From positions 248,001-312,000 of the forward strand of contig NZ_SMAF01000001.1 of the NCBI RefSeq assembly GCF_004343305.1: a stretch of DNA of 64,000 bases. Reading direction: 5' to 3'. The notes beneath the pieces are model-generated. The model did not search any database. It was not told the origin of the DNA and saw nothing but the letters and a program-made list of their open reading frames with translations. Below, one piece after another: positions 1-64,000 of the stretch. Source of the stretch: Pseudofulvimonas gallinarii. Its GTDB lineage: Bacteria > Pseudomonadota > Gammaproteobacteria > Xanthomonadales > UBA2363. How positions within the stretch are numbered: the first letter of the stretch is position 1; each line of letters opens with the position of its first letter. The translations under genes were made by a program, and so were the position numbers.

Positions 1-953
1 AGGCGATCAAGGCGATCGACCCGACCACCACGCCGGGCGTCAAGGTGTTCATGGGCGCCTCGACGGGCAACATGCTGGTCGATGACCCGGGCATCCTCGA
101 CGGCATCTTCGCGCACGCGCCGACGGTCATCATCACCCACTGCGAGGACACGCCGACCATCCAGGCGAATATGGAGGCGGCGCGCCAGCGCCATGGCGAC
201 CAGCCCATTCCGGTCACCGAGCATCCGTTGATCCGCTCGCGCGAGGCCTGCATCACCTCGACACGGCTGGCCCTTTCGCTGGCACGGCGTCACGACGCCC
301 GCCTGCATGTGCTGCACATCTCGACCGCGGACGAGCTGGCCCTGTTCGAGGCCGGGCCGATGGCCGGCAAGCGCATCACCGCGGAAACCTGCGTGCACTT
401 CCTGCACTTCTGCGACCAGGACTACGACGGCCTGGGCACGCTGATCCAGTGCAATCCGGCGATCAAGACCGCCGCCGACCGTGCCGCGCTGATCGCCGCG
501 GTCGCCGACGGCCGCATCGACATCCTCGCCACCGACCATGCGCCGCATACGCGCGAGGAAAAATCCCGACCCTACCCGGCCTCGCCTTCCGGCCTGCCGC
601 TGGTGCAGTTCGCGCTCGTCTCGGCGTTGGAGCACGTGCATGACGGCCACCTCGACCTGCCGACGCTGGTCGAGCGCATCGCCCACGCGCCCGCGGAACG
701 CTTCGGCGTGGTCGACCGCGGCTGGCTGCGCGAAGGCTACGCGGCGGACCTCGTGCTGGTGGATCCGGCAGCGGGTACGGACGTGACACCGGACAGCATC
801 CTCGGCCGCTGTGGCTGGTCGCCGTTTGAAGGCGCGCATTTCCGCAGCCGGGTCGTATCGACCTGGGTGAACGGCCATCGCGCCTGGCATGAGGGCGAGC
901 TGTCCCCACAGGCTGCCGGCGAGCGCCTGGCTTTCAGCGGAGCGGGACGATGA
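1..953 (+). CDS. pyrC: Dihydroorotase, class I type (5' truncated by window edge)
   Basis: The reading frame is open from base 3, so only the C-terminal part (about 317 residues) is present. Dihydroorotase closes carbamoyl-aspartate to dihydroorotate in cytosolic pyrimidine synthesis. Visible family signatures are GVKVFMGASTGNML near the window start, ITHCED, LHVLHIST, and ATDHAPH, whose Asp is the catalytic residue; together these are typical of class I amidohydrolase dihydroorotases. The TGA stop overlaps the ATG of the following M23 peptidase by 4 nt, implying translational coupling. The related allantoinase family is an alternative, but no purine-catabolism gene is near. Confidence 0.88.
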   Translation, partial: AIKAIDPTTTPGVKVFMGASTGNMLVDDPGILDGIFAHAPTVIITHCEDTPTIQANMEAARQRHGDQPIPVTEHPLIRSREACITSTRLALSLARRHDARLHVLHISTADELALFEAGPMAGKRITAETCVHFLHFCDQDYDGLGTLIQCNPAIKTAADRAALIAAVADGRIDILATDHAPHTREEKSRPYPASPSGLPLVQFALVSALEHVHDGHLDLPTLVERIAHAPAERFGVVDRGWLREGYAADLVLVDPAAGTDVTPDSILGRCGWSPFEGAHFRSRVVSTWVNGHRAWHEGELSPQAAGERLAFSGAGR

Positions 954-1780
954 GGCCTGTCCGGCGATTCCACAGCGCGCTCGCCTCCATGACGGTGGCC
1001 CTCTGTATTGGCGCGGCGAAAGCGGACTCGCCCATCGAACTGCCCGGCTCCATCCGCCAGGGCGAGATGGTCATCGGACGCGTGCCGCCGGGCAGCCAGG
1101 TCCTCATTGGCGAACGCGAGGTACGCGTGGCCGATGATGGCTGGTTCGTCTTCGGTGCTGGACGCGACAGCACCGGCGTGCAGCGCGTCGAAGCGATACT
1201 CCCGGGCGGTCGCCGCAGCAGCGTCGAGGTGGAGATCGAAGGCCGCGAATGGCGTATCGAGCGCGTGGATGGCCTGCCGCAGTCCACCGTGACGCCCGAC
1301 CCGGTTCTCGCCGAGCGTATTGGCCGCGAACAGGCGCGCGTGATCGAAGCGCGCAAGCGCGATGACGACCGCACCGATTTCCTGCACGGTTTCATCTGGC
1401 CGGTCGAAGGCCGCGTCAGTGGCGTCTATGGCAGCCAGCGCATCCTCAACGGCACGCCGCGCAACCCGCATTACGGCCTCGACGTCGCCGTACCCACGGG
1501 CACGCCGCTGAAGGCGCCGGCCGCCGGCGTGGTGATTTTCGCCGACCCGGATCTGTATCTCACCGGCGGAACACTGACGATCGACCATGGGCACGGCATT
1601 TCCTCGACCTTCATCCACCTCAGCCGCCTCGACCGCAAGGTCGGCGACCGCGTCGAGCAGGGAGAGATCGTCGGTGCCGTCGGCGCAACCGGACGCGCCA
1701 CCGGACCACACATGCACTGGGGCATGAACTGGTTCGACGTGCGCCTCGATCCGCAGCTGCTGCTGCCGACCCGCCCCTGA
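950..1780 (+). CDS. Exported M23-family zinc metallopeptidase
   Basis: A 276-residue protein with an N-terminal signal-like segment (hydrophobic stretch to about residue 25) and a C-terminal LytM/M23 peptidase domain from about residue 150. The zinc-binding His and Asp lie in HYGLDVAV and the HxH motif in GPHMHWG, so the active site looks complete. Such enzymes cut peptide crosslinks of peptidoglycan in the periplasm. The middle part (residues 30-130) is unassigned and probably a beta-rich accessory domain. The start overlaps the dihydroorotase stop (ATGA). Confidence 0.85.
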   Translation: MRPVRRFHSALASMTVALCIGAAKADSPIELPGSIRQGEMVIGRVPPGSQVLIGEREVRVADDGWFVFGAGRDSTGVQRVEAILPGGRRSSVEVEIEGREWRIERVDGLPQSTVTPDPVLAERIGREQARVIEARKRDDDRTDFLHGFIWPVEGRVSGVYGSQRILNGTPRNPHYGLDVAVPTGTPLKAPAAGVVIFADPDLYLTGGTLTIDHGHGISSTFIHLSRLDRKVGDRVEQGEIVGAVGATGRATGPHMHWGMNWFDVRLDPQLLLPTRP

Positions 1781-1873
1781 GCACCGGGCAGCCCTACCGG
1801 CGCGACCTGCGGGCTTGCCCGCACCGGCGAGTTCGGAGATGCTCGCCCTTGCACTGCAGTCCACGAGCCAGAG

Positions 1874-2890
1874 ATGACTTCCACTCCCGATACCTTCCGC
1901 TGTTTCCGCATCCACAACGACGCCGCGGGCTACCGCGCCGCTCTGGAAACGGTGAAGCTGGACGACCTGTCCCCGGGCGAAGTCACGATCCGCACCGCCT
2001 GGTCGTCGGTCAACTACAAGGATGCGCTCGCCGGCACCGGGCGCGGCAAGATCCTGCGCCGGTTTCCGCTCGTCGGCGGCATCGACGTCGCCGGCCATGT
2101 GGTGGAATCACGCGATCCGCGCTATCGCGAAGGAGACGCCGTGCTCGTCACCGGCTGCGGACTCTCGGAGACGCGCGATGGCGGCTACAGCGAATACCTG
2201 CGGCTGGAAGCGGACTGGGTCGTCCCGCTGCCCGCCGGGCTCGGACTGCGCGAGGCGATGGCGCTGGGCACCGCAGGATTTACGGCCGCGCTGTCGTTGT
2301 ATCGCATGGAGCAGAACGGCCAGACGCCGGCGCAGGGACCGGTGCTGGTGACCGGTGCGACGGGTGGTGTCGGCCAGCTGGCCATCGCCATCCTCGCCAA
2401 GGCCGGATTCGACGTTCATGCGCTGACGGGCAAGTTCGACAGGCTCGACGAGCTAACGGCGCTGGGCGCGGTGTCGGTGCTGGACCGCAAGACCCTGCCG
2501 ATGGGCCAGCGCGCACTGGAAACCGCGGCCTGGGCCGGCGCCATCGACAACGTCGGTGGTGAAACGCTGGCCTGGCTGACGCGCGTCATCCAGCCCTACG
2601 GCAACATTGCCAGCTGTGGACTGGCCGGCGGCGACGCCCTGCACACGACCGTCATGCCCTTCATCATCCGCGGCGTCAGCCTGCTGGGGATCGCCTCGGC
2701 GGGCACCCCATACAGCATCCGCCGCGAAATCTGGCAGCGGCTGGCGGGACCCTGGAAGCCCGACAACCTCGACGCCATCATCACGCGCGAAACCGGCCTG
2801 GAAGGCCTGACGTCGGTCTTCGACCTGATGATGGCCGGCGACTCCTTCGGGCGCACCGTCGTCCGCGTGGACCGCCGCGGGGAAAACTGA
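1874..2890 (+). CDS. acuI: YhdH/AcuI-family NADPH-dependent acrylyl-CoA reductase-like oxidoreductase
   Basis: A 338-residue zinc-independent member of the medium-chain dehydrogenase/reductase superfamily. The N-terminal GroES-like part contains SSVNYKDALAGTGRGKI, typical of YhdH/YhfP quinone-oxidoreductase-like proteins, and the Rossmann dinucleotide site reads VTGATGGVGQLA. The length matches the family. AcuI-type members reduce acryloyl-CoA to propionyl-CoA with NADPH, but the substrate here is inferred only from family resemblance. It appears monocistronic, with 93 nt before it and 273 nt without a gene after it. Confidence 0.8.
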   Translation: MTSTPDTFRCFRIHNDAAGYRAALETVKLDDLSPGEVTIRTAWSSVNYKDALAGTGRGKILRRFPLVGGIDVAGHVVESRDPRYREGDAVLVTGCGLSETRDGGYSEYLRLEADWVVPLPAGLGLREAMALGTAGFTAALSLYRMEQNGQTPAQGPVLVTGATGGVGQLAIAILAKAGFDVHALTGKFDRLDELTALGAVSVLDRKTLPMGQRALETAAWAGAIDNVGGETLAWLTRVIQPYGNIASCGLAGGDALHTTVMPFIIRGVSLLGIASAGTPYSIRREIWQRLAGPWKPDNLDAIITRETGLEGLTSVFDLMMAGDSFGRTVVRVDRRGEN

Positions 2891-3163
2891 CCGGCCGGAT
2901 CCGCCGGACTTGACCCCCGCCGCCGTCGCACCCATGATCGGCGCATGACCATCGTCCGCCGCCACCGTCAGCATCACGCAGGCCGCTTCGTCGCAGGCTC
3001 CTGACCCCGGCGCGCCCCTTCCGGTCGCCGCGACCGGGGCTCCACCTTCCCAGCCAGACACGCCGGATCCGTTTCCGTCCGGCCGTCGTGGTCCGACCCA
3101 GCTTCCAGACGTTCGCATCGCGTGGCCCAGGATCGCCGCGCGATCAGCACACGGAGAACCCTC

Positions 3164-3577
3164 ATGTCCACATCCACCCAGGCAGCCGCCGCTGCCATGC
3201 CCGAAATCCTGGTGACCGCGAGCGAGCACGCGCGTTTGACCACCCTTGCCGAGCATGCGCTTGATCGCAACCAGAGCGTCGCGACGGCGGAACGCCTGCT
3301 CGACGAACTCTCGCGGGCGCGTATCGTCGCCGACGATGCCCTGCCCGACGACACGACCGCCGTTGGCCGCGAGATCGACTACTTCGACCGCCACAGCGGC
3401 CGCACGCACACCGTCCGGCTGGTGAATCCACCGGACGCCGACATCGATGCCGGTCGCATCTCGGTGCTCTCGCCGATCGGGGCGGCGCTGCTCGGCCTGT
3501 CAGTCGGACAGGAGATCGAATGGCCCGTCCCCGACGGATCCGTGCGTCGCATCGAGGTCCGCGCGGTTCGTACCTGA
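3164..3577 (+). CDS. rnk: Nucleoside diphosphate kinase regulator (Rnk, GreA/GreB C-terminal fold)
   Basis: A 137-residue protein. The ATG at 3164 is preceded by ACGGAGAACCCTC, a plausible GGAG ribosome site, so it is preferred over an in-frame ATG 42 nt upstream. The N-terminal helical part (ITVTASEHARL-like opening, then repeated Leu/Glu) and the C-terminal FKBP-like domain (DIDAGRISVLSPIGAALLG) match Rnk, a GreA/GreB homologue that binds RNA polymerase and influences nucleoside diphosphate kinase levels. No Gre factor or ndk gene is adjacent. It converges on the cbpA-like gene. Confidence 0.8.
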   Translation: MSTSTQAAAAAMPEILVTASEHARLTTLAEHALDRNQSVATAERLLDELSRARIVADDALPDDTTAVGREIDYFDRHSGRTHTVRLVNPPDADIDAGRISVLSPIGAALLGLSVGQEIEWPVPDGSVRRIEVRAVRT

Positions 3578-3639
3578 GCGGGGCAATGACCGCAGGCCAG
3601 CTTGAAGCCGGCCCGCGGCGGCCATTGTGTTCGCGCGGA

Positions 3640-4494
3640 TCAGCCCGCCGCGGTGTCGCCGAACGCCTGCGCCAGCGCCCGGTAAGCCTGCTGCTGCGCT
3701 TCGGTGTTCGCGACCGGCGCATCCACCGCGATGCGCACGTAGTGGTCCCCCGCCGGTGATCCCGGCAAGCCCCGCCCCTTCAGGCGCAGCCTTTTGCCGC
3801 TGCCCGTTCCGGCGGGAATACGCAGGTTGACCGGCCCGCCCAGCGTGGGAACCGAAACGGTTCCTCCGAGCGCCGCGGTCCACGCGGGTACGCGCAGCTC
3901 ACTGCTGATGTCCCGGCCATCGGGTTCATACACGGGGTGCGGCGCCAAGCCCACTTCGAGCAGGATGTCGCCACCACCGTGTGCCTGGCCGGCCAGGCGG
4001 ATGACCTGCCCGGCCGTGATGCCGGCGGGGATGCGGACGTCGTAGTTGCGGCCATTGAGACCGATCCGCTGCTGGCCGCCCTCGAACGCCTGTTCCAGCG
4101 TCAACTGGATGGAAGCGCGCAACGACCGCGGCGGGCGCGGACCCGGGCCTGGGGAAAATCCACCGCGCTGACCGAACAGGGTTTCAAAGAAATCACTGAA
4201 ATCGCCGCCGGATCCGCCACCGAAATCGCCCTGGAAACCATTCCAGTCCGGCGGCGGCCGGAAGGTCTGGCCTTCGCGGTAGTTGCGACGCAGCTCGTCA
4301 TACGCCGATCGCCGGTCGCGGTCGCGCAGCACTTCCCATGCCTCGTTGATGGCCTTGAAGCGCGCCTCGGCATCCGGTTCCTTGCTGACGTCGGGGTGGT
4401 ACTTGCGGGCCAGGCGGCGGTACGCCTGCTTGATGCTGGCGTCGGAGTCTCCCGGCTCTACGCCCAGTACCTTGTAATAATCCTGGAATTGCAT
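3640..4494 (-). CDS. cbpA: DnaJ-class curved-DNA-binding co-chaperone
   Basis: A 284-residue class B J-domain protein. The J domain occupies about residues 4-70, with the essential HPD motif at residues 33-35. A Gly/Phe-rich linker follows (FGGGSGGDFSDFFETLFG), then two DnaJ C-terminal beta-sandwich domains. The zinc-finger CxxCxGxG repeats of DnaJ are absent, which separates CbpA from DnaJ. The family stimulates DnaK ATPase and can bind DNA. The gene lies 136 nt downstream of hsp20 on the same strand, so a shared heat-shock transcript is possible. Confidence 0.87.
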   Translation of the reverse strand: MQFQDYYKVLGVEPGDSDASIKQAYRRLARKYHPDVSKEPDAEARFKAINEAWEVLRDRDRRSAYDELRRNYREGQTFRPPPDWNGFQGDFGGGSGGDFSDFFETLFGQRGGFSPGPGPRPPRSLRASIQLTLEQAFEGGQQRIGLNGRNYDVRIPAGITAGQVIRLAGQAHGGGDILLEVGLAPHPVYEPDGRDISSELRVPAWTAALGGTVSVPTLGGPVNLRIPAGTGSGKRLRLKGRGLPGSPAGDHYVRIAVDAPVANTEAQQQAYRALAQAFGDTAAG

Positions 4495-4630
4495 GCGCTG
4501 ATGATCTCATACAGGGCTGAACGCCCCTTGCCCTGGAACGGGCACGGGCTGCACCGACGGCCCCAGGCAGGTTGCCGCGCAAACCGGCGAGCGCGGACGG
4601 GCCACGCACGCCGGTCATTCCGCGCCGGGA

Positions 4631-5077
4631 TCACTCGACGGTGATACGGCGGGGCGAGGCTTCAGGCCGCTTCGGGATTGTGATCTCCAGGACGCCATGG
4701 CGACCAGACGCGCGGATGCCTTCGGCATCGGCGGAATCCGGCAACGCGAAGCGACGGTAGAACACCCCACGGGCGCGCTCGACGCGGGTGAAACGCTCGG
4801 ATTCCTCGCGCGCTTCGGTATTGCGCTCGCCCTTGATCGACAGGATGCCCTTGTCCATCGACACCTCGATGTCCTTTGGATCGACGCCGGGGATATCGGC
4901 CTGGATCAGGAAACGGTCGTTCTCTTCCTTGATGTCCACGCGCGGCGCCCACTGGCTGGTCACCACATTGGACTGGTCGCCCTCGTCCATCTGGGCGAAC
5001 TTGTTGAGGACTTCGAAAGCCTGCTTGAACTCGTCACGCAGGCCGGGAAGACCGAAGTTGTAGCGGGTCAGAGTCAT
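4631..5077 (-). CDS. Hsp20/alpha-crystallin small heat-shock protein
   Basis: A 148-residue small heat-shock protein. The ATG at 5077 follows a strong AGGAGG ribosome site, which decides the start over in-frame codons further upstream. The alpha-crystallin domain covers roughly residues 45-140, with the typical strands WAPRVDIKEENDRFLI and GVFYRRFALP and a GVLEITIPK end. These ATP-independent holdases form oligomers that bind unfolding cytosolic proteins. Upstream lies a sequence resembling a sigma-32 promoter, and downstream on the same strand is the cbpA-like co-chaperone. Confidence 0.9.
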   Translation of the reverse strand: MTLTRYNFGLPGLRDEFKQAFEVLNKFAQMDEGDQSNVVTSQWAPRVDIKEENDRFLIQADIPGVDPKDIEVSMDKGILSIKGERNTEAREESERFTRVERARGVFYRRFALPDSADAEGIRASGRHGVLEITIPKRPEASPRRITVE

Positions 5078-5127
5078 GTGCGTCCTCCTGTCTGGAAAGG
5101 CGCCGGTCGGTGGCGCCGATGGCGGCA

Positions 5128-5155
5128 AGATGCGGCGGAGGCTCCGTTTTTCAAG
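5128..5155 (-). promoter_or_regulatory. Candidate sigma-32 heat-shock promoter for hsp20
   Basis: On the minus strand CTTGAAA (5155-5149) is followed after 13 nt by CCGCATCT (5135-5128), close to the RpoH consensus CTTGAAA-N11-16-CCCCATNT. The predicted start lies about 43 nt before the hsp20 ATG. The resulting 5' leader contains a GGCGCC/GGCGCC hairpin. Confidence 0.6.
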
Positions 5156-5180
5156 GGGCGCCGCAATCCGCGCGGGACAT

Positions 5181-5209
5181 CTGGCAGTCATCCGTGGTAT
5201 GGCTACAAT
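5181..5209 (+). promoter_or_regulatory. Candidate sigma-70 promoter of hpf
   Basis: CTGGCA (5181-5186), a 17-nt spacer and TACAAT (5204-5209) give a good sigma-70 match about 40 nt before the hpf start. It is divergent from the hsp20 promoter. Confidence 0.5.
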
Positions 5210-5250
5210 GAAATCCCGGGCAGTCGCCCATCAGCGCAAGGAGGACATCT

Positions 5251-5568
5251 ATGCAAATACAGGTCACCGGCCATCAGATGGAGGTAACCCCGGCCTTGCG
5301 CGACTATGCCGTTGGCAAGATGGACCGCCTGGTCCGCGTGTTCGACCAGGCCACCAGCGCCCACATCGTCCTCTCGGTCGACAAGCTTGTGCACAAGGTC
5401 GAATGCCAGTTGAACGTGCCGGGCAAGCAGCTGTTTGCCGATGCCGAAGCCGCCGACATGTATGCGGCCATTGACGCCCTGATCGACCGCATGGAAATGC
5501 AGGTCCGCAAGTACAAGGACAAGCTCACCGACCACCATCGCGCCGCGCGCCGCGCCGCCGAAGGTTGA
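5251..5568 (+). CDS. hpf: Ribosome hibernation promoting factor (short HPF/YfiA family)
   Basis: A 105-residue protein preceded by a strong AAGGAGG site. It matches the S30Ae/HPF family: [20 protein letters not shown] at the start, then [16 protein letters not shown] and an acidic/basic helix ending [13 protein letters not shown] binds the 30S decoding centre in stationary phase and promotes inactive ribosome dimers. In many proteobacteria hpf lies between rpoN and ptsN. Here it directly precedes hprK, and neither rpoN nor ptsN is present in the window. Confidence 0.92.
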
Positions 5569-5581
5569 GAACACCCCCGCG

Positions 5582-5609
5582 CGCACCGGGCGCTCGACAG
5601 CCCGGTGCG
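5582..5609. promoter_or_regulatory. Strong hairpin between hpf and hprK
   Basis: CGCACCGGGC (5582-5591) and GCCCGGTGCG (5600-5609) form a perfect 10-bp stem with an 8-nt loop, 14 nt after the hpf stop. There is no T-run, so it is more likely an mRNA-stabilising or attenuating structure than a classical terminator. Confidence 0.5.
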
Positions 5610-5665
5610 GCGAGCCATCCGGTGCGACGGGGCGCGCCGCCATACACCACCGGCAAGTCCAAACG

Positions 5666-6616
5666 ATGAACCAGCAACTCACCGTCCGCGAACTGTTCGA
5701 CCAGGTCGGTGAGCGCATGAAGCTGCGCTGGCTGGCCGGCCAGCGCGGCGAGAACCGCAGCATCCAGCCGGGCGGGCAACAGAGCCGTCGCCCCTCAATG
5801 GCCGGCTATCTCAACCTCATCTTTCCCAACAAGGTGCAGATCATCGGCACCGACGAGCTGCAGTACCTGGACAGCCTCGACCCGCGCCACCGCTGGGAAA
5901 TGATCGAGAAGATCATGAATTTCCGCCCTGCGGCCCTGGTGATCACCAAGGACCAGGCGCCGCCGGCGGACCTGCATGCGGCCGCGAATGAAACGGATAC
6001 GCCGCTGTGGGTCTCGTCGCTGCGTGGCCACGACCTGCTGACCTACCTGCAGTACCACATGGCGCGGGCACTGGCGCCCACGACGACGTTGCATGGCGTT
6101 TTCATGGAGGTGTACTCCATCGGCGTGCTGATCACCGGCGATGCCGGGTCCGGCAAGAGCGAGCTGGCGCTGGAATTGATCACACGCGGGCACCGGCTGA
6201 TCGCCGACGATGCCCCGGAGTTCACCCTCATCGCGCCCGACGTCATCGATGGCACCTGCCCGGAACTGCTCCAGGACTGCCTGGAAGTACGCGGCCTGGG
6301 CATCCTCAACGTGCGCGAGATGTTTGGCGACACCGCCATCAAGCGCAACAAGTACCTGCGGCTGGTCGTTCACCTGCAGCGCGTCGATGGCGACATCAAC
6401 CAGCAGCCGATCGACCGCCTGCGTGGCGATGCCTCGTCGCACGAAGTGCTGGGCGTTCCCGTACCGATGCTCACCATTCCGGTGGCGCCGGGCCGCAACA
6501 TAGCGGTGCTCGTCGAAGCCGCGGCACGCAACCACATCCTGCGCCTGAAGGGCTACGACCCGGCGCAGACGTTCATCGACCGCCAGGCCCACCAGATCAG
6601 GCGGCACGCGCCATGA
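5666..6616 (+). CDS. hprK: HPr kinase/phosphorylase
   Basis: A 316-residue bifunctional HPr(Ser) kinase/phosphorylase. The Walker A loop is [14 protein letters not shown], followed by the HprK signature [16 protein letters not shown]. The C-terminal region RPLRLR-like helix contributes to catalysis in the family. It phosphorylates HPr on Ser-46, and the HPr encoded just downstream keeps that serine. The stop overlaps the rapZ start by 4 nt (ATGA). HprK in gram-negatives without a sugar PTS is thought to serve a regulatory phosphorelay. Confidence 0.93.
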
Positions 6617-7503
6617 GCAGCGGGAACGGACAGGACTCCACATTGCCGCCTCGGCTGGTGGTGCTGACCGGACTGTCGGGCGCCGGCAAGTCGGTGGCAC
6701 TGCGCGCGCTGGAGGATCTCGACTTCTACTGCGTCGACAACCTGCCGGTTGCGCTGATCCCCGACCTCATGGCCTCGGCGCGCGGTGGCCGCGCCGACTA
6801 CCCTCGCGTCGCCGTCGGCGTCGATGCCCGCAACCGTCCGGAAGACCTGGCCGAACTGCCACGCATCCTCGCGCGGCTGATCGGCGACGGCTTCGATACC
6901 CAACTGGTCTTCCTCGACACCCGCGACGAGGTGCTGATCAAGCGCTTTTCCGACACCCGCCGCCGCCATCCGCTGGCGACCGGCGAACGGGCGCTGGCCG
7001 ATGCCATCGCGCTGGAGCGTCACCTGCTGCGTCCGCTCTCGGCCATCGCCGACCTCAGCGTCGATACCAGCGAGATGAACGTGCACCACCTGCGACGGCT
7101 GGTGGGCACGGAAGTCGGCCGCCATGGCCTGCGCCTGATCGTGCTGCTGGAATCGTTCGCCTACCGTCGTGGTGTTCCGGGTGACGCCGACTTCGTCTTC
7201 GACGCCCGATTCCTGCCCAATCCGCACTGGGTGCCGGCGCTGCGACCCCTGTCCGGACGGGATCCGGAGGTGCGTGCCTACTTCGAGCGTGAAGCCGCCG
7301 TCGGTGACTACATCGGCCAGATCCGCGGCCTGGTGGATCATGTCCTGCCGCGCATCGAAGCCGATGACCGCGCCTACCTCACCCTCGCCGTCGGTTGCAC
7401 CGGCGGCCGGCACCGCTCCGTATACATCATCGAACGCCTCGCGGAGCACCTGCGGAACCAGGGGCGCGACGGCGTGCAGGTCTTCCACCGGGAACTGTCA
7501 TGA
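6613..7503 (+). CDS. rapZ: RNase adapter protein / nucleotide-binding protein
   Basis: A 296-residue protein starting at the ATG embedded in the hprK stop. The N-terminal P-loop reads [21 protein letters not shown], and the C-terminal domain carries [13 protein letters not shown], both hallmarks of RapZ/YvcJ. In E. coli RapZ binds GlmZ/GlmY small RNAs and guides RNase E to control glmS. Its place between hprK and PTS genes is the conserved proteobacterial arrangement. The next gene overlaps it by 4 nt. Confidence 0.93.
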
Positions 7504-7907
7504 GCGTCGGCGTCCTGCTGGTGACGCATGGCCGCATGGGCGATGAGCTGATCGCCGTCGCGCGCAGCCTGCTGGGCCGTGACCTGCCTCTGCCGACGCG
7601 TGCGATATCGATGCCCAACGACTGCGACAACGGCGCGGCACTGGCCGAAGCCCAGCGTTGCATCGACGAGCTGGATTCCGGCGACGGCGTGCTGGTGCTC
7701 ACCGACCTGTATGGCGCCACGCCCAGCAACATCTGCGGCCGCGTCGGCAGCCTCGCCGGCCACCTGCGCCGCGTCTCCGGGCTCAACCTGCCGATGCTGA
7801 TCCGCGTCCAGAACTACCCCGACCAGGCACTCGCCGAACTCGCCGACACGGCGTTCGCGGGCGGCCGCAATGGCATCGTCATCACCGCGGCGGCGGACAC
7901 CCCATGA
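7500..7907 (+). CDS. PTS EIIA component, mannose/fructose (EIIA-Man) type
   Basis: A 135-residue cytosolic PTS EIIA protein. The phosphorylatable histidine is His-10 in LLVTHGRMGDEL, and VLVLTDLYGATPSNI is the family motif. Gram-negatives with the hprK-rapZ-EIIA-HPr-EI cluster usually lack the matching EIIB/IIC/IID permease, and none is seen here, so a regulatory role is inferred. Both ends overlap neighbours by 4 nt, implying one tightly coupled operon. Confidence 0.88.
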   Translation: MSVGVLLVTHGRMGDELIAVARSLLGRDLPLPTRAISMPNDCDNGAALAEAQRCIDELDSGDGVLVLTDLYGATPSNICGRVGSLAGHLRRVSGLNLPMLIRVQNYPDQALAELADTAFAGGRNGIVITAAADTP

Positions 7908-8173
7908 TCGAACGCGACATCGAAATCGTGAACCGGCTCGGCCTGCACGCCCGTGCGGCGGCAAAGCTCGTCCAGCTCGTCGGCAGCTACAAGTCCGACA
8001 CCCGCATCGCGTTCCGCGGCCGCGAGATCAACGCCAAGAGCATCATGGGCGTGATGATGCTGGCGGCCGGCTTCGGATCGACGGTCAGCGTGCGCGTGGA
8101 CGGCCCCGACGAGGAGCCGGCGATGGCGGCGATCCTCGACCTGTTCGAGCGCCGCTTCGACGAGGGCCAGTGA
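7904..8173 (+). CDS. ptsH: Phosphocarrier protein HPr
   Basis: An 89-residue HPr. The EI-phosphorylated His-15 lies in NRLGLHARAA, and the HprK target Ser-46 is retained in INAKSIMGVMML. Both sites being present means this HPr can serve as phosphocarrier and as a Ser-P signalling protein with the HprK encoded 1.3 kb upstream. It overlaps the EIIA gene by 4 nt and shares one base with the EI start. Confidence 0.93.
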   Translation: MIERDIEIVNRLGLHARAAAKLVQLVGSYKSDTRIAFRGREINAKSIMGVMMLAAGFGSTVSVRVDGPDEEPAMAAILDLFERRFDEGQ

Positions 8174-9837
8174 TGGGCACGGCAGCAGCCCGTCGCCAGG
8201 TGCTCGAAGGCCAGCCCTGCGCACGCGGCATGGCGTTCGGGCGCGCGCGCGTGCTGCGCCCGCTGCACTTCGAAATCAGCGAGAAAACCATCGGCCAGCG
8301 GCGCATTCCAGCGGAAGTGAAGCGCTTCGAACGCGCGCTTGCCGATGCGCAGGCGGAAATGGAGCGCGTGCGCGCGACCCTGAGCGGCAGCCTGGCGGCG
8401 GAACTGGGCGAAATCCTCGACGCCCACGCCATGCTGCTCGACGACCCCACCTTCATCGATGCGGTGCGCCAGCGCATCCGCGATGAACGGGTCGCGGCAC
8501 ACACGGCGCTGAAGCGCGAGCGCGACCGCCTGATGGGGGAATTCGCCGCCATCGACGATCCTTACCTGCGCAGCCGCAGCGAGGATTTCGACCAGGTCAT
8601 CGGCCGCGTCGTCAACGCGCTTTACAGCGACCTGCGTGAACCGATCGATCCGGCCTCGCTCGCCGGCGAGATCATCGTCGCCGACCAGGTCGCACCGGCC
8701 GACCTGGCGCACTGGTACGAACACGGCGTGCTGGGCATCGTCACCGCCGGCGGCAGCCCGCTGTCGCACGTGGCGATCCTGACCCGCAGCATGCAGCTGC
8801 CGATGCTCTGCGGTGTCGCCGATGCGCAGTCGCGCGTCCGCGACGGTGACGTGCTGATGCTGGATGCCGAAGGCGGCCGGCTGGTGGTGCATCCCGATGC
8901 CGACGACCAGGCCGACTTCGAGCAATGGCGCAAGGACCACGCGCGCGACCAGCAGCGGCTGAACCGCCTGCGCAAGGCGCCCACGCGGACACGGGACGGC
9001 AGTGAAATCGCGCTGTGGGTGAACGCGGAACGTCCCGAGGATGTTTCCCTCGCCCACGCGGCCGGTGCGGTGGGGGTCGGCCTGTACCGCACCGAGTTCC
9101 TGTTCCTGCAGGGCAACACGCTGCCCGACGAGGACGAGCAGTACGAAGCCTATGCCGCCATCGTCCGCGCCATGCAGGGCCGCCCCGTCACCATACGCAC
9201 CCTCGACGTCGGCGCGGACAAGGCCGACCGCACGGGACTGGCGCTGGCCAACGAAGCCAATCCCGCCCTGGGCCTGCGCGGCGTGCGCCTGTCGTTGACG
9301 CGCCCGGACGTCTTCACCACCCAGATCCGCGCCATCCTTCGCGCCGCCGCGCACGGGCCGGTACGCGTACTGGTCCCGATGGTCACCAACGCCGCCGAGA
9401 TCAAAGCGGTCCGGAAGCTGTTCAAGCCGGCGCGCAAGGCGCTGGAGAATGCCGGCGTGGAGATCGGCGAGCGCGTCGAGCTGGGCGCGATGATCGAGGT
9501 GCCCGCCGCCGCCATCACCATTGATTCGATCCTGGCCGAGGCGGAATTCGTTTCGATCGGCACCAACGACCTTGCGCAGTACCTGCTCGCCACCGACCGC
9601 AACAACGACAGCGTCTCGCAGCTGTACGATCCAGCGCATCCGGCGCTCGCCTTCCTGATCGAACGCGTGGTGACCGCGGCCGGTGCCGCCAGCCGCCGCG
9701 TCGCCGTCTGTGGCGAAATGGCCGGCGATCCGCTGCATATCGAGCGCTTGCTGCACCTGGGTGTCCGCGAGCTGTCGATGCATCCCGGCGCCCTGCTCCA
9801 GGCGCGTCGTCGTATCGGCGAAATCACCCTGGCCTGA
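8173..9837 (+). CDS. ptsI: PTS enzyme I (phosphoenolpyruvate-protein phosphotransferase)
   Basis: A 554-residue EI, slightly short for the family (about 575). There is no N-terminal GAF domain, so it is the canonical form rather than EI-Ntr. The phosphohistidine is His-199 in GGSPLSHVAILTR. The PEP-binding TIM barrel shows TIRTLDVGADK, FVSIGTNDLAQYLLATDR and the catalytic Cys-513 in VCGEMAGD. It passes phosphate from PEP to HPr. The gene is the last of the hprK-rapZ-EIIA-HPr-EI operon. Confidence 0.92.
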   Translation: MGTAAARRQVLEGQPCARGMAFGRARVLRPLHFEISEKTIGQRRIPAEVKRFERALADAQAEMERVRATLSGSLAAELGEILDAHAMLLDDPTFIDAVRQRIRDERVAAHTALKRERDRLMGEFAAIDDPYLRSRSEDFDQVIGRVVNALYSDLREPIDPASLAGEIIVADQVAPADLAHWYEHGVLGIVTAGGSPLSHVAILTRSMQLPMLCGVADAQSRVRDGDVLMLDAEGGRLVVHPDADDQADFEQWRKDHARDQQRLNRLRKAPTRTRDGSEIALWVNAERPEDVSLAHAAGAVGVGLYRTEFLFLQGNTLPDEDEQYEAYAAIVRAMQGRPVTIRTLDVGADKADRTGLALANEANPALGLRGVRLSLTRPDVFTTQIRAILRAAAHGPVRVLVPMVTNAAEIKAVRKLFKPARKALENAGVEIGERVELGAMIEVPAAAITIDSILAEAEFVSIGTNDLAQYLLATDRNNDSVSQLYDPAHPALAFLIERVVTAAGAASRRVAVCGEMAGDPLHIERLLHLGVRELSMHPGALLQARRRIGEITLA

Positions 9838-10094
9838 GGCGTCTGGCGGACGCCGGCGGGCAGGTCGCCTGGCCGCGCTGCTATAGTGATCCATACGTGT
9901 ACGGATCGTTGCTGGAACCGCCAGCGCGGTGCCGCCGCATCGCCACACGTGTTCCCTGTGGATGTACGGTTGCGGGTACCCGCGTGTCCTCGTTGTGCGT
10001 ACGTGCCTTGCGCACGGCAGCGGACACGCCATGGACGGTGGCCAGCCGGAATGCAGGGAACGGTCCGCATCGTACCCTTCCCGTTGCCAAGCCC

Positions 10095-11390
10095 ATGCGC
10101 CGTTTGATCCGCTATACCGTCGTTTCCCTCTTCGCCTGCCTGCTGATGGCCTGTGGCGTGCAGCCCACCGCCAGCGATGACGCCGGTGGCTCGCGGCAAC
10201 CCATCGTGTTGCTGGTATCGATCGATGGCTTCCATCCCGACTATCTGGATCGCGGACTGACGCCGACACTGCAGGCGCTCGCCGACGGCGGCGTCCGGGC
10301 GCGCTGGATGACGCCATCGTTTCCCAGCAAGACATTCCCCAACCATTACACGCTGGTCACAGGCCTGGTGCCGGACCGCCACGGCATCCTCGACAACGCC
10401 ATGGTTGATGACGGCATCGGCCGTTTCTCGATCCGCGATCCGTCCGCCGTCGGCGACAGCCGCTGGTGGCAGGGTGAGCCGGTCTGGGTGACAGCCAAGC
10501 GGGCCGGCCTGCGCACCTCGGTAATGTTCTGGCCGGGCTCGGAAGCGGAGATCAGTGGTGTCCGGCCGGACGACTGGGCGGCCTATGACCTCACGTTCAG
10601 CGCCGGCGACCGCGTCGACCGCGTGCTCGCCTGGCTCGACCGGCCGCTGCGCCGCCGCCCGCACCTCATCCTGACCTATTTTGAAGAAGTGGACATCACC
10701 GGGCACCGATACGGCCCGGATTCGACGCAGGTCAACGAGGCGCTGGTGCATACCGACGCCGCCCTCGCCCGCCTGGTCGAAGGCCTGCGTCGTCGGGGCC
10801 TGGAAGACGCGGTGGACATCGTCATCGTCTCCGACCACGGCATGGCCGCCCTGCTACCCGACCGCGAACTGTTCCTCGAAGACCTCGTGGATCCGGCGAA
10901 AATCAGCATCGTCGCGCTGGGCGAAATCACCTCGCTGCGCTCACGACCGGGCCACGAGCAGGAAGTCGCCGCAGCCCTGCTGCGGCGCCGGTCCGGCATC
11001 AACTGCCACGCCCGTGGACAGATGCCGGCGGAATGGCGGTTCGGCAGGCATCCCCGTGTACCGGAGTTCGTCTGCGTGCTCGATGAAGGCTGGCGCATCC
11101 GGCGCCGCGGCTCCTTCAGCCCCTGGGAAAAAGCCGCCGGCGAAAACCGGGGCGGTCACGGTTACGAACCGTCTCTGCCTTCGATGCGTGCGCTGTTCAT
11201 CGCGCATGGGCCCTCTTTCGGGCAGGGCCTGCTGGTCGAGCCCTTCCAGAACATCCATGTACAGCCGCTGCTGCTGCGACTGCTGGGGATCGAGGGTCCG
11301 GAAACGGACGGCGATCCCGCCGTGACGGCACCGCTGCTGCGAGCGGTGCCGCCCGGCAACGCGATCGATCAGAAGTCGGTGCAGCCGTAA
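10095..11390 (+). CDS. Nucleotide pyrophosphatase/phosphodiesterase (NPP) lipoprotein
   Basis: A 431-residue protein of the alkaline-phosphatase superfamily. The start at 10095 places a lipoprotein signal with lipobox LLMAC (Cys-20). Metal ligand Asp-44 lies in VSIDGFHPDYL, the nucleophile Thr-80 in SFPSKTFPNHYTLVTG, and further ligands in VDITGHRYGP and VSDHGMA. Xanthomonas NPP of this type hydrolyses nucleotide diesters and pyrophosphates. It is probably anchored in the envelope facing the periplasm. Its 3' end overlaps the convergent small lipoprotein gene by 22 nt. Confidence 0.87.
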   Translation: MRRLIRYTVVSLFACLLMACGVQPTASDDAGGSRQPIVLLVSIDGFHPDYLDRGLTPTLQALADGGVRARWMTPSFPSKTFPNHYTLVTGLVPDRHGILDNAMVDDGIGRFSIRDPSAVGDSRWWQGEPVWVTAKRAGLRTSVMFWPGSEAEISGVRPDDWAAYDLTFSAGDRVDRVLAWLDRPLRRRPHLILTYFEEVDITGHRYGPDSTQVNEALVHTDAALARLVEGLRRRGLEDAVDIVIVSDHGMAALLPDRELFLEDLVDPAKISIVALGEITSLRSRPGHEQEVAAALLRRRSGINCHARGQMPAEWRFGRHPRVPEFVCVLDEGWRIRRRGSFSPWEKAAGENRGGHGYEPSLPSMRALFIAHGPSFGQGLLVEPFQNIHVQPLLLRLLGIEGPETDGDPAVTAPLLRAVPPGNAIDQKSVQP

Positions 11391-11788
11391 GCCTGCAGGC
11401 TGGCGCGGGTCGTGTCACGCGCCTGCACGCAGGCATTGCGCAGCGCTTCGGCACTCTGCGCATTCGCGGAGGCCTGGCGCCAGGCGTTTCGGGTGGCATC
11501 CAGCGACTGCTGCAGCATGTCGCGTGCTTCGGCCGGGACGTGGCCGGTCAGGCAGGCCTCGTACTTGCGCAGGTAGTCGTCGCATTCGGCAATGCCGACA
11601 TCGCCCGCGGCGGCAACCGGCTCCGGAGCGGGTGCGGGCGCGGTGGCCGGCGGCGCCGCCGCTGCCGGGGCGGTCGCCGGTGCGGGCTGGGCAGCGGGCG
11701 ACGGCGCGGCAGGTTCGTCCCTGCTGCAGGCGGCCAGGCCCAGGCCGACGACACCGGCCATGCCGATCAAGGCGATACGCATATTCAT
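11369..11788 (-). CDS. Small Ala/Pro-rich lipoprotein with paired cysteines
   Basis: A 139-residue lipoprotein of unknown function. The start at 11788 follows GAGGAG. The signal ends in LGLAACSRD, and residues about 22-60 are an Ala/Pro-rich linker. The C-terminal domain is helical with four cysteines: a CX9C pair (CDDYLRKYEAC) and a second pair 15 residues apart near the end, suggesting a disulfide-locked helical hairpin. It converges on the NPP gene with a 22-nt overlap. Related small lipoproteins with this C-terminal pattern occur in Lysobacterales, to my knowledge without assigned function. Confidence 0.75.
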   Translation of the reverse strand: MNMRIALIGMAGVVGLGLAACSRDEPAAPSPAAQPAPATAPAAAAPPATAPAPAPEPVAAAGDVGIAECDDYLRKYEACLTGHVPAEARDMLQQSLDATRNAWRQASANAQSAEALRNACVQARDTTRASLQAYGCTDF

Positions 11789-12075
11789 CTGACGCTCCTC
11801 TGAGAATGGTTGAAGTGCGGGCGCACACCCGCCGGGCTCTGGCGATGGCGCCCTAGCCATGCCCTGAAAACGCTGGAAATGTACGGACAGGGCCAGGCCG
11901 GACGGACCCGGCCCCGAAGAATAGCGCCACAAGACGGCCCGCGGGCGATCCGTCCAGATAAAAAGCGACGCCGCCCGCGTTGATACCCGCCTCTGCCGCC
12001 GTTCCCGCACAAGGCTGCGACGCGACCGGCATGCGTATGCGGACGCCGCAGCCGCCAAGCGCGAAACCGCCCCAA

Positions 12076-13446
12076 TCAGCCCGACAGCCCCGCAAGGCAG
12101 CGGCGATAGCGTTCGGCGACAGCCTCGGCGTCGCGGTGCCGGCCCCGGCTGACGACCCGTTCGCCACCCACCCAGACCGCGTCCACGAGATTGCGGTTTC
12201 CGGCGAACAGCCAGGCGTCGATCAGGCTGTCACGGCCATGCCCGGCCAGCAGCGGCGCGTTGCCGTCCAGCGACACCAGGTCCGCCATGGCCCCGGCGAA
12301 CGTCCCTTCCGCGCCATCGATCACCCCGACCGGCGCGCCGCATGCGCGGCCGCCGTGCAGCGCCCCGGCCAGAAGGGTCTCGCCGACGCTCGGCTGTCCG
12401 TCGTCGGCTGCGATGTTGCGATGATGCGTCGCCAGGCGCTGCCCGTACTCCAGCCAGCGCAGTTCCTCCACCGGCGACACCGAGATGTGGCTGTCCGAAC
12501 CGATGCCCCAGGCACCATCGTGGTCGAGATACGCCCGCAGCGGGAACAGGCCGTCGCCGAGATTGGCTTCCGTGGTCGGGCAGAGCGCGACGGTGGCGCC
12601 ACTGTCGGCGATGGCTCGCGTTTCCGCTGGCGTGAGATGCGTCGCATGTACCAGGCACCAGTTCGCATCGACCGGTGCGTTGTCCAGCAGCCACTCGACC
12701 GGTCGCGCGCCGCGGACGGCCAGGCAGTCCTGCACCTCGCCGATCTGCTCGGCGATATGGATGTGCACCGGGCGACCGGTGGCCAGCCTGGATTCGAGCA
12801 CCGCGGCCATGGCATCCGGGGGCACCGCACGCAGGCTGTGCAGCGCCAGGCCGATGCGCAGGCGGTCGTGCTCGCGCGCCTGCAATGCCGCCAGCAGCGC
12901 CAGGTAGGCGTCCACTTCGTGTCCGAAGCGGCGTTGCCGTGGCGCCAGCGGGCGACCGTCAAACCCACCGCGCATATACAGCACCGGCAACAGCGTCAGG
13001 CCGATGCCGGTCGATCGCGCCGCCTCGATCAGCGCATCGCACATCGCCGTCGCCGGCGCATAGGGCGTGCCGTCGGATTGGTGGTGGACATAATGGAACT
13101 CGCAGACCCAGGTGTAGCCGGCTTCCAGCATTTCGACGTAGAGCTGGCTGGCGATGGCGAACAGTGCCTCGGGCGACATCCGGCCGGCGAAGCCGTACAT
13201 GGTTTCCCGCCAGGTCCAGAAGCTGTCGGCAGGATCACCGCGGCGCTCCGCATGTCCGGCCATGGCGCGCTGGAATGCGTGCGAATGCAGGTTGGGAACA
13301 CCCGGCAGCAGCCATTCCACGGCCGCTGGAACCGCCGCATCCAGGTCGCCCAGTGCCCGGGTGCGCCCATCGAGGAGGTTGATGGCCAGGCGATTCCGCC
13401 AGCCTTCCGGCAGCCAGACATGGGTTGCGGTGATGCGGTTGGTCAT
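12076..13446 (-). CDS. hutF: Formimidoylglutamate deiminase
   Basis: A 456-residue amidohydrolase. The ATG at 13446 follows AGGAGG. PGVPNLHSHAFQRAMAGH is a distinctive HutF motif holding the first zinc ligands; later ligands lie in HIAEQ and the Asp in GIGSDSHISV. HutF converts N-formimidoyl-L-glutamate to N-formyl-L-glutamate in the five-step histidine degradation route. No other hut gene (hutH, hutU, hutI, hutG) is visible, so the pathway must be completed elsewhere. Confidence 0.88.
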   Translation of the reverse strand: MTNRITATHVWLPEGWRNRLAINLLDGRTRALGDLDAAVPAAVEWLLPGVPNLHSHAFQRAMAGHAERRGDPADSFWTWRETMYGFAGRMSPEALFAIASQLYVEMLEAGYTWVCEFHYVHHQSDGTPYAPATAMCDALIEAARSTGIGLTLLPVLYMRGGFDGRPLAPRQRRFGHEVDAYLALLAALQAREHDRLRIGLALHSLRAVPPDAMAAVLESRLATGRPVHIHIAEQIGEVQDCLAVRGARPVEWLLDNAPVDANWCLVHATHLTPAETRAIADSGATVALCPTTEANLGDGLFPLRAYLDHDGAWGIGSDSHISVSPVEELRWLEYGQRLATHHRNIAADDGQPSVGETLLAGALHGGRACGAPVGVIDGAEGTFAGAMADLVSLDGNAPLLAGHGRDSLIDAWLFAGNRNLVDAVWVGGERVVSRGRHRDAEAVAERYRRCLAGLSG

Positions 13447-13565
13447 ACGTCCTCCTGGGCAGCGCGAAGGATAGCGCGTGCCAGCCTGCATTCCCCCGGG
13501 CAGCGCCCGGCTTGGCCTGCCGCGAGAAAAGCCACAGACTGCCCCTGTCGTCCCGGAAACCGCCG

Positions 13566-15401
13566 ATGTCCGCCGAGTCACACGCCTTCGACCTGCTGCC
13601 TGTCGTTTCCCTGCTCGGTGCCGGTGTGATCGCTGTTGCCGTGTTCCGCCGACTTGGACTGGGCTCGGTGCTGGGCTATTTCGCCGCCGGGCTGCTGATC
13701 GGTCCTTACGGATTCGGGCTGTTCACCGATCCGCAGTCGATCCTGCACGTCGCCGAGCTCGGCGTGGTGATGTTCCTGTTCGTCATCGGCCTGGAAATGC
13801 AGCCTTCCAGGCTGTGGAACCTGCGCACGCAGATCTTTGGGCTGGGGCTGGCCCAGGTCGGCAGTTGTGGGGCGATCCTGACCGCAGCCGGCGTGCTTGC
13901 GGGCCTGCCGTGGATGGTCGCCTTCATCGCGGCGATGGGTTTCGTGCTGTCCTCGACCGCCAGCGTCATGCAGCTGCTGGATGAACGCGGGGAGACGGCC
14001 AGTACGCGAGGACAGAAGGCGGTATCGATCCTGCTCCTGGAAGACCTCGCGATCGTGCCGCTGCTGGCACTGGTTGCGATCCTCGCACCTGCGACCGGCG
14101 AAGCGCACGGATCCAGCCTGCTAGCCATAGCCATCGGCCTGGGCGCCATCGCCGTGGTGCTGGTAACCGGGCGCTACCTGCTCAATCCACTGTTCCGCAT
14201 CCTTGCCGCATCGGGCGCGCGCGAAGTAATGACCGCCGCCGCGCTGCTGGTGGTCCTGGGCACGGCCCTGCTGATGCAGATGAGCGGGCTGTCGATGGCG
14301 ATGGGTGCGTTCCTCGCCGGCGTGCTGCTGTCGGAGTCGAGTTTCCGCCACCAGCTCGAAGCCGACATCGAGCCGTTCCGGGGCCTGCTGCTCGGCCTGT
14401 TCTTCCTGAGCGTCGGCATGGCACTCGACCTGTCGGTGGTCGCCAGCGACTGGCGGGCGATCGCCATCGCCGTCGCCGGCTACATGGCGCTCAAGGCGGC
14501 AGGGATCTATGTTGTCGCCCGCCTGTTCCGCGACAGCCATGGCACCGGACTGCATCGTGCCACCCTGATGGCCCAGGGCGGCGAATTCGCCTTCGTGCTG
14601 TATTCGGCCGCGGCGGCAGTCGGCCTGATCGACGGCAAGGACAATGCCTTCTTCAGCGCCGTCGTCATCCTGTCGATGAGCCTGACGCCGCTGGCACTGA
14701 TCGCACTGCGCTACATCCTGCCGAGCAGCACGCCCTCGCTCGACGGCGTCGACGTGGCCGACGACCTGCACGGCACCGTGCTGATCATCGGCTTCGGCCG
14801 ATTCGGCCAGGTCGCAAGCCAGTCACTGCTTGCTCGGGGCATCGACATCACCATCATCGACAGCGATGTCGAGATGATCCGAAGCGCCGCCGAATTCGGA
14901 TTCAAGGTGTACTACGGCGATGGCACGCGGCTGGACGTCCTCCATGCCAGCGGCGCGCCGCACGCGCGCGCGATCCTGGTCTGCGTCGACGATCCGAAGA
15001 CAGCGGATCGCATCGTTGAACTGGTCCGCGGCGAATGCCCGCTGACCCGTTTGCTGGTCAGAGCCTATGACCGCGAACACGCCTTGCGCCTGGCGGCCGC
15101 GGGTGTAAACCACTTCATCCGGGAAACCTTCGAGTCGGCGTTGCGCTTCGGCGAAATGGCCCTGCGCGTACTCGACGTGCCCGAGGACGAGGCCGCCGCC
15201 GTGGCCGCCGACATCCGGCGTCGCGACAGCGAACGCTTCGAACTGGAAAGTACCGGCGGCTTCGGTGCCGGCCGCGACCTGCTGCTGGGCAATGCGCCCC
15301 GACCCACGCCATTGACGACGCCGACGCGGACCGCGAAACCGCTGAGTCCGGAAACCGCCGCGGTCACCGCCGGCGATGGTGCCGGGGAACGCAGTCACTG
15401 A
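13566..15401 (+). CDS. KefB-type monovalent cation:proton antiporter (CPA2) with RCK domain
   Basis: A 611-residue inner-membrane protein. The first about 390 residues form a CPA2 antiporter with 12-13 hydrophobic helices, including LGYFAAGLLIGPYGFGLF. A TrkA-N/RCK nucleotide-binding domain begins at about residue 400 (VLIIGFGRFGQVA), followed by a helical region. Kef systems extrude K+ against protons and are gated by glutathione adducts through the RCK domain. The Ser/Thr/Pro-rich tail looks disordered. No kefF/kefG partner is adjacent. Confidence 0.87.
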   Translation: MSAESHAFDLLPVVSLLGAGVIAVAVFRRLGLGSVLGYFAAGLLIGPYGFGLFTDPQSILHVAELGVVMFLFVIGLEMQPSRLWNLRTQIFGLGLAQVGSCGAILTAAGVLAGLPWMVAFIAAMGFVLSSTASVMQLLDERGETASTRGQKAVSILLLEDLAIVPLLALVAILAPATGEAHGSSLLAIAIGLGAIAVVLVTGRYLLNPLFRILAASGAREVMTAAALLVVLGTALLMQMSGLSMAMGAFLAGVLLSESSFRHQLEADIEPFRGLLLGLFFLSVGMALDLSVVASDWRAIAIAVAGYMALKAAGIYVVARLFRDSHGTGLHRATLMAQGGEFAFVLYSAAAAVGLIDGKDNAFFSAVVILSMSLTPLALIALRYILPSSTPSLDGVDVADDLHGTVLIIGFGRFGQVASQSLLARGIDITIIDSDVEMIRSAAEFGFKVYYGDGTRLDVLHASGAPHARAILVCVDDPKTADRIVELVRGECPLTRLLVRAYDREHALRLAAAGVNHFIRETFESALRFGEMALRVLDVPEDEAAAVAADIRRRDSERFELESTGGFGAGRDLLLGNAPRPTPLTTPTRTAKPLSPETAAVTAGDGAGERSH

Positions 15402-15508
15402 TCGGCGCGGCCGCATCAACGACCTGCAGCGGTGCTCCTGCGCCAGGAGCGACGCCATCCTGAAGCGCCCGTCAGGACATCGCAGGATCGACTTCGGCCG
15501 CCAAGCGG

Positions 15509-15991
15509 TCAGTCGCGGAAATTCTCGTACTGCAGCGGCAACTCGAAGTCGCTGCCACGCAACAGCGCGATCGCCGCCTGCAGGTCGTCACGCTTCTTGC
15601 CGGTGACACGCAGCTTGTCGCCCTGTATCTGCGCTTCAACCTTGAGCTTGGCGCCCTTGATGAGCTGCACGAGCGTCTTGGCCTGGGCCGACTCGATGCC
15701 CTGCTTCACCGTCACCTTCTGGCGGGCACCACCGAGGTTGACGTCCGGGTCAGCCACCTCCAGGCAACGGATGTCGATCTTCCGCGCCACCATGCGTGCC
15801 CGCAGGATGTCCAGCATCTGCTGCAGCTGGAACTCGCTGGGCGCATGCAGCGTGATCACCGACTCGACCAGCTCGAAGCGGGCATCGGTATTGCGGAAAT
15901 CGAAACGCGTGGTGAGTTCGCGGTTCGCCTGGTCAACGGCATTCGTCAACTCGTGCTTGTCGACTTCCGAAACGACATCGAAGGAAGGCAT
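15509..15991 (-). CDS. yajQ: YajQ-family cyclic di-GMP-binding protein
   Basis: A 160-residue cytosolic protein starting MPSFDVVSEVDKHEL and ending ELPLQYENFRD, both nearly invariant family ends. YajQ has two ferredoxin-like folds. In Xanthomonas its orthologue binds cyclic di-GMP and works with a LysR regulator to control virulence genes; that role is family knowledge, not shown here. The gene is flanked by a KefB antiporter (convergent) and secreted-protein genes on the same strand. A GGDEF enzyme is encoded elsewhere in the window. Confidence 0.92.
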   Translation of the reverse strand: MPSFDVVSEVDKHELTNAVDQANRELTTRFDFRNTDARFELVESVITLHAPSEFQLQQMLDILRARMVARKIDIRCLEVADPDVNLGGARQKVTVKQGIESAQAKTLVQLIKGAKLKVEAQIQGDKLRVTGKKRDDLQAAIALLRGSDFELPLQYENFRD

Positions 15992-16107
15992 GGCAACTCC
16001 CGGAGGATCGTGTAAAAAGCCGATTCTATCCCGGCACGCCATCGCGCCGTTCGCGGGCGCGATCCAGGCATCCGGAAAACAGTCCGGCGCCGCCCGTCAC
16101 GCGCGGT

Positions 16108-16920
16108 TCAATGCTTGATCACCAGCACTGTCAGCTGCCCGCGCACCAGCGGATCGTTGCCACTCACGTTGACCGCGAAACCGGACGGGTTGGCGGCACG
16201 CACCTGGATGGTGTGGTTGCCGGGCGCAAGCTGGCGCGCGAAACCCATGCTCCAGTTGCCCACGACCTGAGCCACCGCCGGCGTGTTCGACAGGATCAGC
16301 CGACGGTTGCCGCCGGCGGTGCTCTGCACGCCGTCGACGAAGACGGCGATATCGACCGCCGAGTAGGTCGTGCCTGTCGCCGTGTGCTGGGCACCACCAT
16401 CGGTGCTGATGTACACCGAGGCATTGGCCGGCACGTTGATGGTCTGTGTCAGGCCCGGGACCAGCGTATAGCCGGTGCCGGGCGGCAGGGACAGCTGCCC
16501 CGTTCCCGTCACCGTCACCGCCTGCTGCCCCAGCGCGGCCGGCGGCGCGGCGGGCGTGCTCATGGCGTACTGGGCAACCGGTGCGGTGGCGATGGCCTGG
16601 CGCGGCATGACCGTGCCGTCGATGGACACCTGCAGCCAGCGCTGATCGCCGGCGAACGCGCCCGGAAAGGCGAGCTGCACCGTGAAAAGCCCGTCGACCA
16701 CCGGATAGTCGTTCTCGACAATGGCACTGCCGATCTGGTTGCCGCCCGTCGCGGCATCCCACAGCGTGAAGGCCAGGTCGGCGGTGCCATCGAAGCGCTG
16801 GCCATCGCGTTCGATGCGTCCCTGGTAGCTGAAGTCCGGCAATTGCACGGCTTCGGGCGACTGCGCGGCGAGCGGCAACGCAAGCGAGGCGATGACCAGG
16901 GCGAAAAAGATACGGATCAT
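16108..16920 (-). CDS. Exported protein with FSYQGRI-type N-terminal domain
   Basis: A 270-residue protein. An ATG at 16920 is preferred; a GTG 12 nt upstream is the alternative. A signal peptide (ALVIASLALPLAAQ) is followed by a domain of the pattern FSYQGRIERDGQRFDGTADL with LWDAATGGNQIG, often seen in exported or fibre-like proteins of Lysobacterales. The C-terminal half is rich in Thr/Val and looks like a beta-sandwich. Function is unknown. It lies 22 nt downstream of a second small exported protein on the same strand, probably in one operon. Confidence 0.7.
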   Translation of the reverse strand: MIRIFFALVIASLALPLAAQSPEAVQLPDFSYQGRIERDGQRFDGTADLAFTLWDAATGGNQIGSAIVENDYPVVDGLFTVQLAFPGAFAGDQRWLQVSIDGTVMPRQAIATAPVAQYAMSTPAAPPAALGQQAVTVTGTGQLSLPPGTGYTLVPGLTQTINVPANASVYISTDGGAQHTATGTTYSAVDIAVFVDGVQSTAGGNRRLILSNTPAVAQVVGNWSMGFARQLAPGNHTIQVRAANPSGFAVNVSGNDPLVRGQLTVLVIKH

Positions 16921-16941
16921 GGTCGACAACACTCCAGCGGA

Positions 16942-17250
16942 TTACGGGCCGGCGGCATCGAAACCGTCGGTGAAAATGACGTCGCTGTCGCCGACAACGG
17001 CGGGAAACAGCGCCTGGAAACCAGCGATGAGGCGCCACCGGCCGGTTTCGACGACGCCGGAAACCGGCTCGCCGATCGTGTAATGCAGCCGCGTATCACC
17101 CTGAGTCACCGTGCCCCCGCCCGGGACGATCGCCGAGTGGTGAAGTCCGTCGGCGGTCTGCGCGGATGCCGCCCATCCGCCCATCGCGGCAAGCAGCACC
17201 AATCCACGGACGCCGGCGCCGGCGCGAGGTCCCACCTTCGATTCACGCAT
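16942..17250 (-). CDS. Small exported protein ending in an IFTDGFD motif
   Basis: A 102-residue protein with a signal peptide (VLLAAMGGWAASAQ) after a basic N-terminus. The mature part has the pattern YTIGEPVSG followed by IAGFQALFP, reminiscent of the TIGEPV...GF element found near the end of secreted proteins in other phyla, then closes with IFTDGFDAAGP. Two other exported proteins in this window carry related motifs. The start overlaps the DUF1801 stop by 8 nt. Function is unknown. Confidence 0.7.
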   Translation of the reverse strand: MRESKVGPRAGAGVRGLVLLAAMGGWAASAQTADGLHHSAIVPGGGTVTQGDTRLHYTIGEPVSGVVETGRWRLIAGFQALFPAVVGDSDVIFTDGFDAAGP

Positions 17251-17662
17251 GGATCCGGGCAACCCAACTGCGAAGCACGCACTGGAACGGTGCACGCCTG
17301 TTGTCGACATCCATCTCGTCGGCGAAACGGACCATCGCACGGTCCAGGGCCAGCCAGTCGAGCATGCGCGTCTCGTCCTGCACGGCCAGCCGCTGCGCAG
17401 GTGGCTTCGACTTCACCCCGCAATGCAGGACGACGCCGACGCCCTTGCCGCGAAGGTGCAGGGTCGCGAAGTAGTCCCGGGTCCGGAAGCTGGGCGCGTT
17501 CCATTTCACCCCTTCCGCGATGGAGGGATCACTACCGAGTATGACCGCGCGCAGGCGTTCGATAGCGCCCTTCAACGGATGCTCCAGGCGGGCCATGAAA
17601 GCCTCGACTGCAGCGGTCGTATCCTGCGCCGTCAGGTGCGGTCCTTCGCTTCCATCCCTCAT
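17243..17662 (-). CDS. DUF1801 (YdhG-like) domain protein
   Basis: A 139-residue soluble protein of the DUF1801 family, recognised by the helix EHPLKGAIERLRAVI, the VKWNAPSFR motif and a C-terminal helix with FADEMDVDNRR. Structures in the family have an alpha/beta sandwich related to frataxin-like folds; the biochemical role is not known. It overlaps the downstream exported-protein gene by 8 nt, which suggests co-translation but gives no clear functional link. Confidence 0.75.
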   Translation of the reverse strand: MRDGSEGPHLTAQDTTAAVEAFMARLEHPLKGAIERLRAVILGSDPSIAEGVKWNAPSFRTRDYFATLHLRGKGVGVVLHCGVKSKPPAQRLAVQDETRMLDWLALDRAMVRFADEMDVDNRRAPFQCVLRSWVARIHA

Positions 17663-17806
17663 GGCGGAAATTCTATCCCGCGCGTGCCGTCCCGGTTGTG
17701 ACGGAATGGTGCCGTCACGACACGGCGTGCGCCGGATGCGTCCAGGCGCCCACCGCGTGTCGCCGGCGAAGCGTGCGGACGCGGTATCCGCACGCTGCCG
17801 TGACGG

Positions 17807-20083
17807 TCAATCCGTCGCCAGCAGCCGCCCGGCGGCGGCGAACACGTCCTCGTCGGAAGGCAGCACCAGGAAGGCGGCGCCTGCCAGCGGCGTGTAGGTA
17901 TCCGCGCCGACCACGCGCGCGATCGGCTTGCCGCCGAGCCCGGCCTCGACCAGCGCCGTCATCACGCCTTCGCCCACCGATGCGCTGCGACGGCCTTCAT
18001 CGACAATGAGCACGCGTGCACAGTCGCGCGCATGCGCGGCGATCGCCTCCGCGTTGAGCGGCTGCAGCCAGCGCAGGTCGAGGACACGCACTTTCGCGCC
18101 CTGCGTGTCGGCCAGTCGCTTCGCCGCGCGCAGCGACATCGGGATGCCGTTGCCATAGGAAACGATCAGAAGATCCGTCGCTTCCGGCTCATAGATGCGC
18201 GGCTCGCCCAGTACCAGCGCCTGGTCCGGCGTCGGGTACGGGAACAGCCAGCCGCCGTCGCCCGCTTCGTACAGGTCCTTGGTCATGTAGAGCGCGATCG
18301 GCTCGAGGAAGATGCTGACGCGACCGTCCACCCTCGCCAACGCCGCCAGCGTGCGCAGCATCATCGCCGCGTCATCGCCGCGGCTGGGGCAACCGATCAC
18401 CAGGCCCGGGATGTCGCGCAGCGCGGCAAACGAGTTGTCGTTGTGGAAGTGCCCACCGAAACCGCGCTGGTAGCCCAGGCCGGCGATGCGCACCAGCATC
18501 GGGTTGCGGTACTGGTCGTTGCTGAAGAACTGCAGCGACGCCGCCTCGCCGCGGATCTGGTCGCAGGCGTTGTGGAAGTACGCCAGGTACTGGATCTCCG
18601 GGATCGGCAGCAGGCCCATGTTGGCGTAACCCTGCGCCAGGCCCAGGATCATCGTCTCGTCGAGCAGGGTGTTGAAGACACGGCCACTGCCGAACGCCTT
18701 GTGCAAGCCCTTGGTGACCGTGTACACGCCGCCCTTCTGGGCCACGTCCTCGCCGAACAGCAAGGTGTCGTCGTACTTGCAGAACAGGTCGTGCAGGCCC
18801 TGGTTGATCTGGACCGCAAGATGTCGCGGGGGCTGGTTTTCCGGCAGCCTGGCCTCGCTTCCGAACACGGCCAGGCGGCGCTCGCCGAAATCGGCGCGGC
18901 CCGCTTCGGCCTGCACGGCGTCGGGCGTGTACGGCGCCAACGGACGCACCACTTCGGCCAGTGTCGTGATCTTGGGGCGGCGATCGGCTTCCTCGGCGGC
19001 AGCGAAGCAGCGCGTGCGGATCGATTCGTAGAACGCCAGCAGCGAATCCGGGGTGAACAGGCCGGCTTCCAGCGCGATGCCGGCCGAGCGCAGCAGCGGA
19101 TCGGTGCGCTCGACGGCGACCAGTTCCTCGATGCTGCGCCATTCGATCTCGAAGTCCGTGCCGGCATGGCCCATGATGCGGGTCGTCTGCAGATGCAGGA
19201 ATGTCGGGCGCCGCGTGCGCCGGCAATGCTCCACCGCCGCGGCGACCTGGCCGTAACCGCGCGCAAGGTCGAGGCCGTCGGCGAAGAAATAGTCGAGGTC
19301 GCGACAGGCACGGAAGCGCTCGCCGATCCAGCCCGGCGGCGTCTTGACCGAGATGCCGATGCCGTTGTCCTCGCAGACGAACAGCACCGGCGCCGGCAGC
19401 TTCTGGTAGGCCGTCCACTGCGCGGCGTTGAACGCCGTCTGCGCGGTCGCATGATTGGCGGACGCATCGCCGAACGAACAGATGGCGATGCTGTCACCCG
19501 GCACCGGCAGCGGCCGCCTCAGGCGGCGCGCCTGCTCGATGGCCACCGCCGTGCCCAGCGCCTTGGGCAGGTGCGAGGCGATTGTCGAGGTCTGCGGCAA
19601 GACCCACAAAGGTTTGCTGCCCCAGACCTTGTGGCGGCCACCGGACGCGGGATCCTCGGCGCTGGCGGCGAAGCTCAACGCCGAATCCATCACCGGATCC
19701 ATGCCCGGCAGCTTGCGGAAACGCTCGGCCATGAATCCGCCGCTGCGGTAGTGCAGGAACGCCGGGTCGGTATGGCGCGTCAGCCGCGCCACCATGGCAT
19801 TGCCTTCATGGCCGGAGCTGCCGATGGTGTAGAAGACCTTGTTCTGCACCCGGAGCACGCGCGCCATCAGGTCCAGGTGCCGCGAGATCAGCTGCGACTC
19901 GAACAGTTCCAGGAACGCGGAAACCGTCAGACTGCTGCCCGGCAGCACCGGCGCGTCAGCGTCCGGCGCCGGCGCGCTCGCGGCGGGATGGCCGTTGACG
20001 AATTCGATGAAGTTCTGGTCGCAGATTTCCGCGCGATTGAGGCCGCGCATGCGCGCGGGAATGGCAGTGGCCGAGCTGGACAT
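17807..20083 (-). CDS. Fused E1 alpha/beta thiamine-diphosphate 2-oxoacid dehydrogenase
   Basis: A 758-residue protein combining both halves of a heterotetrameric E1. The alpha part (about 60-400) has the TPP motif GDASANHATAQTAFNAA ending in CEDNGIGIS. The beta part (about 420-758) has LLFGEDVAQKGGVYTVTKGL and ends with transketolase-C features (VRVLDLRWLQPLN). It would decarboxylate a branched-chain or related 2-oxoacid for transfer to a lipoyl E2. No E2 or E3 gene is nearby and the substrate cannot be read. The upstream start lacks a clear ribosome site; an ATG at 20050 is an alternative. Confidence 0.82.
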   Translation of the reverse strand: MSSSATAIPARMRGLNRAEICDQNFIEFVNGHPAASAPAPDADAPVLPGSSLTVSAFLELFESQLISRHLDLMARVLRVQNKVFYTIGSSGHEGNAMVARLTRHTDPAFLHYRSGGFMAERFRKLPGMDPVMDSALSFAASAEDPASGGRHKVWGSKPLWVLPQTSTIASHLPKALGTAVAIEQARRLRRPLPVPGDSIAICSFGDASANHATAQTAFNAAQWTAYQKLPAPVLFVCEDNGIGISVKTPPGWIGERFRACRDLDYFFADGLDLARGYGQVAAAVEHCRRTRRPTFLHLQTTRIMGHAGTDFEIEWRSIEELVAVERTDPLLRSAGIALEAGLFTPDSLLAFYESIRTRCFAAAEEADRRPKITTLAEVVRPLAPYTPDAVQAEAGRADFGERRLAVFGSEARLPENQPPRHLAVQINQGLHDLFCKYDDTLLFGEDVAQKGGVYTVTKGLHKAFGSGRVFNTLLDETMILGLAQGYANMGLLPIPEIQYLAYFHNACDQIRGEAASLQFFSNDQYRNPMLVRIAGLGYQRGFGGHFHNDNSFAALRDIPGLVIGCPSRGDDAAMMLRTLAALARVDGRVSIFLEPIALYMTKDLYEAGDGGWLFPYPTPDQALVLGEPRIYEPEATDLLIVSYGNGIPMSLRAAKRLADTQGAKVRVLDLRWLQPLNAEAIAAHARDCARVLIVDEGRRSASVGEGVMTALVEAGLGGKPIARVVGADTYTPLAGAAFLVLPSDEDVFAAAGRLLATD

Positions 20084-20219
20084 GGAGGGCACCGGGACAA
20101 TCGAAGGCGCGCATTGTAGCCGTCGCGACCATGGCGTTGCCGGCACTGCCGGCGCGGATTCACGCCGGGGCCAGCGCCGGGGAGCCGGTCCGCCATCGCC
20201 CTCCCCTATACTGCGCGCC

Positions 20220-20867
20220 ATGAATCTCTCCCGCTCCCTGCCCTGGCTGATCGCCGCGGCGGCCCTGGCCGGCGCGCTCGGCCTCTACCTCGGCCAGCGC
20301 CATTTCTCGCCTGCCGCGGGCCCGGACGCGCTGCCGACCCGTGCCGCGGTGGTCTTTCCCGAACCGCGCCAGCTCGCCGGTTTCCAGCTCGACCGCAGCA
20401 CCGGCGGCACCCTGTCCCTGGCCGACTGGCGCGGCCATTGGAGCCTGGTATTCATCGGATTCACGCGCTGTCCGGATGCCTGTCCGCAGACGCTGGCGGT
20501 CTACCGCGACATCGAGAAGGCCTGGCCGCAGGAGGCCGGGCCGATACCGACGCTGTATTTCGTGTCCGTGGATCCGGAGCGCGACGACGCCGACGCGCTG
20601 ACCGGCTACGCACGCTTCTTCAGCGAGCGCATCGTCGCGGCGACCGCCGGCCATGACCAGCTCGGCCCGTTTACCCGCCAGCTCGGCATGATCTACATGA
20701 CGACGCCGACGGGCGAAGACGACTATACGGTGGACCACAGTACGCAGCTGGCCGTCGTCGGTCCCGACGCACGCCTGCACGCGCTGTTCCGCGCGCCGCT
20801 CGACGCGCAGGCCATCATCGGCGACCTGCAGGTGCTCCAGGCGGCAAACCGGACGATTGACCCTTGA
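20220..20867 (+). CDS. SCO1/SenC-family copper chaperone/thioredoxin-fold protein
   Basis: A 215-residue protein with one N-terminal membrane anchor (LPWLIAAAALAGALGLYL) and a periplasmic thioredoxin fold. The copper-binding CxxxC is in FTRCPDACPQTL, and the distal histidine in DYTVDHSTQLAV, so the metal site is complete. SCO proteins help assemble the CuA centre of cytochrome c oxidase or act in thiol redox. The stop overlaps the TTG start of psd by 4 nt. Confidence 0.9.
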   Translation: MNLSRSLPWLIAAAALAGALGLYLGQRHFSPAAGPDALPTRAAVVFPEPRQLAGFQLDRSTGGTLSLADWRGHWSLVFIGFTRCPDACPQTLAVYRDIEKAWPQEAGPIPTLYFVSVDPERDDADALTGYARFFSERIVAATAGHDQLGPFTRQLGMIYMTTPTGEDDYTVDHSTQLAVVGPDARLHALFRAPLDAQAIIGDLQVLQAANRTIDP

Positions 20868-21724
20868 TACTCCGACGTCTCTATCTGCTGCTGCAGCATT
20901 CGCTGCCGCACAAGGCGCTGACGCGCCTCGCGCTGCACCTCACCCGCATCCGCTGGCGGCCGGTGAAGAACTGGCAGATCCGCCGCTTCGCGAAGCGTTT
21001 CCGCATCGACCTGGACGAGGCGGAAAGCGCCGATCCGAACCACTACGAGAGTTTCGACGCCTTCTTCGCGCGGGCGCTGAAACCGGGTGCGCGCATGCCC
21101 GACCCCGATCCGGCGGCCGTGTTGCTGCCCGCCGACGGTCGCATCAGCGCCGTCGGCCGGATCGAATCGGACCGCATCTTCCAGGCCAAGGGCCGCAGCT
21201 TCTCATTGCGCGAACTGCTCGGCGACGACTCGCGCGTCGCCGACTTCGTCGATGGCAGCTTCGCGACCGTGTACCTGCAGCCGCGCAACTACCATCGCGT
21301 GCACATGCCGGTGGCCGGGCGCCTGCTTGAAACACTGTATGTTCCGGGCCGGCTGTACAGCGTCGCCCCGGTCACGGTTGGTGGCGTGCAGCGCCTGTTC
21401 GCGCGCAATGAACGGCTGATCTGCCACTTCGACTCACCGGCCGGCCCGATGGCCCTTATCCTGGTGGGCGCCATGCTCGTCGCCGGCATCGAAACCGTGT
21501 GGGGCGGCATGGAAACCGAGCACGCGGACGGCAAGCCGGAACGCAAGGACTATCGCGACCGGCAGCCGGCGATCCGGCTGGACCGGTTCGACGAGGCCGG
21601 CCGATTCCACATGGGCTCCACCGCCATCGTCCTGTTCGCGCGCGATCGCGTCGCCCTGGATGCATTCGACCCCGGGCAGTCGGTCAAGGTTGGTGAGCGC
21701 CTGGGTACGATCCTGCCGACCTGA
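20864..21724 (+). CDS. psd: Phosphatidylserine decarboxylase
   Basis: A 286-residue proenzyme that converts phosphatidylserine to phosphatidylethanolamine at the inner membrane. It opens with LYLLLQHSLPHKALT, has FFARALKPGARM, and near the C-terminus carries MGST, the self-cleavage site that forms the pyruvoyl group (usually LGST in this family). The TTG start overlaps the SCO stop. Length matches E. coli Psd (about 320) less a short N-terminal part. Confidence 0.93.
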   Translation: MILRRLYLLLQHSLPHKALTRLALHLTRIRWRPVKNWQIRRFAKRFRIDLDEAESADPNHYESFDAFFARALKPGARMPDPDPAAVLLPADGRISAVGRIESDRIFQAKGRSFSLRELLGDDSRVADFVDGSFATVYLQPRNYHRVHMPVAGRLLETLYVPGRLYSVAPVTVGGVQRLFARNERLICHFDSPAGPMALILVGAMLVAGIETVWGGMETEHADGKPERKDYRDRQPAIRLDRFDEAGRFHMGSTAIVLFARDRVALDAFDPGQSVKVGERLGTILPT

Positions 21725-21796
21725 ACCTCACGCCGGGCGCCGCGGGGCGGCACCGACGGCCCTGACGGACCAGGCCGGCCTGGCGCCGGCCGGCCC

Positions 21797-23287
21797 TCAG
21801 CAAAGGCGGATCTTCTGCCCCGGACGGATCGGGTAGTTCGGTCCGCGAATCCCGTTCTGGGCGGCCAGTCCCTGCATCGAGCAGCTGTAGCGCCGGGCGA
21901 TGGCATACAGCGTCTCGCCGCTGCGGACGGTATGCACGCGCCCGGAGGACGGCGCACTGCCGGACATCACCTGGCGCGCCGGCGAAGGCGCGCTGACCGG
22001 CATGCGCGCGGTATTCAGCTCGGAAGCGAGCGCAACCAGCGGACCATCGACGCACTGGCGATGGTAGGCATCGACCAGCAGCGCAGGCACTTCAAGCTGC
22101 GTGCCCGCCGGCAGCACCCGCGCGTTGTCGTACTGCGGATTGAGGTTGCGCAGGGCACGGAACCAGCCCACCCGGTTGCCGCCGGCATGGCCGAGGCAGA
22201 CGGTGAGTTCATTGATCGACGCGGCCTTTTCCAGCCGGACCACCGCCGGCCGCGTGTCCAGGCGCGGGAATTCCAGCCCGTACTGTTCCGGATGCAGGAA
22301 CAGGTAGGCGGCCGCCAGCACCATCGGCACGTAGATCTGTGTTTCCTGAGGCAGCGCGCCGAAGACCGCGGGATCCCAGAGGCTCTTCTGGCCACCACCG
22401 GAGAGGCGCTGCAGGCGTCCTTCGCCACCGTTGTAGGCGGCGACGACCAGTTCCAGGTTGTTGTTGAGGCGGTCGAACTGTTCGTTGAGATAGGCGACCT
22501 GCGCGCGCGTCGCTTCCCGCGGGTCGAAGCGCGTGTCGAAGCCGTCGACGGGACGACGACCGAGGCCGAAGCGCTGGCCGGTGGCCGGCATGAACTGCAA
22601 CGGACCGGCCGCGCCGGACCGTGATACCGCGTGCACCTTGCCCTGGGATTCGCGCGCCATGATGGCGAACAGCAGCGCCTCGGGCAGTCCGGCCTGTTCG
22701 TACTGCGGCCACATCATGTAGCGCATGTACTGGTAGTTCTCGTAGGCCTCGACCAGGTTGGGACGCAACCAGGTCAGCCATTCGTTGATGGCCGCCTTGA
22801 CCGGCTCGTTCAACTCGATCACCTCGGCCAGGTCGCGGCCGCGCAGCAGCGTGATCGTGCGCTGCGCCTCCGGCAGGTCGGCCAGCACCGGCGACAGGGC
22901 GTCGGCTTCGATCTGGGCAGGATCGGCGCTGGGCCGGTCTTCCGGCAGCGGCGTCATCGCCGAGTTCCGGATCAGCGCGTCGTAGGCGGCGACGAAACGA
23001 CTGGCCTCGCAGGCACGTACCTGCAGGCAGCGCTCGGCATCGACGCGCAGCGACTCCAGGGCGGCGTCACGTTCCTTCTGCCCTTCCGCATCGCCGGCGA
23101 CCATCGCCTCGGTGCCGGCGGCGAAACGCTGCACCGCCTCGTTCAGGCGGTTGTACAACGCCGCCGTCTCTCGGTCGCCATTGCCGTTGCCATTGGCATC
23201 GCCTGGACCCGTGCCGCCACCGACGGTGGCACAACCGGACAGGACCAGGGACAGCATCAGCGACAGGGAGGTGCGGCGCATGGGCAT
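21797..23287 (-). CDS. mltD: Membrane-bound lytic transglycosylase with C-terminal LysM (MltD-like)
   Basis: A 496-residue lipoprotein (lipobox LVLSGCATV). An SLT domain at about residues 190-330 includes the catalytic Glu in ARESQGKVHAVSRSGAAGPL and the QFMPATGQRFGL and AAYNGGEGRL motifs. A single LysM domain lies at the extreme C-terminus (VRSGETLYAIARRYSCS). It cleaves peptidoglycan glycan strands to anhydro-muropeptides in the periplasm. ATG 23287 is used; a TTG 6 nt upstream and an ATG 6 nt downstream are alternatives. Confidence 0.88.
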   Translation of the reverse strand: MPMRRTSLSLMLSLVLSGCATVGGGTGPGDANGNGNGDRETAALYNRLNEAVQRFAAGTEAMVAGDAEGQKERDAALESLRVDAERCLQVRACEASRFVAAYDALIRNSAMTPLPEDRPSADPAQIEADALSPVLADLPEAQRTITLLRGRDLAEVIELNEPVKAAINEWLTWLRPNLVEAYENYQYMRYMMWPQYEQAGLPEALLFAIMARESQGKVHAVSRSGAAGPLQFMPATGQRFGLGRRPVDGFDTRFDPREATRAQVAYLNEQFDRLNNNLELVVAAYNGGEGRLQRLSGGGQKSLWDPAVFGALPQETQIYVPMVLAAAYLFLHPEQYGLEFPRLDTRPAVVRLEKAASINELTVCLGHAGGNRVGWFRALRNLNPQYDNARVLPAGTQLEVPALLVDAYHRQCVDGPLVALASELNTARMPVSAPSPARQVMSGSAPSSGRVHTVRSGETLYAIARRYSCSMQGLAAQNGIRGPNYPIRPGQKIRLC

Positions 23288-23378
23288 GTTCAATCGGGAA
23301 AACCAGGGCGCGACGTTACAGGAGCGTCACGGTCGCCACAACGAACGCCGGCGAAACGCGTCGCCACGCCACCGCGCA

Positions 23379-24725
23379 TCAGCGCCCGGCGAGCACGACT
23401 TCCTCGGCGGCGGTCGGGTGGATGGCGAGGGTCTCGTTGAAATCACGGCGGCGTGCACCGAGGCGAAGCGCCACCGCGAAGCCCTGCAGGATCTCGTCGG
23501 CGCCGGGCCCGTGAACGTGCAGTCCGACGACCCGCTCTTCCGCGCCGACACACACCAGCTTGATGAACATCGTCTGCGCGTCGCCAGCGAGTGCCTCGCG
23601 CATGGGCCGGAAGCGCGCGTGATGGACCTGGACGTCATCGCCCCAGGACGCGCGCGCCTGGGCCTCGGTGAGTCCGCAAGTCGCCAGCGGCGGTTGCGCG
23701 AACACCACGGTCGGCACGTTCGCCAGGTCCAGCGGCGGGACGTCGGCGTCGCTGAACAGCCGCTCCACCAGCCGCCGCGCGGCCGCGATCGCCACCGGCG
23801 TCAGCGCCGGCTGCGTGGCGACGTCGCCCACCGCGAATACGCCGGGCACGCTGGTGCACTGATACGGATCGATGATGACGTGGCCACGCGCGTCCAGACT
23901 GACGCCGATGTCTTCAAGGCCCAGGTCTTCGCTGTTCGGAACGCGCCCGATGGCCCACAGCAGCCAGTCGGCGCGATGAACGCGTTCGCCCGAGGTGCGA
24001 AGCAGGACCCCACCATCCCGGCGTTCGACGGCGTCAACCGCGCTGCGGGTATGGACGACGATGCCGCGGGCCCGCATGGATCCAGCCAGCGCCTCCGCCA
24101 AATCCGCATCGAAGTGGCCCAGCACCTGGTCGCCGCGCACGAACAGGGTGACCTCCGCCCCCAGTCCATGCAGCAGGCCGGCCATTTCGACGGCGATGTA
24201 GCCCCCACCCACGATGGCGATCCGCCGCGGCAGCCGATCGAGGCCGAAGACATCGTCCGACACGGCACCGTATTCGAAGCCCGGCACATCGACGCGCGCG
24301 GGCCGACCGCCAGTGGCGATCAACCGGTGCGTCGCCTGCACCGTGACGCCGTGTGAACTCACGGTATTGTCGCTTCCAAGGCGTGCGCGTTCGCGCACCA
24401 CGCGGATGCCGAGGTCGACCAGCCGCTGGGCGTAACCGGCCTCGGCACGATCGATGTACGCCTGTCGTCGCGCAACAAAGGCCGGCCAGTCGAGCGCACC
24501 CGCGCTGACGTTGAAACCGATTCCGCGCGCCAGCTCCACCTGGTGCGCAAGATCGGCCGCCAGCCACAGGGCTTTCTTCGGCACGCAGCCGACATGGACG
24601 CAGGTTCCGCCCAGGCGCCCCGGTTCGAACAGGACCACTTTGGCGCCGAGCCGGGCCGCCTGCTGTGCCGCCGCAAGGCCGCCGGAGCCGCCGCCCAGGA
24701 CGGCCAGGTCGTACTGATCAGTCAT
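23379..24725 (-). CDS. gor: Glutathione-disulfide reductase
   Basis: A 448-residue FAD disulfide reductase. The FAD-binding motif GGGSGGLAAAQQA and the redox-active pair in GGTCVHVGCVPKK are present, with Asn replaced by His relative to the usual GTCVNVGCVPKK. The NADPH domain opens IVGGGYIAVEMAG, and the dimer-interface catalytic His is in AIHPTAAEE. The CVHVGC form and VPKK favour glutathione reductase over lipoamide or mercuric reductases, but a related thiol reductase is possible. It keeps cytosolic glutathione reduced. Confidence 0.85.
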   Translation of the reverse strand: MTDQYDLAVLGGGSGGLAAAQQAARLGAKVVLFEPGRLGGTCVHVGCVPKKALWLAADLAHQVELARGIGFNVSAGALDWPAFVARRQAYIDRAEAGYAQRLVDLGIRVVRERARLGSDNTVSSHGVTVQATHRLIATGGRPARVDVPGFEYGAVSDDVFGLDRLPRRIAIVGGGYIAVEMAGLLHGLGAEVTLFVRGDQVLGHFDADLAEALAGSMRARGIVVHTRSAVDAVERRDGGVLLRTSGERVHRADWLLWAIGRVPNSEDLGLEDIGVSLDARGHVIIDPYQCTSVPGVFAVGDVATQPALTPVAIAAARRLVERLFSDADVPPLDLANVPTVVFAQPPLATCGLTEAQARASWGDDVQVHHARFRPMREALAGDAQTMFIKLVCVGAEERVVGLHVHGPGADEILQGFAVALRLGARRRDFNETLAIHPTAAEEVVLAGR

Positions 24726-25050
24726 CGGATTCCGCGGACAGTCATGATTGGCAAGCGACATCCTAACCCCGCCCGTCCATGAGGGTTCCGCCCCGGCGTG
24801 CAGGCCCCATGCCCAGATGCCGTTTCGGTGTCGCGGGAAGCACGAAGAACCGCGATGGCCAGCCCAGCGGGTCCAGACAGGCACGGACGCGTTTCCGAGG
24901 CGCAAGGATTGGCCGCGTAGCGACGCACCGACCCGTGCAGCTCAGCGGTCGGGGATGTCTATACTGGGCGCGCCGCGAAGGCGGCCCTGCAAGCGTGGCA
25001 GGCGGTGCAACCGGGCACGCGCCCAACCAGCGGGCGGGAGGAGCCGGTCG
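24726..25050. other. Divergent intergenic region between gor and the DoxX gene
   Basis: A 325-bp gap between divergent genes. A TATACT hexamer at 24960-24965 could serve as a -10 for the DoxX gene, but no convincing -35 is visible. No coding sequence with a ribosome site was found. Confidence 0.5.
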
Positions 25051-25446
25051 ATGACGGTATCGGATGGAACACTGTGGGCCCTGCTCAGGCTCGCACTGGC
25101 CGGCCTGATCGCCGCACACGGCTGGGCGCGGCTGCTCAACGATGCGGTGGCACCTTTCGGCGCCTGGCTGGATGGACTCGGCTTCATGGTCGGCCCGGGG
25201 ATCGCCTGGGGCGTGACGCTGTACGAGATCGCCGGTTCACTGCTGCTGGCGGTCGGCTGGCGGATTTTCCCGCTGACGCTCGGCTTCATCGCCATCTATC
25301 TCGCCGGCCTGTTCCTGGTCCACCTGCCCGCCGGCTGGTTCGTGGTCGGCCTCGGCCGCAACGGCATGGAATACAGCGTGCTGCTGGTCTGCGTGCTGGC
25401 GTGCGTCGGCCTGCACTATCGCCAGGCCGGATCAAAGCGGGGCTGA
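25051..25446 (+). CDS. DoxX-family membrane protein
   Basis: A 131-residue protein with four predicted membrane helices, matching the small DoxX/DoxD family in length and layout (LRLALAGLIAAHGWARL, GIAWGVTLYEIAGSLLLAVGW). The start follows GGGAGGAG. Members are linked loosely to thiol redox or quinone chemistry, but no activity can be read here. It is divergent from gor and convergent with the amino-acid dehydrogenase gene. Confidence 0.78.
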   Translation: MTVSDGTLWALLRLALAGLIAAHGWARLLNDAVAPFGAWLDGLGFMVGPGIAWGVTLYEIAGSLLLAVGWRIFPLTLGFIAIYLAGLFLVHLPAGWFVVGLGRNGMEYSVLLVCVLACVGLHYRQAGSKRG

Positions 25447-25515
25447 CGGCGGCCGCCATCGCTGCCGCCTGCCGCCCGATCCATGGGCGACGACGTCAAT
25501 GCGGCAAGGGGTGCT

Positions 25516-26772
25516 CTAGTTGAAGCGGTCCGGCGACAGCGGCCGCGCGTTCCAGGGCGGAACGCGACCTGTCATCTGCGCCGCGACCAGTTCGCCCGTG
25601 ACCGCCGACAGGGTCACGCCGAGCATGCCATGGCCGGTGGCGATCCAGAGGCCGGGATGCCGGCTGACCGGACCGATGACCGGCAGGTCGTCCGGGGTCA
25701 TCGGCCGCCATCCGCACCACTGCTCGCGCTGCACCGGGCCTTCGGGCTCGCGCAGGTATTCATGCGCGGCACGGGTCAACGCGCCCAGTCGAACGCTGTT
25801 GAGACTGCTGTCATAACCCGCGAACTCCATGGTGCTGCCGAGCCGGAAACCGCTGGACCATGCGGTGACGCAGACGCTCCGTTCCTTCAGCACCAGCGGA
25901 ATCGCCGGCGCGAGCGCCGGACGTTCGTAGGTGATCGAGTAGCCCTTGCCGGGCTGTACCGGCAGGCGCAGGTCGAGCGGCTGCACCAGTTCCGGCGACC
26001 AGCTGCCCGCGGCCAGCAGCACCGACTCCGCCCGCCAGCTGCGACCGTCTTCCAGGACGATGCCGCCGACGCGACCATTGGCGCGCAGCAGCGATGCCAC
26101 CTGCGTGCCCTCGACAATGCTGCCGCCGGCAGCGCGCACGCAACGGGCAAGCTCGGCGGTGTAGCGTTCCGGACGCAGGTGTGCGTCACCGGGATGCAGG
26201 TAACCGCCGACAGCGCGGTCGTTCAGTGCCGGCTCGAGCGATCGCAGTGCATCGCCGTCCAGGCGGCGGCACTCGATGTCCAGGCCCGCCAGCATCTGCT
26301 GGTGCCAGCGGTAACCGTCGAACCCGGCCTTGTCGATGAAGGCGTAGATCGTGCCGGTCTGTTCGAACTCGCAGTCCAGCCTGTCACGCTCGACCCACTG
26401 CGCCAGCAGCTCACGCGAGGCCTTGAGCAGCTCGGCGCGGATGACGGCGGTCTGCTCGAAGTCTTGCCTGTTGCAGCGACGCAGCGCGCGCATCATCCAG
26501 CCGTACAGCGCCGGATCCCAGCGCGGGCTGACGTGGAACGGCGCGTCCTTGCGCAGCATCCAGCGCAGCACCTGCATCGGCATGCCCGGCATCGGCAGCG
26601 GCGGCGCATGCGATGGCGTGATCGTGCCGCAATTGCCATGCGATGCGCCGGCGGCGACGTGGCGCGCATCGACCACCGTGACCTGCCGGCCGGCGCGCAG
26701 CAACGACCACGCGCAGGCCAGGCCGATCACGCCGGCGCCGACGATCAGGACATCATGGCGATTGTCGGTCAC
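25516..26772 (-). CDS. dadA: DadA-type FAD-dependent D-amino acid dehydrogenase
   Basis: A 418-residue DAO-family flavoprotein. The GTG start at 26772 follows GAGG. The N-terminal Rossmann motif is VLIVGAGVIGLACAWSLL, followed by GASHGNCGTITPSHAPPLP as in DadA, and the second FAD contact VIGPVSRHPGLWIATGHGMLG is near the C-terminus. DadA oxidises D-alanine and other D-amino acids to 2-oxoacids and feeds electrons to quinone. It lies 26 nt downstream of slyD; no alanine racemase is adjacent. Confidence 0.82.
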   Translation of the reverse strand: MTDNRHDVLIVGAGVIGLACAWSLLRAGRQVTVVDARHVAAGASHGNCGTITPSHAPPLPMPGMPMQVLRWMLRKDAPFHVSPRWDPALYGWMMRALRRCNRQDFEQTAVIRAELLKASRELLAQWVERDRLDCEFEQTGTIYAFIDKAGFDGYRWHQQMLAGLDIECRRLDGDALRSLEPALNDRAVGGYLHPGDAHLRPERYTAELARCVRAAGGSIVEGTQVASLLRANGRVGGIVLEDGRSWRAESVLLAAGSWSPELVQPLDLRLPVQPGKGYSITYERPALAPAIPLVLKERSVCVTAWSSGFRLGSTMEFAGYDSSLNSVRLGALTRAAHEYLREPEGPVQREQWCGWRPMTPDDLPVIGPVSRHPGLWIATGHGMLGVTLSAVTGELVAAQMTGRVPPWNARPLSPDRFN

Positions 26773-26798
26773 GGCAGCCTCGACGGGCCACGCCAGGA

Positions 26799-27281
26799 TC
26801 AGTGGTGGTGACCACCATCGCCGTGGACGTGACCGTGGTCGATCTCCTCTGCCGTCGCTTCACGGACATCCACGACCTGCAGCGCGAACTGCAGCGTCTG
26901 GCCCGCCAGCGGGTGGTTGCCGTCGACATCGATCACCGTCATCCCGGTCTTCACGACGGTGACAACGCGCGGGCCGCGTTCGGTGCGGATCTCGGTGACC
27001 ATGCCCGGGCGCAGCTTGTCGGGATTGCGGAAGTACTTCTTAGGCAGGCGCTGGAACAGGTCGTCGCGGCGTTCACCGTATCCATCTTCCGGCGACACCG
27101 TGACCTCCACGCTGTCACCGGCACTGCGACCTTCGAGCGCCCGTTCGACACCGGCGATCAGGCCGCCATGTCCCCAGAGGATCGCCAGCGGCTGGGCGCC
27201 TTCGGAGCTTTCGATCAGCGTGCCGTCGACGGCTTTCAGCGTGTAGTGGAAGCGGACGACGCAATCCTTGGCAACCTGCAT
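26799..27281 (-). CDS. slyD: FKBP-type peptidyl-prolyl isomerase SlyD
   Basis: A 160-residue protein. The start MQVAKDCVVRFHYTL, the FKBP fold with an inserted chaperone flap (about residues 70-125, KKYFRNPDKLRPG), NHPLAGQTLQFALQVVDVREAT, and a His-rich metal-binding tail (HGHVHGDGGHHH) identify SlyD. It acts as a proline isomerase, chaperone and nickel-binding protein in the cytosol. The tail is shorter than in E. coli but still His-rich. Confidence 0.93.
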   Translation of the reverse strand: MQVAKDCVVRFHYTLKAVDGTLIESSEGAQPLAILWGHGGLIAGVERALEGRSAGDSVEVTVSPEDGYGERRDDLFQRLPKKYFRNPDKLRPGMVTEIRTERGPRVVTVVKTGMTVIDVDGNHPLAGQTLQFALQVVDVREATAEEIDHGHVHGDGGHHH

Positions 27282-27441
27282 GTAACGATCCTCGAAGAAA
27301 GAGGGCAATGGTAACGCCCCTGCCGCGCCGGGGGCACGCCTGGACACCCTGGCGTCCCGTCATTCATGCGCTGGACGGTTGACCGCAACGCGCGCGCGCG
27401 GCGAGTCTTGTAGGCATGAGCCCCGTCTTCGCCTGGAAACC

Positions 27442-27933
27442 ATGAAGCCCCGCCGCGTCGTCGCCCTGGCGATGGCCACTCTCGTTGCCCTTCTGACGAC
27501 CGCCTGCGCGCATCGACCGGGCAAGGCGCCACCGCTGTCGCCGGTGGCCAGCAATCTGGCGGAGAGCATCACCATCCAGGCAATCGGGCTGGTCGGAACC
27601 CCGTACCGCTACGGCGGCAATACGCCGTCGGGCGGCTTCGACTGCAGCGGGCTGATCGGCTATGTCTATCGCGAAGGCGCCGGCGTGGCGCTCCCGCGCA
27701 CCGTGCGCGCGCTCGCCGAGGGTCCGTGGCCGGAGGTCGCACGCCGCGACCTGGTCAGCGGCGACCTGGTGTTTTTCGCCGTGGATGGGCGGACGCCGTC
27801 GCACGCCGGCATCTATGTCGGCGAAGGGCGCTTCGTCCACGCGCCATCCAGCGGCGGCACGGTGCGGCTGGATCGCCTTGATGCGGGCTACTGGCAGGAG
27901 CGGCTGCGCCTGGGAAGGCGGCTGTTGCGCTGA
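27442..27933 (+). CDS. NlpC/P60 (C40) peptidoglycan peptidase lipoprotein
   Basis: A 163-residue lipoprotein (LLTTACAH). The NlpC/P60 domain covers about residues 50-163, with the catalytic Cys in GGFDCSGLIGYVY, His in PSHAGIYVG and a polar third residue near FVHAPSSGG. These enzymes cut stem peptides of peptidoglycan in the periplasm. It is a short single-domain member like E. coli NlpC/Spr. Confidence 0.88.
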   Translation: MKPRRVVALAMATLVALLTTACAHRPGKAPPLSPVASNLAESITIQAIGLVGTPYRYGGNTPSGGFDCSGLIGYVYREGAGVALPRTVRALAEGPWPEVARRDLVSGDLVFFAVDGRTPSHAGIYVGEGRFVHAPSSGGTVRLDRLDAGYWQERLRLGRRLLR

Positions 27934-28014
27934 GATCAGCGCGATTCAACCCAAACGTGCGCGGGCGGCAGCGTGCGGGTCGGCCTTGCCAGCGTGGCGG
28001 CCATAGACACTGTC

Positions 28015-28033
28015 GATAAGGAGAATCAGAACA
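28015..28033 (+). promoter_or_regulatory. Fur-box-like site 1 upstream of DUF2061
   Basis: GATAAGGAGAATCAGAACA matches the 19-bp Fur consensus at 13 of 19 positions by hand alignment. It lies 81 nt before the DUF2061 start. Confidence 0.4.
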
Positions 28034-28057
28034 AATCATGCCGTGGCAGGCATGGAT

Positions 28058-28089
28058 GATATTGATTCTCATTCCTGAATCGGTATCAT
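28058..28089 (+). promoter_or_regulatory. Fur-box-like site 2 overlapping a leaderless promoter
   Basis: GATATTGATTCTCATTCCT (28058-28076) matches the Fur consensus at 13 of 19 positions. It covers a -35-like TTGATT (28062-28067) that is 16 nt from TATCAT (28084-28089). The predicted transcript would start at or next to the ATG at 28096, so the mRNA would be leaderless; no ribosome site is visible. Confidence 0.45.
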
Positions 28090-28095
28090 CACGCC

Positions 28096-28302
28096 ATGCG
28101 CAAGACACTCACATTCGCCCTGGTCCACTTCCACGTCGCCCTGCTGGTGGGCTGGGCGTTGACCGGCAGCCTCGTGGTGGGTGGCGCACTGGCGCTGGTC
28201 GAACCGGCCTGCAACACCGTCGCCTACTACCTGCACGAGCGCGCGTGGATGCGCTGGAGCGGTCCCGCCGGCGGCAGCGACGATGCCGCCAGGGCGGTCT
28301 GA
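28096..28302 (+). CDS. DUF2061 small membrane protein
   Basis: A 68-residue protein with two predicted membrane helices (FHVALLVGWALTGSLVVGG and the segment around ALALVEPACNTVAYYLHER). The VEPACNTVAYYLHERAW stretch is the DUF2061 signature. Function is unknown. Two Fur-box-like sequences and a promoter directly abutting the ATG suggest iron-dependent control of a leaderless mRNA. It converges on the large regulator gene. Confidence 0.75.
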   Translation: MRKTLTFALVHFHVALLVGWALTGSLVVGGALALVEPACNTVAYYLHERAWMRWSGPAGGSDDAARAV

Positions 28303-31113
28303 TCAGCCGCCGGGCACGGCGTCCGCGAGCCGCAACGGCAACGCCGTCAGGAGCCAGTGCGGTGTGCGGCCAGCGTCCGCGACAACCGCTTCGCCCCGCT
28401 CTCCGGCGCACTCATGGTCAACAGCCAGGGCATGGAAAAGGTCATGGCCCACATCGAGGACGATGTCGTCACCGAGGCGGCGCGCCTGGCGATCCAGCCG
28501 GTGCAGGTGGCCGGCCGCGGCGTTGTGCTCCCCGACCGCCTCGGCATGGACCACGCGCACCAGCGCCAGCCTGGAGTCGAGCAGCCAGTCGCTGGCCTGC
28601 CGTTTCGCTTCCGCCTCGGCGATGTAGCGCCCCGCCCCGTCCCAGTCGCCATCGAGGACCGCAAGTTCGGCCATGCCGATCAGCGCATCGCTTTCCAGCA
28701 GGCGGTACCCGGACCCGTCGAGTGAAGCGACCAGTGCCCTGTACAGCCTCGCGGCCCCGTCGTGGTCACCGGCCCGGAGCAGCGCGCCAGCCGCCTCGCA
28801 CTCGACCAGCCAGCGGTCCGGGACGCTGTCCAGCCCGGGTACGCGCTCGAGCACGGAGCCAAGGCGTACCCGCGCGGCGTCGAACTCGCCGTCCTGCACA
28901 TCGACCTGCGCCAGGCCCGTCTCACCGACCAGCCTGACTATCGGAACAGGCGATGCGGCGCAGCGTCCGTAGTCCTCCCGCGCCTGTTTCGGATCGCCGC
29001 GCGTAATGGCCACGGCGCCGCGCAGGCAATGCTGAAGATCGGCAGGCACGGCCGCCACGACGTCCGACCCGCCAAGGGCCTCGAGGCGGCGCAGGGCATC
29101 ATCGAAGCGCCCTTCCCGGTAGGCCAGGTAGGCGTCGAAATAGTCCAGCCACTGCCCGGCATCGCCCTGCATGCCGCCCGCCCGACGCACCCGGTCCAGG
29201 CGGCGACCGGCACGACGCAGGTCGCCGCTCATGATGTCCTCGTTGACGCGGTCCACCTCGAACAAGGCCAGCGCGTGCTGGTCCTCGGTCGACCGCGCGA
29301 GGTCCTCGGCCTCGCCGAGGCGGCGCCGGTAGGCCTCCAGCCGACCATCCCGGTAGTGGCGGTAGGCAACGGTCCTGAGGGCGTGCATGGCCAGTCGGGG
29401 ATGACCGACGTCATTGGCGCGCGCCAGCAGCAGGTCGAGCTGTTCATCGCTTCCGGGACCGCCGTCCGCGGAGAAGGTCGCCGCCAGCAGCCGTGAGCGC
29501 AGCGCATGCAGTTCGTCCCCTGCCAGCTCGAAATAGGCGGCGGCCTGGTCGAACAGTGACATGTCGGTCGGATCGCGCTGCTCCAGGGCATGCGACTGCG
29601 CGAGCAGCAGCGTCGCCCAGCCCCGCTCATGCGGCCAGCCGGCGCGCTCGGCGATGGCATCGGCCTGCAGGGCGCTGATCCGGGCGGCCGCGCCGTCCCC
29701 CATCGCCTGCTCGGCGTCCGCGCGCACCAGCAGCTGGCTGATGCGCACCGAAACGGGCTGCCGTGTCCAGACATCCGGCGTGAGGATCGCCAGCGCCTCC
29801 CTGTACTGGCCGGCACGGATATAGGCGCGGGCCAGCTCCAGTGAAAAATAGGGCTGGTGCGGATACGCGCGCGCCAGCTCGGAGAATGCGACAACGGCCG
29901 CGTCGTGGTCGGTTCCAAGCGCGAGCCACTGCGCCTCGATCAGCCAGCCGATGTCCTTGGGCAGCGGCGACAGCAGCGCCCGCGTCCGGTCCAGCGCAGC
30001 CTGCGCCGGCTGCGTCCGGCCCAGCATCTGCTCCACCTGGGCGATCTCGTACCACGCCAGTCCGAAATCGGGCGCGTCCTGCAGCAGGGCGTTGCCGATT
30101 TCCGAGGCCTGTGCCCACTGCCTGGCCATCCTTGTACGCCGCAAGCCCAGGAAACGTTCGGCGACCTCGGCGGACACCGCCAGTGCCGGCCAGGACTGGC
30201 CGGCGCGCTCCGGTACCAGCAGGTCGCGGACCTGCCCCGCCACCTGGTCGACGAGGAATGCCATCTGCCCGACCGGCCCTTCGGCGCGGACGGCCTGCCC
30301 GCCCTGGATCGAAGCCTGCACGTAAAGATGATGCGGCCCGGCATCGACCGGGCCGGCCGACAACGTGACCAGACGCGTGCCTTCCTGCTTGTCCCGGTCG
30401 GCGGCCAGATGTGCGGACGAAAGCAGCTGGATGTCGGGCAACATGGTCAACTGCCATGACAGCCAGGCTTCCAGCAGTCCGGCCGGCACGGCGCCCGTGC
30501 CGTCGGCCGGATCCGCGAGCACGATCAACGACACCGCCAGCGGTGACGAGGGCGCCGCCAGGCGGCTGCCGAGCGACACCAGGGCGGTCACCGCAAGAAC
30601 CAGTGCTGCCGCGGCAGCGAACCCTGTGCCGCGGCGACGGCCCACGGAGCGCGTCGCCGAACGCCCTGTCGACGACAGCGACTCCGGCCTCGTGGACGTG
30701 GCGGGTTCGCCGCCCGGTACCCCTTCTGCCGCCGACGCCACGGAAGGAATACATTCTTCTTCGGCAACCGGCTCCACCGCACACGGCGGCTCGAAGACGT
30801 ATCCGCGCTTTGAAACGGTGCGCAGCCAGCCGCGCCGGGATTCTCCCAGCGCCTTGCGCAGCATCCAGACACTCTGCGAAAGATTGCCGTCCTCGACGAT
30901 CACGCCCGGCCAGATGCGGCGGAACAGGTCCGCGCGTCCATGCAGGTGGTGGGGTTCGGCAACGAACAGCAGCAGCAGATCGAACATGCGCTGCGGCAGT
31001 TCGATGCATTCCCCATCGCGCTCGACGCGGCGATACCGCAGGTCAAGGCGGATATCACCGACGCGCAATTGCTTGGCCGTGGCGGGCCACGGCATCTGCA
31101 GATCGCAAGTCAT
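28303..31113 (-). CDS. Membrane-anchored winged-helix regulator with C-terminal TPR-like region
   Basis: A 936-residue CadC/ToxR-like protein. The N-terminal OmpR/PhoB-type winged helix (about residues 15-105) includes FDLLLLFVAEPHHLHGR and VSKRGYVFEPPC. A Ser/Pro linker and one membrane helix (about 160-180, AAAALVLAVTALVSLGS) follow, then a long periplasmic helical region of TPR-like repeats up to the C-terminus. It is likely a one-component membrane regulator. It is divergent from the subtilase gene, and TTTGAG boxes lie between them. The ATG at 31113 has no clear ribosome site; a TTG at 31173 behind AGGAG is a serious alternative. Confidence 0.78.
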   Translation of the reverse strand: MTCDLQMPWPATAKQLRVGDIRLDLRYRRVERDGECIELPQRMFDLLLLFVAEPHHLHGRADLFRRIWPGVIVEDGNLSQSVWMLRKALGESRRGWLRTVSKRGYVFEPPCAVEPVAEEECIPSVASAAEGVPGGEPATSTRPESLSSTGRSATRSVGRRRGTGFAAAAALVLAVTALVSLGSRLAAPSSPLAVSLIVLADPADGTGAVPAGLLEAWLSWQLTMLPDIQLLSSAHLAADRDKQEGTRLVTLSAGPVDAGPHHLYVQASIQGGQAVRAEGPVGQMAFLVDQVAGQVRDLLVPERAGQSWPALAVSAEVAERFLGLRRTRMARQWAQASEIGNALLQDAPDFGLAWYEIAQVEQMLGRTQPAQAALDRTRALLSPLPKDIGWLIEAQWLALGTDHDAAVVAFSELARAYPHQPYFSLELARAYIRAGQYREALAILTPDVWTRQPVSVRISQLLVRADAEQAMGDGAAARISALQADAIAERAGWPHERGWATLLLAQSHALEQRDPTDMSLFDQAAAYFELAGDELHALRSRLLAATFSADGGPGSDEQLDLLLARANDVGHPRLAMHALRTVAYRHYRDGRLEAYRRRLGEAEDLARSTEDQHALALFEVDRVNEDIMSGDLRRAGRRLDRVRRAGGMQGDAGQWLDYFDAYLAYREGRFDDALRRLEALGGSDVVAAVPADLQHCLRGAVAITRGDPKQAREDYGRCAASPVPIVRLVGETGLAQVDVQDGEFDAARVRLGSVLERVPGLDSVPDRWLVECEAAGALLRAGDHDGAARLYRALVASLDGSGYRLLESDALIGMAELAVLDGDWDGAGRYIAEAEAKRQASDWLLDSRLALVRVVHAEAVGEHNAAAGHLHRLDRQARRLGDDIVLDVGHDLFHALAVDHECAGERGEAVVADAGRTPHWLLTALPLRLADAVPGG

Positions 31114-31179
31114 GGACGGCCGGTCCGGCGGGCAACAGTGCCTGAGCGTAAGGGTGTTGACGGGCGTTGGCAATGTACT

Positions 31180-31202
31180 CCTACGACGAATCGCATCGTA
31201 GG
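31180..31202 (-). promoter_or_regulatory. Inverted repeat overlapping a possible ribosome site of the regulator gene
   Basis: CCTACGA and TCGTAGG (7-bp arms, 9-nt loop) form a dyad. On the minus strand its 3' arm overlaps AGGAG, the ribosome site of the alternative TTG start at 31173. It could be an operator or an mRNA hairpin hiding that site. Confidence 0.4.
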
Positions 31203-31307
31203 GAAGATCACCAAGGATTGGCTTTTGCATTGCAGCAACCGGGAACAACAGACCTACCCGCTTCCGGCAGGCCGGGAAAAGGCGCGATCTTCGTGATGAC
31301 TCGCACA

Positions 31308-31335
31308 CTCAAACGCGATTTGAGAAAAATTTGAG
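31308..31335. promoter_or_regulatory. Helically phased TTTGAG boxes between regulator and subtilase
   Basis: CTCAAA (31308-31313), TTTGAG (31319-31324) and TTTGAG (31330-31335) start exactly 11 bp apart. The latter two form a direct repeat of the type bound by OmpR/PhoB-family winged helices. A TATATC hexamer at 31368-31373 could be the subtilase -10, with a poor -35, which would fit activator dependence. The rest of the 417-bp intergenic region holds no further coding sequence. Confidence 0.5.
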
Positions 31336-31530
31336 GTCGAACCCGTGGCGTCATCCGTCCGCGCGCGCCTATATCAACGGGTCGCCCCAGCCCAGGGAGC
31401 GCCCAGCCTTCCCCGGAAGGACTGCATGGATGATCGGGCAACTGGAGTTTCCATTTCACCAACTGAGGATGTGTGTGTTCACGCCAGTGCCAGGTCCGGC
31501 CCTACGCGAACATGCCATCGGGAGAATGCA

Positions 31531-33411
31531 ATGAACCACCGCAAGACGCTGCTGGCGGCCATGCTTGGTACGGCCAGCCTGTACGCAACGAGCTCGCACG
31601 CCGCCGACGCCGACAAACTGGTGTTCAGCGAGAATGCCATCGAAGGGCGCTATATCGTCGTCCTGAAGGAAGACGCCGCCCGCTTCGCCGACGAGCGCTC
31701 CAACAAGCCCGAGATCGCCACTGTCGCCGCCCAGCTGGCCCGCTCCTACGGCGCCAAGGTGGAAATGAGCTACAGCAAGGTCCTGCCCGGCTTCGTCGTG
31801 ACGGCGAACGACAAGGCGCTTGCACAGCTGCTGGCCGATGAGCGCGTGGCCTACATCGAAGAGGACGGCTGGGTTCATGCCAGCGCCGTGCAGAGTGGCG
31901 CCACCTGGGGTCTGGACCGCATCGACCAGCGCAACCTGCCGCTGAACCAGCAGTACCAGTACGACACCACGGCGTCGAACGTGCGCATCTACGTGGTCGA
32001 TACCGGCATCCGCTCCACCCACAACGACTTCGGCGGCCGCGTCGGTGCCGGCTACACGGCGATCAATGACGGCCGCGGCACCGAAGACTGCAATGGCCAC
32101 GGCACGCACGTCGCCAGCACCGCGGCCGGCGCGACCTACGGCGTCGCCAAGTCGGCCCGCCTGCATCCCGTCCGAGTGCTCGGCTGCGATGGCTCCGGCA
32201 CGAACTCCGGCGTGATCGCCGGCATGGACTGGGTGGCCAACAACCACGTCAAGCCGGCCGTCGCCAACATGAGCCTGGGTGGCGGTGCCTCCACGGCAAC
32301 CGACCAGGCGGTGCAGCGCATGCACAACGCCGGCGTCACCGTCGTCGTCGCTGCCGGCAACGACAACTCGAATGCCTGCAACTACTCGCCGGCACGCGCC
32401 GCAGTCGCCATCACCGTCGGTTCGACGACGAACACCGATGCGCGCTCGTCGTTCTCGAACTATGGCAACTGCCTCGACATCTTCGCCCCGGGTTCGTCGA
32501 TCACTGCCGCCTGGCACTCGAGCAATACCTCGACCAACACGATCAGCGGCACATCGATGGCTTCGCCGCATGTCGCCGGCGTCGCCGCCCTCTACCTGGC
32601 GAACAACCCCAGTGCGACACCCAGCCAGGTGACCACGGCCGTGATCAACAACGCCACGCCGAACAAGGTCACCAGTGCGGGCAGCGGCTCGCCCAACCGG
32701 TTGCTGTATTCCCTGTTCGGCGGCGGTGGTGGTGGTCCGGAGCCGGAGCCGGAACCGCCCACCGGCCAGCTGCAGAACGGCGTCCCGGTGACCGGCCTGT
32801 CCGGTGCGGCGAGCTCCGAGCGTCGCTACACGCTGCAGGTTCCGTCGGGTGCCACCAACCTGTCGTTCGCGATGAGCGGCGGCAGCGGCGACGCCGACCT
32901 GTATGTCCGATTCGGCAGCGCGCCGACCACCAGCAGCTACGACTGCCGTCCGTACCTGAGCGGCAACAACGAGACCTGCAACTTCAGCAGCGCCCAGAGC
33001 GGCACCTACCACGTCCTCGTTCGCGGCTACAGCAGCTACTCCGGCGCGCAGCTGGTGGGCAGCTACCAGGCCGGTGGCGGTGGCGGCGGATCGGCACCCT
33101 GCTCGGGTGCCAACTGCACGTCGTTCACCGGCTCGCTCAGTGGCAGCGGACAGGCGGTGATCCAGCCGAACGGCAACTACTACCAGAGTGTCGCCGGCGC
33201 GCAGCGGGGCTGGCTGACCGGTCCGTCAACGGCGGACTTCGACCTGGAGCTGTATCGCTGGAACGGTTCGGCCTGGACCCGCGTCGCCAACTCGGCGTCG
33301 GCCAGCAGCACCGAGTCGATCAACTACAACGGCGCTGCCGGCTACTACTACTGGCGGATCCGGTCCTACTCGGGCAGCGGCAGCTACACGTTCTACATGC
33401 AGACCCCGTAA
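31531..33411 (+). CDS. Secreted subtilisin-like serine protease (S8) with C-terminal PPC-type domains
   Basis: A 626-residue extracellular protease. Start 31531 follows GGGAG. Signal peptide 1-24; I9-type inhibitor propeptide about 35-115; S8 catalytic domain about 120-385 with Asp-157 (VVDTG), His-190 (NGHGTH) and Ser-342 (GTSMASPH). A Gly/Pro/Glu linker leads to a bacterial pre-peptidase C-terminal domain (about 415-510), then a Gly linker and a second beta-sandwich to the end. The PPC-type domains are usually removed during maturation. A strong terminator follows. Divergence from the membrane regulator suggests specific control. Confidence 0.93.
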
Positions 33412-33433
33412 TCACAGAACGATTGCGCATTTC

Positions 33434-33460
33434 AGCCCCGGCAATGCCGGGGCTTTTTTT
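33434..33460 (+). terminator. Rho-independent terminator of the subtilase gene
   Basis: AGCCCCGGC-AAT-GCCGGGGCT forms a 9-bp stem followed by seven T residues, 22 nt after the stop codon. Confidence 0.9.
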
Positions 33461-33780
33461 CGTCTGACGGCTGCCGGCGTACGACGGGCACGGGTACATC
33501 GGGTCTTTCGCAGCGGCAGTGCCCCATCCGCCCCGCCCGGCCGGCGGAGGAAGCACGCCCCCTTCTGTGCATCAGGCCGGCGTGCGGCAGGGCCAGCGGC
33601 TGCATCGACCCCGCGCCGTGCGCCCCAACCTGCTGTCTCCAGGCCAGTTTCAGGATTTTCGTCATTGCGTGATTGGATTCGTGCCCTTATCGCGCTTGGA
33701 CAGGTAACGGGTGGAAAGGTCGGGCCGGGAGGAAGGTCCGATTGCCACCCTGCCCATTCAACTGCGGAGAGAGCCTGTCC
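33461..33780. other. Intergenic region before the mosaic exported protein
   Basis: About 320 bp with no supported gene. The ribosome site GGAGAGAG lies just before 33781. No clear sigma-70 promoter could be picked out. Confidence 0.5.
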
Positions 33781-36700
33781 ATGAGACCCATCGCCGATGT
33801 CCATGAATCGTTCCACCCTGCATGTGCCGCAGGCGTCGCGGCACACAGGGACACGCGGACGCGGTGGACGCTGATCGTACTGCTGCTGTCGGCCTGGCTG
33901 CTGGTCGCCCTGCCGGCCCGTGCCGGAACGCCGGAACCTTTTCTGTTCGAGAGTTCGGCACCGGGCCTGGCCGGCGGCGGACTGAGCCTCTCGGGCACGC
34001 ACTTCCACGGCATTTCATTCCGCCTGACCGAGCGCGTCCGCGTTTCCGAGATCGGTGGCCAGCTGAGTTCGTTCCAGCCGGCGACCATCTATGGGGCGAT
34101 CTACGCCCTCGGCACGCCGTCTTCGCCGGCTTACGTGCTCACGGACAGCAACCTGGTGGCGACCGCGCTGCTGGACATGCCCGGCGGCAACGCGCCCGCG
34201 GAAATCAGTACCGCCATGGACGTCGAGCTTGAACCGGGCTGGTATGCCGTTGGTTTCGGTACCGGCCGCCACGGTTCGCCCACGTCGCAGTCCTCGGCGA
34301 CGATGAACGCCACGGGCAATCCCAAACCGGCGAGAACCTACGGCCCCTGGACCATGAACATGGCCAGCGGCTCCATGGTCTTGCAGCAGACCTCGGTGCG
34401 CATTTTCCTGCGCGGCCAGCCCATCGAGCCCGCACCGGTCGATCCGACGCGCTTTCTCTGGCAGACCGTCGAGCCCTGGGCGTGGGGCGTGACCGCCTAT
34501 TACCGCATGGACAACCAGAATTTCGCCGCCCAGCGTTTCACGCTGAACCGGCCTACCAGGATCGACCGCGTCGGCGTATGGGGTGGATACATGGGCCACG
34601 GCACCGGCTTCGTGGCGATCTTCCCGCTCCAGAGCGCCAACGACCTGCCTCCGCATCCTAACGATCCGCTGCTGGAGCAGAAGGCGCTGGCCAGTGCGCT
34701 GATCACGAGCCAGTCGTTCACCGAGGAGCTGTTCGCCGATTTTGGCGGCATCGAGCTGCCACCGGGCCACTACGGCATGATCGTCGGCAGTGGACGCTTC
34801 GGCGCCGACGGCGCCATCTACCTGGTATACCTCGAAGACGGCGTCATCGTCCCGACCACCCTGCGCTACGAACCGCAGTTCCCGGGCTGGCTGAACCTCA
34901 CCTCCGTGTTCTCCATGCGCGTCACGGGTCTCATGGCCGAAATCGCCATGGATACCGATGTGCTCGACTTCGGGGACGTCCTCGTCGACGACGGTTCACG
35001 GCGGACGGTCACGATCACCAACTACCGCGAACACGGTCCGCTGGCGATCGAGCTGGCCTACCTGTCGGGTGACGATGCGATGCACTTCGATTTCGGCATC
35101 GATATCGCCGACTGCGCCAGCATCGCGGTCGGCGCGAGCTGCAGTTTCAGCATCGACTACCGGCCCCAGGCCGCGGGACCCCACGTTGCCGTGATGACGA
35201 TCATCAGTGACGGCATTCCCGATCCGGTCGAGGTGCAGTTGTCCGGCAGCGGCCTGGCCTCGGCGTGGGTGACACCAGGCGCCCAGGGCAATGGCAGCAT
35301 CCAGCCCGACGTGCCGCAATTGACGGCCATCGGTGACAACGTCGCGTTCTCGCTGACGCCTGCCGAGGGTCACCACGTGGCCGACGTTGAAGGCAGCTGC
35401 GGCGGCACGCTCGATGGCCTGGTCTTCAACACCGCGGGAATTGCCGCCGACTGCAGCGTGACGGCGGTATTCGCACTGAACCACTACTTACTGACCTATT
35501 TCGCCGGAGCGCATGGCAAGGTGGATGGCGACACCGTGCAAAGCATCGACCACGGCGGATCGGGTTCGGCCGTGACGGCGGTGGCGGACGAGGGCTACCA
35601 CTTCGTGCAGTGGAGTGATGGCCGTAGCGACAATCCGCGCCTGGACGCCAATGTGGTGGCGGCCATCACGGTGGAAGCGCAGTTCGCCATCAACACCTAC
35701 ACGCTGGCCTATTCGGCCGACAGCAACGGCAGCATCGATGGTGAGCCGGTGCAGACCGTTGAACACGGCGAAGACGGCGCACCCGTGACGGCGGTGCCGG
35801 GAAAGGGGTATCACTTCCTGCAATGGAGCGATGGTCGCGACGACAACCCGCGGGTCGATATGGCTGTCACATCCGACTTCGCCGTGTCCGCGGCGTTTGC
35901 GATCAACACCTACACCGTCACCGCCTCGTCCAGTGGCAACGGCACGCTGTCACCCACGGGTGCGCAGACCGTTGAGCACGGGTCGGACATATCGTTCCAG
36001 GTCTCCCCGGATCCCGGGTTCGTCGCGGTCGTGGGCGGCAGCTGTGGCGGAGAGCTCGACGGCAACACCTATGTCACCGCGCCCGTCATCGGCGATTGCA
36101 CCGTCGACGCCAGTTTCGTTGCGCCGGTTTCACTGCACATCGTGACCGGCGACGCGCAGTCTGCCGTCATCGGCATGCCTTTCGACCAGGCATTACGGGT
36201 GCTCGTGCTCGATATCGACGCCGAGCCGGTGTCCGGTGTCGAGATCACTTTCATGCCACCTGCCAGCGGCCCTTCCCTGTTGCCCGCCCAGGCAACCGTC
36301 ACGACGGGCAGCGATGGCATCGCCGCTCTCGGCGTCATGGCCAACATGACACCAGGCACGTATGCCGTCAGCGCGAGTGCGCCCGCCTATGCCGCCGCGG
36401 CCGGCGTGACGTTCGCACTGGAAAACCGGCTTGCAGACGCGCATCTGTCGGTCAGCGTCAGCGATGGTCGCGACCATATACGCCATGGCCAGGTGGTCGA
36501 CTATCTCGTCGAGGTGTTGAACGAAGGTCCCGACGCAGTCACCGGGCTGTCGATCGCCATGACACTGGCGGACAGCCTCGACGTTTCATCCGCCACCTGG
36601 CAGTGCCTGACAGCGGTCAGTGGATGCACCCCGAGCGGCACCGGCGCGTTGCAGGACAGCGGGCTGGTGCTCGGCGTGGGCGAGGCGGCCGGCTATGTGG

Positions 36701-37200
36701 TGACCGTGGCGGTTGCCGCCGACACCGACCTGCCCGCGACGACTGCAAGCGTGGACATCACGGCACCGGGCTTGTCAGCCTTTGCCGAAGACACGACCAC
36801 GCTGGTCATCTTCCGCAACGGCTTCAACTCGGAGATGGATGATGGCGCGAAGGCCGTGCCCGACTCTGCTCCCGATCTGTCCGGCCCGGCCTTCCACGGT
36901 ATCGGAGACGTGGCCGTCGATCCGGTCACCATGGAAGACGATGGCATCGTGACCCTCTTGCAGGTCGCCGGCCCGGCGAACACCGTCATCCGGATCGACC
37001 AGCTGCAGTACGGCGACGCAACCCTCGTGCGCCTGGCGGCCAGCGACGGGCATTCCGGGCAAGCGAGCAGCTGGCTGCGGATCGAGCCGGACGAACCGGT
37101 TCTTGCAGCGCCGTACACCAGCGGCGGTCAGGTCGGGATGCTGCTGTCTTCGGAGAGCGGGACTGTCGAGCTTGACCTGGGGAACATCGCGCCGCGGTGA
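33781..37200 (+). CDS. Large mosaic exported protein with HYDIN-like, InlB-B-like and Ig-like domains
   Basis: A 1139-residue exported protein with a long n-region and a signal helix (LIVLLLSAWLLVALPARA, about 30-48). Two similar N-terminal beta-rich units span about 50-385. An ASPM/SPD-2/Hydin-like domain follows at about 385-493 (VLDFGDVLVDDGSRRTVTI), then about three divergent InlB-B-like repeats to about 780 (GYHFLQWSDGRDDNPR). A Big-1/invasin-like Ig domain lies at about 780-883, a DUF11-like domain to about 1000, then IFRNGFNSEMDDG. The role is probably a surface or secreted adhesin-like protein; ligand unknown. Confidence 0.75.
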   Translation: MRPIADVHESFHPACAAGVAAHRDTRTRWTLIVLLLSAWLLVALPARAGTPEPFLFESSAPGLAGGGLSLSGTHFHGISFRLTERVRVSEIGGQLSSFQPATIYGAIYALGTPSSPAYVLTDSNLVATALLDMPGGNAPAEISTAMDVELEPGWYAVGFGTGRHGSPTSQSSATMNATGNPKPARTYGPWTMNMASGSMVLQQTSVRIFLRGQPIEPAPVDPTRFLWQTVEPWAWGVTAYYRMDNQNFAAQRFTLNRPTRIDRVGVWGGYMGHGTGFVAIFPLQSANDLPPHPNDPLLEQKALASALITSQSFTEELFADFGGIELPPGHYGMIVGSGRFGADGAIYLVYLEDGVIVPTTLRYEPQFPGWLNLTSVFSMRVTGLMAEIAMDTDVLDFGDVLVDDGSRRTVTITNYREHGPLAIELAYLSGDDAMHFDFGIDIADCASIAVGASCSFSIDYRPQAAGPHVAVMTIISDGIPDPVEVQLSGSGLASAWVTPGAQGNGSIQPDVPQLTAIGDNVAFSLTPAEGHHVADVEGSCGGTLDGLVFNTAGIAADCSVTAVFALNHYLLTYFAGAHGKVDGDTVQSIDHGGSGSAVTAVADEGYHFVQWSDGRSDNPRLDANVVAAITVEAQFAINTYTLAYSADSNGSIDGEPVQTVEHGEDGAPVTAVPGKGYHFLQWSDGRDDNPRVDMAVTSDFAVSAAFAINTYTVTASSSGNGTLSPTGAQTVEHGSDISFQVSPDPGFVAVVGGSCGGELDGNTYVTAPVIGDCTVDASFVAPVSLHIVTGDAQSAVIGMPFDQALRVLVLDIDAEPVSGVEITFMPPASGPSLLPAQATVTTGSDGIAALGVMANMTPGTYAVSASAPAYAAAAGVTFALENRLADAHLSVSVSDGRDHIRHGQVVDYLVEVLNEGPDAVTGLSIAMTLADSLDVSSATWQCLTAVSGCTPSGTGALQDSGLVLGVGEAAGYVVTVAVAADTDLPATTASVDITAPGLSAFAEDTTTLVIFRNGFNSEMDDGAKAVPDSAPDLSGPAFHGIGDVAVDPVTMEDDGIVTLLQVAGPANTVIRIDQLQYGDATLVRLAASDGHSGQASSWLRIEPDEPVLAAPYTSGGQVGMLLSSESGTVELDLGNIAPR

Positions 37201-37217
37201 CTTCGCCAGCATGGCGT

Positions 37218-37240
37218 CCGCGGGACGTAGCGTCCCGCGG
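37218..37240. repeat. Palindromic hairpin containing GGGACGTAGCGTCCC
   Basis: A perfect 10-bp stem (CCGCGGGACG/CGTCCCGCGG) with loop TAG starts 18 nt after the preceding stop. A near-identical core recurs at 54454-54480, suggesting a REP-like element or a 3'-end structure. Confidence 0.5.
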
Positions 37241-37304
37241 GGCCGGCTCCCCTGGCAATCGCAGCGCGGCAATTCGGACACAGCACCCGCCGGTGCGACG
37301 GATT

Positions 37305-37331
37305 GAGCCCCGACACCCGGGGCTCCTTTTT
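37305..37331 (+). terminator. Rho-independent terminator downstream of the mosaic protein gene
   Basis: GAGCCCC and GGGGCTC form a 7-bp stem with a 7-nt loop, followed by C and five T residues. The distance from the stop is about 105 nt. Confidence 0.8.
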
Positions 37332-37717
37332 GCGTGCGCGCGAAAACATCGACGGGTTGATCGCCCGCCTGTCGCCCGAACGGCTTCGCACACGACTGGC
37401 GGTGGGCAGGACTTGGCGCGTTGGCGGCTCCCGCAACCTGGAGCGACGCCGGAGACGGCAAACACGACATGGGAAGCGGGCGATAAAGGCCATACCACGT
37501 CCTGTCGGACTGGCCGGCGTGGAGACTCGCCCCCCGCTGTCCCGGCGACATCCGGGCACTGGGTTCGCATCCCGTCGGCGTAGTGCACCGACATCGTACG
37601 GTGCATGCCCCGGACACCCGTCAGGCTGCCTGGCGTCCCGGCTTATTCCGCTGCGCACCGCGGATGCGAAATCGCGAAGCCTGCAGGGCCGGCGGGGGTG
37701 CGGCGGCTGAAAACGGA
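37332..37717. other. Intergenic region without recognisable gene
   Basis: Nearly 390 bp between two terminators that face each other. No reading frame with a ribosome site or protein-like composition was recognised. Confidence 0.5.
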
Positions 37718-37743
37718 AACGCCCGACCGCAAGGTCGGGCGTT
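37718..37743 (-). terminator. Terminator of tRNA-Ala
   Basis: AACGCCCGACC-(4 nt)-GGTCGGGCGTT, an 11-bp stem beginning 9 nt after the tRNA-Ala CCA, followed on the minus strand by a short T-rich tract. Confidence 0.8.
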
Positions 37744-37751
37744 GGAAATCG

Positions 37752-37827
<76 letters not shown>

Positions 37828-37840
37828 ACACGAAGCGGCA

Positions 37841-37869
37841 ATTCTAGTTGCTGGTCAGGCGGCTGCCAA
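37841..37869 (-). promoter_or_regulatory. Promoter of tRNA-Ala
   Basis: On the minus strand TTGGCA (37869-37864), 17 nt, then TAGAAT (37846-37841). A good sigma-70 promoter just after the repeat array, so tRNA-Ala need not depend on read-through from tRNA-Ser. Confidence 0.65.
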
Positions 37870-37902
37870 GTGGACCGGCCGCAGCGGTCCGCCCATGGAA
37901 TC

Positions 37903-38814
<912 letters not shown>

Positions 38815-38907
38815 ATTGCGTTCGCGATTCTAGCAGGCGGACGGCGGGTGTTTGCGCGCCGTGAGGACGTCGGGTGCATGTCAAATGCAACCGCCGACGC
38901 GGAAACG

Positions 38908-38933
38908 GAAACGGGGCCTTTCGGCCCCGTTTC
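38908..38933 (-). terminator. Terminator after pnp
   Basis: GAAACGGGGCC-(4 nt)-GGCCCCGTTTC forms an 11-bp stem 22 nt downstream of the pnp stop, ending the long translation operon before tRNA-Ser. Confidence 0.85.
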
Positions 38934-38955
38934 CTGTCACGTGCCCGGCCCGGAC

Positions 38956-41061
<2,106 letters not shown>

Positions 41062-41087
41062 GAGCCTGGATCCCTTCGTACTGGCGG

Positions 41088-41357
41088 TTAGCGGCGGAGG
41101 CCGAGCTTGGCGATCAGCGCCTTGTAGCGCTCGTCATCCTTGCGCTTGAGGTAATCAAGCAGGCGGCGGCGCTGGTTGACCAGCTTGAGCAGGCCACGAC
41201 GCGAGTGGTGGTCCTTCTTGTGCTCGGCGAAATGCTGGGTCAGGTATTCGATGCGGGCCGACAGCAGGGCAACCTGCACTTCCGGGGAGCCGGTGTCGTT
41301 GGCGGCACGCTGGTGCTCGCTGATGATGCGGGCGGTATCTTCGACGCTGAGTGTCAT
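41088..41357 (-). CDS. rpsO: 30S ribosomal protein S15 (uS15)
   Basis: An 89-residue protein of exact family length. The signatures [36 protein letters not shown] and [15 protein letters not shown] are present. S15 binds 16S rRNA helix 20-22 and nucleates the 30S platform. The 145-nt gap after truB holds two overlapping hairpins that could form the S15 autoregulatory leader. Confidence 0.98.
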
Positions 41358-41381
41358 GTGGAAATGTCCTGATGTACGAAG

Positions 41382-41408
41382 CGAACCCCGCGGTTCGAGA
41401 TGAACCGC
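41382..41408 (-). promoter_or_regulatory. rpsO leader with two mutually exclusive hairpins
   Basis: On the minus strand GCGGTTC-ATCTC-GAACCGC (41408-41390) and CGAACC-GCGG-GGTTCG (41397-41382) share the same GAACCGC segment, so both cannot form together. They lie 25-51 nt before the rpsO ATG, where S15 feedback elements are found in other bacteria. Confidence 0.45.
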
Positions 41409-41502
41409 CCCAGGTTTCGCGAATCAATGGTTTGCATGAGGCGAAGGCAGCCGCCATTCTAACGGTAGCGCCAGTGCCGCAACAAGCCTGAAACCGCCGG
41501 CT

Positions 41503-42411
41503 TCAGGTCGGATTGATCACCCGCTGCGGACGCAGGAGGCCATCCGCAGCCTTTCCCAGCAGCGCGACCAGCCGGCCGTCGCCATCGAAGCCGGCCAGCA
41601 CGCCGTCCGGAATATCGTCGATGGCCACGCCCCTGCCCTGCCGGATCGCGAGGACCTGGCCGGCATCGAGCCTGAGCACCGGCCAGCCCGACACCGCGAC
41701 CTCCAGCGGCAACAGGCAGTCGGCGCCGTTTTCGATGTCCTCCAGGCTGACCATGGAACGGCCGCGGAAGGGATCGACCCACAGCCGGCGCAGCCGTGTC
41801 ACGTGCGCTCCACAACCCAGCACCTGGCCGAAGTCGTGCACCAGCGAACGGATGTAGGTACCGCTGCCACACTCGACGGTCAGGTCGACCCGGTCGCCCT
41901 CGTGGCCGTCGATGCGGATGGCATGGATCGCGACCTCGCGTTCCGGCGCCACCACGTCCTGGCCCCGACGCGCCAGCCGGTACAGCGGCTGTCCGCCCTG
42001 TTTGATCGCCGAATACACCGGCGCACGCTGGCGGACGCGCCCGGTGAACGGCCGCAGCACCGCCTCCAGCGCCGCGCGATCGAGGGCCGGCACCGGACGG
42101 TCGGCGGTGACCGCGCCTTCGGAATCGTAGGTGGTTGTGGTCTGGCCGAGCCGGCAACCGACGCTGTAGGCCTTGTCCTTGTGCAGCAGGTGGCCGGCCA
42201 GCTTGGTCGCCTCGCCGAGCAGGATCGGCAGCATGCCGGTGGCCAGCGGATCGAGGGTGCCGGCATGGCCGGCCTTGGCGGCACCGATCAGGCGCTTGAC
42301 CTTCTGGAGTGCGGTGTTGGAACTGAGGCCTTCCGGCTTGTCGAGCAGGACGATCCCGTTCACGGCACCACCGGCCGGCCGCGTGCCGGCCGCATATTGC
42401 TGGACATCCAT
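41503..42411 (-). CDS. truB: tRNA pseudouridine-55 synthase
   Basis: A 302-residue TruB. NGIVLLDKPEGLSSN opens the catalytic domain, and AGHAGTLDPLATGMLPI contains the catalytic aspartate. The C-terminal PUA-like region extends beyond residue 240. The enzyme makes pseudouridine 55 in the T loop of tRNAs. It lies 25 nt after rbfA in the translation operon. Confidence 0.96.
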   Translation of the reverse strand: MDVQQYAAGTRPAGGAVNGIVLLDKPEGLSSNTALQKVKRLIGAAKAGHAGTLDPLATGMLPILLGEATKLAGHLLHKDKAYSVGCRLGQTTTTYDSEGAVTADRPVPALDRAALEAVLRPFTGRVRQRAPVYSAIKQGGQPLYRLARRGQDVVAPEREVAIHAIRIDGHEGDRVDLTVECGSGTYIRSLVHDFGQVLGCGAHVTRLRRLWVDPFRGRSMVSLEDIENGADCLLPLEVAVSGWPVLRLDAGQVLAIRQGRGVAIDDIPDGVLAGFDGDGRLVALLGKAADGLLRPQRVINPT

Positions 42412-42436
42412 GCGCTAAACGGCGGCGCCGAAGCGA

Positions 42437-42862
42437 TCAGGCCGAGGGGCCCGATCCCTCCTGGTCGTCGACCGGCCCACCGTCATCACCGCCTTCGGCC
42501 GGCGCAGGATCGTTGCCCAGCCCGGCTTCGCGCAGCAGTCGCTCGATGCGCTCGCCTTCCTCGACCGAACGGTCGTAGCGGAAGTGCAGCTCAGGCGTGA
42601 TGCGAAGACGCAGCCGTTGCGCGAGCTGGCGACGCATGTCGCGCGCCAGCTCCTTGAGCATGGCCAGCGCCGGCTCGGCGGCGGCGTTGTCCAGAGCGGT
42701 GAAATAAACCGTCGCATGGGCGAAGTCGCGGGTGACTTCGACATCGGACACGCTGATCTCCGGCAGCAGTGCGTCGCGGACCGCCTGGTGGACCAGCAGG
42801 CCGACTTCGCGGCGCAGCTCGGCGCCGACGCGGTCGGTGCGTTTGAAGGAGGAACGTGCCAT
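42437..42862 (-). CDS. rbfA: 30S ribosome-binding factor A
   Basis: A 141-residue KH-like protein. The start RTDRVGAELRREVGLLVHQAV, the core VSDVEVTRDFAHATVYFT and ELHFRYDRSVEEGERIERLL are classical RbfA. It assists late 30S maturation and 16S processing. The acidic extension after residue 115 is common in gammaproteobacteria. It is located between infB and truB as in E. coli. Confidence 0.95.
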   Translation of the reverse strand: MARSSFKRTDRVGAELRREVGLLVHQAVRDALLPEISVSDVEVTRDFAHATVYFTALDNAAAEPALAMLKELARDMRRQLAQRLRLRITPELHFRYDRSVEEGERIERLLREAGLGNDPAPAEGGDDGGPVDDQEGSGPSA

Positions 42863-42920
42863 GGCAGCTACCGTTTGCAGGACGGGCCGACGACGACGCC
42901 GGCCAGCCCGATCAATGGGG

Positions 42921-45560
42921 TCACAGCGTACGCTGGACTTCGACGCGCTCGAAGCACTCGATCTGGTCGCCCGACTTGACGTCGTAGCCCTTCACGCCGA
43001 TGCCGCACTCCATGCCGTTGCGGACTTCCTCGACGACTTCCTTGAAGCGGCGAAGCGATTCCAGCTCGCCCTGGAAGACGACGACGTTGTCGCGCAGGAC
43101 GCGGATCGGCTTGTTCCGCTTGACGATGCCTTCGACGACCATGCAGCCGGCGATCTGGCCGAACTTCGAGGAACGGAAGACCTCGCGAACCTCGGCGATG
43201 CCGATGATGTCCTCGCGGATCTCCGTACCGAGAAGACCGGTAACGGCCTGCTTCACCTGGTCGATCACGTCGTAGATGATCGAGAAGTACAGCACCTGGA
43301 TGCCGGCATCGTTGACGACGCGACGCGCGGTGGCGTCGGCACGGACGTTGAAGCCGATCACCAGTGCCTTCGACGCGGCTGCCAGAGTGGCATCCGATTC
43401 GGTGATGCCGCCGACGCCGGCGCCGATCACGTTGACACGCACCAGTTCGTTGCTCAGGCCGGTCAGCGCATCGCGCAGGGCCTCGACCGAACCCTGCACG
43501 TCCGCCTTGATCAGGATGTTCAGCGTCTGCTGCTCGCTGGTCTGGCCCATGTTGGCCATGATGTCTTCCAGCTTCGCCATCTGCGTCTTGGCCAGGCGCG
43601 CCTCGCGCAGCTTCTGCGCACGCGTATGCGCCACTTCCTTGGCCATGCGCTCGTTGGCGACGACGGTGAAATCGTCACCGGCGTTCGGCGAACCGGACAG
43701 GCCGAGGATCTCGACCGGGATCGACGGGCCCGCTTCCTGCACCGGCCGGCCGGCCTCGTCGAACATGGCGCGGATGCGGCCGTACTCGACGCCGCAGACC
43801 ACGAAATCGCTCTTGTTCAGCGTGCCCTGCTGCACCAGCACGGTGGCGACCGTACCGCGGCCCTTGTCGAGGCGCGATTCGACGACAACGCCGGAGGCCG
43901 TGCCCTTGGCGACCGCCTTGAGCTCCATGACCTCGGCCTGCACCAGGATCGCGTCGAGCAGGTCGTCGATGCCCATGCCGGTCTTCGCCGACACCGGCAC
44001 GAACGCGACGTCGCCACCGAAGTCCTCGGCGATGACTTCGTGCTGGATCAGTTCCTGCTTCACCGCGTCGAGGTTGGACGCCGGCTTGTCCATCTTGTTG
44101 ACCGCGACGATCAGCGGCGTGCCGGCGGCACGGGCGTGCTGCACGGCTTCGATCGTCTGCGGCATGACGCCGTCGTCACCGGCCACCACCAGCACGACGA
44201 TGTCGGTCAGCTTGGCGCCGCGCGCGCGCATCGCCGTGAACGCGGCGTGGCCCGGGGTATCCAGGAACGTGATCACGCCCTTGTCGGTTTCGACGTGGTA
44301 GGCGCCGATGTGCTGTGTGATGCCGCCCGCCTCGCCCGAGGCCACCTTGGTGCGACGGATGTAGTCCAGCAGCGATGTCTTGCCGTGGTCGACGTGGCCC
44401 ATGATGGTCACGACAGGCGGACGCACGGAGGCCTCGCCCTGCAATTCGCTGTGCGCCAGCAGTTCCTGTTCCAGGTCGCGCTCCTCGGCCCGCTTTGCGG
44501 AATGTCCCAGTTCTTCGACGACCAGCACCGCGGTGTCGTGGTCGAGCGTCTGGTTGATGGTGGCCATGACGCCCATCTTCATGAGCGCCTTGATGAGTTC
44601 GCCAGCCTTGATGGCCATCTTCTGGGCCAGGTCGCCGACGACGATGGACTCGCCGATCTCGATCTCGCGCACCACCGGTGCGGTCGGACGCGAGAAACCG
44701 TGGCGGTCGCCACCGCTGCCGCCACGACCGCTGTCGCCGTGGCGCTGCGGCTTGCCGCCGCGACGCTTGCCCGGCGCGGACCGGCGTTCGTTGCTCAGGT
44801 GCAGTTCGCCGCGAATGTATGGCGGTGCCGCCACATCCTCGCTGACCTCGGTTTCGGCCATGCGATGCGATCCACGGCCCGGCTTGTGCCGGCGCGGCTC
44901 CTCACGCGCCTTTTCCGGCGCCTTCGGCGGCAGGTCCTTGCGCGGCGGACGCGCTTCATCGGGCTTTCGCTGCGCATCGGCAGCGGCTTCGGGCGCCTTC
45001 GCGCCAGGCGCGGCGGCGGCCGCGCGCGCCTGTTCGTCAGCCAGGCGCTGCGCTTCGGCCTCGGCGGCGCGGCGCGCTTCCTCCTCGGCCTTGCGACGGG
45101 CTTCCTCTTCGCGGCGCTTGCGATCGGATTCCTCGAGCGCCTTCAGCTCTTCGGCCTGCTGCGCACGCGAGGCTTCCAGCTTGCGCAGGGCCTCCTCACG
45201 CTCGCTGTCCGCCGGATCGGCCTGCTGTTCGTCCAGGGCGGCGCGCTTCACGTAGGTGCGTTTCTGCCGGACTTCGACGGGCACCGTGGTCTTGCCGCGG
45301 CCCTGCGGGCCGGACACGGTCAGTTCCGTCACCGTCTTTCGCCGCAGGGTGATCTTCGCCGGCGTCTTGTCGACTTCGACGGCCGGGGCGGCGCCCTTGC
45401 CGTGCTGCGAGCGCAGGAACTCCAGGAGCTTGCGCTTGTCGGACGGCTTCACCAGCTCGTCCGCATTGGAATAGGACATGCCCGCCGATGCGAGCTGCTC
45501 GATCAGGGTGTCGACCGGAGTACCCACCAGTGCGGCGAGCTGTCGGATTGTTTCGGACAT
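42921..45560 (-). CDS. infB: Translation initiation factor IF-2
   Basis: An 879-residue GTPase. Two N-terminal domains with a long charged, Glu/Arg/Ala-rich segment (about 150-290) precede the G domain: [12 protein letters not shown] (G1), DTPGHAAF (G3) and NKMDKP (G4). The C-terminal domains C1-C2 follow and bind fMet-tRNA. IF-2 brings initiator tRNA to the 30S subunit; tRNA-fMet is encoded at the head of the same gene block. Shorter forms from internal starts are known in enterics but cannot be shown here. Confidence 0.97.
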
Positions 45561-45613
45561 GCCTTTAGAACTCCTGGGTCAGATATCGGCGCGGCGGCGG
45601 GACAGGAAAAGAT

Positions 45614-47110
45614 TCAATCCTGGGCTTCCTCGAACCAGTGCGCGCGTGCAGCCATGATCAGATTGCCGGCGCGCTCCTCGTCCAGGCCGTCGATGTCGGA
45701 GATCTCGTCGATCGCCGCCTCGGCCAGGTCCTCACGATTGGCAATGCCCCGCGCCGCCAGGGCATAGGCGATGAACTCGTCCATGCCTTCCAGATCGAGC
45801 AGGTCGTCGGCCGGCTTGTGCGCCTCGATCTCCTCTTCCTCGGCGATCATCTGCGTCAGCAGCGAATCACGCGCGCGGGCGCGCAGTTCGTTGACGATGT
45901 CGGCGTCGAATTCGTCGATGGCCAGCAGTTCGGCTTCCGGCACGTAGGCGATTTCCTCGATCGTCGAGAAACCTTCCTGGACCAGGATGCCGGCGATCTC
46001 GCCGTCCACTTCCAGCTTGTCCTGGAACAGCTGGCGGGCCGCTTCCTGCTCGGCTTCGGACTTCTCGCGAACCTGCGCCTCGGTCATCACGTTGAGGTGC
46101 CAGCCGGTCAGGCGGCTGGCCAGGCGCACGTTCTGGCCACCGCGACCGATCGCCTGGGACAGCTTGTCCTCGGCTACCGCGATGTCCATGCTGTTCTTTT
46201 CCTCGTCGACGATGATCGACTGGACTTCCGCCGGCGCCATCGCGTTGATGACGTACTGCGCCGGGTTCTCGCTCCACAGGATGATGTCGACGCGCTCGCC
46301 GTTGAGCTCGTTCGACACCGCCTGCACGCGCGAACCGCGCATGCCGATGCAGGCGCCGATGGGATCGGTGCGGTTGTCGTGGGCGCGCACGGCGATCTTT
46401 GCGCGGTCGCCCGGATCGCGGGCGCAGCCCATGATCTCGACCAGGCCCTGGCCGATTTCCGGCACTTCGATCCGGAACAGCTCGATCATGAATTCGGGCG
46501 CGGTGCGCGAGATGAACAGCTGCGGCCCGCGCGGCTCGGAGCGGACTTCATACAGGTAGCCGCGCACGCGGTCGCCGACGCGCAGGTTCTCGCGCTGGAT
46601 GCCCTTTTCTCGCGGGATGAAACCCTCGGCGTTGGAACCCAGGTCGATGATGATATTGCCGCGCTCGGCACGCTTGACGGTACCGGTAAGCAGTTCGCCC
46701 ACGCGATCCTTGTAGGCTTCGACGACGAGGGCACGCTCGGCTTCGCGCACCTTCTGCAGGATGACCTGCTTGGCGGCCTGCGCGGCGATGCGGCCGAACT
46801 CGGCGTTCTCGACCTGCTCCTCAATGAAGTCCCCGACCTGGGCGTCCGGGTTGATGTCCAGGGCGTCCATGAGGCGCAGCTGGCGGTCCGGCGATTCCAT
46901 GACGACGTCATCGGCGACGACTTCCCAACGCCGGAACGTCTGGTAGTTGCCCGACGCGCGGTCGATGCTCACGCGCATCAGCACGTCTTCCTCGTAGCGC
47001 TTCTTTGCGGCCGAGGCGAGCGCGGCTTCCAGGGCGTCGAAGATCACGGCGCGCTCGACGCCCTTCTCGTTCGCCACGGCTTCGGCGACCAGCAACAGTT
47101 CCTTGCTCAT
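45614..47110 (-). CDS. nusA: Transcription termination/antitermination factor NusA
   Basis: A 498-residue NusA. The N-terminal RNA polymerase-binding domain (KELLLVAEAVANEKGVERA), an S1 domain around 135-200 (LLTGTVKRAERGNIIIDLG), two KH domains (GACIGMRGSRVQAV and IGRGGQNVRLASRL) and two C-terminal acidic repeats are visible. It modulates pausing, termination and antitermination. The start overlaps the rimP stop by 4 nt. Confidence 0.97.
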   Translation of the reverse strand: MSKELLLVAEAVANEKGVERAVIFDALEAALASAAKKRYEEDVLMRVSIDRASGNYQTFRRWEVVADDVVMESPDRQLRLMDALDINPDAQVGDFIEEQVENAEFGRIAAQAAKQVILQKVREAERALVVEAYKDRVGELLTGTVKRAERGNIIIDLGSNAEGFIPREKGIQRENLRVGDRVRGYLYEVRSEPRGPQLFISRTAPEFMIELFRIEVPEIGQGLVEIMGCARDPGDRAKIAVRAHDNRTDPIGACIGMRGSRVQAVSNELNGERVDIILWSENPAQYVINAMAPAEVQSIIVDEEKNSMDIAVAEDKLSQAIGRGGQNVRLASRLTGWHLNVMTEAQVREKSEAEQEAARQLFQDKLEVDGEIAGILVQEGFSTIEEIAYVPEAELLAIDEFDADIVNELRARARDSLLTQMIAEEEEIEAHKPADDLLDLEGMDEFIAYALAARGIANREDLAEAAIDEISDIDGLDEERAGNLIMAARAHWFEEAQD

Positions 47111-47625
47111 TCCGTGTCTCCAGGTGCGCCGGCCTTGCCGTTCGCGCGTCCAGGCTGTGCCAACAGTTTCGCGTAGTCCGGCTTGACCCGGATCTTCGCC
47201 GCTTGTGCAAAATCAAAGGAGAACGGCTGGCCGTCCACGGCCAGCGTGACGCGCTCGCCGTCCACCGATTCCAGGCGCCCCTGGATCCGGCGCCGCCCGT
47301 TGACCGGCGCATGCAGGCTGGCTTCGAGGGTTTCGCCCGCATAGCGCGGAAGCTGCGCCGCCTTGAAGAAGGGACGGTCCAGGCCAGGCGAGGACACCTC
47401 GAGGGTGTAGTGGCCGTTGATCGGATCCTCGACATCGAAGAGCGCACTGACTTCGCGGCTGACCGACTCGCAGTCGTCAACCGTGACTTCGCGCCCGGCG
47501 TGGTCGATGTACAGGCGCACCAGGGAATTGTTCGCGCGCGGCGCATATTCCACGCCCCACAGCTCGAGACCGAGCGCGGAGATCGTGGATTCCACCAGCC
47601 TTGCGATGTCCTGAGCCTTGTCCAT
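47107..47625 (-). CDS. rimP: Ribosome maturation factor RimP
   Basis: A 172-residue protein. The ATG at 47625 follows AGGAAGG, so it is preferred over an ATG 12 nt upstream. The family motifs GLELWGVEYAP, LYIDHAGREVTVDDCESVSRE and LEVSSPGLDRPFF are present. RimP acts in 30S assembly. The 126-nt gap to tRNA-fMet contains two terminator-like hairpins, so read-through from the tRNA promoter may be partial. Confidence 0.95.
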   Translation of the reverse strand: MDKAQDIARLVESTISALGLELWGVEYAPRANNSLVRLYIDHAGREVTVDDCESVSREVSALFDVEDPINGHYTLEVSSPGLDRPFFKAAQLPRYAGETLEASLHAPVNGRRRIQGRLESVDGERVTLAVDGQPFSFDFAQAAKIRVKPDYAKLLAQPGRANGKAGAPGDTE

Positions 47626-47648
47626 GCCTTCCTGCAAAAATCACAAAC

Positions 47649-47671
47649 AAAAAATGGCCGCAAGCGGCCAT
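47649..47671 (-). terminator. Terminator-like hairpin in the rimP leader
   Basis: TGGCCG-CAAG-CGGCCA followed on the minus strand by six T residues, 24 nt before the rimP ATG. It may act as an attenuator of the operon. Confidence 0.7.
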
Positions 47672-47717
47672 CCTGAGCCAGCCGACGACGTTGGAGCATT
47701 CCCGTCGTGCGGCCAAG

Positions 47718-47745
47718 AAAAAAGCCTCGCTGAGGAGGCTTTTTT
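47718..47745 (-). terminator. Terminator downstream of tRNA-fMet
   Basis: AAAAAAGCCTC and GAGGCTTTTTT form a perfect 11-bp stem, 6-nt loop and U-tract 7 nt after the tRNA CCA. It is symmetrical and could also work on the plus strand. Confidence 0.85.
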
Positions 47746-47751
47746 CAAACC

Positions 47752-47828
47752 TGGTAGCGGGGGCAGGATTTGAACCTGCGACCTTCGGGTTATGAGCCCG
47801 ACGAGCTGCCAGACTGCTCCACCCCGCA
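47752..47828 (-). tRNA. metY: Initiator tRNA-Met (fMet, anticodon CAT)
   Basis: A 77-nt tRNA with encoded CCA. The anticodon loop is CTCATAA, with the three G-C pairs GGG/CCC of initiators in the anticodon stem. Positions 1 and 72 (T and T) do not pair, another initiator hallmark. As metY in E. coli, it stands before rimP-nusA-infB. Confidence 0.95.
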
Positions 47829-47841
47829 TCAGCGAGCGCGC

Positions 47842-47870
47842 ATTGTAATCAGTTGCGGGACTTGCCGCAA
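47842..47870 (-). promoter_or_regulatory. Promoter of the tRNA-fMet/rimP operon
   Basis: On the minus strand TTGCGG (47870-47865), 17 nt, then TACAAT (47847-47842), 13 nt before the tRNA 5' end. The -35 lies within a small dyad, CTTGCGGCAAG. Confidence 0.65.
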
Positions 47871-47898
47871 GCCCGATATGGAAGCGATACGACATCGT

Positions 47899-49122
47899 TC
47901 AGCGGCGGCGCTCCGCAAGCAGTGCCTGCAGATCGTCAGGCAGTGTTGCCTGCGGGAAACGCCGGCGCAGTTTTTCCAGCTCGCGCACCGCCTCGGCACG
48001 CCTGCCCTGTCGGACCAGTTCACGGACGCGGGCGATGTCCCGGGCGACTTCGCCTTGGTCGGCGCCTCCGGCTGATTCGGCCGACGCCTTGCCGGCGTCG
48101 GTGCCGGCCTCCCGCGCATCCGGGATGCCGGAGGATGTATCCGGGACGGGTGCCCGCTCGACGACGGGCGCGGGTGGTGGCGCCGGCACAGGCGCCGGCA
48201 CAGGCGCCGGCACAGGCGCAGGTACAGGTACAGGTACAGGTACAGGTACAGGTACAGGTACAGGTACAGGTACAGGTACAGGTACAGGTACAGGTACAGG
48301 CGATGGTGCCGGCAGGGCTGCCGCCGGCGGTGGCGCGGGAACGGGTGCCTTTGCCGGTGCCGGCAAAATGCCGGATGGGGGCGACACGCTGCGGGCTGCC
48401 GGTGTGGCAGGCGACGCCGCCTGCGGCGCGATTTGCCCGGAACGCCCTGGAGCAGAGGATGCAGGCGAAGGCTCGGCCGCAACCGGCGCGGTCGCAGGCG
48501 GCGGTACCGGCGTGGCCGGCGTCGGGGCGGAAGACCCTTGCGCCGGCTGCGGCGCACGCAGCGATCTTGCCCGCGTTCCTCCGGCGGGCGCTTCCTTCTT
48601 CGCCGGTGTATCCGACCGCGGCGCCGCCTGTTCGAAACGGGCTGGCGCCGTGTCGACCGACGGCCTGGCATCCGCCTGGTTCCGGATTCTTTCCTCCCCC
48701 GCCTTCTCCCAGGTCCCAGTCCGTGCGGCGGGTGGCTCCGCATCGCGCACCGCGCCCTCCCCTTCGGCCCCCGACGCGCCGACCTCTGCCGGCGCGAACC
48801 CGGGTGCATCGGATCCACGGGCGCCTGCTTCCGGCGAAGGCGGCGCGCCCGTCGGCATGGATTCCAGCAGCCGTTCTTCATGGCCGGGCATCTCCACGAC
48901 CCGCCAGACCACACCGACGGCCACGACGAGGACGGCCGCGCTGGCCAGGCTCACCAGCCATGGCGGTCGACGCGAGCGGCGAGCCGCCACGGCGGCTGTC
49001 GCCGAACGGGCCTGCGCCAGGACCGCCTGCTCGACAGCGGGCGGCGGCGCGCCGGTCTTCCAGACCGTCAGGCGGTCGGCCAGTTCGCGTTCCTGCGCGG
49101 TCAGGGGCTCACGCTCGCTCAT
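47899..49122 (-). CDS. Anti-sigma-like single-span membrane protein with Pro-Val repeat
   Basis: A 407-residue protein whose ATG overlaps the sigma-factor stop by 4 nt (ATGA). The cytosolic N-terminus (about 1-50) is followed by one membrane helix (LVSLASAAVLVVAVGVVW) and a long Ala/Pro/Ser-rich periplasmic region. Around residues 270-300 it has an uninterrupted (PV)n run encoded by a near-perfect hexanucleotide repeat. The C-terminus is a charged helix (REAVRELEKLRRRF). Coupling to an ECF sigma gene suggests an anti-sigma role, but no zinc-binding anti-sigma motif is seen. Confidence 0.7.
   Translation of the reverse strand: MSEREPLTAQERELADRLTVWKTGAPPPAVEQAVLAQARSATAAVAARRSRRPPWLVSLASAAVLVVAVGVVWRVVEMPGHEERLLESMPTGAPPSPEAGARGSDAPGFAPAEVGASGAEGEGAVRDAEPPAARTGTWEKAGEERIRNQADARPSVDTAPARFEQAAPRSDTPAKKEAPAGGTRARSLRAPQPAQGSSAPTPATPVPPPATAPVAAEPSPASSAPGRSGQIAPQAASPATPAARSVSPPSGILPAPAKAPVPAPPPAAALPAPSPVPVPVPVPVPVPVPVPVPVPVPVPVPAPVPAPVPAPVPAPPPAPVVERAPVPDTSSGIPDAREAGTDAGKASAESAGGADQGEVARDIARVRELVRQGRRAEAVRELEKLRRRFPQATLPDDLQALLAERRR
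48221..48300. repeat. Hexanucleotide tandem repeat (GGTACA)n
   Basis: Eighty bases, about 13 copies, of GGTACA, preceded by imperfect GGCACAGGCGCC repeats from about 48,178. It codes on the minus strand for alternating Pro-Val. Unit changes keep the reading frame. Confidence 0.95.
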
Positions 49123-49673
49123 GCCAGCCGTTCCCGCAGTTTGTCCATGGCATAGCGCAGCCGCGATTTGACGGTCTCGCGTCCGACGCCGGTGATCAAG
49201 CCGATTTCCTCCAGCGACAGCTCCTGGTCGAGGCGGAGCAGCACGACGTGGCGCTGCTCGGCGGGCAGCGCGGCGATGGCCTGGCGCAGGCGCTGCTGTG
49301 CCTGGAACTCGGACAACTGCCTTTCCGGCGTCGCCTCATGCTCCACCAGCGCCGCGATGACCGGCCCGTCGCCGTCGGCCGTATCGAGCGGCTGCTCGGG
49401 CCGCTGCCGGCGGTGCCGGTCTATCAGCAGGTTGTGTGCGATCTGCAGCAGCCAGGTGCTGAACTTCGCCTCGGGGCGGTAACGTGGCGCGGCATTGATC
49501 ACGCGACTCCACACTTCCTGGAAACAGTCGTCCGCCTGGTCGCGACGTCCCAGCGCGCGCAGAAGGAATCCATACAGCGTGTTGCGGTGCCGGCGATACA
49601 GCGTCTCGAACGCGGCCGCATCGCCGGCGGCGTAGGACTGCATGAGGATTTCGTCGCTGGGCTCCGCGGTCAT
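49119..49673 (-). CDS. ECF RNA polymerase sigma factor
   Basis: A 184-residue sigma-70-family factor with region 2 (DAAAFETLYRRHRNTLYGFL, DDCFQEVWSRVI, TWLLQIAHNLLID) and region 4 (LPAEQRHVVLLRLDQELSLEEIG, helix-turn-helix to VKSRLRYAM). The start MTAEPSDE at 49673 gives normal ECF length; an in-frame GTG at 49826 would add a 51-residue low-complexity extension and is less likely. It is followed by the coupled membrane protein that may regulate it. Confidence 0.88.
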   Translation of the reverse strand: MTAEPSDEILMQSYAAGDAAAFETLYRRHRNTLYGFLLRALGRRDQADDCFQEVWSRVINAAPRYRPEAKFSTWLLQIAHNLLIDRHRRQRPEQPLDTADGDGPVIAALVEHEATPERQLSEFQAQQRLRQAIAALPAEQRHVVLLRLDQELSLEEIGLITGVGRETVKSRLRYAMDKLRERLA

Positions 49674-50015
49674 CCGGCAAGCGTAAAGCAATTCCGGCAG
49701 CGCCGGCCCGGCAGCGGACCCTGCAGGGGCCGCGGCCAGGGCCGCTGGCGAGCGCGCCAAGTCGAGCCCGCGCCACCGGAGCGCAGGCGCGGGTGACGGC
49801 GCCGATACGGCGGACATCGACCTCACCAGGCCGTGTCCGGCTCAGGCCGCGCCGGCACGTTGGACGACAGCATTCATATTCCCGCTCCTTGCAGTGGACA
49901 GGACATCAAACGCACCGGCAGCGACAACGGGGTCAACTTGAACGGCGCCAGCGGCGCCGCTGTGATTGCGCGACGGCAGGCGTCACAATGCGCGCCCCGC
50001 TGAACAGGTGATGTC
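49674..50015. other. Divergent region between sigma-factor gene and PhzF gene
   Basis: A 342-bp gap. On the minus strand AAGGAG (about 49,890) precedes an ATG at 49877 that opens an 11-codon frame ending at 49842, a possible leader peptide. A second overlapping short frame ends at the possible GTG start at 49826. No clear promoter was found by eye. Confidence 0.35.
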
Positions 50016-50918
50016 ATGAGCCGAGTCCGCTACCTGCAACTGGATGTCTTCGCCGCCCGTCCCGGTGGTGGCAATCCGCTGGGCGTGGTCCTCGGCGCCG
50101 ACGACTGGACCGGCGAGGACATGCAGTGCTTCGCCGCCTGGACGGATCTGGTGGAAACCACGTTCCTGCTGCCGCCTGCCACGGCGGAGGCCTCCTATCG
50201 GCTGCGCATCTTCACGCCGACGCGCGAGATCGCCTTTGCCGGCCACCCGACGATCGGCAGCGCCCACGCCGCACTGGCCACCGGATTCGTGACCGCCGGC
50301 GATGGCCGCCTGGTCCAGGAATGTGGAGCCGGCCTGCTGCCGATCCTGGTCGAGGGCGAAGGGGCGGACCGCCGCCTGCTTGTGCAGTCTCCCGGTGCAA
50401 CGGTGCTGCGCCGGGGCCTCGACGCCGATCCGCAACTGTCGGCCATTCTTGCCGACGTACGCCTGGGCGCACTGGCGCCCGCCTTCATCGAAGGTGGGCG
50501 GCGCTGGTGGCTGGCGGAACTGGCCGACGAAGCCAGCGTGCGCGGCTGGCATCCCAACCATGCCGCCATCGCCGCGCTGGCCCATGCCAGCGACAGCCTC
50601 GGCCTGTGTGTGTTCGCGCGCTGCGACAATTCCGATTACGACCTGGTGGTGCGCGCCTTCCCCGCCGGCGTCGGCATCGTCGAGGATCCCGCCTCGGGTG
50701 CAGCCAACGGCCTGATCGCCGCCTACGTCGCCGACAGCGAGCCGCTGGGCGGTCTCGGCCGGGGCTACCGGGTCAGTCAGGGGCGCGAGATCGGTCGCGA
50801 TGCCCGCATCCTGATCCGCATCGAGGATGGCGCGATCTGGGTCGGCGGCGAGACCCAGCTGGTCATTGACGGTTATGCCGACTGGCCGCTGCGCGATGCC
50901 ACCGCCGGCCGCGCCTGA
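50016..50918 (+). CDS. PhzF-family isomerase-like protein
   Basis: A 300-residue protein of the PhzF/diaminopimelate-epimerase-like fold. The first half has YLQLDVFAARPGGGNPLGVV, the catalytic Glu region WTDLVETTFLL, and FTPTREIAFAGHPTIGSAHA. The second half has DPASGAANGLIAAYV. PhzF acts in phenazine synthesis, but most homologues serve unknown isomerisations and no other phz gene is here. The 3' end overlaps the convergent DMT transporter by 46 nt. Confidence 0.85.
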   Translation: MSRVRYLQLDVFAARPGGGNPLGVVLGADDWTGEDMQCFAAWTDLVETTFLLPPATAEASYRLRIFTPTREIAFAGHPTIGSAHAALATGFVTAGDGRLVQECGAGLLPILVEGEGADRRLLVQSPGATVLRRGLDADPQLSAILADVRLGALAPAFIEGGRRWWLAELADEASVRGWHPNHAAIAALAHASDSLGLCVFARCDNSDYDLVVRAFPAGVGIVEDPASGAANGLIAAYVADSEPLGGLGRGYRVSQGREIGRDARILIRIEDGAIWVGGETQLVIDGYADWPLRDATAGRA

Positions 50919-51802
50919 TTGAGCGCGACGCCGCCCAGGATCAGCGCACCGGCGAAGACCATCGTCGGGGTGACCGCCTCGCCCAGCAGCGCCCAGGCCC
51001 AGGCGACGCCGGACAGGGGCACCAGATAGGTCACCGTGGCCGCCCGTGACGGGCCCATGCGCTCGATCATGCGGAAATACATGGCATAGGCGGCGCCGGT
51101 GGCGACCAGCCCGAGGATGATCGCGCACACCCACGCGTTGGTGCCCGGCCGGGCCTGCGGCCAGCTGGCGATCGCCCACGGCGCAAGCAGCAGTGTTGTC
51201 CAGGCCAGCGTCGCCGCCGCGGTCGCCGTCGAAGGCAGTCCCGTCAGCCAGCGCTTCACCAGGTTGCCGGCAACGCCGTAGCACAGCGCGGCCAGCGTGC
51301 CGGCGATACCGGCCCAGACCGTATCCAGGCCGACGCTGCGGCCGCCGACCAGCACGATGACGCCGGCGAAACCGGCGAGCAGGCCGATACCGCGTCGGGC
51401 ACCGATGCGCTCGCGGAACATCAGCGCCGCCACCAGGACCGCGAACAACGCCGCCATGCTGTTGGTGATCGCGCCGATGGCGGCCGGCGCACGTCCGGCG
51501 GCCCAGGCGAAAAGCACGAACGGCACCGCCGAATTGAGCAGGCCGATCAACGCCAGCCGCCAGCGATATGGTTTGAGTCGGGGCCAGGCCGCGACCAGGA
51601 ACGGCAGCAGGACCAGCGTGCCGAACAACACCCGCAGCTCGACCAGCGCGAGCGCGCCGAACTCCGGCGCGGCGACGCGCTGGAGCATGAACGAACCGCC
51701 CCAGATCGCGCCAAGGACCAGCAGGTCCAGGCTGTTGCGCCACTCGGCCGTGCGCGTGGCAGGAGGAAGCGGTGACTCGATGGCTGCCGGGTTGCTGGAC
51801 AT
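50873..51802 (-). CDS. EamA/DMT-superfamily transporter
   Basis: A 309-residue inner-membrane protein with about ten helices in two EamA repeats (DLLVLGAIWGGSFMLQRV begins the first; TLAALCYGVAGNLVKRWL the second). Members export metabolites or amino acids; the substrate is unknown. It is divergent from a LysR regulator 97 nt away, a common regulator-exporter pair, and overlaps the PhzF 3' end. Confidence 0.85.
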   Translation of the reverse strand: MSSNPAAIESPLPPATRTAEWRNSLDLLVLGAIWGGSFMLQRVAAPEFGALALVELRVLFGTLVLLPFLVAAWPRLKPYRWRLALIGLLNSAVPFVLFAWAAGRAPAAIGAITNSMAALFAVLVAALMFRERIGARRGIGLLAGFAGVIVLVGGRSVGLDTVWAGIAGTLAALCYGVAGNLVKRWLTGLPSTATAAATLAWTTLLLAPWAIASWPQARPGTNAWVCAIILGLVATGAAYAMYFRMIERMGPSRAATVTYLVPLSGVAWAWALLGEAVTPTMVFAGALILGGVALNQARPAVASRSGQSA

Positions 51803-51899
51803 GGCACTAGACTCGTGGCGAGGTGCGCCACTATCCGTCCGGCCCCGGAAAGCGACAAGCGCATTGTTCCGAGGCCAGCCCCAAACAGGATTTGTGTCT

Positions 51900-52790
51900 A
51901 TGAGCATTGCCCGGTCAGCCTGGCTGTCGGCCCTGGCCGCATTCGAAGCGGCCGCCCGGCAGCAGAATTTCGCGCACGCCGCCGCCGAACTGCACCTGAC
52001 GGCCAGCGCGGTCAGCCACCAGGTGCGCAAGCTGGAATCGCTGCTCGGCGTCACCCTGTTCAAGCGCCATGCCCGCGGCGTCAGCCTCACGCCCGCGGGT
52101 CGCATGCTGGCGGACGCCGCCGGCAATGCGCTGGCCGACCTCGACGGCATATTCGGCGCGCTGCGGCCGCGCAGTGACGTCGTGCGCATCCGCATCGCGA
52201 CGCTGCATTCCTTTGCGCACAGCTGGCTGCTGCCGCGCCTGGGCGATTTCACGCGGCAACATCCGGACATCCGCCTCAGCGTCGAGACCGACATCGCCCT
52301 TGCCCGCTTCGACGACGACGGTCCCGACCTGGCGATCCGCCACGGACCGGGACAGTGGCCCGACATGTCGGCGCAGCACCTGCTCGACGAAACCCTGTTT
52401 CCTGTCGCCTCCCCCGACCTTCCGGGCGTGCAGGAAGTCGGCGAGGCGGGCGATATCGCGCGACTGCCGCTGATTGCCGACATGGCGCGCCAGGGCTGGC
52501 GCGACTGGTTCAGTGCAGCCGGCCATCGCGGCGTCCGACTGGCCGACATGCACACTTTCGTCGATTCCACCGATGCCCTGCAGGCAGCCGTCTGTGGACT
52601 GGGCGCAACGCTGGCGCGCGAGCGCATCGTCGCCCCCTGGCTGGCCGACGGCCGCCTGGTGCGCCTGCCCGGTCCGGTGCTGCCCGGCCGTTTCGCCTAT
52701 TACCTGGTGCATCCCGCGCACCGGCGCCTGAGCGAACCGGCGGCGCTGTTCGCGCGCTGGCTGCACGAGCGCGCACGCGAGAACGCCTGA
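51900..52790 (+). CDS. LysR-family transcriptional regulator (GcvA-like)
   Basis: A 296-residue regulator. The N-terminal winged helix includes FEAAARQQNFAHAAAELHLT and ASAVSHQVRKLESLLGV followed by LFKRHARGVSLTPAGR. The C-terminal effector domain (about 92-290) has the RIATLHSFAHSWLLPRL type seen in GcvA/AmpR-like proteins. Divergent orientation suggests it controls the adjacent DMT transporter. A weak AGGA precedes the start. Confidence 0.87.
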   Translation: MSIARSAWLSALAAFEAAARQQNFAHAAAELHLTASAVSHQVRKLESLLGVTLFKRHARGVSLTPAGRMLADAAGNALADLDGIFGALRPRSDVVRIRIATLHSFAHSWLLPRLGDFTRQHPDIRLSVETDIALARFDDDGPDLAIRHGPGQWPDMSAQHLLDETLFPVASPDLPGVQEVGEAGDIARLPLIADMARQGWRDWFSAAGHRGVRLADMHTFVDSTDALQAAVCGLGATLARERIVAPWLADGRLVRLPGPVLPGRFAYYLVHPAHRRLSEPAALFARWLHERARENA

Positions 52791-52816
52791 GATCCGGGTT
52801 CCTCGCGGCACGGGAA

Positions 52817-53122
52817 CTAGCCAGCTTCGACGGGACGTTCCGGCGGCACGGCATCCGTGTCCGAGGTGCCGGCGAGCAGCCATTTGCGCCGCGCATCGAG
52901 GCGCTTGATCGCCGCTTCCGCGCGGCTGGCGGCGGACCTGTCCGGGTGCGCGAAACGGGCGAGGATGCGGATCGGCGGGTACGCCCGCGTATAGCGCGCG
53001 CCGCGACCTTCGCAATGGGCGCGGAAGCGCGCCTCGACATCCACGGCGATGCCGGTGTAGATCGAGCCGCCACGGCACTCCAGCAGATAGACGTACCAGG
53101 TCCGGGAAGTCTCGGAATTCAT
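52817..53122 (-). CDS. GIY-YIG nuclease-fold protein (YhbQ/UPF0213-like)
   Basis: A 101-residue single-domain protein. The GIY-YIG motif pair appears as WYVYLLECRGGSIYTGI, followed by the conserved Arg (ARFRAHCEGRGARYTRA). E. coli YhbQ of this family has nuclease activity linked to DNA repair; the role here is inferred. The start at 53122 is the only ATG giving a full domain without an odd N-terminus. Confidence 0.82.
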   Translation of the reverse strand: MNSETSRTWYVYLLECRGGSIYTGIAVDVEARFRAHCEGRGARYTRAYPPIRILARFAHPDRSAASRAEAAIKRLDARRKWLLAGTSDTDAVPPERPVEAG

Positions 53123-53208
53123 GGCCGCCAGTCTATCCGCAGGCCTGCACATCCCAAGAGGTCGCCGGGATTGCAATAATGACTGATCGGATCCAAGGGA
53201 GGACAACG

Positions 53209-54084
53209 ATGTCACGCAAGGCAGTCAAGCCAGCCAAACCCGCCACGAAGCCTGTCAACGCGAACCGGCTGAAACCGGACGGGCCGGTCGCCATCCTCGC
53301 GGGCCTGGGCCTGCTGCTGACCGCCTACCTCGGTATCGTCGCGCTGTCCGGCAGCAAGCCGGCCTTCTGTACGGCGGGCAGCAGCTGCGACCTGATCCAG
53401 TCCAGCGCCTGGTCGACGCTGCTGGGCGTTCCGATGGCGTGGTGGGGGTTCGGCCTGTACCTGCTGCTGCTCATCGTGTCGGTGCAGCCCGTGCGTCGCC
53501 CGGTGCCGCGCTGGCAGCGCCAGTCGCGACTGGCGCTCATCGGCGTGGCGATCAGCCTGTACCTGACCACCGCCGGCTGGCTGGCGCTGGACGCCTTCTG
53601 CGCCTGGTGCCTGCTGTCTCTGGCCCTCCTCGTGGCCATCCTGGTGCTGCTCAGCGTCCGTCCCCCGGAAGGCGCACCCGCATCCGGCTGGTCGACCTGG
53701 TGGATCAACAATGGCGCGCTGGCGGCGGCGATCGTACTGGTCATCGGCGTATGGCAGGGCGGCCTGCTCACCGCGCCGGAGAGCCCGCGCCTGCGCGCGC
53801 TCGCCGAGCACCTGACCAGCACCGGCGCGAAGTTCTACGGCGCGTCCTGGTGTCCGGCCTGTCGCGATCAGAAGGCCGCCTTCGGCCGCGCCGGCGAGCA
53901 CCTGCCCTACGTCGAATGCAGCCCACAGGGGCAGCGTGGCCCGGTCGCCCTCGCCTGCACCGATGCCGGCATCGAAGGATTCCCGACGTGGATCATCCGC
54001 GGTCGCAAGTACCAGCAGGCGTTCTCCACCGAGGAACTGGAACGCATGTCGGCGTTCCGCTGGCCGAAAGCCGGGGCGAACTGA
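53209..54084 (+). CDS. VKOR-family membrane oxidoreductase fused to a thioredoxin-like domain
   Basis: A 291-residue protein; start 53209 follows AGGGAGG. Five hydrophobic helices make a VKOR domain (about 30-170) with the loop cysteines in AFCTAGSSCDL and the active CxxC in CAWC. The C-terminal periplasmic thioredoxin-like domain (about 205-291) has GASWCPACRDQ. VKOR fusions of this type oxidise quinone to make disulfides, replacing DsbB/DsbA. The basic N-terminus faces the cytosol. Confidence 0.88.
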   Translation: MSRKAVKPAKPATKPVNANRLKPDGPVAILAGLGLLLTAYLGIVALSGSKPAFCTAGSSCDLIQSSAWSTLLGVPMAWWGFGLYLLLLIVSVQPVRRPVPRWQRQSRLALIGVAISLYLTTAGWLALDAFCAWCLLSLALLVAILVLLSVRPPEGAPASGWSTWWINNGALAAAIVLVIGVWQGGLLTAPESPRLRALAEHLTSTGAKFYGASWCPACRDQKAAFGRAGEHLPYVECSPQGQRGPVALACTDAGIEGFPTWIIRGRKYQQAFSTEELERMSAFRWPKAGAN

Positions 54085-54257
54085 CATCGGGCCTGCCTGC
54101 AACGCGGTCAGGTGCGGCCGCGTTGCATGACTTCCGGCCCAGTGATCCAAACCGCAGTTGAATGGAATCACGTTTCCCACGCGGGCAATGACTTCCGGCG
54201 CATGGCCGCTGTCCTGTCGCTCCCTAAGGTGGCTCCACCACCAAGGAGCAACGCACC

Positions 54258-54437
54258 ATGAAACGTCAGGACAACAGCCAACGCGAAGACCTGCGCCGGA
54301 TGTCCGACACCGGCTCCAGCCGGCGCTACCAGCCCCGTGTCGCCGGGACCGGTTACGGCCGCAGCAGTGGATACGCACTGCCCCGCCAGTACACGACCAG
54401 CGAACAGAAGAACCGCGGTCTGTTCCGACTCGGCTGA
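54258..54437 (+). CDS. Small basic protein of 59 residues
   Basis: A 60-codon frame starting at ATG 54258 behind AAGGAG (9-nt spacing). It is rich in Arg, Gln, Ser and Tyr (RYQPRVAGTGYGRSSGYA) with a net positive charge, and no membrane helix. Function is unknown; it might bind nucleic acid. It converges on the small membrane protein with a strong hairpin between them (54454-54480). Confidence 0.55.
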   Translation: MKRQDNSQREDLRRMSDTGSSRRYQPRVAGTGYGRSSGYALPRQYTTSEQKNRGLFRLG

Positions 54438-54453
54438 CGGGCAACGCAGGAAC

Positions 54454-54480
54454 GACGCCGGGACCTAGCGTCCCGGCGTC
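54454..54480. repeat. Palindromic hairpin containing GGGACCTAGCGTCCC
   Basis: An 11-bp stem, GACGCCGGGAC/GTCCCGGCGTC, with 5-nt loop. It contains the stop codon of the minus-strand membrane gene, lies between two convergent genes and resembles the hairpin at 37218. Confidence 0.55.
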
Positions 54481-54836
54481 AACGAGCGCAGCAGCAGCCC
54501 GATACCGCCAAACAGCAGTCCCAGCATCATCAACGTGTTGAACAGGCTGGTCGGCTGGAAGTAGATGCGCAGGTTCACCAGCACGCCCGCCAGGATGATC
54601 ACCAGCCCGGCCACCAGCAGCAGCCAGCCGAGTTTCGAACGGCCGTCGAAGAACAGGACGGCGGTGCCGACCAGGAACGGCAGCAAGGACAGCCCGAAGC
54701 TGTTGTAGCCCCACAGCGACCAGTGCCCGCCGGTCACCGTCACCTGGTTGGTGAGCAGCCAGCCCCCCGCGACGGCGCAGGCCAGGCCGATGAAAAACAG
54801 GATCAATCCACCATCGGTGCCACCGGCTCCGCGCAT
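54465..54836 (-). CDS. Small membrane protein of unknown function
   Basis: A 123-residue protein with about four hydrophobic helices (LILFFIGLACAVAGGWLL, SLLPFLVGTAVLFF, LGWLLLVAGLVIILAGVL, LMMLGLLFGGIGLLL). The start at 54836 has AAGGGG upstream. No catalytic motif is visible; the family is not recognised beyond being a generic small inner-membrane protein. It is divergent from tyrS. Confidence 0.65.
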   Translation of the reverse strand: MRGAGGTDGGLILFFIGLACAVAGGWLLTNQVTVTGGHWSLWGYNSFGLSLLPFLVGTAVLFFDGRSKLGWLLLVAGLVIILAGVLVNLRIYFQPTSLFNTLMMLGLLFGGIGLLLRSLTPGR

Positions 54837-54987
54837 GCGTGTGTCCCCTTCGACAAGGGCCCGATCATAACCAACCCATCCAACCGGGTCATCGACACCC
54901 GGCCGCAGCGGTGGAAACCCGGCGTTCCCGCTAGAATGCCCGCCCCTGTCGAGTCGCCGCCCAGCGGCGCAAGTGCCGAGAACTGCG

Positions 54988-56265
54988 ATGAACCTGATCG
55001 AAGACCTCAAGTGGCGAGGCCTGCTGGCCGACTGCACCGACATCCAGGCACTGGAAAAGCGCCTGGAGGAAGGGCCGATCACGCTGTATTGCGGCTTCGA
55101 TCCGACCGGCGATTCGCTGCACGTGGGGCACCTGATGGGGCAGCTGACGCTGCGCCGCTTCCAGCGCGCCGGCCACCATCCGATCGCGCTCGCCGGCGGC
55201 GCCACCGGCATGATCGGCGACCCCTCCGGGAAGTCGGCCGAACGCAATCTGCTCACCCGCGAGCAGCTGCAGCACAATGTCGCCGCGATCAAGGGCCAGC
55301 TCTCGCGCCTGCTCGACTTCAATGCCACGGACAACCCGGCGCGGCTGGTCGACAACGCCGACTGGACGGCGCCAATGGGCTTCCTCGATTTCCTCCGTGA
55401 CGTCGGCAAGCACTTCCCGCTGACGGCGATGCTGGCCAAGGATTCGGTGCGCACGCGCATGGAAGGCGAAGCCGGCATCAGCTACACCGAATTCAGCTAC
55501 CAGTTGCTGCAGGCCTATGACTTCTACCACCTGCGCAGGGAGATGGGCTGCGAACTGCAGATCGGCGGCTCCGACCAGTGGGGCAACATCACCGCCGGCA
55601 CCGACTTCGTGCGCCGCAAGCTCGGCGTGCCGGTCTGGGGCTGGACCTTCCCGCTGATCACCAAGGCCGATGGCAGCAAGTTCGGCAAGACCGAATCCGG
55701 CGCCGTCTGGCTGGATCCGGCACGCACCAGTCCCTACCGCTTCTACCAGTTCTTCCTCAACACCGAGGACGCGAAGGTCGGCGAGTACCTGCGCAAGTTC
55801 ACGTTCCTCGACCGGGCGGAGATCGAAGCGCTGGAAGTCGAACACGCGGCCAACCCCGGCGCCCGCCAGGCGCAGCGCCGCCTGGCCGAGGAAGTCACGC
55901 GCCTTGTGCATGGACAGGCCGCACTGGATGCGGCGGTGAAGGCCAGCGCGATCCTCTTCGGCGCCGAAATCGGCGACATCGACTCGGCGACTTTCCAGGA
56001 CGTGGTCGGCGAAGTCCCGACGCGAGCATTGGCGCCAGAGCGCCTGGAAGGCGACGGCGCAGCACTGGTGGAACTGCTGGTCGATGCCGGCCTGTGTCCG
56101 TCGAAGGGCCAGGCTCGCAAGGACATCGACGGAGGCGGCATCTACGTCAACAACCAGCGCTGCCAGGATGCCATGCGCATGGTCGCGGCCGGCGACCTGC
56201 TGTTCGGGCGCTACCTGCTGCTGCGCAAGGGCAAGAAGAGCTACGCCGTCCTCGACGCCGGCTGA
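54988..56265 (+). CDS. tyrS: Tyrosyl-tRNA synthetase
   Basis: A 425-residue class I synthetase. The HIGH signature is HVGH (45-48), with the tyrosine pocket DPTGDSLH. The KMSKS-type loop reads SKFGKTESG, and QIGGSDQWGNITAG is the conserved core. A C-terminal S4 RNA-binding domain includes GLCPSKGQARKDIDGGGIYVN. It charges tRNA-Tyr with tyrosine. The ribosome site is weak. Confidence 0.96.
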   Translation: MNLIEDLKWRGLLADCTDIQALEKRLEEGPITLYCGFDPTGDSLHVGHLMGQLTLRRFQRAGHHPIALAGGATGMIGDPSGKSAERNLLTREQLQHNVAAIKGQLSRLLDFNATDNPARLVDNADWTAPMGFLDFLRDVGKHFPLTAMLAKDSVRTRMEGEAGISYTEFSYQLLQAYDFYHLRREMGCELQIGGSDQWGNITAGTDFVRRKLGVPVWGWTFPLITKADGSKFGKTESGAVWLDPARTSPYRFYQFFLNTEDAKVGEYLRKFTFLDRAEIEALEVEHAANPGARQAQRRLAEEVTRLVHGQAALDAAVKASAILFGAEIGDIDSATFQDVVGEVPTRALAPERLEGDGAALVELLVDAGLCPSKGQARKDIDGGGIYVNNQRCQDAMRMVAAGDLLFGRYLLLRKGKKSYAVLDAG

Positions 56266-56640
56266 GCGGATCGCGACGCCACCTTCGCTGTCCCGCCGGC
56301 GTGGGCGAAGCGGCTTCCGGAATCCACACCCGGTTGTCGCGGCCGCGACCACGTCGAAGCCCGCGCCCCTCCGACCCGCGCCCCCACGTCGCCAGCGATG
56401 CGATGCCGGACCACGCTCCTGCCGGCGAGGTTCTGTCGATGCCGGCCGCCCGCGGCCCGATCGACCCGCCGACTTGCCGGCATCCAGGGCAACCGTCCAG
56501 CACCCGCTGATGACGTGAGGGCCGCGTCCTCGGGCGGCCGCGCCATGTGCTAGTTTCGCTGCCGATCCCAGGGAGGCACCCAGGCTGCAGGCCGTGTGGA
56601 TCGGCAACCGGGGCTTTGCGGCCCGCACAGAGGGAGAATC
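56266..56640. other. Intergenic region between tyrS and the metalloprotease gene
   Basis: A 375-bp gap. The only recognisable element is the GGGAGA ribosome site before 56641. No terminator with a T-run and no coding sequence could be supported. Confidence 0.5.
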
Positions 56641-59600
56641 ATGTCCAAGCGTTTCCGCCAGGCGGCCACCTGCCTGCTGCTGTCCAGCGTTCTTGTCCCG
56701 GCACTTTCCTTCGCCGTCCTGCCCGGCGATCCTCCGCCCCCCGGGCAACGGTTGCCGGCACTGCGCGCCGTGCACGACGGCCTGGAAGTGGCCACCAGCC
56801 TGAAACTCGATGCCGAGCGCGACTTCAGCCTGTCCGCCCGCACGCAACCGTTCCTGCAACGCCATGGCTCGGCGTGGCAGATCCGCTGGGACGAGCGCAA
56901 CGACCGCGCCGCACTCGTGCAGGGCAGCGGCATTCCCCTGCTCCCCGGACGGGGCAACCGCCTGACAGCAGGCGACGTCGTCCTCGCCGGCTCGATGGAA
57001 CAGGACCTGCCGGTGGTCGCGGACCGGGCACGCCGCTTCCTGGACTCGATGCCGGAGTTGCTCGCCCTTGATGGCCTCGACCTTCGCCTCGACCGCGAAC
57101 GCAGCACCGCCTATGGCGAGGGCCACACGCACTGGCTGCTGGAATTCCAGCAGTTCCATGACGGCATCCCGGTCGATGGCGCCTATGCCTTCGTGCGCAT
57201 CGCCCACGGCAACATCATCCAGTTCGGCAGCGAACGCATCGCCGATGTCTCGGTGCCGGTCACCAAGTCCAGCAAGGGAACACGCGAAGCGGTATTTGCC
57301 GACGCCTGGCGTCAGCTGGACTTTCCGGACGGCACGCAGGTGAGCGAGTGGCTGGAGGAAGGCGAACTGCGCATCTATCCGACACTGCCGGCCGGCGAAT
57401 CCCTGGCGCAGCCGCTTCGCGGCCTGCGCGGCAACGGCTACGACCATGTACTGGCCTGGCGCTTCGTGTTCCGGGTCGACGAGCATGCGGTGTGGCAGGT
57501 GCTGTACGACACCGGCAGCGGACGCGTGATCGACCTGCGCGACCTGACACTGCATGTCGACGCCGTCGTGAAGGGCCACGTCTACCCGACCACCAACCTG
57601 GAACCGTCGATCGAAGTCACCTTCCCCTTCGCCGCCGTCAACAACAACGGCGCCAAGGTCACCGACATCGACGGCATCTACGACTACAGCGGCGGCACCG
57701 CCACCGTGACGCTGGATGGCAAGTATTTCCGCATGGCGGACACCTGCGGCTCGATCTCGCTGTCGAACAGCAGCAATGGCATCCTCGACCTGGGCGGCAA
57801 CACCGGCACGAACTGCGCGACGCCCGGATCCGGCGGCGCCGGCAACACGAACGCATCGCGGACCGGCTTCTACCACCTGACGCTGATCAACACCAAGGCG
57901 CGCTCGATCCTGCCGGCCAACAGCTGGCTGCAGACCAAGGTCACCGCCAACATGAACGTCAACCAGACCTGCAATGCCTCGTGGGGCGGCGGACAGGCCC
58001 GCTTTTTCAAGTCCGGCGCTTCCGCCAGCCAGCCGACGACGACCTGCGGCAATACCGGCGAGATCGCCGCCGTGTTCCTGCACGAATGGGGCCACGGCAT
58101 GGACCAGAACACCGGCGGCGCCGCCAACGAGAACGGCAGCGGCGAAGCGGTGGGCGACACCTTCGCCTTCCTCGAGACGCGCGACTCGTGCATCGGCCCG
58201 GGCTTCTTCACCAACCCGGGCGGCATCTGCTACAACTGCACGAGCTGCACAGGCGTGCGCGACCTGGCCGACTTCTCGCTCGAAGGCACCCGGCCGATTG
58301 CCAGTCCCGCCAACGTCACCGCCGATGCCGGCCTCAATTGCGACCGCCTGGCCTGCCCCTACCTGCAGAACGGCATCAGTCCCTACCGCGGGCCGATGGG
58401 GTACGAAGGCCACTGCGAAAGCTATATCGCCAGCACCGCCAATTGGGACCTGAAGAATGCCCTGGTCAGCGAATTCGGCGAAGCCGGCTGGCAGCGCATG
58501 GACAACATCTGGTACGGCAGCCTGGTGCCCTCCAAGAGCGCCTACCGTGTCGCCAGTGGCGGCCAGTGCAATGCTTCCGCGGCGGTGGACGGCTGCAACA
58601 GCAACAACTGGTACACGGTCTACCTGGCCATTGATGACGACAACGGCAATCTCGCCGACGGCACCCCGAATGCATGCCGCATCTGGGATGCGTTCAACGC
58701 CCATGGCATCGCCTGCGGTGCACGCCCGGCGTGTACCGAGTCCGGCAAATCCGGTTTCTCACTCCAGGCCAAGCCACGCGAGGCCGCCATCTGCGCCGGC
58801 GAAAGCGCCGACTACACGATCTCGGCCACCGGCGTGAACGGCTTCAGCAGTCCCGTCACCCTCGCGGCCAGCGGCGTGCCGGCCGGCGCCTCCGCCGCCT
58901 TCAGCGCCAATCCGGTAATCCCGGATGGCGACAGCGTGCTCACGGTGACGACAGGCACTGGCTCGGCAACCGGCACGCACACGCTGATGGTCGAGGGCGA
59001 GGCCGCAGGCAGTGAGGACCAGACGCTGGAGCTTCACCTCACCATCGCCCCGGCTTCCCCGGGTTCGCCCACGCTGCTGTCGCCGGAAAACCAGGCGACC
59101 GGCCAACCGCTGGCGCCGCTGTTCTCCTGGCAGGCCGTCGGTGCCGCGGAGGGCTACCGCTTCGAGCTGGCCGACAACGCCGCGTTCTCGTCGCCACTGG
59201 TCGATATCTTCGTCACCTCCTCCAGCCTTGCACTGGATGCCGGCGTGCTCGACTTCGACCGCGACTACTACTGGCGGGTCAGCGCATCGAATTCCTGCGG
59301 CACCGGTGCGGAATCGAGCGTGTACACGTTCCGGACCGGCGTTCAACCCGGCGCGTGCGGATCGGGACAACTCGCCGTCGACCTGATGCGCGAGGACTTC
59401 AGCGCGGGCATGGGCGCCTTCAGCACCGTGGGAAGCACGGGCAGCTCGACATGGGCGATCACCGCGGCGGCACCGGCCGGATCACCCTCCGGTGGCAACG
59501 CGGTGCTGGCGGTGGACCTGCACACCGCTTCGGACCAGCGCCTGATGTCACCGCCCGTCACGCTGCCGCCCGGCAGTGCGCCGCTGACTCTGCAGTTCTG

Positions 59601-59976
59601 GAACCACCAGGCGCTGGAGGCCGGCATCGACACCTGCTACGACGCCGGCATCCTTGAAATCTCCAGCGACGGCGGCGGCACGTGGACGCTTATCGACGAG
59701 CCGGAAATCATCCACCGCGCCTATGACGATCCCGTGGCCGGCAACTTCGGCAATGCCCTGGCCGGCCAGCCGGCCTGGTGCGGCGACCGGGACTGGGAAA
59801 ACTACGTCGTGGACCTGGCTGCCTTTGCGGGGCAGACCGTGCAGTTCCGCTGGCGGCTCGGCACCGACAACTCGGTCGGCGCCGAAGGCTGGCACCTGGA
59901 TGACATCCGCATCCAGGCCTGCACCACGCTTGAAAAAGACCGCATCTTCGCCGACGGATTCGAAGTGCCGCGGTAA
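56641..59976 (+). CDS. Secreted HExxH zinc metalloprotease with Ig-like and C-terminal adhesion domains
   Basis: A 1111-residue exported protease. Signal peptide about 1-24; long propeptide region to about 310; metalloprotease core with HEWGHGMDQ (residues 481-489) and the third ligand Glu in NGSGEAVGD about 20 residues later, an arrangement like M36/fungalysin-type gluzincins. After the catalytic part (to about 700) come an Ig-like/BACON-like domain, a fibronectin-like segment and a MAM-like beta-sandwich (about 915-1095). It closes with RIFADGFEVPR. Probably an extracellular nutrient protease. Confidence 0.82.
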   Translation: MSKRFRQAATCLLLSSVLVPALSFAVLPGDPPPPGQRLPALRAVHDGLEVATSLKLDAERDFSLSARTQPFLQRHGSAWQIRWDERNDRAALVQGSGIPLLPGRGNRLTAGDVVLAGSMEQDLPVVADRARRFLDSMPELLALDGLDLRLDRERSTAYGEGHTHWLLEFQQFHDGIPVDGAYAFVRIAHGNIIQFGSERIADVSVPVTKSSKGTREAVFADAWRQLDFPDGTQVSEWLEEGELRIYPTLPAGESLAQPLRGLRGNGYDHVLAWRFVFRVDEHAVWQVLYDTGSGRVIDLRDLTLHVDAVVKGHVYPTTNLEPSIEVTFPFAAVNNNGAKVTDIDGIYDYSGGTATVTLDGKYFRMADTCGSISLSNSSNGILDLGGNTGTNCATPGSGGAGNTNASRTGFYHLTLINTKARSILPANSWLQTKVTANMNVNQTCNASWGGGQARFFKSGASASQPTTTCGNTGEIAAVFLHEWGHGMDQNTGGAANENGSGEAVGDTFAFLETRDSCIGPGFFTNPGGICYNCTSCTGVRDLADFSLEGTRPIASPANVTADAGLNCDRLACPYLQNGISPYRGPMGYEGHCESYIASTANWDLKNALVSEFGEAGWQRMDNIWYGSLVPSKSAYRVASGGQCNASAAVDGCNSNNWYTVYLAIDDDNGNLADGTPNACRIWDAFNAHGIACGARPACTESGKSGFSLQAKPREAAICAGESADYTISATGVNGFSSPVTLAASGVPAGASAAFSANPVIPDGDSVLTVTTGTGSATGTHTLMVEGEAAGSEDQTLELHLTIAPASPGSPTLLSPENQATGQPLAPLFSWQAVGAAEGYRFELADNAAFSSPLVDIFVTSSSLALDAGVLDFDRDYYWRVSASNSCGTGAESSVYTFRTGVQPGACGSGQLAVDLMREDFSAGMGAFSTVGSTGSSTWAITAAAPAGSPSGGNAVLAVDLHTASDQRLMSPPVTLPPGSAPLTLQFWNHQALEAGIDTCYDAGILEISSDGGGTWTLIDEPEIIHRAYDDPVAGNFGNALAGQPAWCGDRDWENYVVDLAAFAGQTVQFRWRLGTDNSVGAEGWHLDDIRIQACTTLEKDRIFADGFEVPR

Positions 59977-60005
59977 CCGGAGGTACACCGATCGCAAACG
60001 GGTAC

Positions 60006-60023
60006 GGGCGCCGCAGGGCGCCC
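60006..60023. terminator. Hairpin between convergent protease and GGDEF genes
   Basis: GGGCGCC-GCAG-GGCGCCC forms a 7-bp stem between the two stop codons. There is no T-run on either side, so intrinsic termination is uncertain. Confidence 0.35.
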
Positions 60024-60040
60024 GCACCTGTGCGCATCGC

Positions 60041-63000
60041 TCATGTTTCGAAACGCGGCCGGCGCGGAGACGAATGCAGGATGCGGACGCAGGCCGGCGG
60101 CAGGTCGTCAGGACGCGCCCCCGCGAGCAAGGCCTGGACGCCGTCGCGGTCCGGTCCGATGCCGGGCACCACACCCACCCAGGCATTGCGGCCGCCCGAC
60201 TTCGCCGCATACAGGCAGCGATCGGCCAGATGCATGCTCTGCTCGCAGTCGCCGAGGTCGGGCCATTCCAGATGGAACGGCCACGGCGCAAAGCCGATGG
60301 AGCAGCTGATCGACAGGTTGAGCCCGTCTTCCAGTGACACCGGACGGTCGGCGATCGCCTTGCGCACGCGCTCGGCGACCGTGGCCGCAGCCTCGACGCC
60401 GATGCCACGAACGACCAGCAGGAACTCCTCGCCACCCCAGCGCACCAGCAGATCCTGGTCACGGGACAGGCGGCGCAGGCGGTCGGCAAACGCCACCAGC
60501 ACGTGGTCGCCGACCCGATGACCGTAGTCGTCGTTGATGCGCTTGAAGTGATCGACGTCGATCATGAAGAACACAAGTCGCTCGCGCACCGCTTCCGGCG
60601 AGTCCAGGATGGACTGTTCGTGGCGTTCCAGCCAGTCGCCAAGGTCGCGGCGATTGGACACATGTGTCAGCGGGTCGCGCCGGGTCGCCACGTCGAGTTG
60701 TTCGTTGCTCTGCCGCAGCAGCCGGTTGGCCTGTTCCAGCTGGCGCGTGCGCTCGGCGACGGTGCGGTTGAGCAGCGCGACGCGCTCGCGTTCCTTGCGC
60801 ACGGTGCGGCCGATGCGCGAGCGCAACCACACCGCCAGCGCACCCGCCAGCAGCGCATAGACGACGTAGGCGAACGGGTGCCGCCAGAACGGCGGCGGCA
60901 CGCGGATGCGCAGCGTGCGGGTTTCGCCGTACTGGCCGTCGCGGCCTGCGGCCTGGACGTCCAGCCTGTAGGTGCCCGGCGGCAGTCGGCTGATCGACAG
61001 TTCCGTGCGCGCCGAACGCGGATAGAACCAGTCATCCTCGGAACCGCCCAGGCGGTAGCGAAGCCGTGCCGCACCGGGCGCACTGAGATCCAGCGCGGTC
61101 ATGGCGACCGAAAGCAGGTCGCTGTCGCGCGCCAGTTCCAGTTCGTTCGCGTACACCACCTGGTGGTCGAATTCGGTCACGCCGCCGCGGGCGAGTGTTG
61201 CACCCGAAAGTCGCCGTACACCGGCAATGACCGGTCGCGCGGGCGGACTGGTATGGCGCAGGCGGCTGGGCTGCAGCACATCCAGGCCTTGCGTGCCGCC
61301 GAAGTAGAGTACGCCGGCGTCATCCGCCCACGAAGCACTGCTGTTGAACTCGATGTTGTTGAGTCCGTCGCGACGTCCGAGTGTCTGGATGATGCCGGTG
61401 GAAGGATCCAGGACCGACAGTCCATTGTTGGTGCTCAGCCAGAGTCGTCCGTCCCGATCGGGAACGATGCGATAGACGACATCGCTGGACAGTCCATCGC
61501 GCTCGCTGATGGAGGCCACCTCGTCGGTATCGAGATCGATGCGGAACAGTCCGGCGGAGAAACTGCCGGCATACAGTGACCGCCCTGCAATGTGCAGCGC
61601 CCAGAGCGAGTGATGCAGCTCGCCGCCTTCCGACGGCTGGTAGCGGCGCGGTTCGCCCCCCGCTTGCAGTCGCCACAAGCCACTCTCATTGGTGGCGATC
61701 CACAGACCGCCGGCGTCATCCGGCAGCATCGTGGTGATGAAACGACCCTCGAGCTGGCGATGCGCGCCTTCGTCATCGACAACACCGTTCCGGACCCGCG
61801 CCAGCCCACCCCGCGTCGCGACCCAAAGCGTGTCGCCGACGGTGAGCAGGTCGTCGACCCGACGGTCGGGCAGGCCATCGACGCCTTGCAGTGGACCACC
61901 GATCTGCCATCGCCACAGTCCCTGTTGTGTGCCGATCCAGAACTGCCGCGCGCCGGCCGGCTCGATGGCGCGCACGCTCATGCCATCGAAGGTCTCGATG
62001 CGCTGCCACGGGGCCCCGGGCCGATGGCGGTACATGAGGCCGGAATCGGTTCCGACGAACAGGCCGTCGCCCTGGCGACGGATGGCCCTGACGCTGCGAT
62101 CACGCCAGGGCGGGCGACCATGGCCTTCCGTCCACTCGGTGCGCACGGCGCCGGACAGCGGGCGCACGCGCTGGAGACCGCTGGTGTACGTCCCTATCCA
62201 CAGCAGGCCACCGCTACTCTCGAAGAAACCGGACACGGCGCTGTCCGGCGGCCGGTCGAAGCGCAGGGTGCGGGCCTCGAACCGCGACTGCGTATCCAGT
62301 TGCAGGACAGCGCCATCGGCATAGCCGACGAGCAGCCGGCCATCGGCCAGTCGGCCCAGGCCACTGAGTGCGATGCCACCGGTGCGCAGGCGACGCGGCT
62401 CGACGTGCTGCAAGAGGCGGCCTTCGAAATCCACCCGCAGCAGGCCATCATCGCGACTGGCCATCCACAGGCCATCCGCTTCCACCACCAGCGCGATGCA
62501 GCCACCCATGTGCACCGGCAGTGGAATCGGCGTCAGGTCGGTTACGCCGGCGCGCCACAATCGGCAGTCACGGTCGAGCGCATAGGCCCGGCCGGTATCG
62601 CCGGGTCGCTGCTCCAGCGCGACGACGGCGCCGGTACGTCCCAGCGGCCGGATGCGCTCGAGGGCGTCGTCGATATGGTCGATGCCGGCATCGGTGCCCA
62701 GCCACGCGCCGCCGGCGGCATCAAGGACGATGGCGCCAACACGGCTGTGCGACAGCTGGTCGCTGACACCGAAATGGCGCAGCGCCCCGCTCGGCAGGTG
62801 CAGCACGTCCAGACCGGCGTCATTGCTGCCGATCCAGAGGCGGCGATGGTAATCGAAGCTCAGGGCTTCAATGCTGCTGCTCGCCAGTCCTCCCGGCGAT
62901 CGGCGCAGGACCAGGAACTCGTGGCCGTCGAACCGGTTCAGCCCGTCCTGGGTACCGATCCACAGATGCCCCAGGTCATCCTCGACCAGCGCGTTGATGC

Positions 63001-63190
63001 CGGATTGGGAGAGGCCCTGGTCAATGCCGTAAGTCTCGAGACTGACGTGGAGGTCATCCTCGGCACCGGCTGCAGGCATGAACAGGGCCAGCGCCAGCCC
63101 CACGGCGGGGGCCAGCCAGGAGGCGCTCCACCTCGCCCCCGGCTGAATTGGGAACAGCTGGACAACTGTCACTCGTGTGAGCCGATGCAA
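60041..63190 (-). CDS. Two-component-like beta-propeller diguanylate cyclase (Reg_prop, Y_Y_Y, GGDEF)
   Basis: A 1049-residue membrane protein. A signal segment (LAPAVGLALALFMPAAGA) leads to a periplasmic propeller made of repeats such as DDLGHLWIGTQDGLNRFDG (about 45-690), a Y_Y_Y domain (about 690-770), one membrane helix and a GGDEF domain. The catalytic motif is GGEEF at about residue 917; the inhibitory RxxD site is present as RDQD five residues upstream. It should make cyclic di-GMP in response to an external signal. The TTG start is uncertain; GTG 63172 is possible. Confidence 0.87.
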   Translation of the reverse strand: MHRLTRVTVVQLFPIQPGARWSASWLAPAVGLALALFMPAAGAEDDLHVSLETYGIDQGLSQSGINALVEDDLGHLWIGTQDGLNRFDGHEFLVLRRSPGGLASSSIEALSFDYHRRLWIGSNDAGLDVLHLPSGALRHFGVSDQLSHSRVGAIVLDAAGGAWLGTDAGIDHIDDALERIRPLGRTGAVVALEQRPGDTGRAYALDRDCRLWRAGVTDLTPIPLPVHMGGCIALVVEADGLWMASRDDGLLRVDFEGRLLQHVEPRRLRTGGIALSGLGRLADGRLLVGYADGAVLQLDTQSRFEARTLRFDRPPDSAVSGFFESSGGLLWIGTYTSGLQRVRPLSGAVRTEWTEGHGRPPWRDRSVRAIRRQGDGLFVGTDSGLMYRHRPGAPWQRIETFDGMSVRAIEPAGARQFWIGTQQGLWRWQIGGPLQGVDGLPDRRVDDLLTVGDTLWVATRGGLARVRNGVVDDEGAHRQLEGRFITTMLPDDAGGLWIATNESGLWRLQAGGEPRRYQPSEGGELHHSLWALHIAGRSLYAGSFSAGLFRIDLDTDEVASISERDGLSSDVVYRIVPDRDGRLWLSTNNGLSVLDPSTGIIQTLGRRDGLNNIEFNSSASWADDAGVLYFGGTQGLDVLQPSRLRHTSPPARPVIAGVRRLSGATLARGGVTEFDHQVVYANELELARDSDLLSVAMTALDLSAPGAARLRYRLGGSEDDWFYPRSARTELSISRLPPGTYRLDVQAAGRDGQYGETRTLRIRVPPPFWRHPFAYVVYALLAGALAVWLRSRIGRTVRKERERVALLNRTVAERTRQLEQANRLLRQSNEQLDVATRRDPLTHVSNRRDLGDWLERHEQSILDSPEAVRERLVFFMIDVDHFKRINDDYGHRVGDHVLVAFADRLRRLSRDQDLLVRWGGEEFLLVVRGIGVEAAATVAERVRKAIADRPVSLEDGLNLSISCSIGFAPWPFHLEWPDLGDCEQSMHLADRCLYAAKSGGRNAWVGVVPGIGPDRDGVQALLAGARPDDLPPACVRILHSSPRRPRFET

Positions 63191-63606
63191 TATTTCTTAC
63201 CGAGTATCCCGCGATTTGACCGAAACGGCCATGCCGGAGCGCAAATTTTTGTGACCGATCCGGCAACGCGTGCACCTTCGGTCATTGGATCCGGCCTGAC
63301 TGGACGCGGCGACGCGTGTGCGGGGGCGCATGCCGAAGGGGCGCCGATTTCGGCCGGACCGTCGCGACCTTGCGGCTGGATGACCCGCCCGCCCGGGAGC
63401 CGAGGCGGACGCCGGGGCGTGCGGGAATCCGGCAGTGGTGCCGCAGCGGGAACCGACACCGGGCACTCCGCGGTCCGCCTGTTGCCGACGGCAGCGCGGT
63501 TTCTGCAATGGGCAGACCAGGCCGGGCGGCAGCCCGGTTGGATGGGCGTACGGGGCCTGGGCGGACGAACCTGCCGACAACAAGCCGCGGACACGCCCGA
63601 AAGGCG
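63191..63606. other. Intergenic region upstream of the GGDEF gene
   Basis: About 416 bp. The part near 63,190-63,260 is locally AT-rich and probably holds the GGDEF promoter, but no clear -35/-10 pair was found. No coding sequence is supported. Confidence 0.45.
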
Positions 63607-63873
63607 TCAGCGCAGCTGGCTGTCCTTGCTGCCGCGACGGTTGTAGCCGGCGTTCGTCTGTTCGTCGCGATCGGCCGCTTCCTGGCAATTCACGCACCGG
63701 CGCACGCCGGGCACGGCCCGGCGCCGGGCTTCCGGAATGGCGGCATCACAGTCCTCGCAGTGGCTCAGACCGGGTCCATTCTGCAGCCGGCTGCGCGCAC
63801 GCGCGATCGCATCCTGCACGGTCGCGTCGATCTGTTCCTGCACTGCGCCGTCACCGGCCCAACCCGTCGCCAC
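63607..63873 (-). CDS. DksA/TraR-type zinc-finger protein (YbiI-like)
   Basis: An 88-residue protein. The GTG start follows AGGAGAAGG. A helical N-terminus (about 1-35) leads to a C4 zinc finger: CEDC and CVNC about 21 residues later, within IPEARRRAVPGVRRCVNCQ. Short DksA/TraR members lack the long coiled-coil that reaches into RNA polymerase, so the role may differ from DksA. The gene lies 27 nt after the end of an upstream gene on the same strand. Confidence 0.82.
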   Translation of the reverse strand: MATGWAGDGAVQEQIDATVQDAIARARSRLQNGPGLSHCEDCDAAIPEARRRAVPGVRRCVNCQEAADRDEQTNAGYNRRGSKDSQLR

Positions 63874-63900
63874 TGCCTTCTCCTGTGTGTCATACCGATC

Positions 63901-64000
63901 TTAGGACGTCGGCGGCGCGTTTTCATGAACCGTACCGGTCACCCTGGCCGCCAGCGCGGCCTCGATGTCCGCCGCCAGCGATTCCGGCGTCCGGGTCGGT
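63901..64000 (-). CDS. Unidentified gene, C-terminal end only (cut by window edge)
   Basis: On the minus strand a frame enters from beyond the window and stops at TAA (63901-63903). The last 32 residues include SLAADIEAALAARVTG and end ENAPPTS, with normal composition for a real protein. Too little is visible to name a family. It lies just upstream of the zinc-finger gene and may share its operon. Confidence 0.55.
   Translation of the reverse strand, partial: PTRTPESLAADIEAALAARVTGTVHENAPPTS

Follow-up and report, generated by a model that had tools for sequence, protein, structure and literature searches.

A DUF2061 gene very probably controlled by Fur in a relative of Lysobacter, with a promoter placed for a leaderless mRNA

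A relative of Lysobacter carries a gene of the DUF2061 family that is very probably turned on through Fur in iron starvation. The gene lies in a 64-kb stretch of DNA, referred to here as the window (features in Table 1), and the likely reading of its locus is that of a stand-alone iron-starvation gene, repressed by Fur, with a leaderless or near-leaderless mRNA and a product that would form a two-helix hairpin in the inner membrane. The link between DUF2061 and iron is not new, having been reported earlier in Caulobacter (PMC3751524) and Shewanella (PMC12442407). Beside this known link, the mRNA of the window gene seems to start exactly at the initiation codon.

Table 1. Features of the DUF2061 locus, with positions in the window
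Feature	Position	Strand	Remarks
Fur box GATGATATTGATTCTCATT	28055..28073	.	the 28058 site of the first-pass annotation, set in the 7-1-7 frame; overlaps the -35 element
Weak Fur-like half-site GATAAGGAGAATCAGAACA	28015..28033	+	13/19; not supported as an operator
-35 element TTGATT	28062..28067	+	promoter score 13.1
-10 element TATCAT	28084..28089	+	6 nt before ATG 28096
Predicted transcription start	28096..28096	+	the A of the ATG; from +1 spacing
DUF2061 gene	28096..28302	+	68 aa; predicted two-helix membrane hairpin (H2-23, H26-54); Pfam PF09834

Both the identity of the gene and its start codon are clear. The product of 28096-28302 matches the Pfam profile PF09834 with 81 bits against a cut-off of 23.1, covering positions 1-51 of 52. 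Upstream in frame, TGA at 28063-28065 is met before any further ATG, GTG or TTG, so that ATG 28096 is the sole ordinary start of the gene; K3 and T4, which are invariant in the family, stand just after it. A 299-aa open reading frame at 28038-28937 that overlaps the gene out of frame was rejected, as it looks like a spurious GC-rich frame. An NlpC/P60 gene (27379-27933) lies upstream on the same strand across 162 nt of intergenic sequence, while the downstream TPR regulator gene (28303-31308, minus strand) is convergent, leaving the DUF2061 gene without a same-strand partner directly 3' of it. The intergenic stretch also holds a terminator-like stem-loop on the minus strand (28037-28054) that serves no obvious minus-strand gene. 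FKBP and NlpC/P60 homologues precede DUF2061 in the same order in the window species and in both congeners compared, with about 640 and 306 nt (by arithmetic) between NlpC/P60 and DUF2061 in the two congeners. Over 81 loci (80 plus the window's), two kinds of neighbour, named by eye, recur: atp genes at 37 loci and a lipoamide-dehydrogenase-like gene at 42. The clusters with atp genes do not include the window's locus, and no iron partner that might hint at function appears among the clusters printed for the 81 loci.

The Fur box can be written in a 7-1-7 form, TGATAATNATTATCA. The first-pass annotation had connected the gene with iron through two 13/19 matches to a Fur consensus, and both matches are real: 13 of 19 positions agree with GATAATGATAATCATTATC at 28015 and at 28058, and the 28058 site reaches 14/19 on the opposite strand. 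Set in the 7-1-7 frame, the latter site becomes the box at 28055-28073, which agrees with that form at 12 of 14 positions (by eye) and with the comparative box pattern used below at 14 of 16 scored positions, and which overlaps the -35 element of the DUF2061 promoter. Elsewhere in the window a single further place, at 35193, reaches 13/19; with strands counted apart the window holds five matches of at least 13/19, compared with zero to three in each of ten window shuffles. Statements about the genome as a whole (3,452,107 bases in 57 contigs) rest on pattern searches and family searches. Three places in it lie within three mismatches of AATGAGAATNATTCTCATT, compared with none for a reversed-pattern control. 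One is the DUF2061 box; the second precedes hemP and the third precedes bfd, behind which comes a ferritin-family gene. Fur is classically known to regulate both hemP and bfd. The same genome encodes Fur (PF01475, 149.9 bits, at G000:C1:92058-92420) and a second, weaker Fur-family member (32.9 bits), probably Zur. The box at 28055-28073 is convincing as an operator, and its link to Fur is strongly supported. It is very improbable that the box arose as an AT-rich coincidence against a GC-rich background and that the gene escapes Fur control. At least one match of 13/19 or better does arise in 54 of 2,000 shuffles of the 162-nt intergenic sequence (one separate site in 53, two in 1), but the actual box ranks with those of hemP and bfd genome-wide.

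The site at 28015 is not supported as a Fur site. It agrees with the 7-1-7 form at 8 of 14 positions (by eye), which makes it a half-site, and no counterpart was seen by eye in 110 nt from each of the two congeners (L002 and L003). The first-pass annotation implied that two Fur dimers cooperate in tandem at 28015 and 28055. Consistent with such an arrangement are the 13/19 score of the upstream site and the presence of GAGAATCA in both sites, in opposite orientation. Nevertheless, only one half of the upstream site is good and no equivalent was seen in the congeners; we rejected the tandem operator because 28015 is a half-site, and consider it quite improbable.

Additional evidence for a link of 28055-28073 to Fur came from other DUF2061 loci, the comparison that the first-pass annotation had itself proposed. 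From 110 loci collected, 107 were used, the window's own among them, and the 120 nt upstream of each DUF2061 start were searched. A box of at least 13/16 was present at 57 of the 107 loci and one of at least 14/16 at 44, while 0.24% of 5,350 shuffles reached 13/16 and none reached 14/16. Since the 16-position pattern was framed after the sequences had been seen, the search was repeated with the E. coli consensus, and 14/19 was reached at 41 of the 107 loci, compared with 0.74% of shuffles. A later set of 40 loci contained 15 exact repeats of earlier ones; 15 of the remaining 25 carried a box of at least 13/16, or 14 of 24 once L154, a duplicate of L057, is set aside. Relatedness among the loci makes all these counts look more independent than they are, and the 50 of 107 loci with no box of at least 13/16 indicate that Fur control is common in the DUF2061 family but not universal. 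The boxes of the congeners L002 and L003 score 14 and 13 of 16, and Fur-like boxes recur at the DUF2061 genes of Alteromonas, of Shewanella, and of Lysobacter and its relatives. Among 398 sampled genomes of the order, 91 have DUF2061 matches, 18 of them weak. Divergent short matches in one genus (g42, family f12; for example, G094 and G223), covering about positions 2-38 of the profile at below 29 bits, are possibly a separate subfamily. A contig labelled Tolypothrix campylonemoides, a cyanobacterium (L013, JXCB02000016.1), also carries a DUF2061 gene that, like the gene order around it, resembles Lysobacter; this contig is probably contamination of that assembly.

Published expression data for homologues point in the same direction. 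In Caulobacter crescentus, CC_0155 (CCNA_00154) is listed as 13.07-fold up with iron limitation and 5.99-fold up in a fur mutant (PMC3751524, Table 1); the main text of that paper does not use the term "leaderless." In Shewanella oneidensis, SO_4740 stands in a Fur regulon list with a Fur-motif weight of 10.8 (PMC12442407, Table 1), and the same paper gives a log2 change of 3.51 in a transcriptome comparison with an ssoR mutant. SO_4740 is also named among several mass matches for a peak altered after X-rays (PMC4476702). A literature search returned no report of an iron- or Fur-linked DUF2061 gene for the window's lineage. While the loci that lack a box are in keeping with a chance match in the window, the large excess of boxes over shuffles in the first locus set, the similar share in the later set, and the family members with a published iron or Fur response (PMC3751524, PMC12442407) all argue against one. 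Judged from sequence, Fur control of the window gene is highly probable. The iron link proposed by the first-pass annotation therefore stands for 28055-28073, given its rank in the genome, the relatives and the published expression elsewhere, and falls for 28015.

The promoter predicts where the mRNA begins. Promoters were scored with the matrix of E. coli, a different organism from the host. TTGATT-16-TATCAT, which the first-pass annotation had picked out, is the single promoter-like match on either strand in 27900-28420 (shuffle mean 0.1), and with the standard spacing of +1 from a -10 element, the +1 falls on A 28096, as had been suggested. When the 100 nt upstream were shuffled, a score of 13.1 was reached in 20 of 2,000 trials, and none of these 20 had its +1 within 1 nt of the ATG. 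Promoters so placed score at least 13 at one of the 4,877 start triplets in the window, which must be ATG 28096 given its score of 13.1, and at least 9 at two. Among the 42 gene-like open reading frames of at least 100 aa in the window, whose starts are uncertain and for which up to eight candidates were tried apiece, none has a promoter of at least 9 in that position. The congeners have TTGACG-16-TATCAT or TTGACA-16-TATCAT 7 nt before the ATG, so that promoter spacing puts the predicted +1 at 0, -1 and -1 relative to the ATG in the three species of the genus (L001, L002 and L003); further in-frame ATGs lie upstream in the congeners, at -18 and -24 in L002 and at -18 in L003. The best promoter falls within -3 to +2 of the ATG at 4 of 107 loci, namely, the three species of the genus (13.1-16.1) and L070 (a negligible 4.2), and at none of the 25 later loci. 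With a best-promoter score above 5, the leaderless layout is confined to these three species among all loci examined; if any promoter of at least 8 with its +1 within 1 nt of the ATG is admitted, L096 is added through its second-best promoter (8.7). Where the best promoter scores at least 8 (75 loci), the predicted start lies 21-25 nt upstream at 44.

The sequence before the ATG also lacks a recognizable ribosome binding site, as the first-pass annotation had observed. In the window this sequence pairs with the 16S tail at -3.1 kcal/mol, which was taken as no Shine-Dalgarno (SD), and in each of the two congeners the value is -2.7 kcal/mol. Pairing of -3.5 kcal/mol or weaker occurs at 19 of 107 loci, the three species of the genus included, so that a missing SD alone is not unique. 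Three other loci (L120, L123 and L132) have a predicted leader with almost no SD pairing, and SD-less initiation may extend to more of the DUF2061 family than the leaderless arrangement does. Translation from leaderless mRNAs is a mode already known, and the description of this one as unusual, made in the first-pass annotation, is fair in a local sense only. Among the titles returned by a literature search on leaderless mRNAs in Xanthomonas, none was pertinent. Fur control might instead act on a working mRNA with a leader, started upstream by read-through from NlpC/P60 or by an unrecognized promoter and translated without an SD. Such transcripts are possible in that a search of the gap between the NlpC/P60 and DUF2061 genes gave no plus-strand terminator, and SD-poor upstream regions occur elsewhere (among those 19 loci, for example at L092, where a leader is predicted). 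On the other hand, the promoter at the ATG is the sole promoter-like match in the region searched, and all three species of the genus compared have kept it there. A leadered mRNA is for these reasons unlikely, and a leaderless transcript, predicted from a well-placed promoter common to the genus, is the probable alternative.

The position of the operator relative to this promoter differs between the window species and nearly all of the other loci. Among 51 loci with a box of at least 13 and a promoter of at least 8, the box lies over the -10 element in 47, both congeners included, over the -35 element in 2 (the window and L057), and over neither in 2. The box starts at -41 in the window and at -25 in the congeners, a shift of 16 bp, and around the TATCAT of the window the congener-type box is reduced to a remnant of about 8 of 16 positions (by eye). 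These comparisons suggest an operator that moved by 16 bp while the promoter stayed where it was, at a distance from the ATG that changed by no more than one base.

Less can be said about the protein. An AlphaFold2 model from a 60-sequence alignment (mean pLDDT 86.5, pTM 0.57) has helices at residues 2-23 and 26-54, and the residues invariant in that alignment are K3, T4, F7, H11, A15, T23, G24, A33, E36, P37, T41, H47, E48 and W51. Many homologues have basic C-terminal stretches (by eye). Comparison of the model with the PDB gave eight matches at E values up to 10 and none at 0.001 or below, a two-helix hairpin being a fold for which structure searches are uninformative; a profile search of PDB sequences gave nothing credible (best E value 0.083, a potassium channel), and NCBIfam had no match up to an E value of 0.1. 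H11, E36, H47 and E48, together with the basic C termini, point to a hairpin whose two ends would be cytoplasmic and which may contain a cation site. Cation handling is a tentative proposal, possible but short of likely, and the existence of peroxide reports lowers its odds slightly.

Those reports raise the alternative that the protein protects against oxidants and that iron shortage is just one of its signals. In E. coli, mntH and suf answer to both Fur and a peroxide regulator, which offers a parallel. PA3237 of Pseudomonas aeruginosa is named in the more strongly H2O2-induced set, along with katA, katB, ahpF and trxB2 (PMC3091734), and mutants in PA3237 are less resistant to polymyxin B at high calcium, for which the authors raise a possible link to oxidative stress (PMC12632274). 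PA3237 is also reported to be down-regulated under nanosilver (PMC10591374). A relative of this peroxide-induced gene, in P. nitroreducens (L070), has no Fur box (7/16), and control of the family may have been rewired, with iron and peroxide regulators replacing one another. While these observations are consistent with an oxidant role, the Pseudomonas copy may be such a rewired case, and the signal seen at the window locus is a Fur box. We consider protection from oxidants, as opposed to iron supply, somewhat unlikely as the role of the window protein.

Under the preferred reading of a Fur-repressed gene with a leaderless mRNA, Fur-Fe(II) would bind 28055-28073 when iron is plentiful, covering the -35 element and shutting out RNA polymerase. 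Under iron shortage, Fur would depart and transcription would begin at ATG 28096 or within one base of it. The leaderless or near-leaderless mRNA would be translated without an SD into a two-helix hairpin of the inner membrane, which, through H11, E36, H47 and E48, may bind, or help to move, ferrous iron or another cation. A more speculative proposal, and a long shot, is that a Fur target shared with distant relatives lost its leader in this genus, that the operator shifted from the -10 to the -35 element in the window species, and that leaderlessness is a second layer of control. If this is true, the leaderless message would be favored when the balance of ribosomes and initiation factors shifts under iron or peroxide stress, and a metal-handling membrane protein would be both transcribed and selectively translated in starvation. 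For DUF2061, an uncharacterized family, the leading hypothesis from the Fur-like boxes and the iron and peroxide reports is a function in metal or oxidant stress. Through this genus, a Fur target that has a leader can also be set beside a version that lacks one, and changes of operator can be followed while the promoter stays fixed.

There are clear parallels between this locus and known Fur targets, along with several differences. In the same genome, hemP (L112:1278-1519) has a Fur box, AATGCGAATGGTTATCATT, within a TTGACT-16-TATCAT promoter, and this box is identical to the DUF2061 box of the congener L002. Unlike the promoter of the window's DUF2061 gene, that of hemP lies tens of bases 5' of its ATG, so that a leader is predicted. 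In Lysobacter and related genera (L011, L012, L033 and others), the DUF2061 gene likewise has a near-palindromic Fur box upstream, typically on the -10 element and with a predicted leader of 21-25 nt, whereas the window gene has its box on the -35 element and a predicted leaderless mRNA; the gene in those genera is often near atp genes (37 of 81 loci), unlike that of the window. PA3237 is a DUF2061 protein according to PMC12632274 and thus belongs to the same family as the window gene, but it is reported to be induced by peroxide (PMC3091734). SO_4740 of Shewanella oneidensis is a DUF2061 gene with a Fur motif, in a listing that gives no promoter layout (PMC12442407). Finally, CC_0155 of Caulobacter is a DUF2061 gene that responds to iron and to Fur (PMC3751524), in a bacterial class different from that of the window species.

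Follow-up and report, generated by a model that had tools for sequence, protein, structure and literature searches.

The stretch of DNA analysed here (64,000 nucleotides from Pseudofulvimonas gallinarii, referred to as the window) carries a divergent gene pair, in which a regulator gene and a gene for a secreted subtilase are transcribed away from each other, with a series of short elements in the intergenic region between them. The features are as follows, in order of position.

28303–31113, minus strand: regulator gene, 936 aa, with an N-terminal Trans_reg_C winged helix (residues ~12–107), a linker, one membrane segment and a TPR-containing C-terminal part (translation, Pfam).
30568–30624, minus strand: predicted transmembrane segment of the regulator, residues 164–182 (hydropathy).
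30793–31080, minus strand: winged-helix DNA-binding domain, recognition helix EDGNLSQSVWMLRKALG (Pfam, PDB profile).
31308–31313, minus strand: inverted TTTGAG half-site (word search; not conserved in relatives).
31319–31335, plus strand: putative tandem operator TTTGAG-AAAAA-TTTGAG, units 31319–31324 and 31330–31335 (11-bp period; conserved element).
31346–31349, plus strand: TGGC, the window's version of a conserved ArGY at the −35 position, with the conserved G at 31348 (column conservation).
31370–31375, plus strand: TATATC, a −10-like hexamer starting 34 bp past the last box (sequence and offset optimum in relatives).
31531–33411, plus strand: secreted subtilase (S8) with a signal peptide, an I9 propeptide, an S8 domain and two PPC-domain stretches; presumed target (translation, Pfam).

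In bacteria of this order from soil and water, what governs when costly proteases are secreted is poorly understood. The locus offers a compact test case, with a putative membrane-anchored winged helix acting on strict tandem repeats, and a regulator family, a putative operator, a promoter geometry and predicted targets can be read from the sequence in dozens of genomes.

The most likely start of the regulator is ATG 31113, picked from the N-termini of homologues. Pfam matches the protein to PF00486 (2.8e-8, above the cut-off) and TPR_19 (6e-15), and the Trans_reg_C domain is present in all 25 aligned members of the family. A profile of the regulator family, compared with the PDB, matched the DNA-binding domains of PhoB (2.5e-9), CadC (4.1e-9) and ToxR (2.3e-8), together with TPR proteins. 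By hydropathy alone, 22 of the 25 members, including the window protein, have one hydrophobic segment at about residues 140–200 with a positive N-side; this positive-inside segment would place the winged helix in the cytoplasm and the TPR part beyond the membrane. Pfam, the PDB profile and hydropathy thus agree with an earlier note on this DNA, which had described a membrane regulator with a winged helix of the OmpR/PhoB type and a periplasmic TPR-like sensor. A single-sequence AlphaFold model of the regulator (pLDDT 45) was too poor for use. The subtilase matches PF00082 (2.7e-46) and PF05922 (1e-7) and has a hydrophobic N-terminus, and its most likely start is ATG 31531. It is adjoined on the same strand (33673–37200) by a gene for a large protein in which divergent InlB-type repeats are accompanied by HYDIN/ASH-like Ig domains.

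Neither the regulator nor the protease gene was found in the other two genomes of the genus compared, and the comparison therefore relied on distant homologues. Strong matches to the regulator were found in 17 of 398 sampled genomes of the order (the window's own counted), in 34 of 395 genomes of one large family and in 9 of 233 of another; among 369 sampled genomes of the class, no member outside the order appeared at E 1e-25, and a search of named-genome contigs for relatives returned just one distant Streptomyces winged helix. In all, 56 regulator loci, scattered through the order, were read, with a protein identity to the window's regulator of about 36%. Their divergent neighbours include members of four unrelated peptidase families (S8 at 25 loci, M4 at five, S1 at two and S46 at two), typed by Pfam for 20 loci and elsewhere by similarity to the window's subtilase.

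The earlier note had also reported three TTTGAG boxes with starts exactly 11 bp apart, two of them direct repeats, and these lie at positions 31308 (minus), 31319 (plus) and 31330 (plus). The word is scarce in the window (4 observed, 11 expected), and all copies but one fall within this 28-bp stretch. In the whole 3.45-Mb genome, the pattern WTTGAKN5WTTGAK has a single match, at 31319–31335, and the reversed control pattern has none; TTTGAGN5TTTGAG with at most one mismatch has two matches, the second of which lies close to the end of an unrelated contig. Of the three boxes, the tandem pair on the plus strand is kept in relatives and the inverted box at 31308, which sits in the slot used by a third direct unit in some of them, is not. 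A palindromic operator including the inverted box is rejected on the ground of this lack of conservation.

The spacing of the boxes was examined by scanning the regions upstream of 55 homologous regulators, with the window left out, for two TTTGAG words at spacings of 0 to 19 bp. At a spacing of 5 bp (an 11-bp period), on the strand running towards the divergent gene, 18 of the 55 regions reach at least 10/12 matching positions and 12 of these at least 11/12. No match of at least 11/12 was found at any other spacing from 0 to 13, nor on the opposite strand at any spacing; the other spacings reaching 11/12 are 14 (one region) and 16 (three regions), the latter corresponding to a 22-bp distance that spans a third unit. 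Since the seed motif came from the finding itself, a leave-one-out matrix was also used, omitting the scored region, its near-copies and the window. By this matrix, 31 of 51 non-redundant regions (30 relatives and the window) score at least 13; shuffles of the same region reach its score in at most 2 of 200 cases, and in none of 200 for most loci, and the opposite strand never comes near. The window's own operator scores 31.1, a value reached by none of 200 shuffles. The consensus in relatives is wTTGAGAAnnA-wTTGAK, with an 11-bp period and oriented towards the divergent gene, and some loci have a third unit upstream or downstream of the pair. At the loci with a trypsin-like (S1) partner (L127 and L139 with L111 and L120), there are two box pairs per long intergenic region, and at the two loci with an S46 partner (L047, L124), a degenerate variant, CTTTAGAAAAATTGAG, with a 10-bp rather than an 11-bp spacing, lies upstream of the regulator.

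The boxes largely accompany the gene pair. They are present at 26 of the 31 non-redundant loci with a divergent S8, M4, S1 or S46 peptidase, so the loss of boxes where the pair is kept, which the earlier note had held to be fatal to its proposal, is not the pattern found; by eye, three of the five box-less peptidase loci (L064, L107, L109) appear to have a variant box in the correct place. Boxes were found at 5 of the 20 loci with no peptidase partner. This association between box and partner shows clustering on the tree of regulators, and in independent contrasts, which are underpowered (six pairs), it is not significant (median p 0.5). The boxes are missing from some family members, and of ten more members, belonging to another family within the order, none had a confident box, nor was a peptidase recognised next to them in the stretch that was read. 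The motif is short and was first spotted by eye, and it might accordingly be taken for chance A/T-rich words of an intergenic region. It is, however, conserved at about 36% protein identity while its flanks are not, 0 of 200 shuffles match it at most loci, and it occurs once per genome; the spacing scan, the shuffles and the genome count, together with the strict-pair co-occurrence and the −10 offset given below, refute an origin by chance, which retains almost no credibility.

A strict form of the pair, WTTGAGAANNWWTTGAK, has 16 matches in 14 of 43 regulator-bearing genomes, and the control pattern has none. Of these matches, 13 lie immediately upstream of a regulator gene; the remaining 3 precede a gene, not linked to a regulator, whose product is a secreted M14 carboxypeptidase. 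In a set of 39 genomes that lack the regulator, the strict pair is confined to one (two matches, with three for its reversed control). This co-occurrence across genomes favours the regulator as the binder, and the boxes are very probably its docking site, because they are found in the same place beside its distant relatives. The three M14 sites (L129, L138, L128) precede a zinc carboxypeptidase gene on unlinked contigs, in three genomes of one genus, and this carboxypeptidase is likely to be a target in trans of the same regulator family. A rival reading of the same three sites is that the boxes serve another DNA-binding protein, encoded at an unlinked place (a global regulator, say, or a two-component regulator of the OmpR/PhoB type), in the control of secreted peptidases, the adjacent gene being a passenger or controlling something else; OmpR/PhoB-type response regulators do bind similar repeats. 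Such a protein seems improbable, given that the pair is nearly confined to regulator-bearing genomes and is mostly directly upstream of the regulator, that it is found once in the window's genome, and that the ten members without a recognised peptidase neighbour have no confident site. A further hint that the regulator itself is the binder may lie in its recognition helix: where residue 84 is Leu, the sixth base of the box is T in 7 of 9 cases, as against 4 of 26 for other residues (p 0.001, uncorrected). The match between residue 84 and the sixth base is suggestive only, because the covariation comes from just two or three independent contrasts; if it holds, target prediction would become possible.

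The distance from the boxes to the promoter is also conserved. When 26 non-redundant relatives are aligned on the last box, a −10-like hexamer (TACATC, TAAATC, TACACC, etc.) begins at offset 34, which is the optimum for such a hexamer and was reached by none of 2000 circular-shift controls. A G at offset 12, inside ArGY, is found in 23 of the 26 relatives with the window left out (p 7e-9), and in 25 of 27 in the column count. With the −10 at offset 34, ArGY falls at the −35 position, and it differs from TTGACA. In the window, TATATC occupies offset 34 and G offset 12, as in the relatives, and column information in the sequence flanking the conserved elements is near 0. The −10 that had been noted near the boxes is thus in place, and the description of the −35 as poor was correct, as no recognisable sigma-70 −35/−10 pair was found. 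A terminator-like hairpin at 31251–31273 (minus strand), within the regulator's own leader, may be due to chance, as one was observed and 0.6 expected.

These observations suggest that the tandem boxes at 31319–31335 are probably the operator of the divergent membrane regulator, and that this regulator activates the secreted peptidase next door. Two winged-helix domains (up to three in relatives) would dock head-to-tail, one per 11-bp helical turn, at a position about 50–70 bp ahead of the start site, immediately beyond the footprint of RNA polymerase. A promoter with a −10 but no usable −35 would thereby be switched on, and the neighbouring secreted peptidase, here the S8 subtilase, would be made. 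The likely sensor would be the C-terminal TPR part, which is predicted to lie beyond the membrane; no evidence was found for the envelope or secretion signal proposed in the earlier note, which is no better supported than, for instance, peptides. Two features, the missing −35 and the position of the boxes, are the grounds for preferring activation to repression. The regulator may instead bind the boxes and repress the protease, or chiefly control its own gene, until a signal releases it: direct repeats can serve repression, the boxes also precede the start of the regulator, by about 200 bp, and the inverted box at 31308 is directed towards the regulator gene. We nevertheless consider repression or autocontrol unlikely, as the boxes always point at the peptidase, with 0 matches on the opposite strand, and lie 34 bp from the −10, outside the core promoter and in the place expected for an activator, before a −35 that is non-consensus.

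The regulator most likely works like a membrane regulator of the ToxR/CadC type with tandem recognition of the PhoB/PhoP type. It shares with ToxR/CadC-type transmembrane transcription regulators (TTRs) the presence in one protein of an N-terminal OmpR-type winged helix, a single membrane segment and an extracytoplasmic C-terminal part, although this last part, whose location is predicted here, is about 750 residues long and contains TPRs. TTRs have been reported to be widespread in prokaryotes (PMC10269533). CadC is reported to prefer A/T-rich DNA, to make few specific contacts and to bind two sites head-to-head (PMC5430869), whereas the boxes described here form a strict 11-bp head-to-tail repeat at a fixed distance from the −10. 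The regulator is not CadC itself, as it scores 35.1 bits against the CadC equivalog model (NCBIfam NF007540), for which the cut-off is 400. On DNA, PhoP of M. tuberculosis forms tandem dimers, trimers or tetramers over direct repeats of 7 bp, between which the spacer is strictly 4 bp (PMC4832192). The winged-helix fold is common to PhoB/PhoP and the regulator, the 7-bp motif and 4-bp spacer give the same 11-bp period, and PhoP extends to three units, as do several relatives of the regulator locus. By contrast, the regulator would be membrane-anchored, without a receiver domain or phosphorylation, and its last box ends 34 bp before the −10; a response regulator is ruled out, no receiver domain being present among the Pfam matches of the regulator and the aligned members.

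SARP regulators (AfsR, DnrI) are soluble actinomycete proteins. Like the regulator, they combine an OmpR-type domain with a helical-repeat part and are associated with 11-bp direct repeats at promoters without a good −35 (PMC10936776). SARP repeats are, however, 8 bp from the −10 and overlap the −35, and this distance (34 bp here), together with the lack of any match to the BTA domain in aligned members of the regulator family, rules out a SARP. Winged helix and TPR region are also found together in HilA of Salmonella, a soluble protein that regulates a type III secretion system; the family described here differs in its membrane segment and peptidase neighbours. A literature search that covered few subscription journals yielded no description of a peptidase-linked regulator family of this kind.

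A broader reading can be put forward tentatively, although we regard it as rather doubtful: the gene pair may belong to a lineage-specific cassette for extracellular digestion, in which a single family of membrane winged-helix/TPR sensors, together with a tandem-box promoter architecture of its own, has been recruited in cis by at least four unrelated families of peptidases (S8, M4, S1 and S46) and in trans by one more (M14). If so, the TPR part would sense something common to them, such as misfolded secreted protein or the peptides that proteolysis sets free, and the regulator would be a one-component switch through which secreted proteolysis feeds back on itself.

The window also contains a repeat unrelated to the regulator. 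Directly downstream of a tRNA-Ser(TGA) gene (38725–38814, minus strand), 4.9 tandem copies of a 164-bp unit, 96% identical, occupy positions 37940–38742. Each unit contains the 3' end of the tRNA-Ser(TGA) gene, CCCACCCTCTCCGCCA, and after it a terminator-like GGGCCCGCAAGGGCCC-TTTTCG, and the array resembles the tRNA-tail repeats found after tyrT in E. coli.
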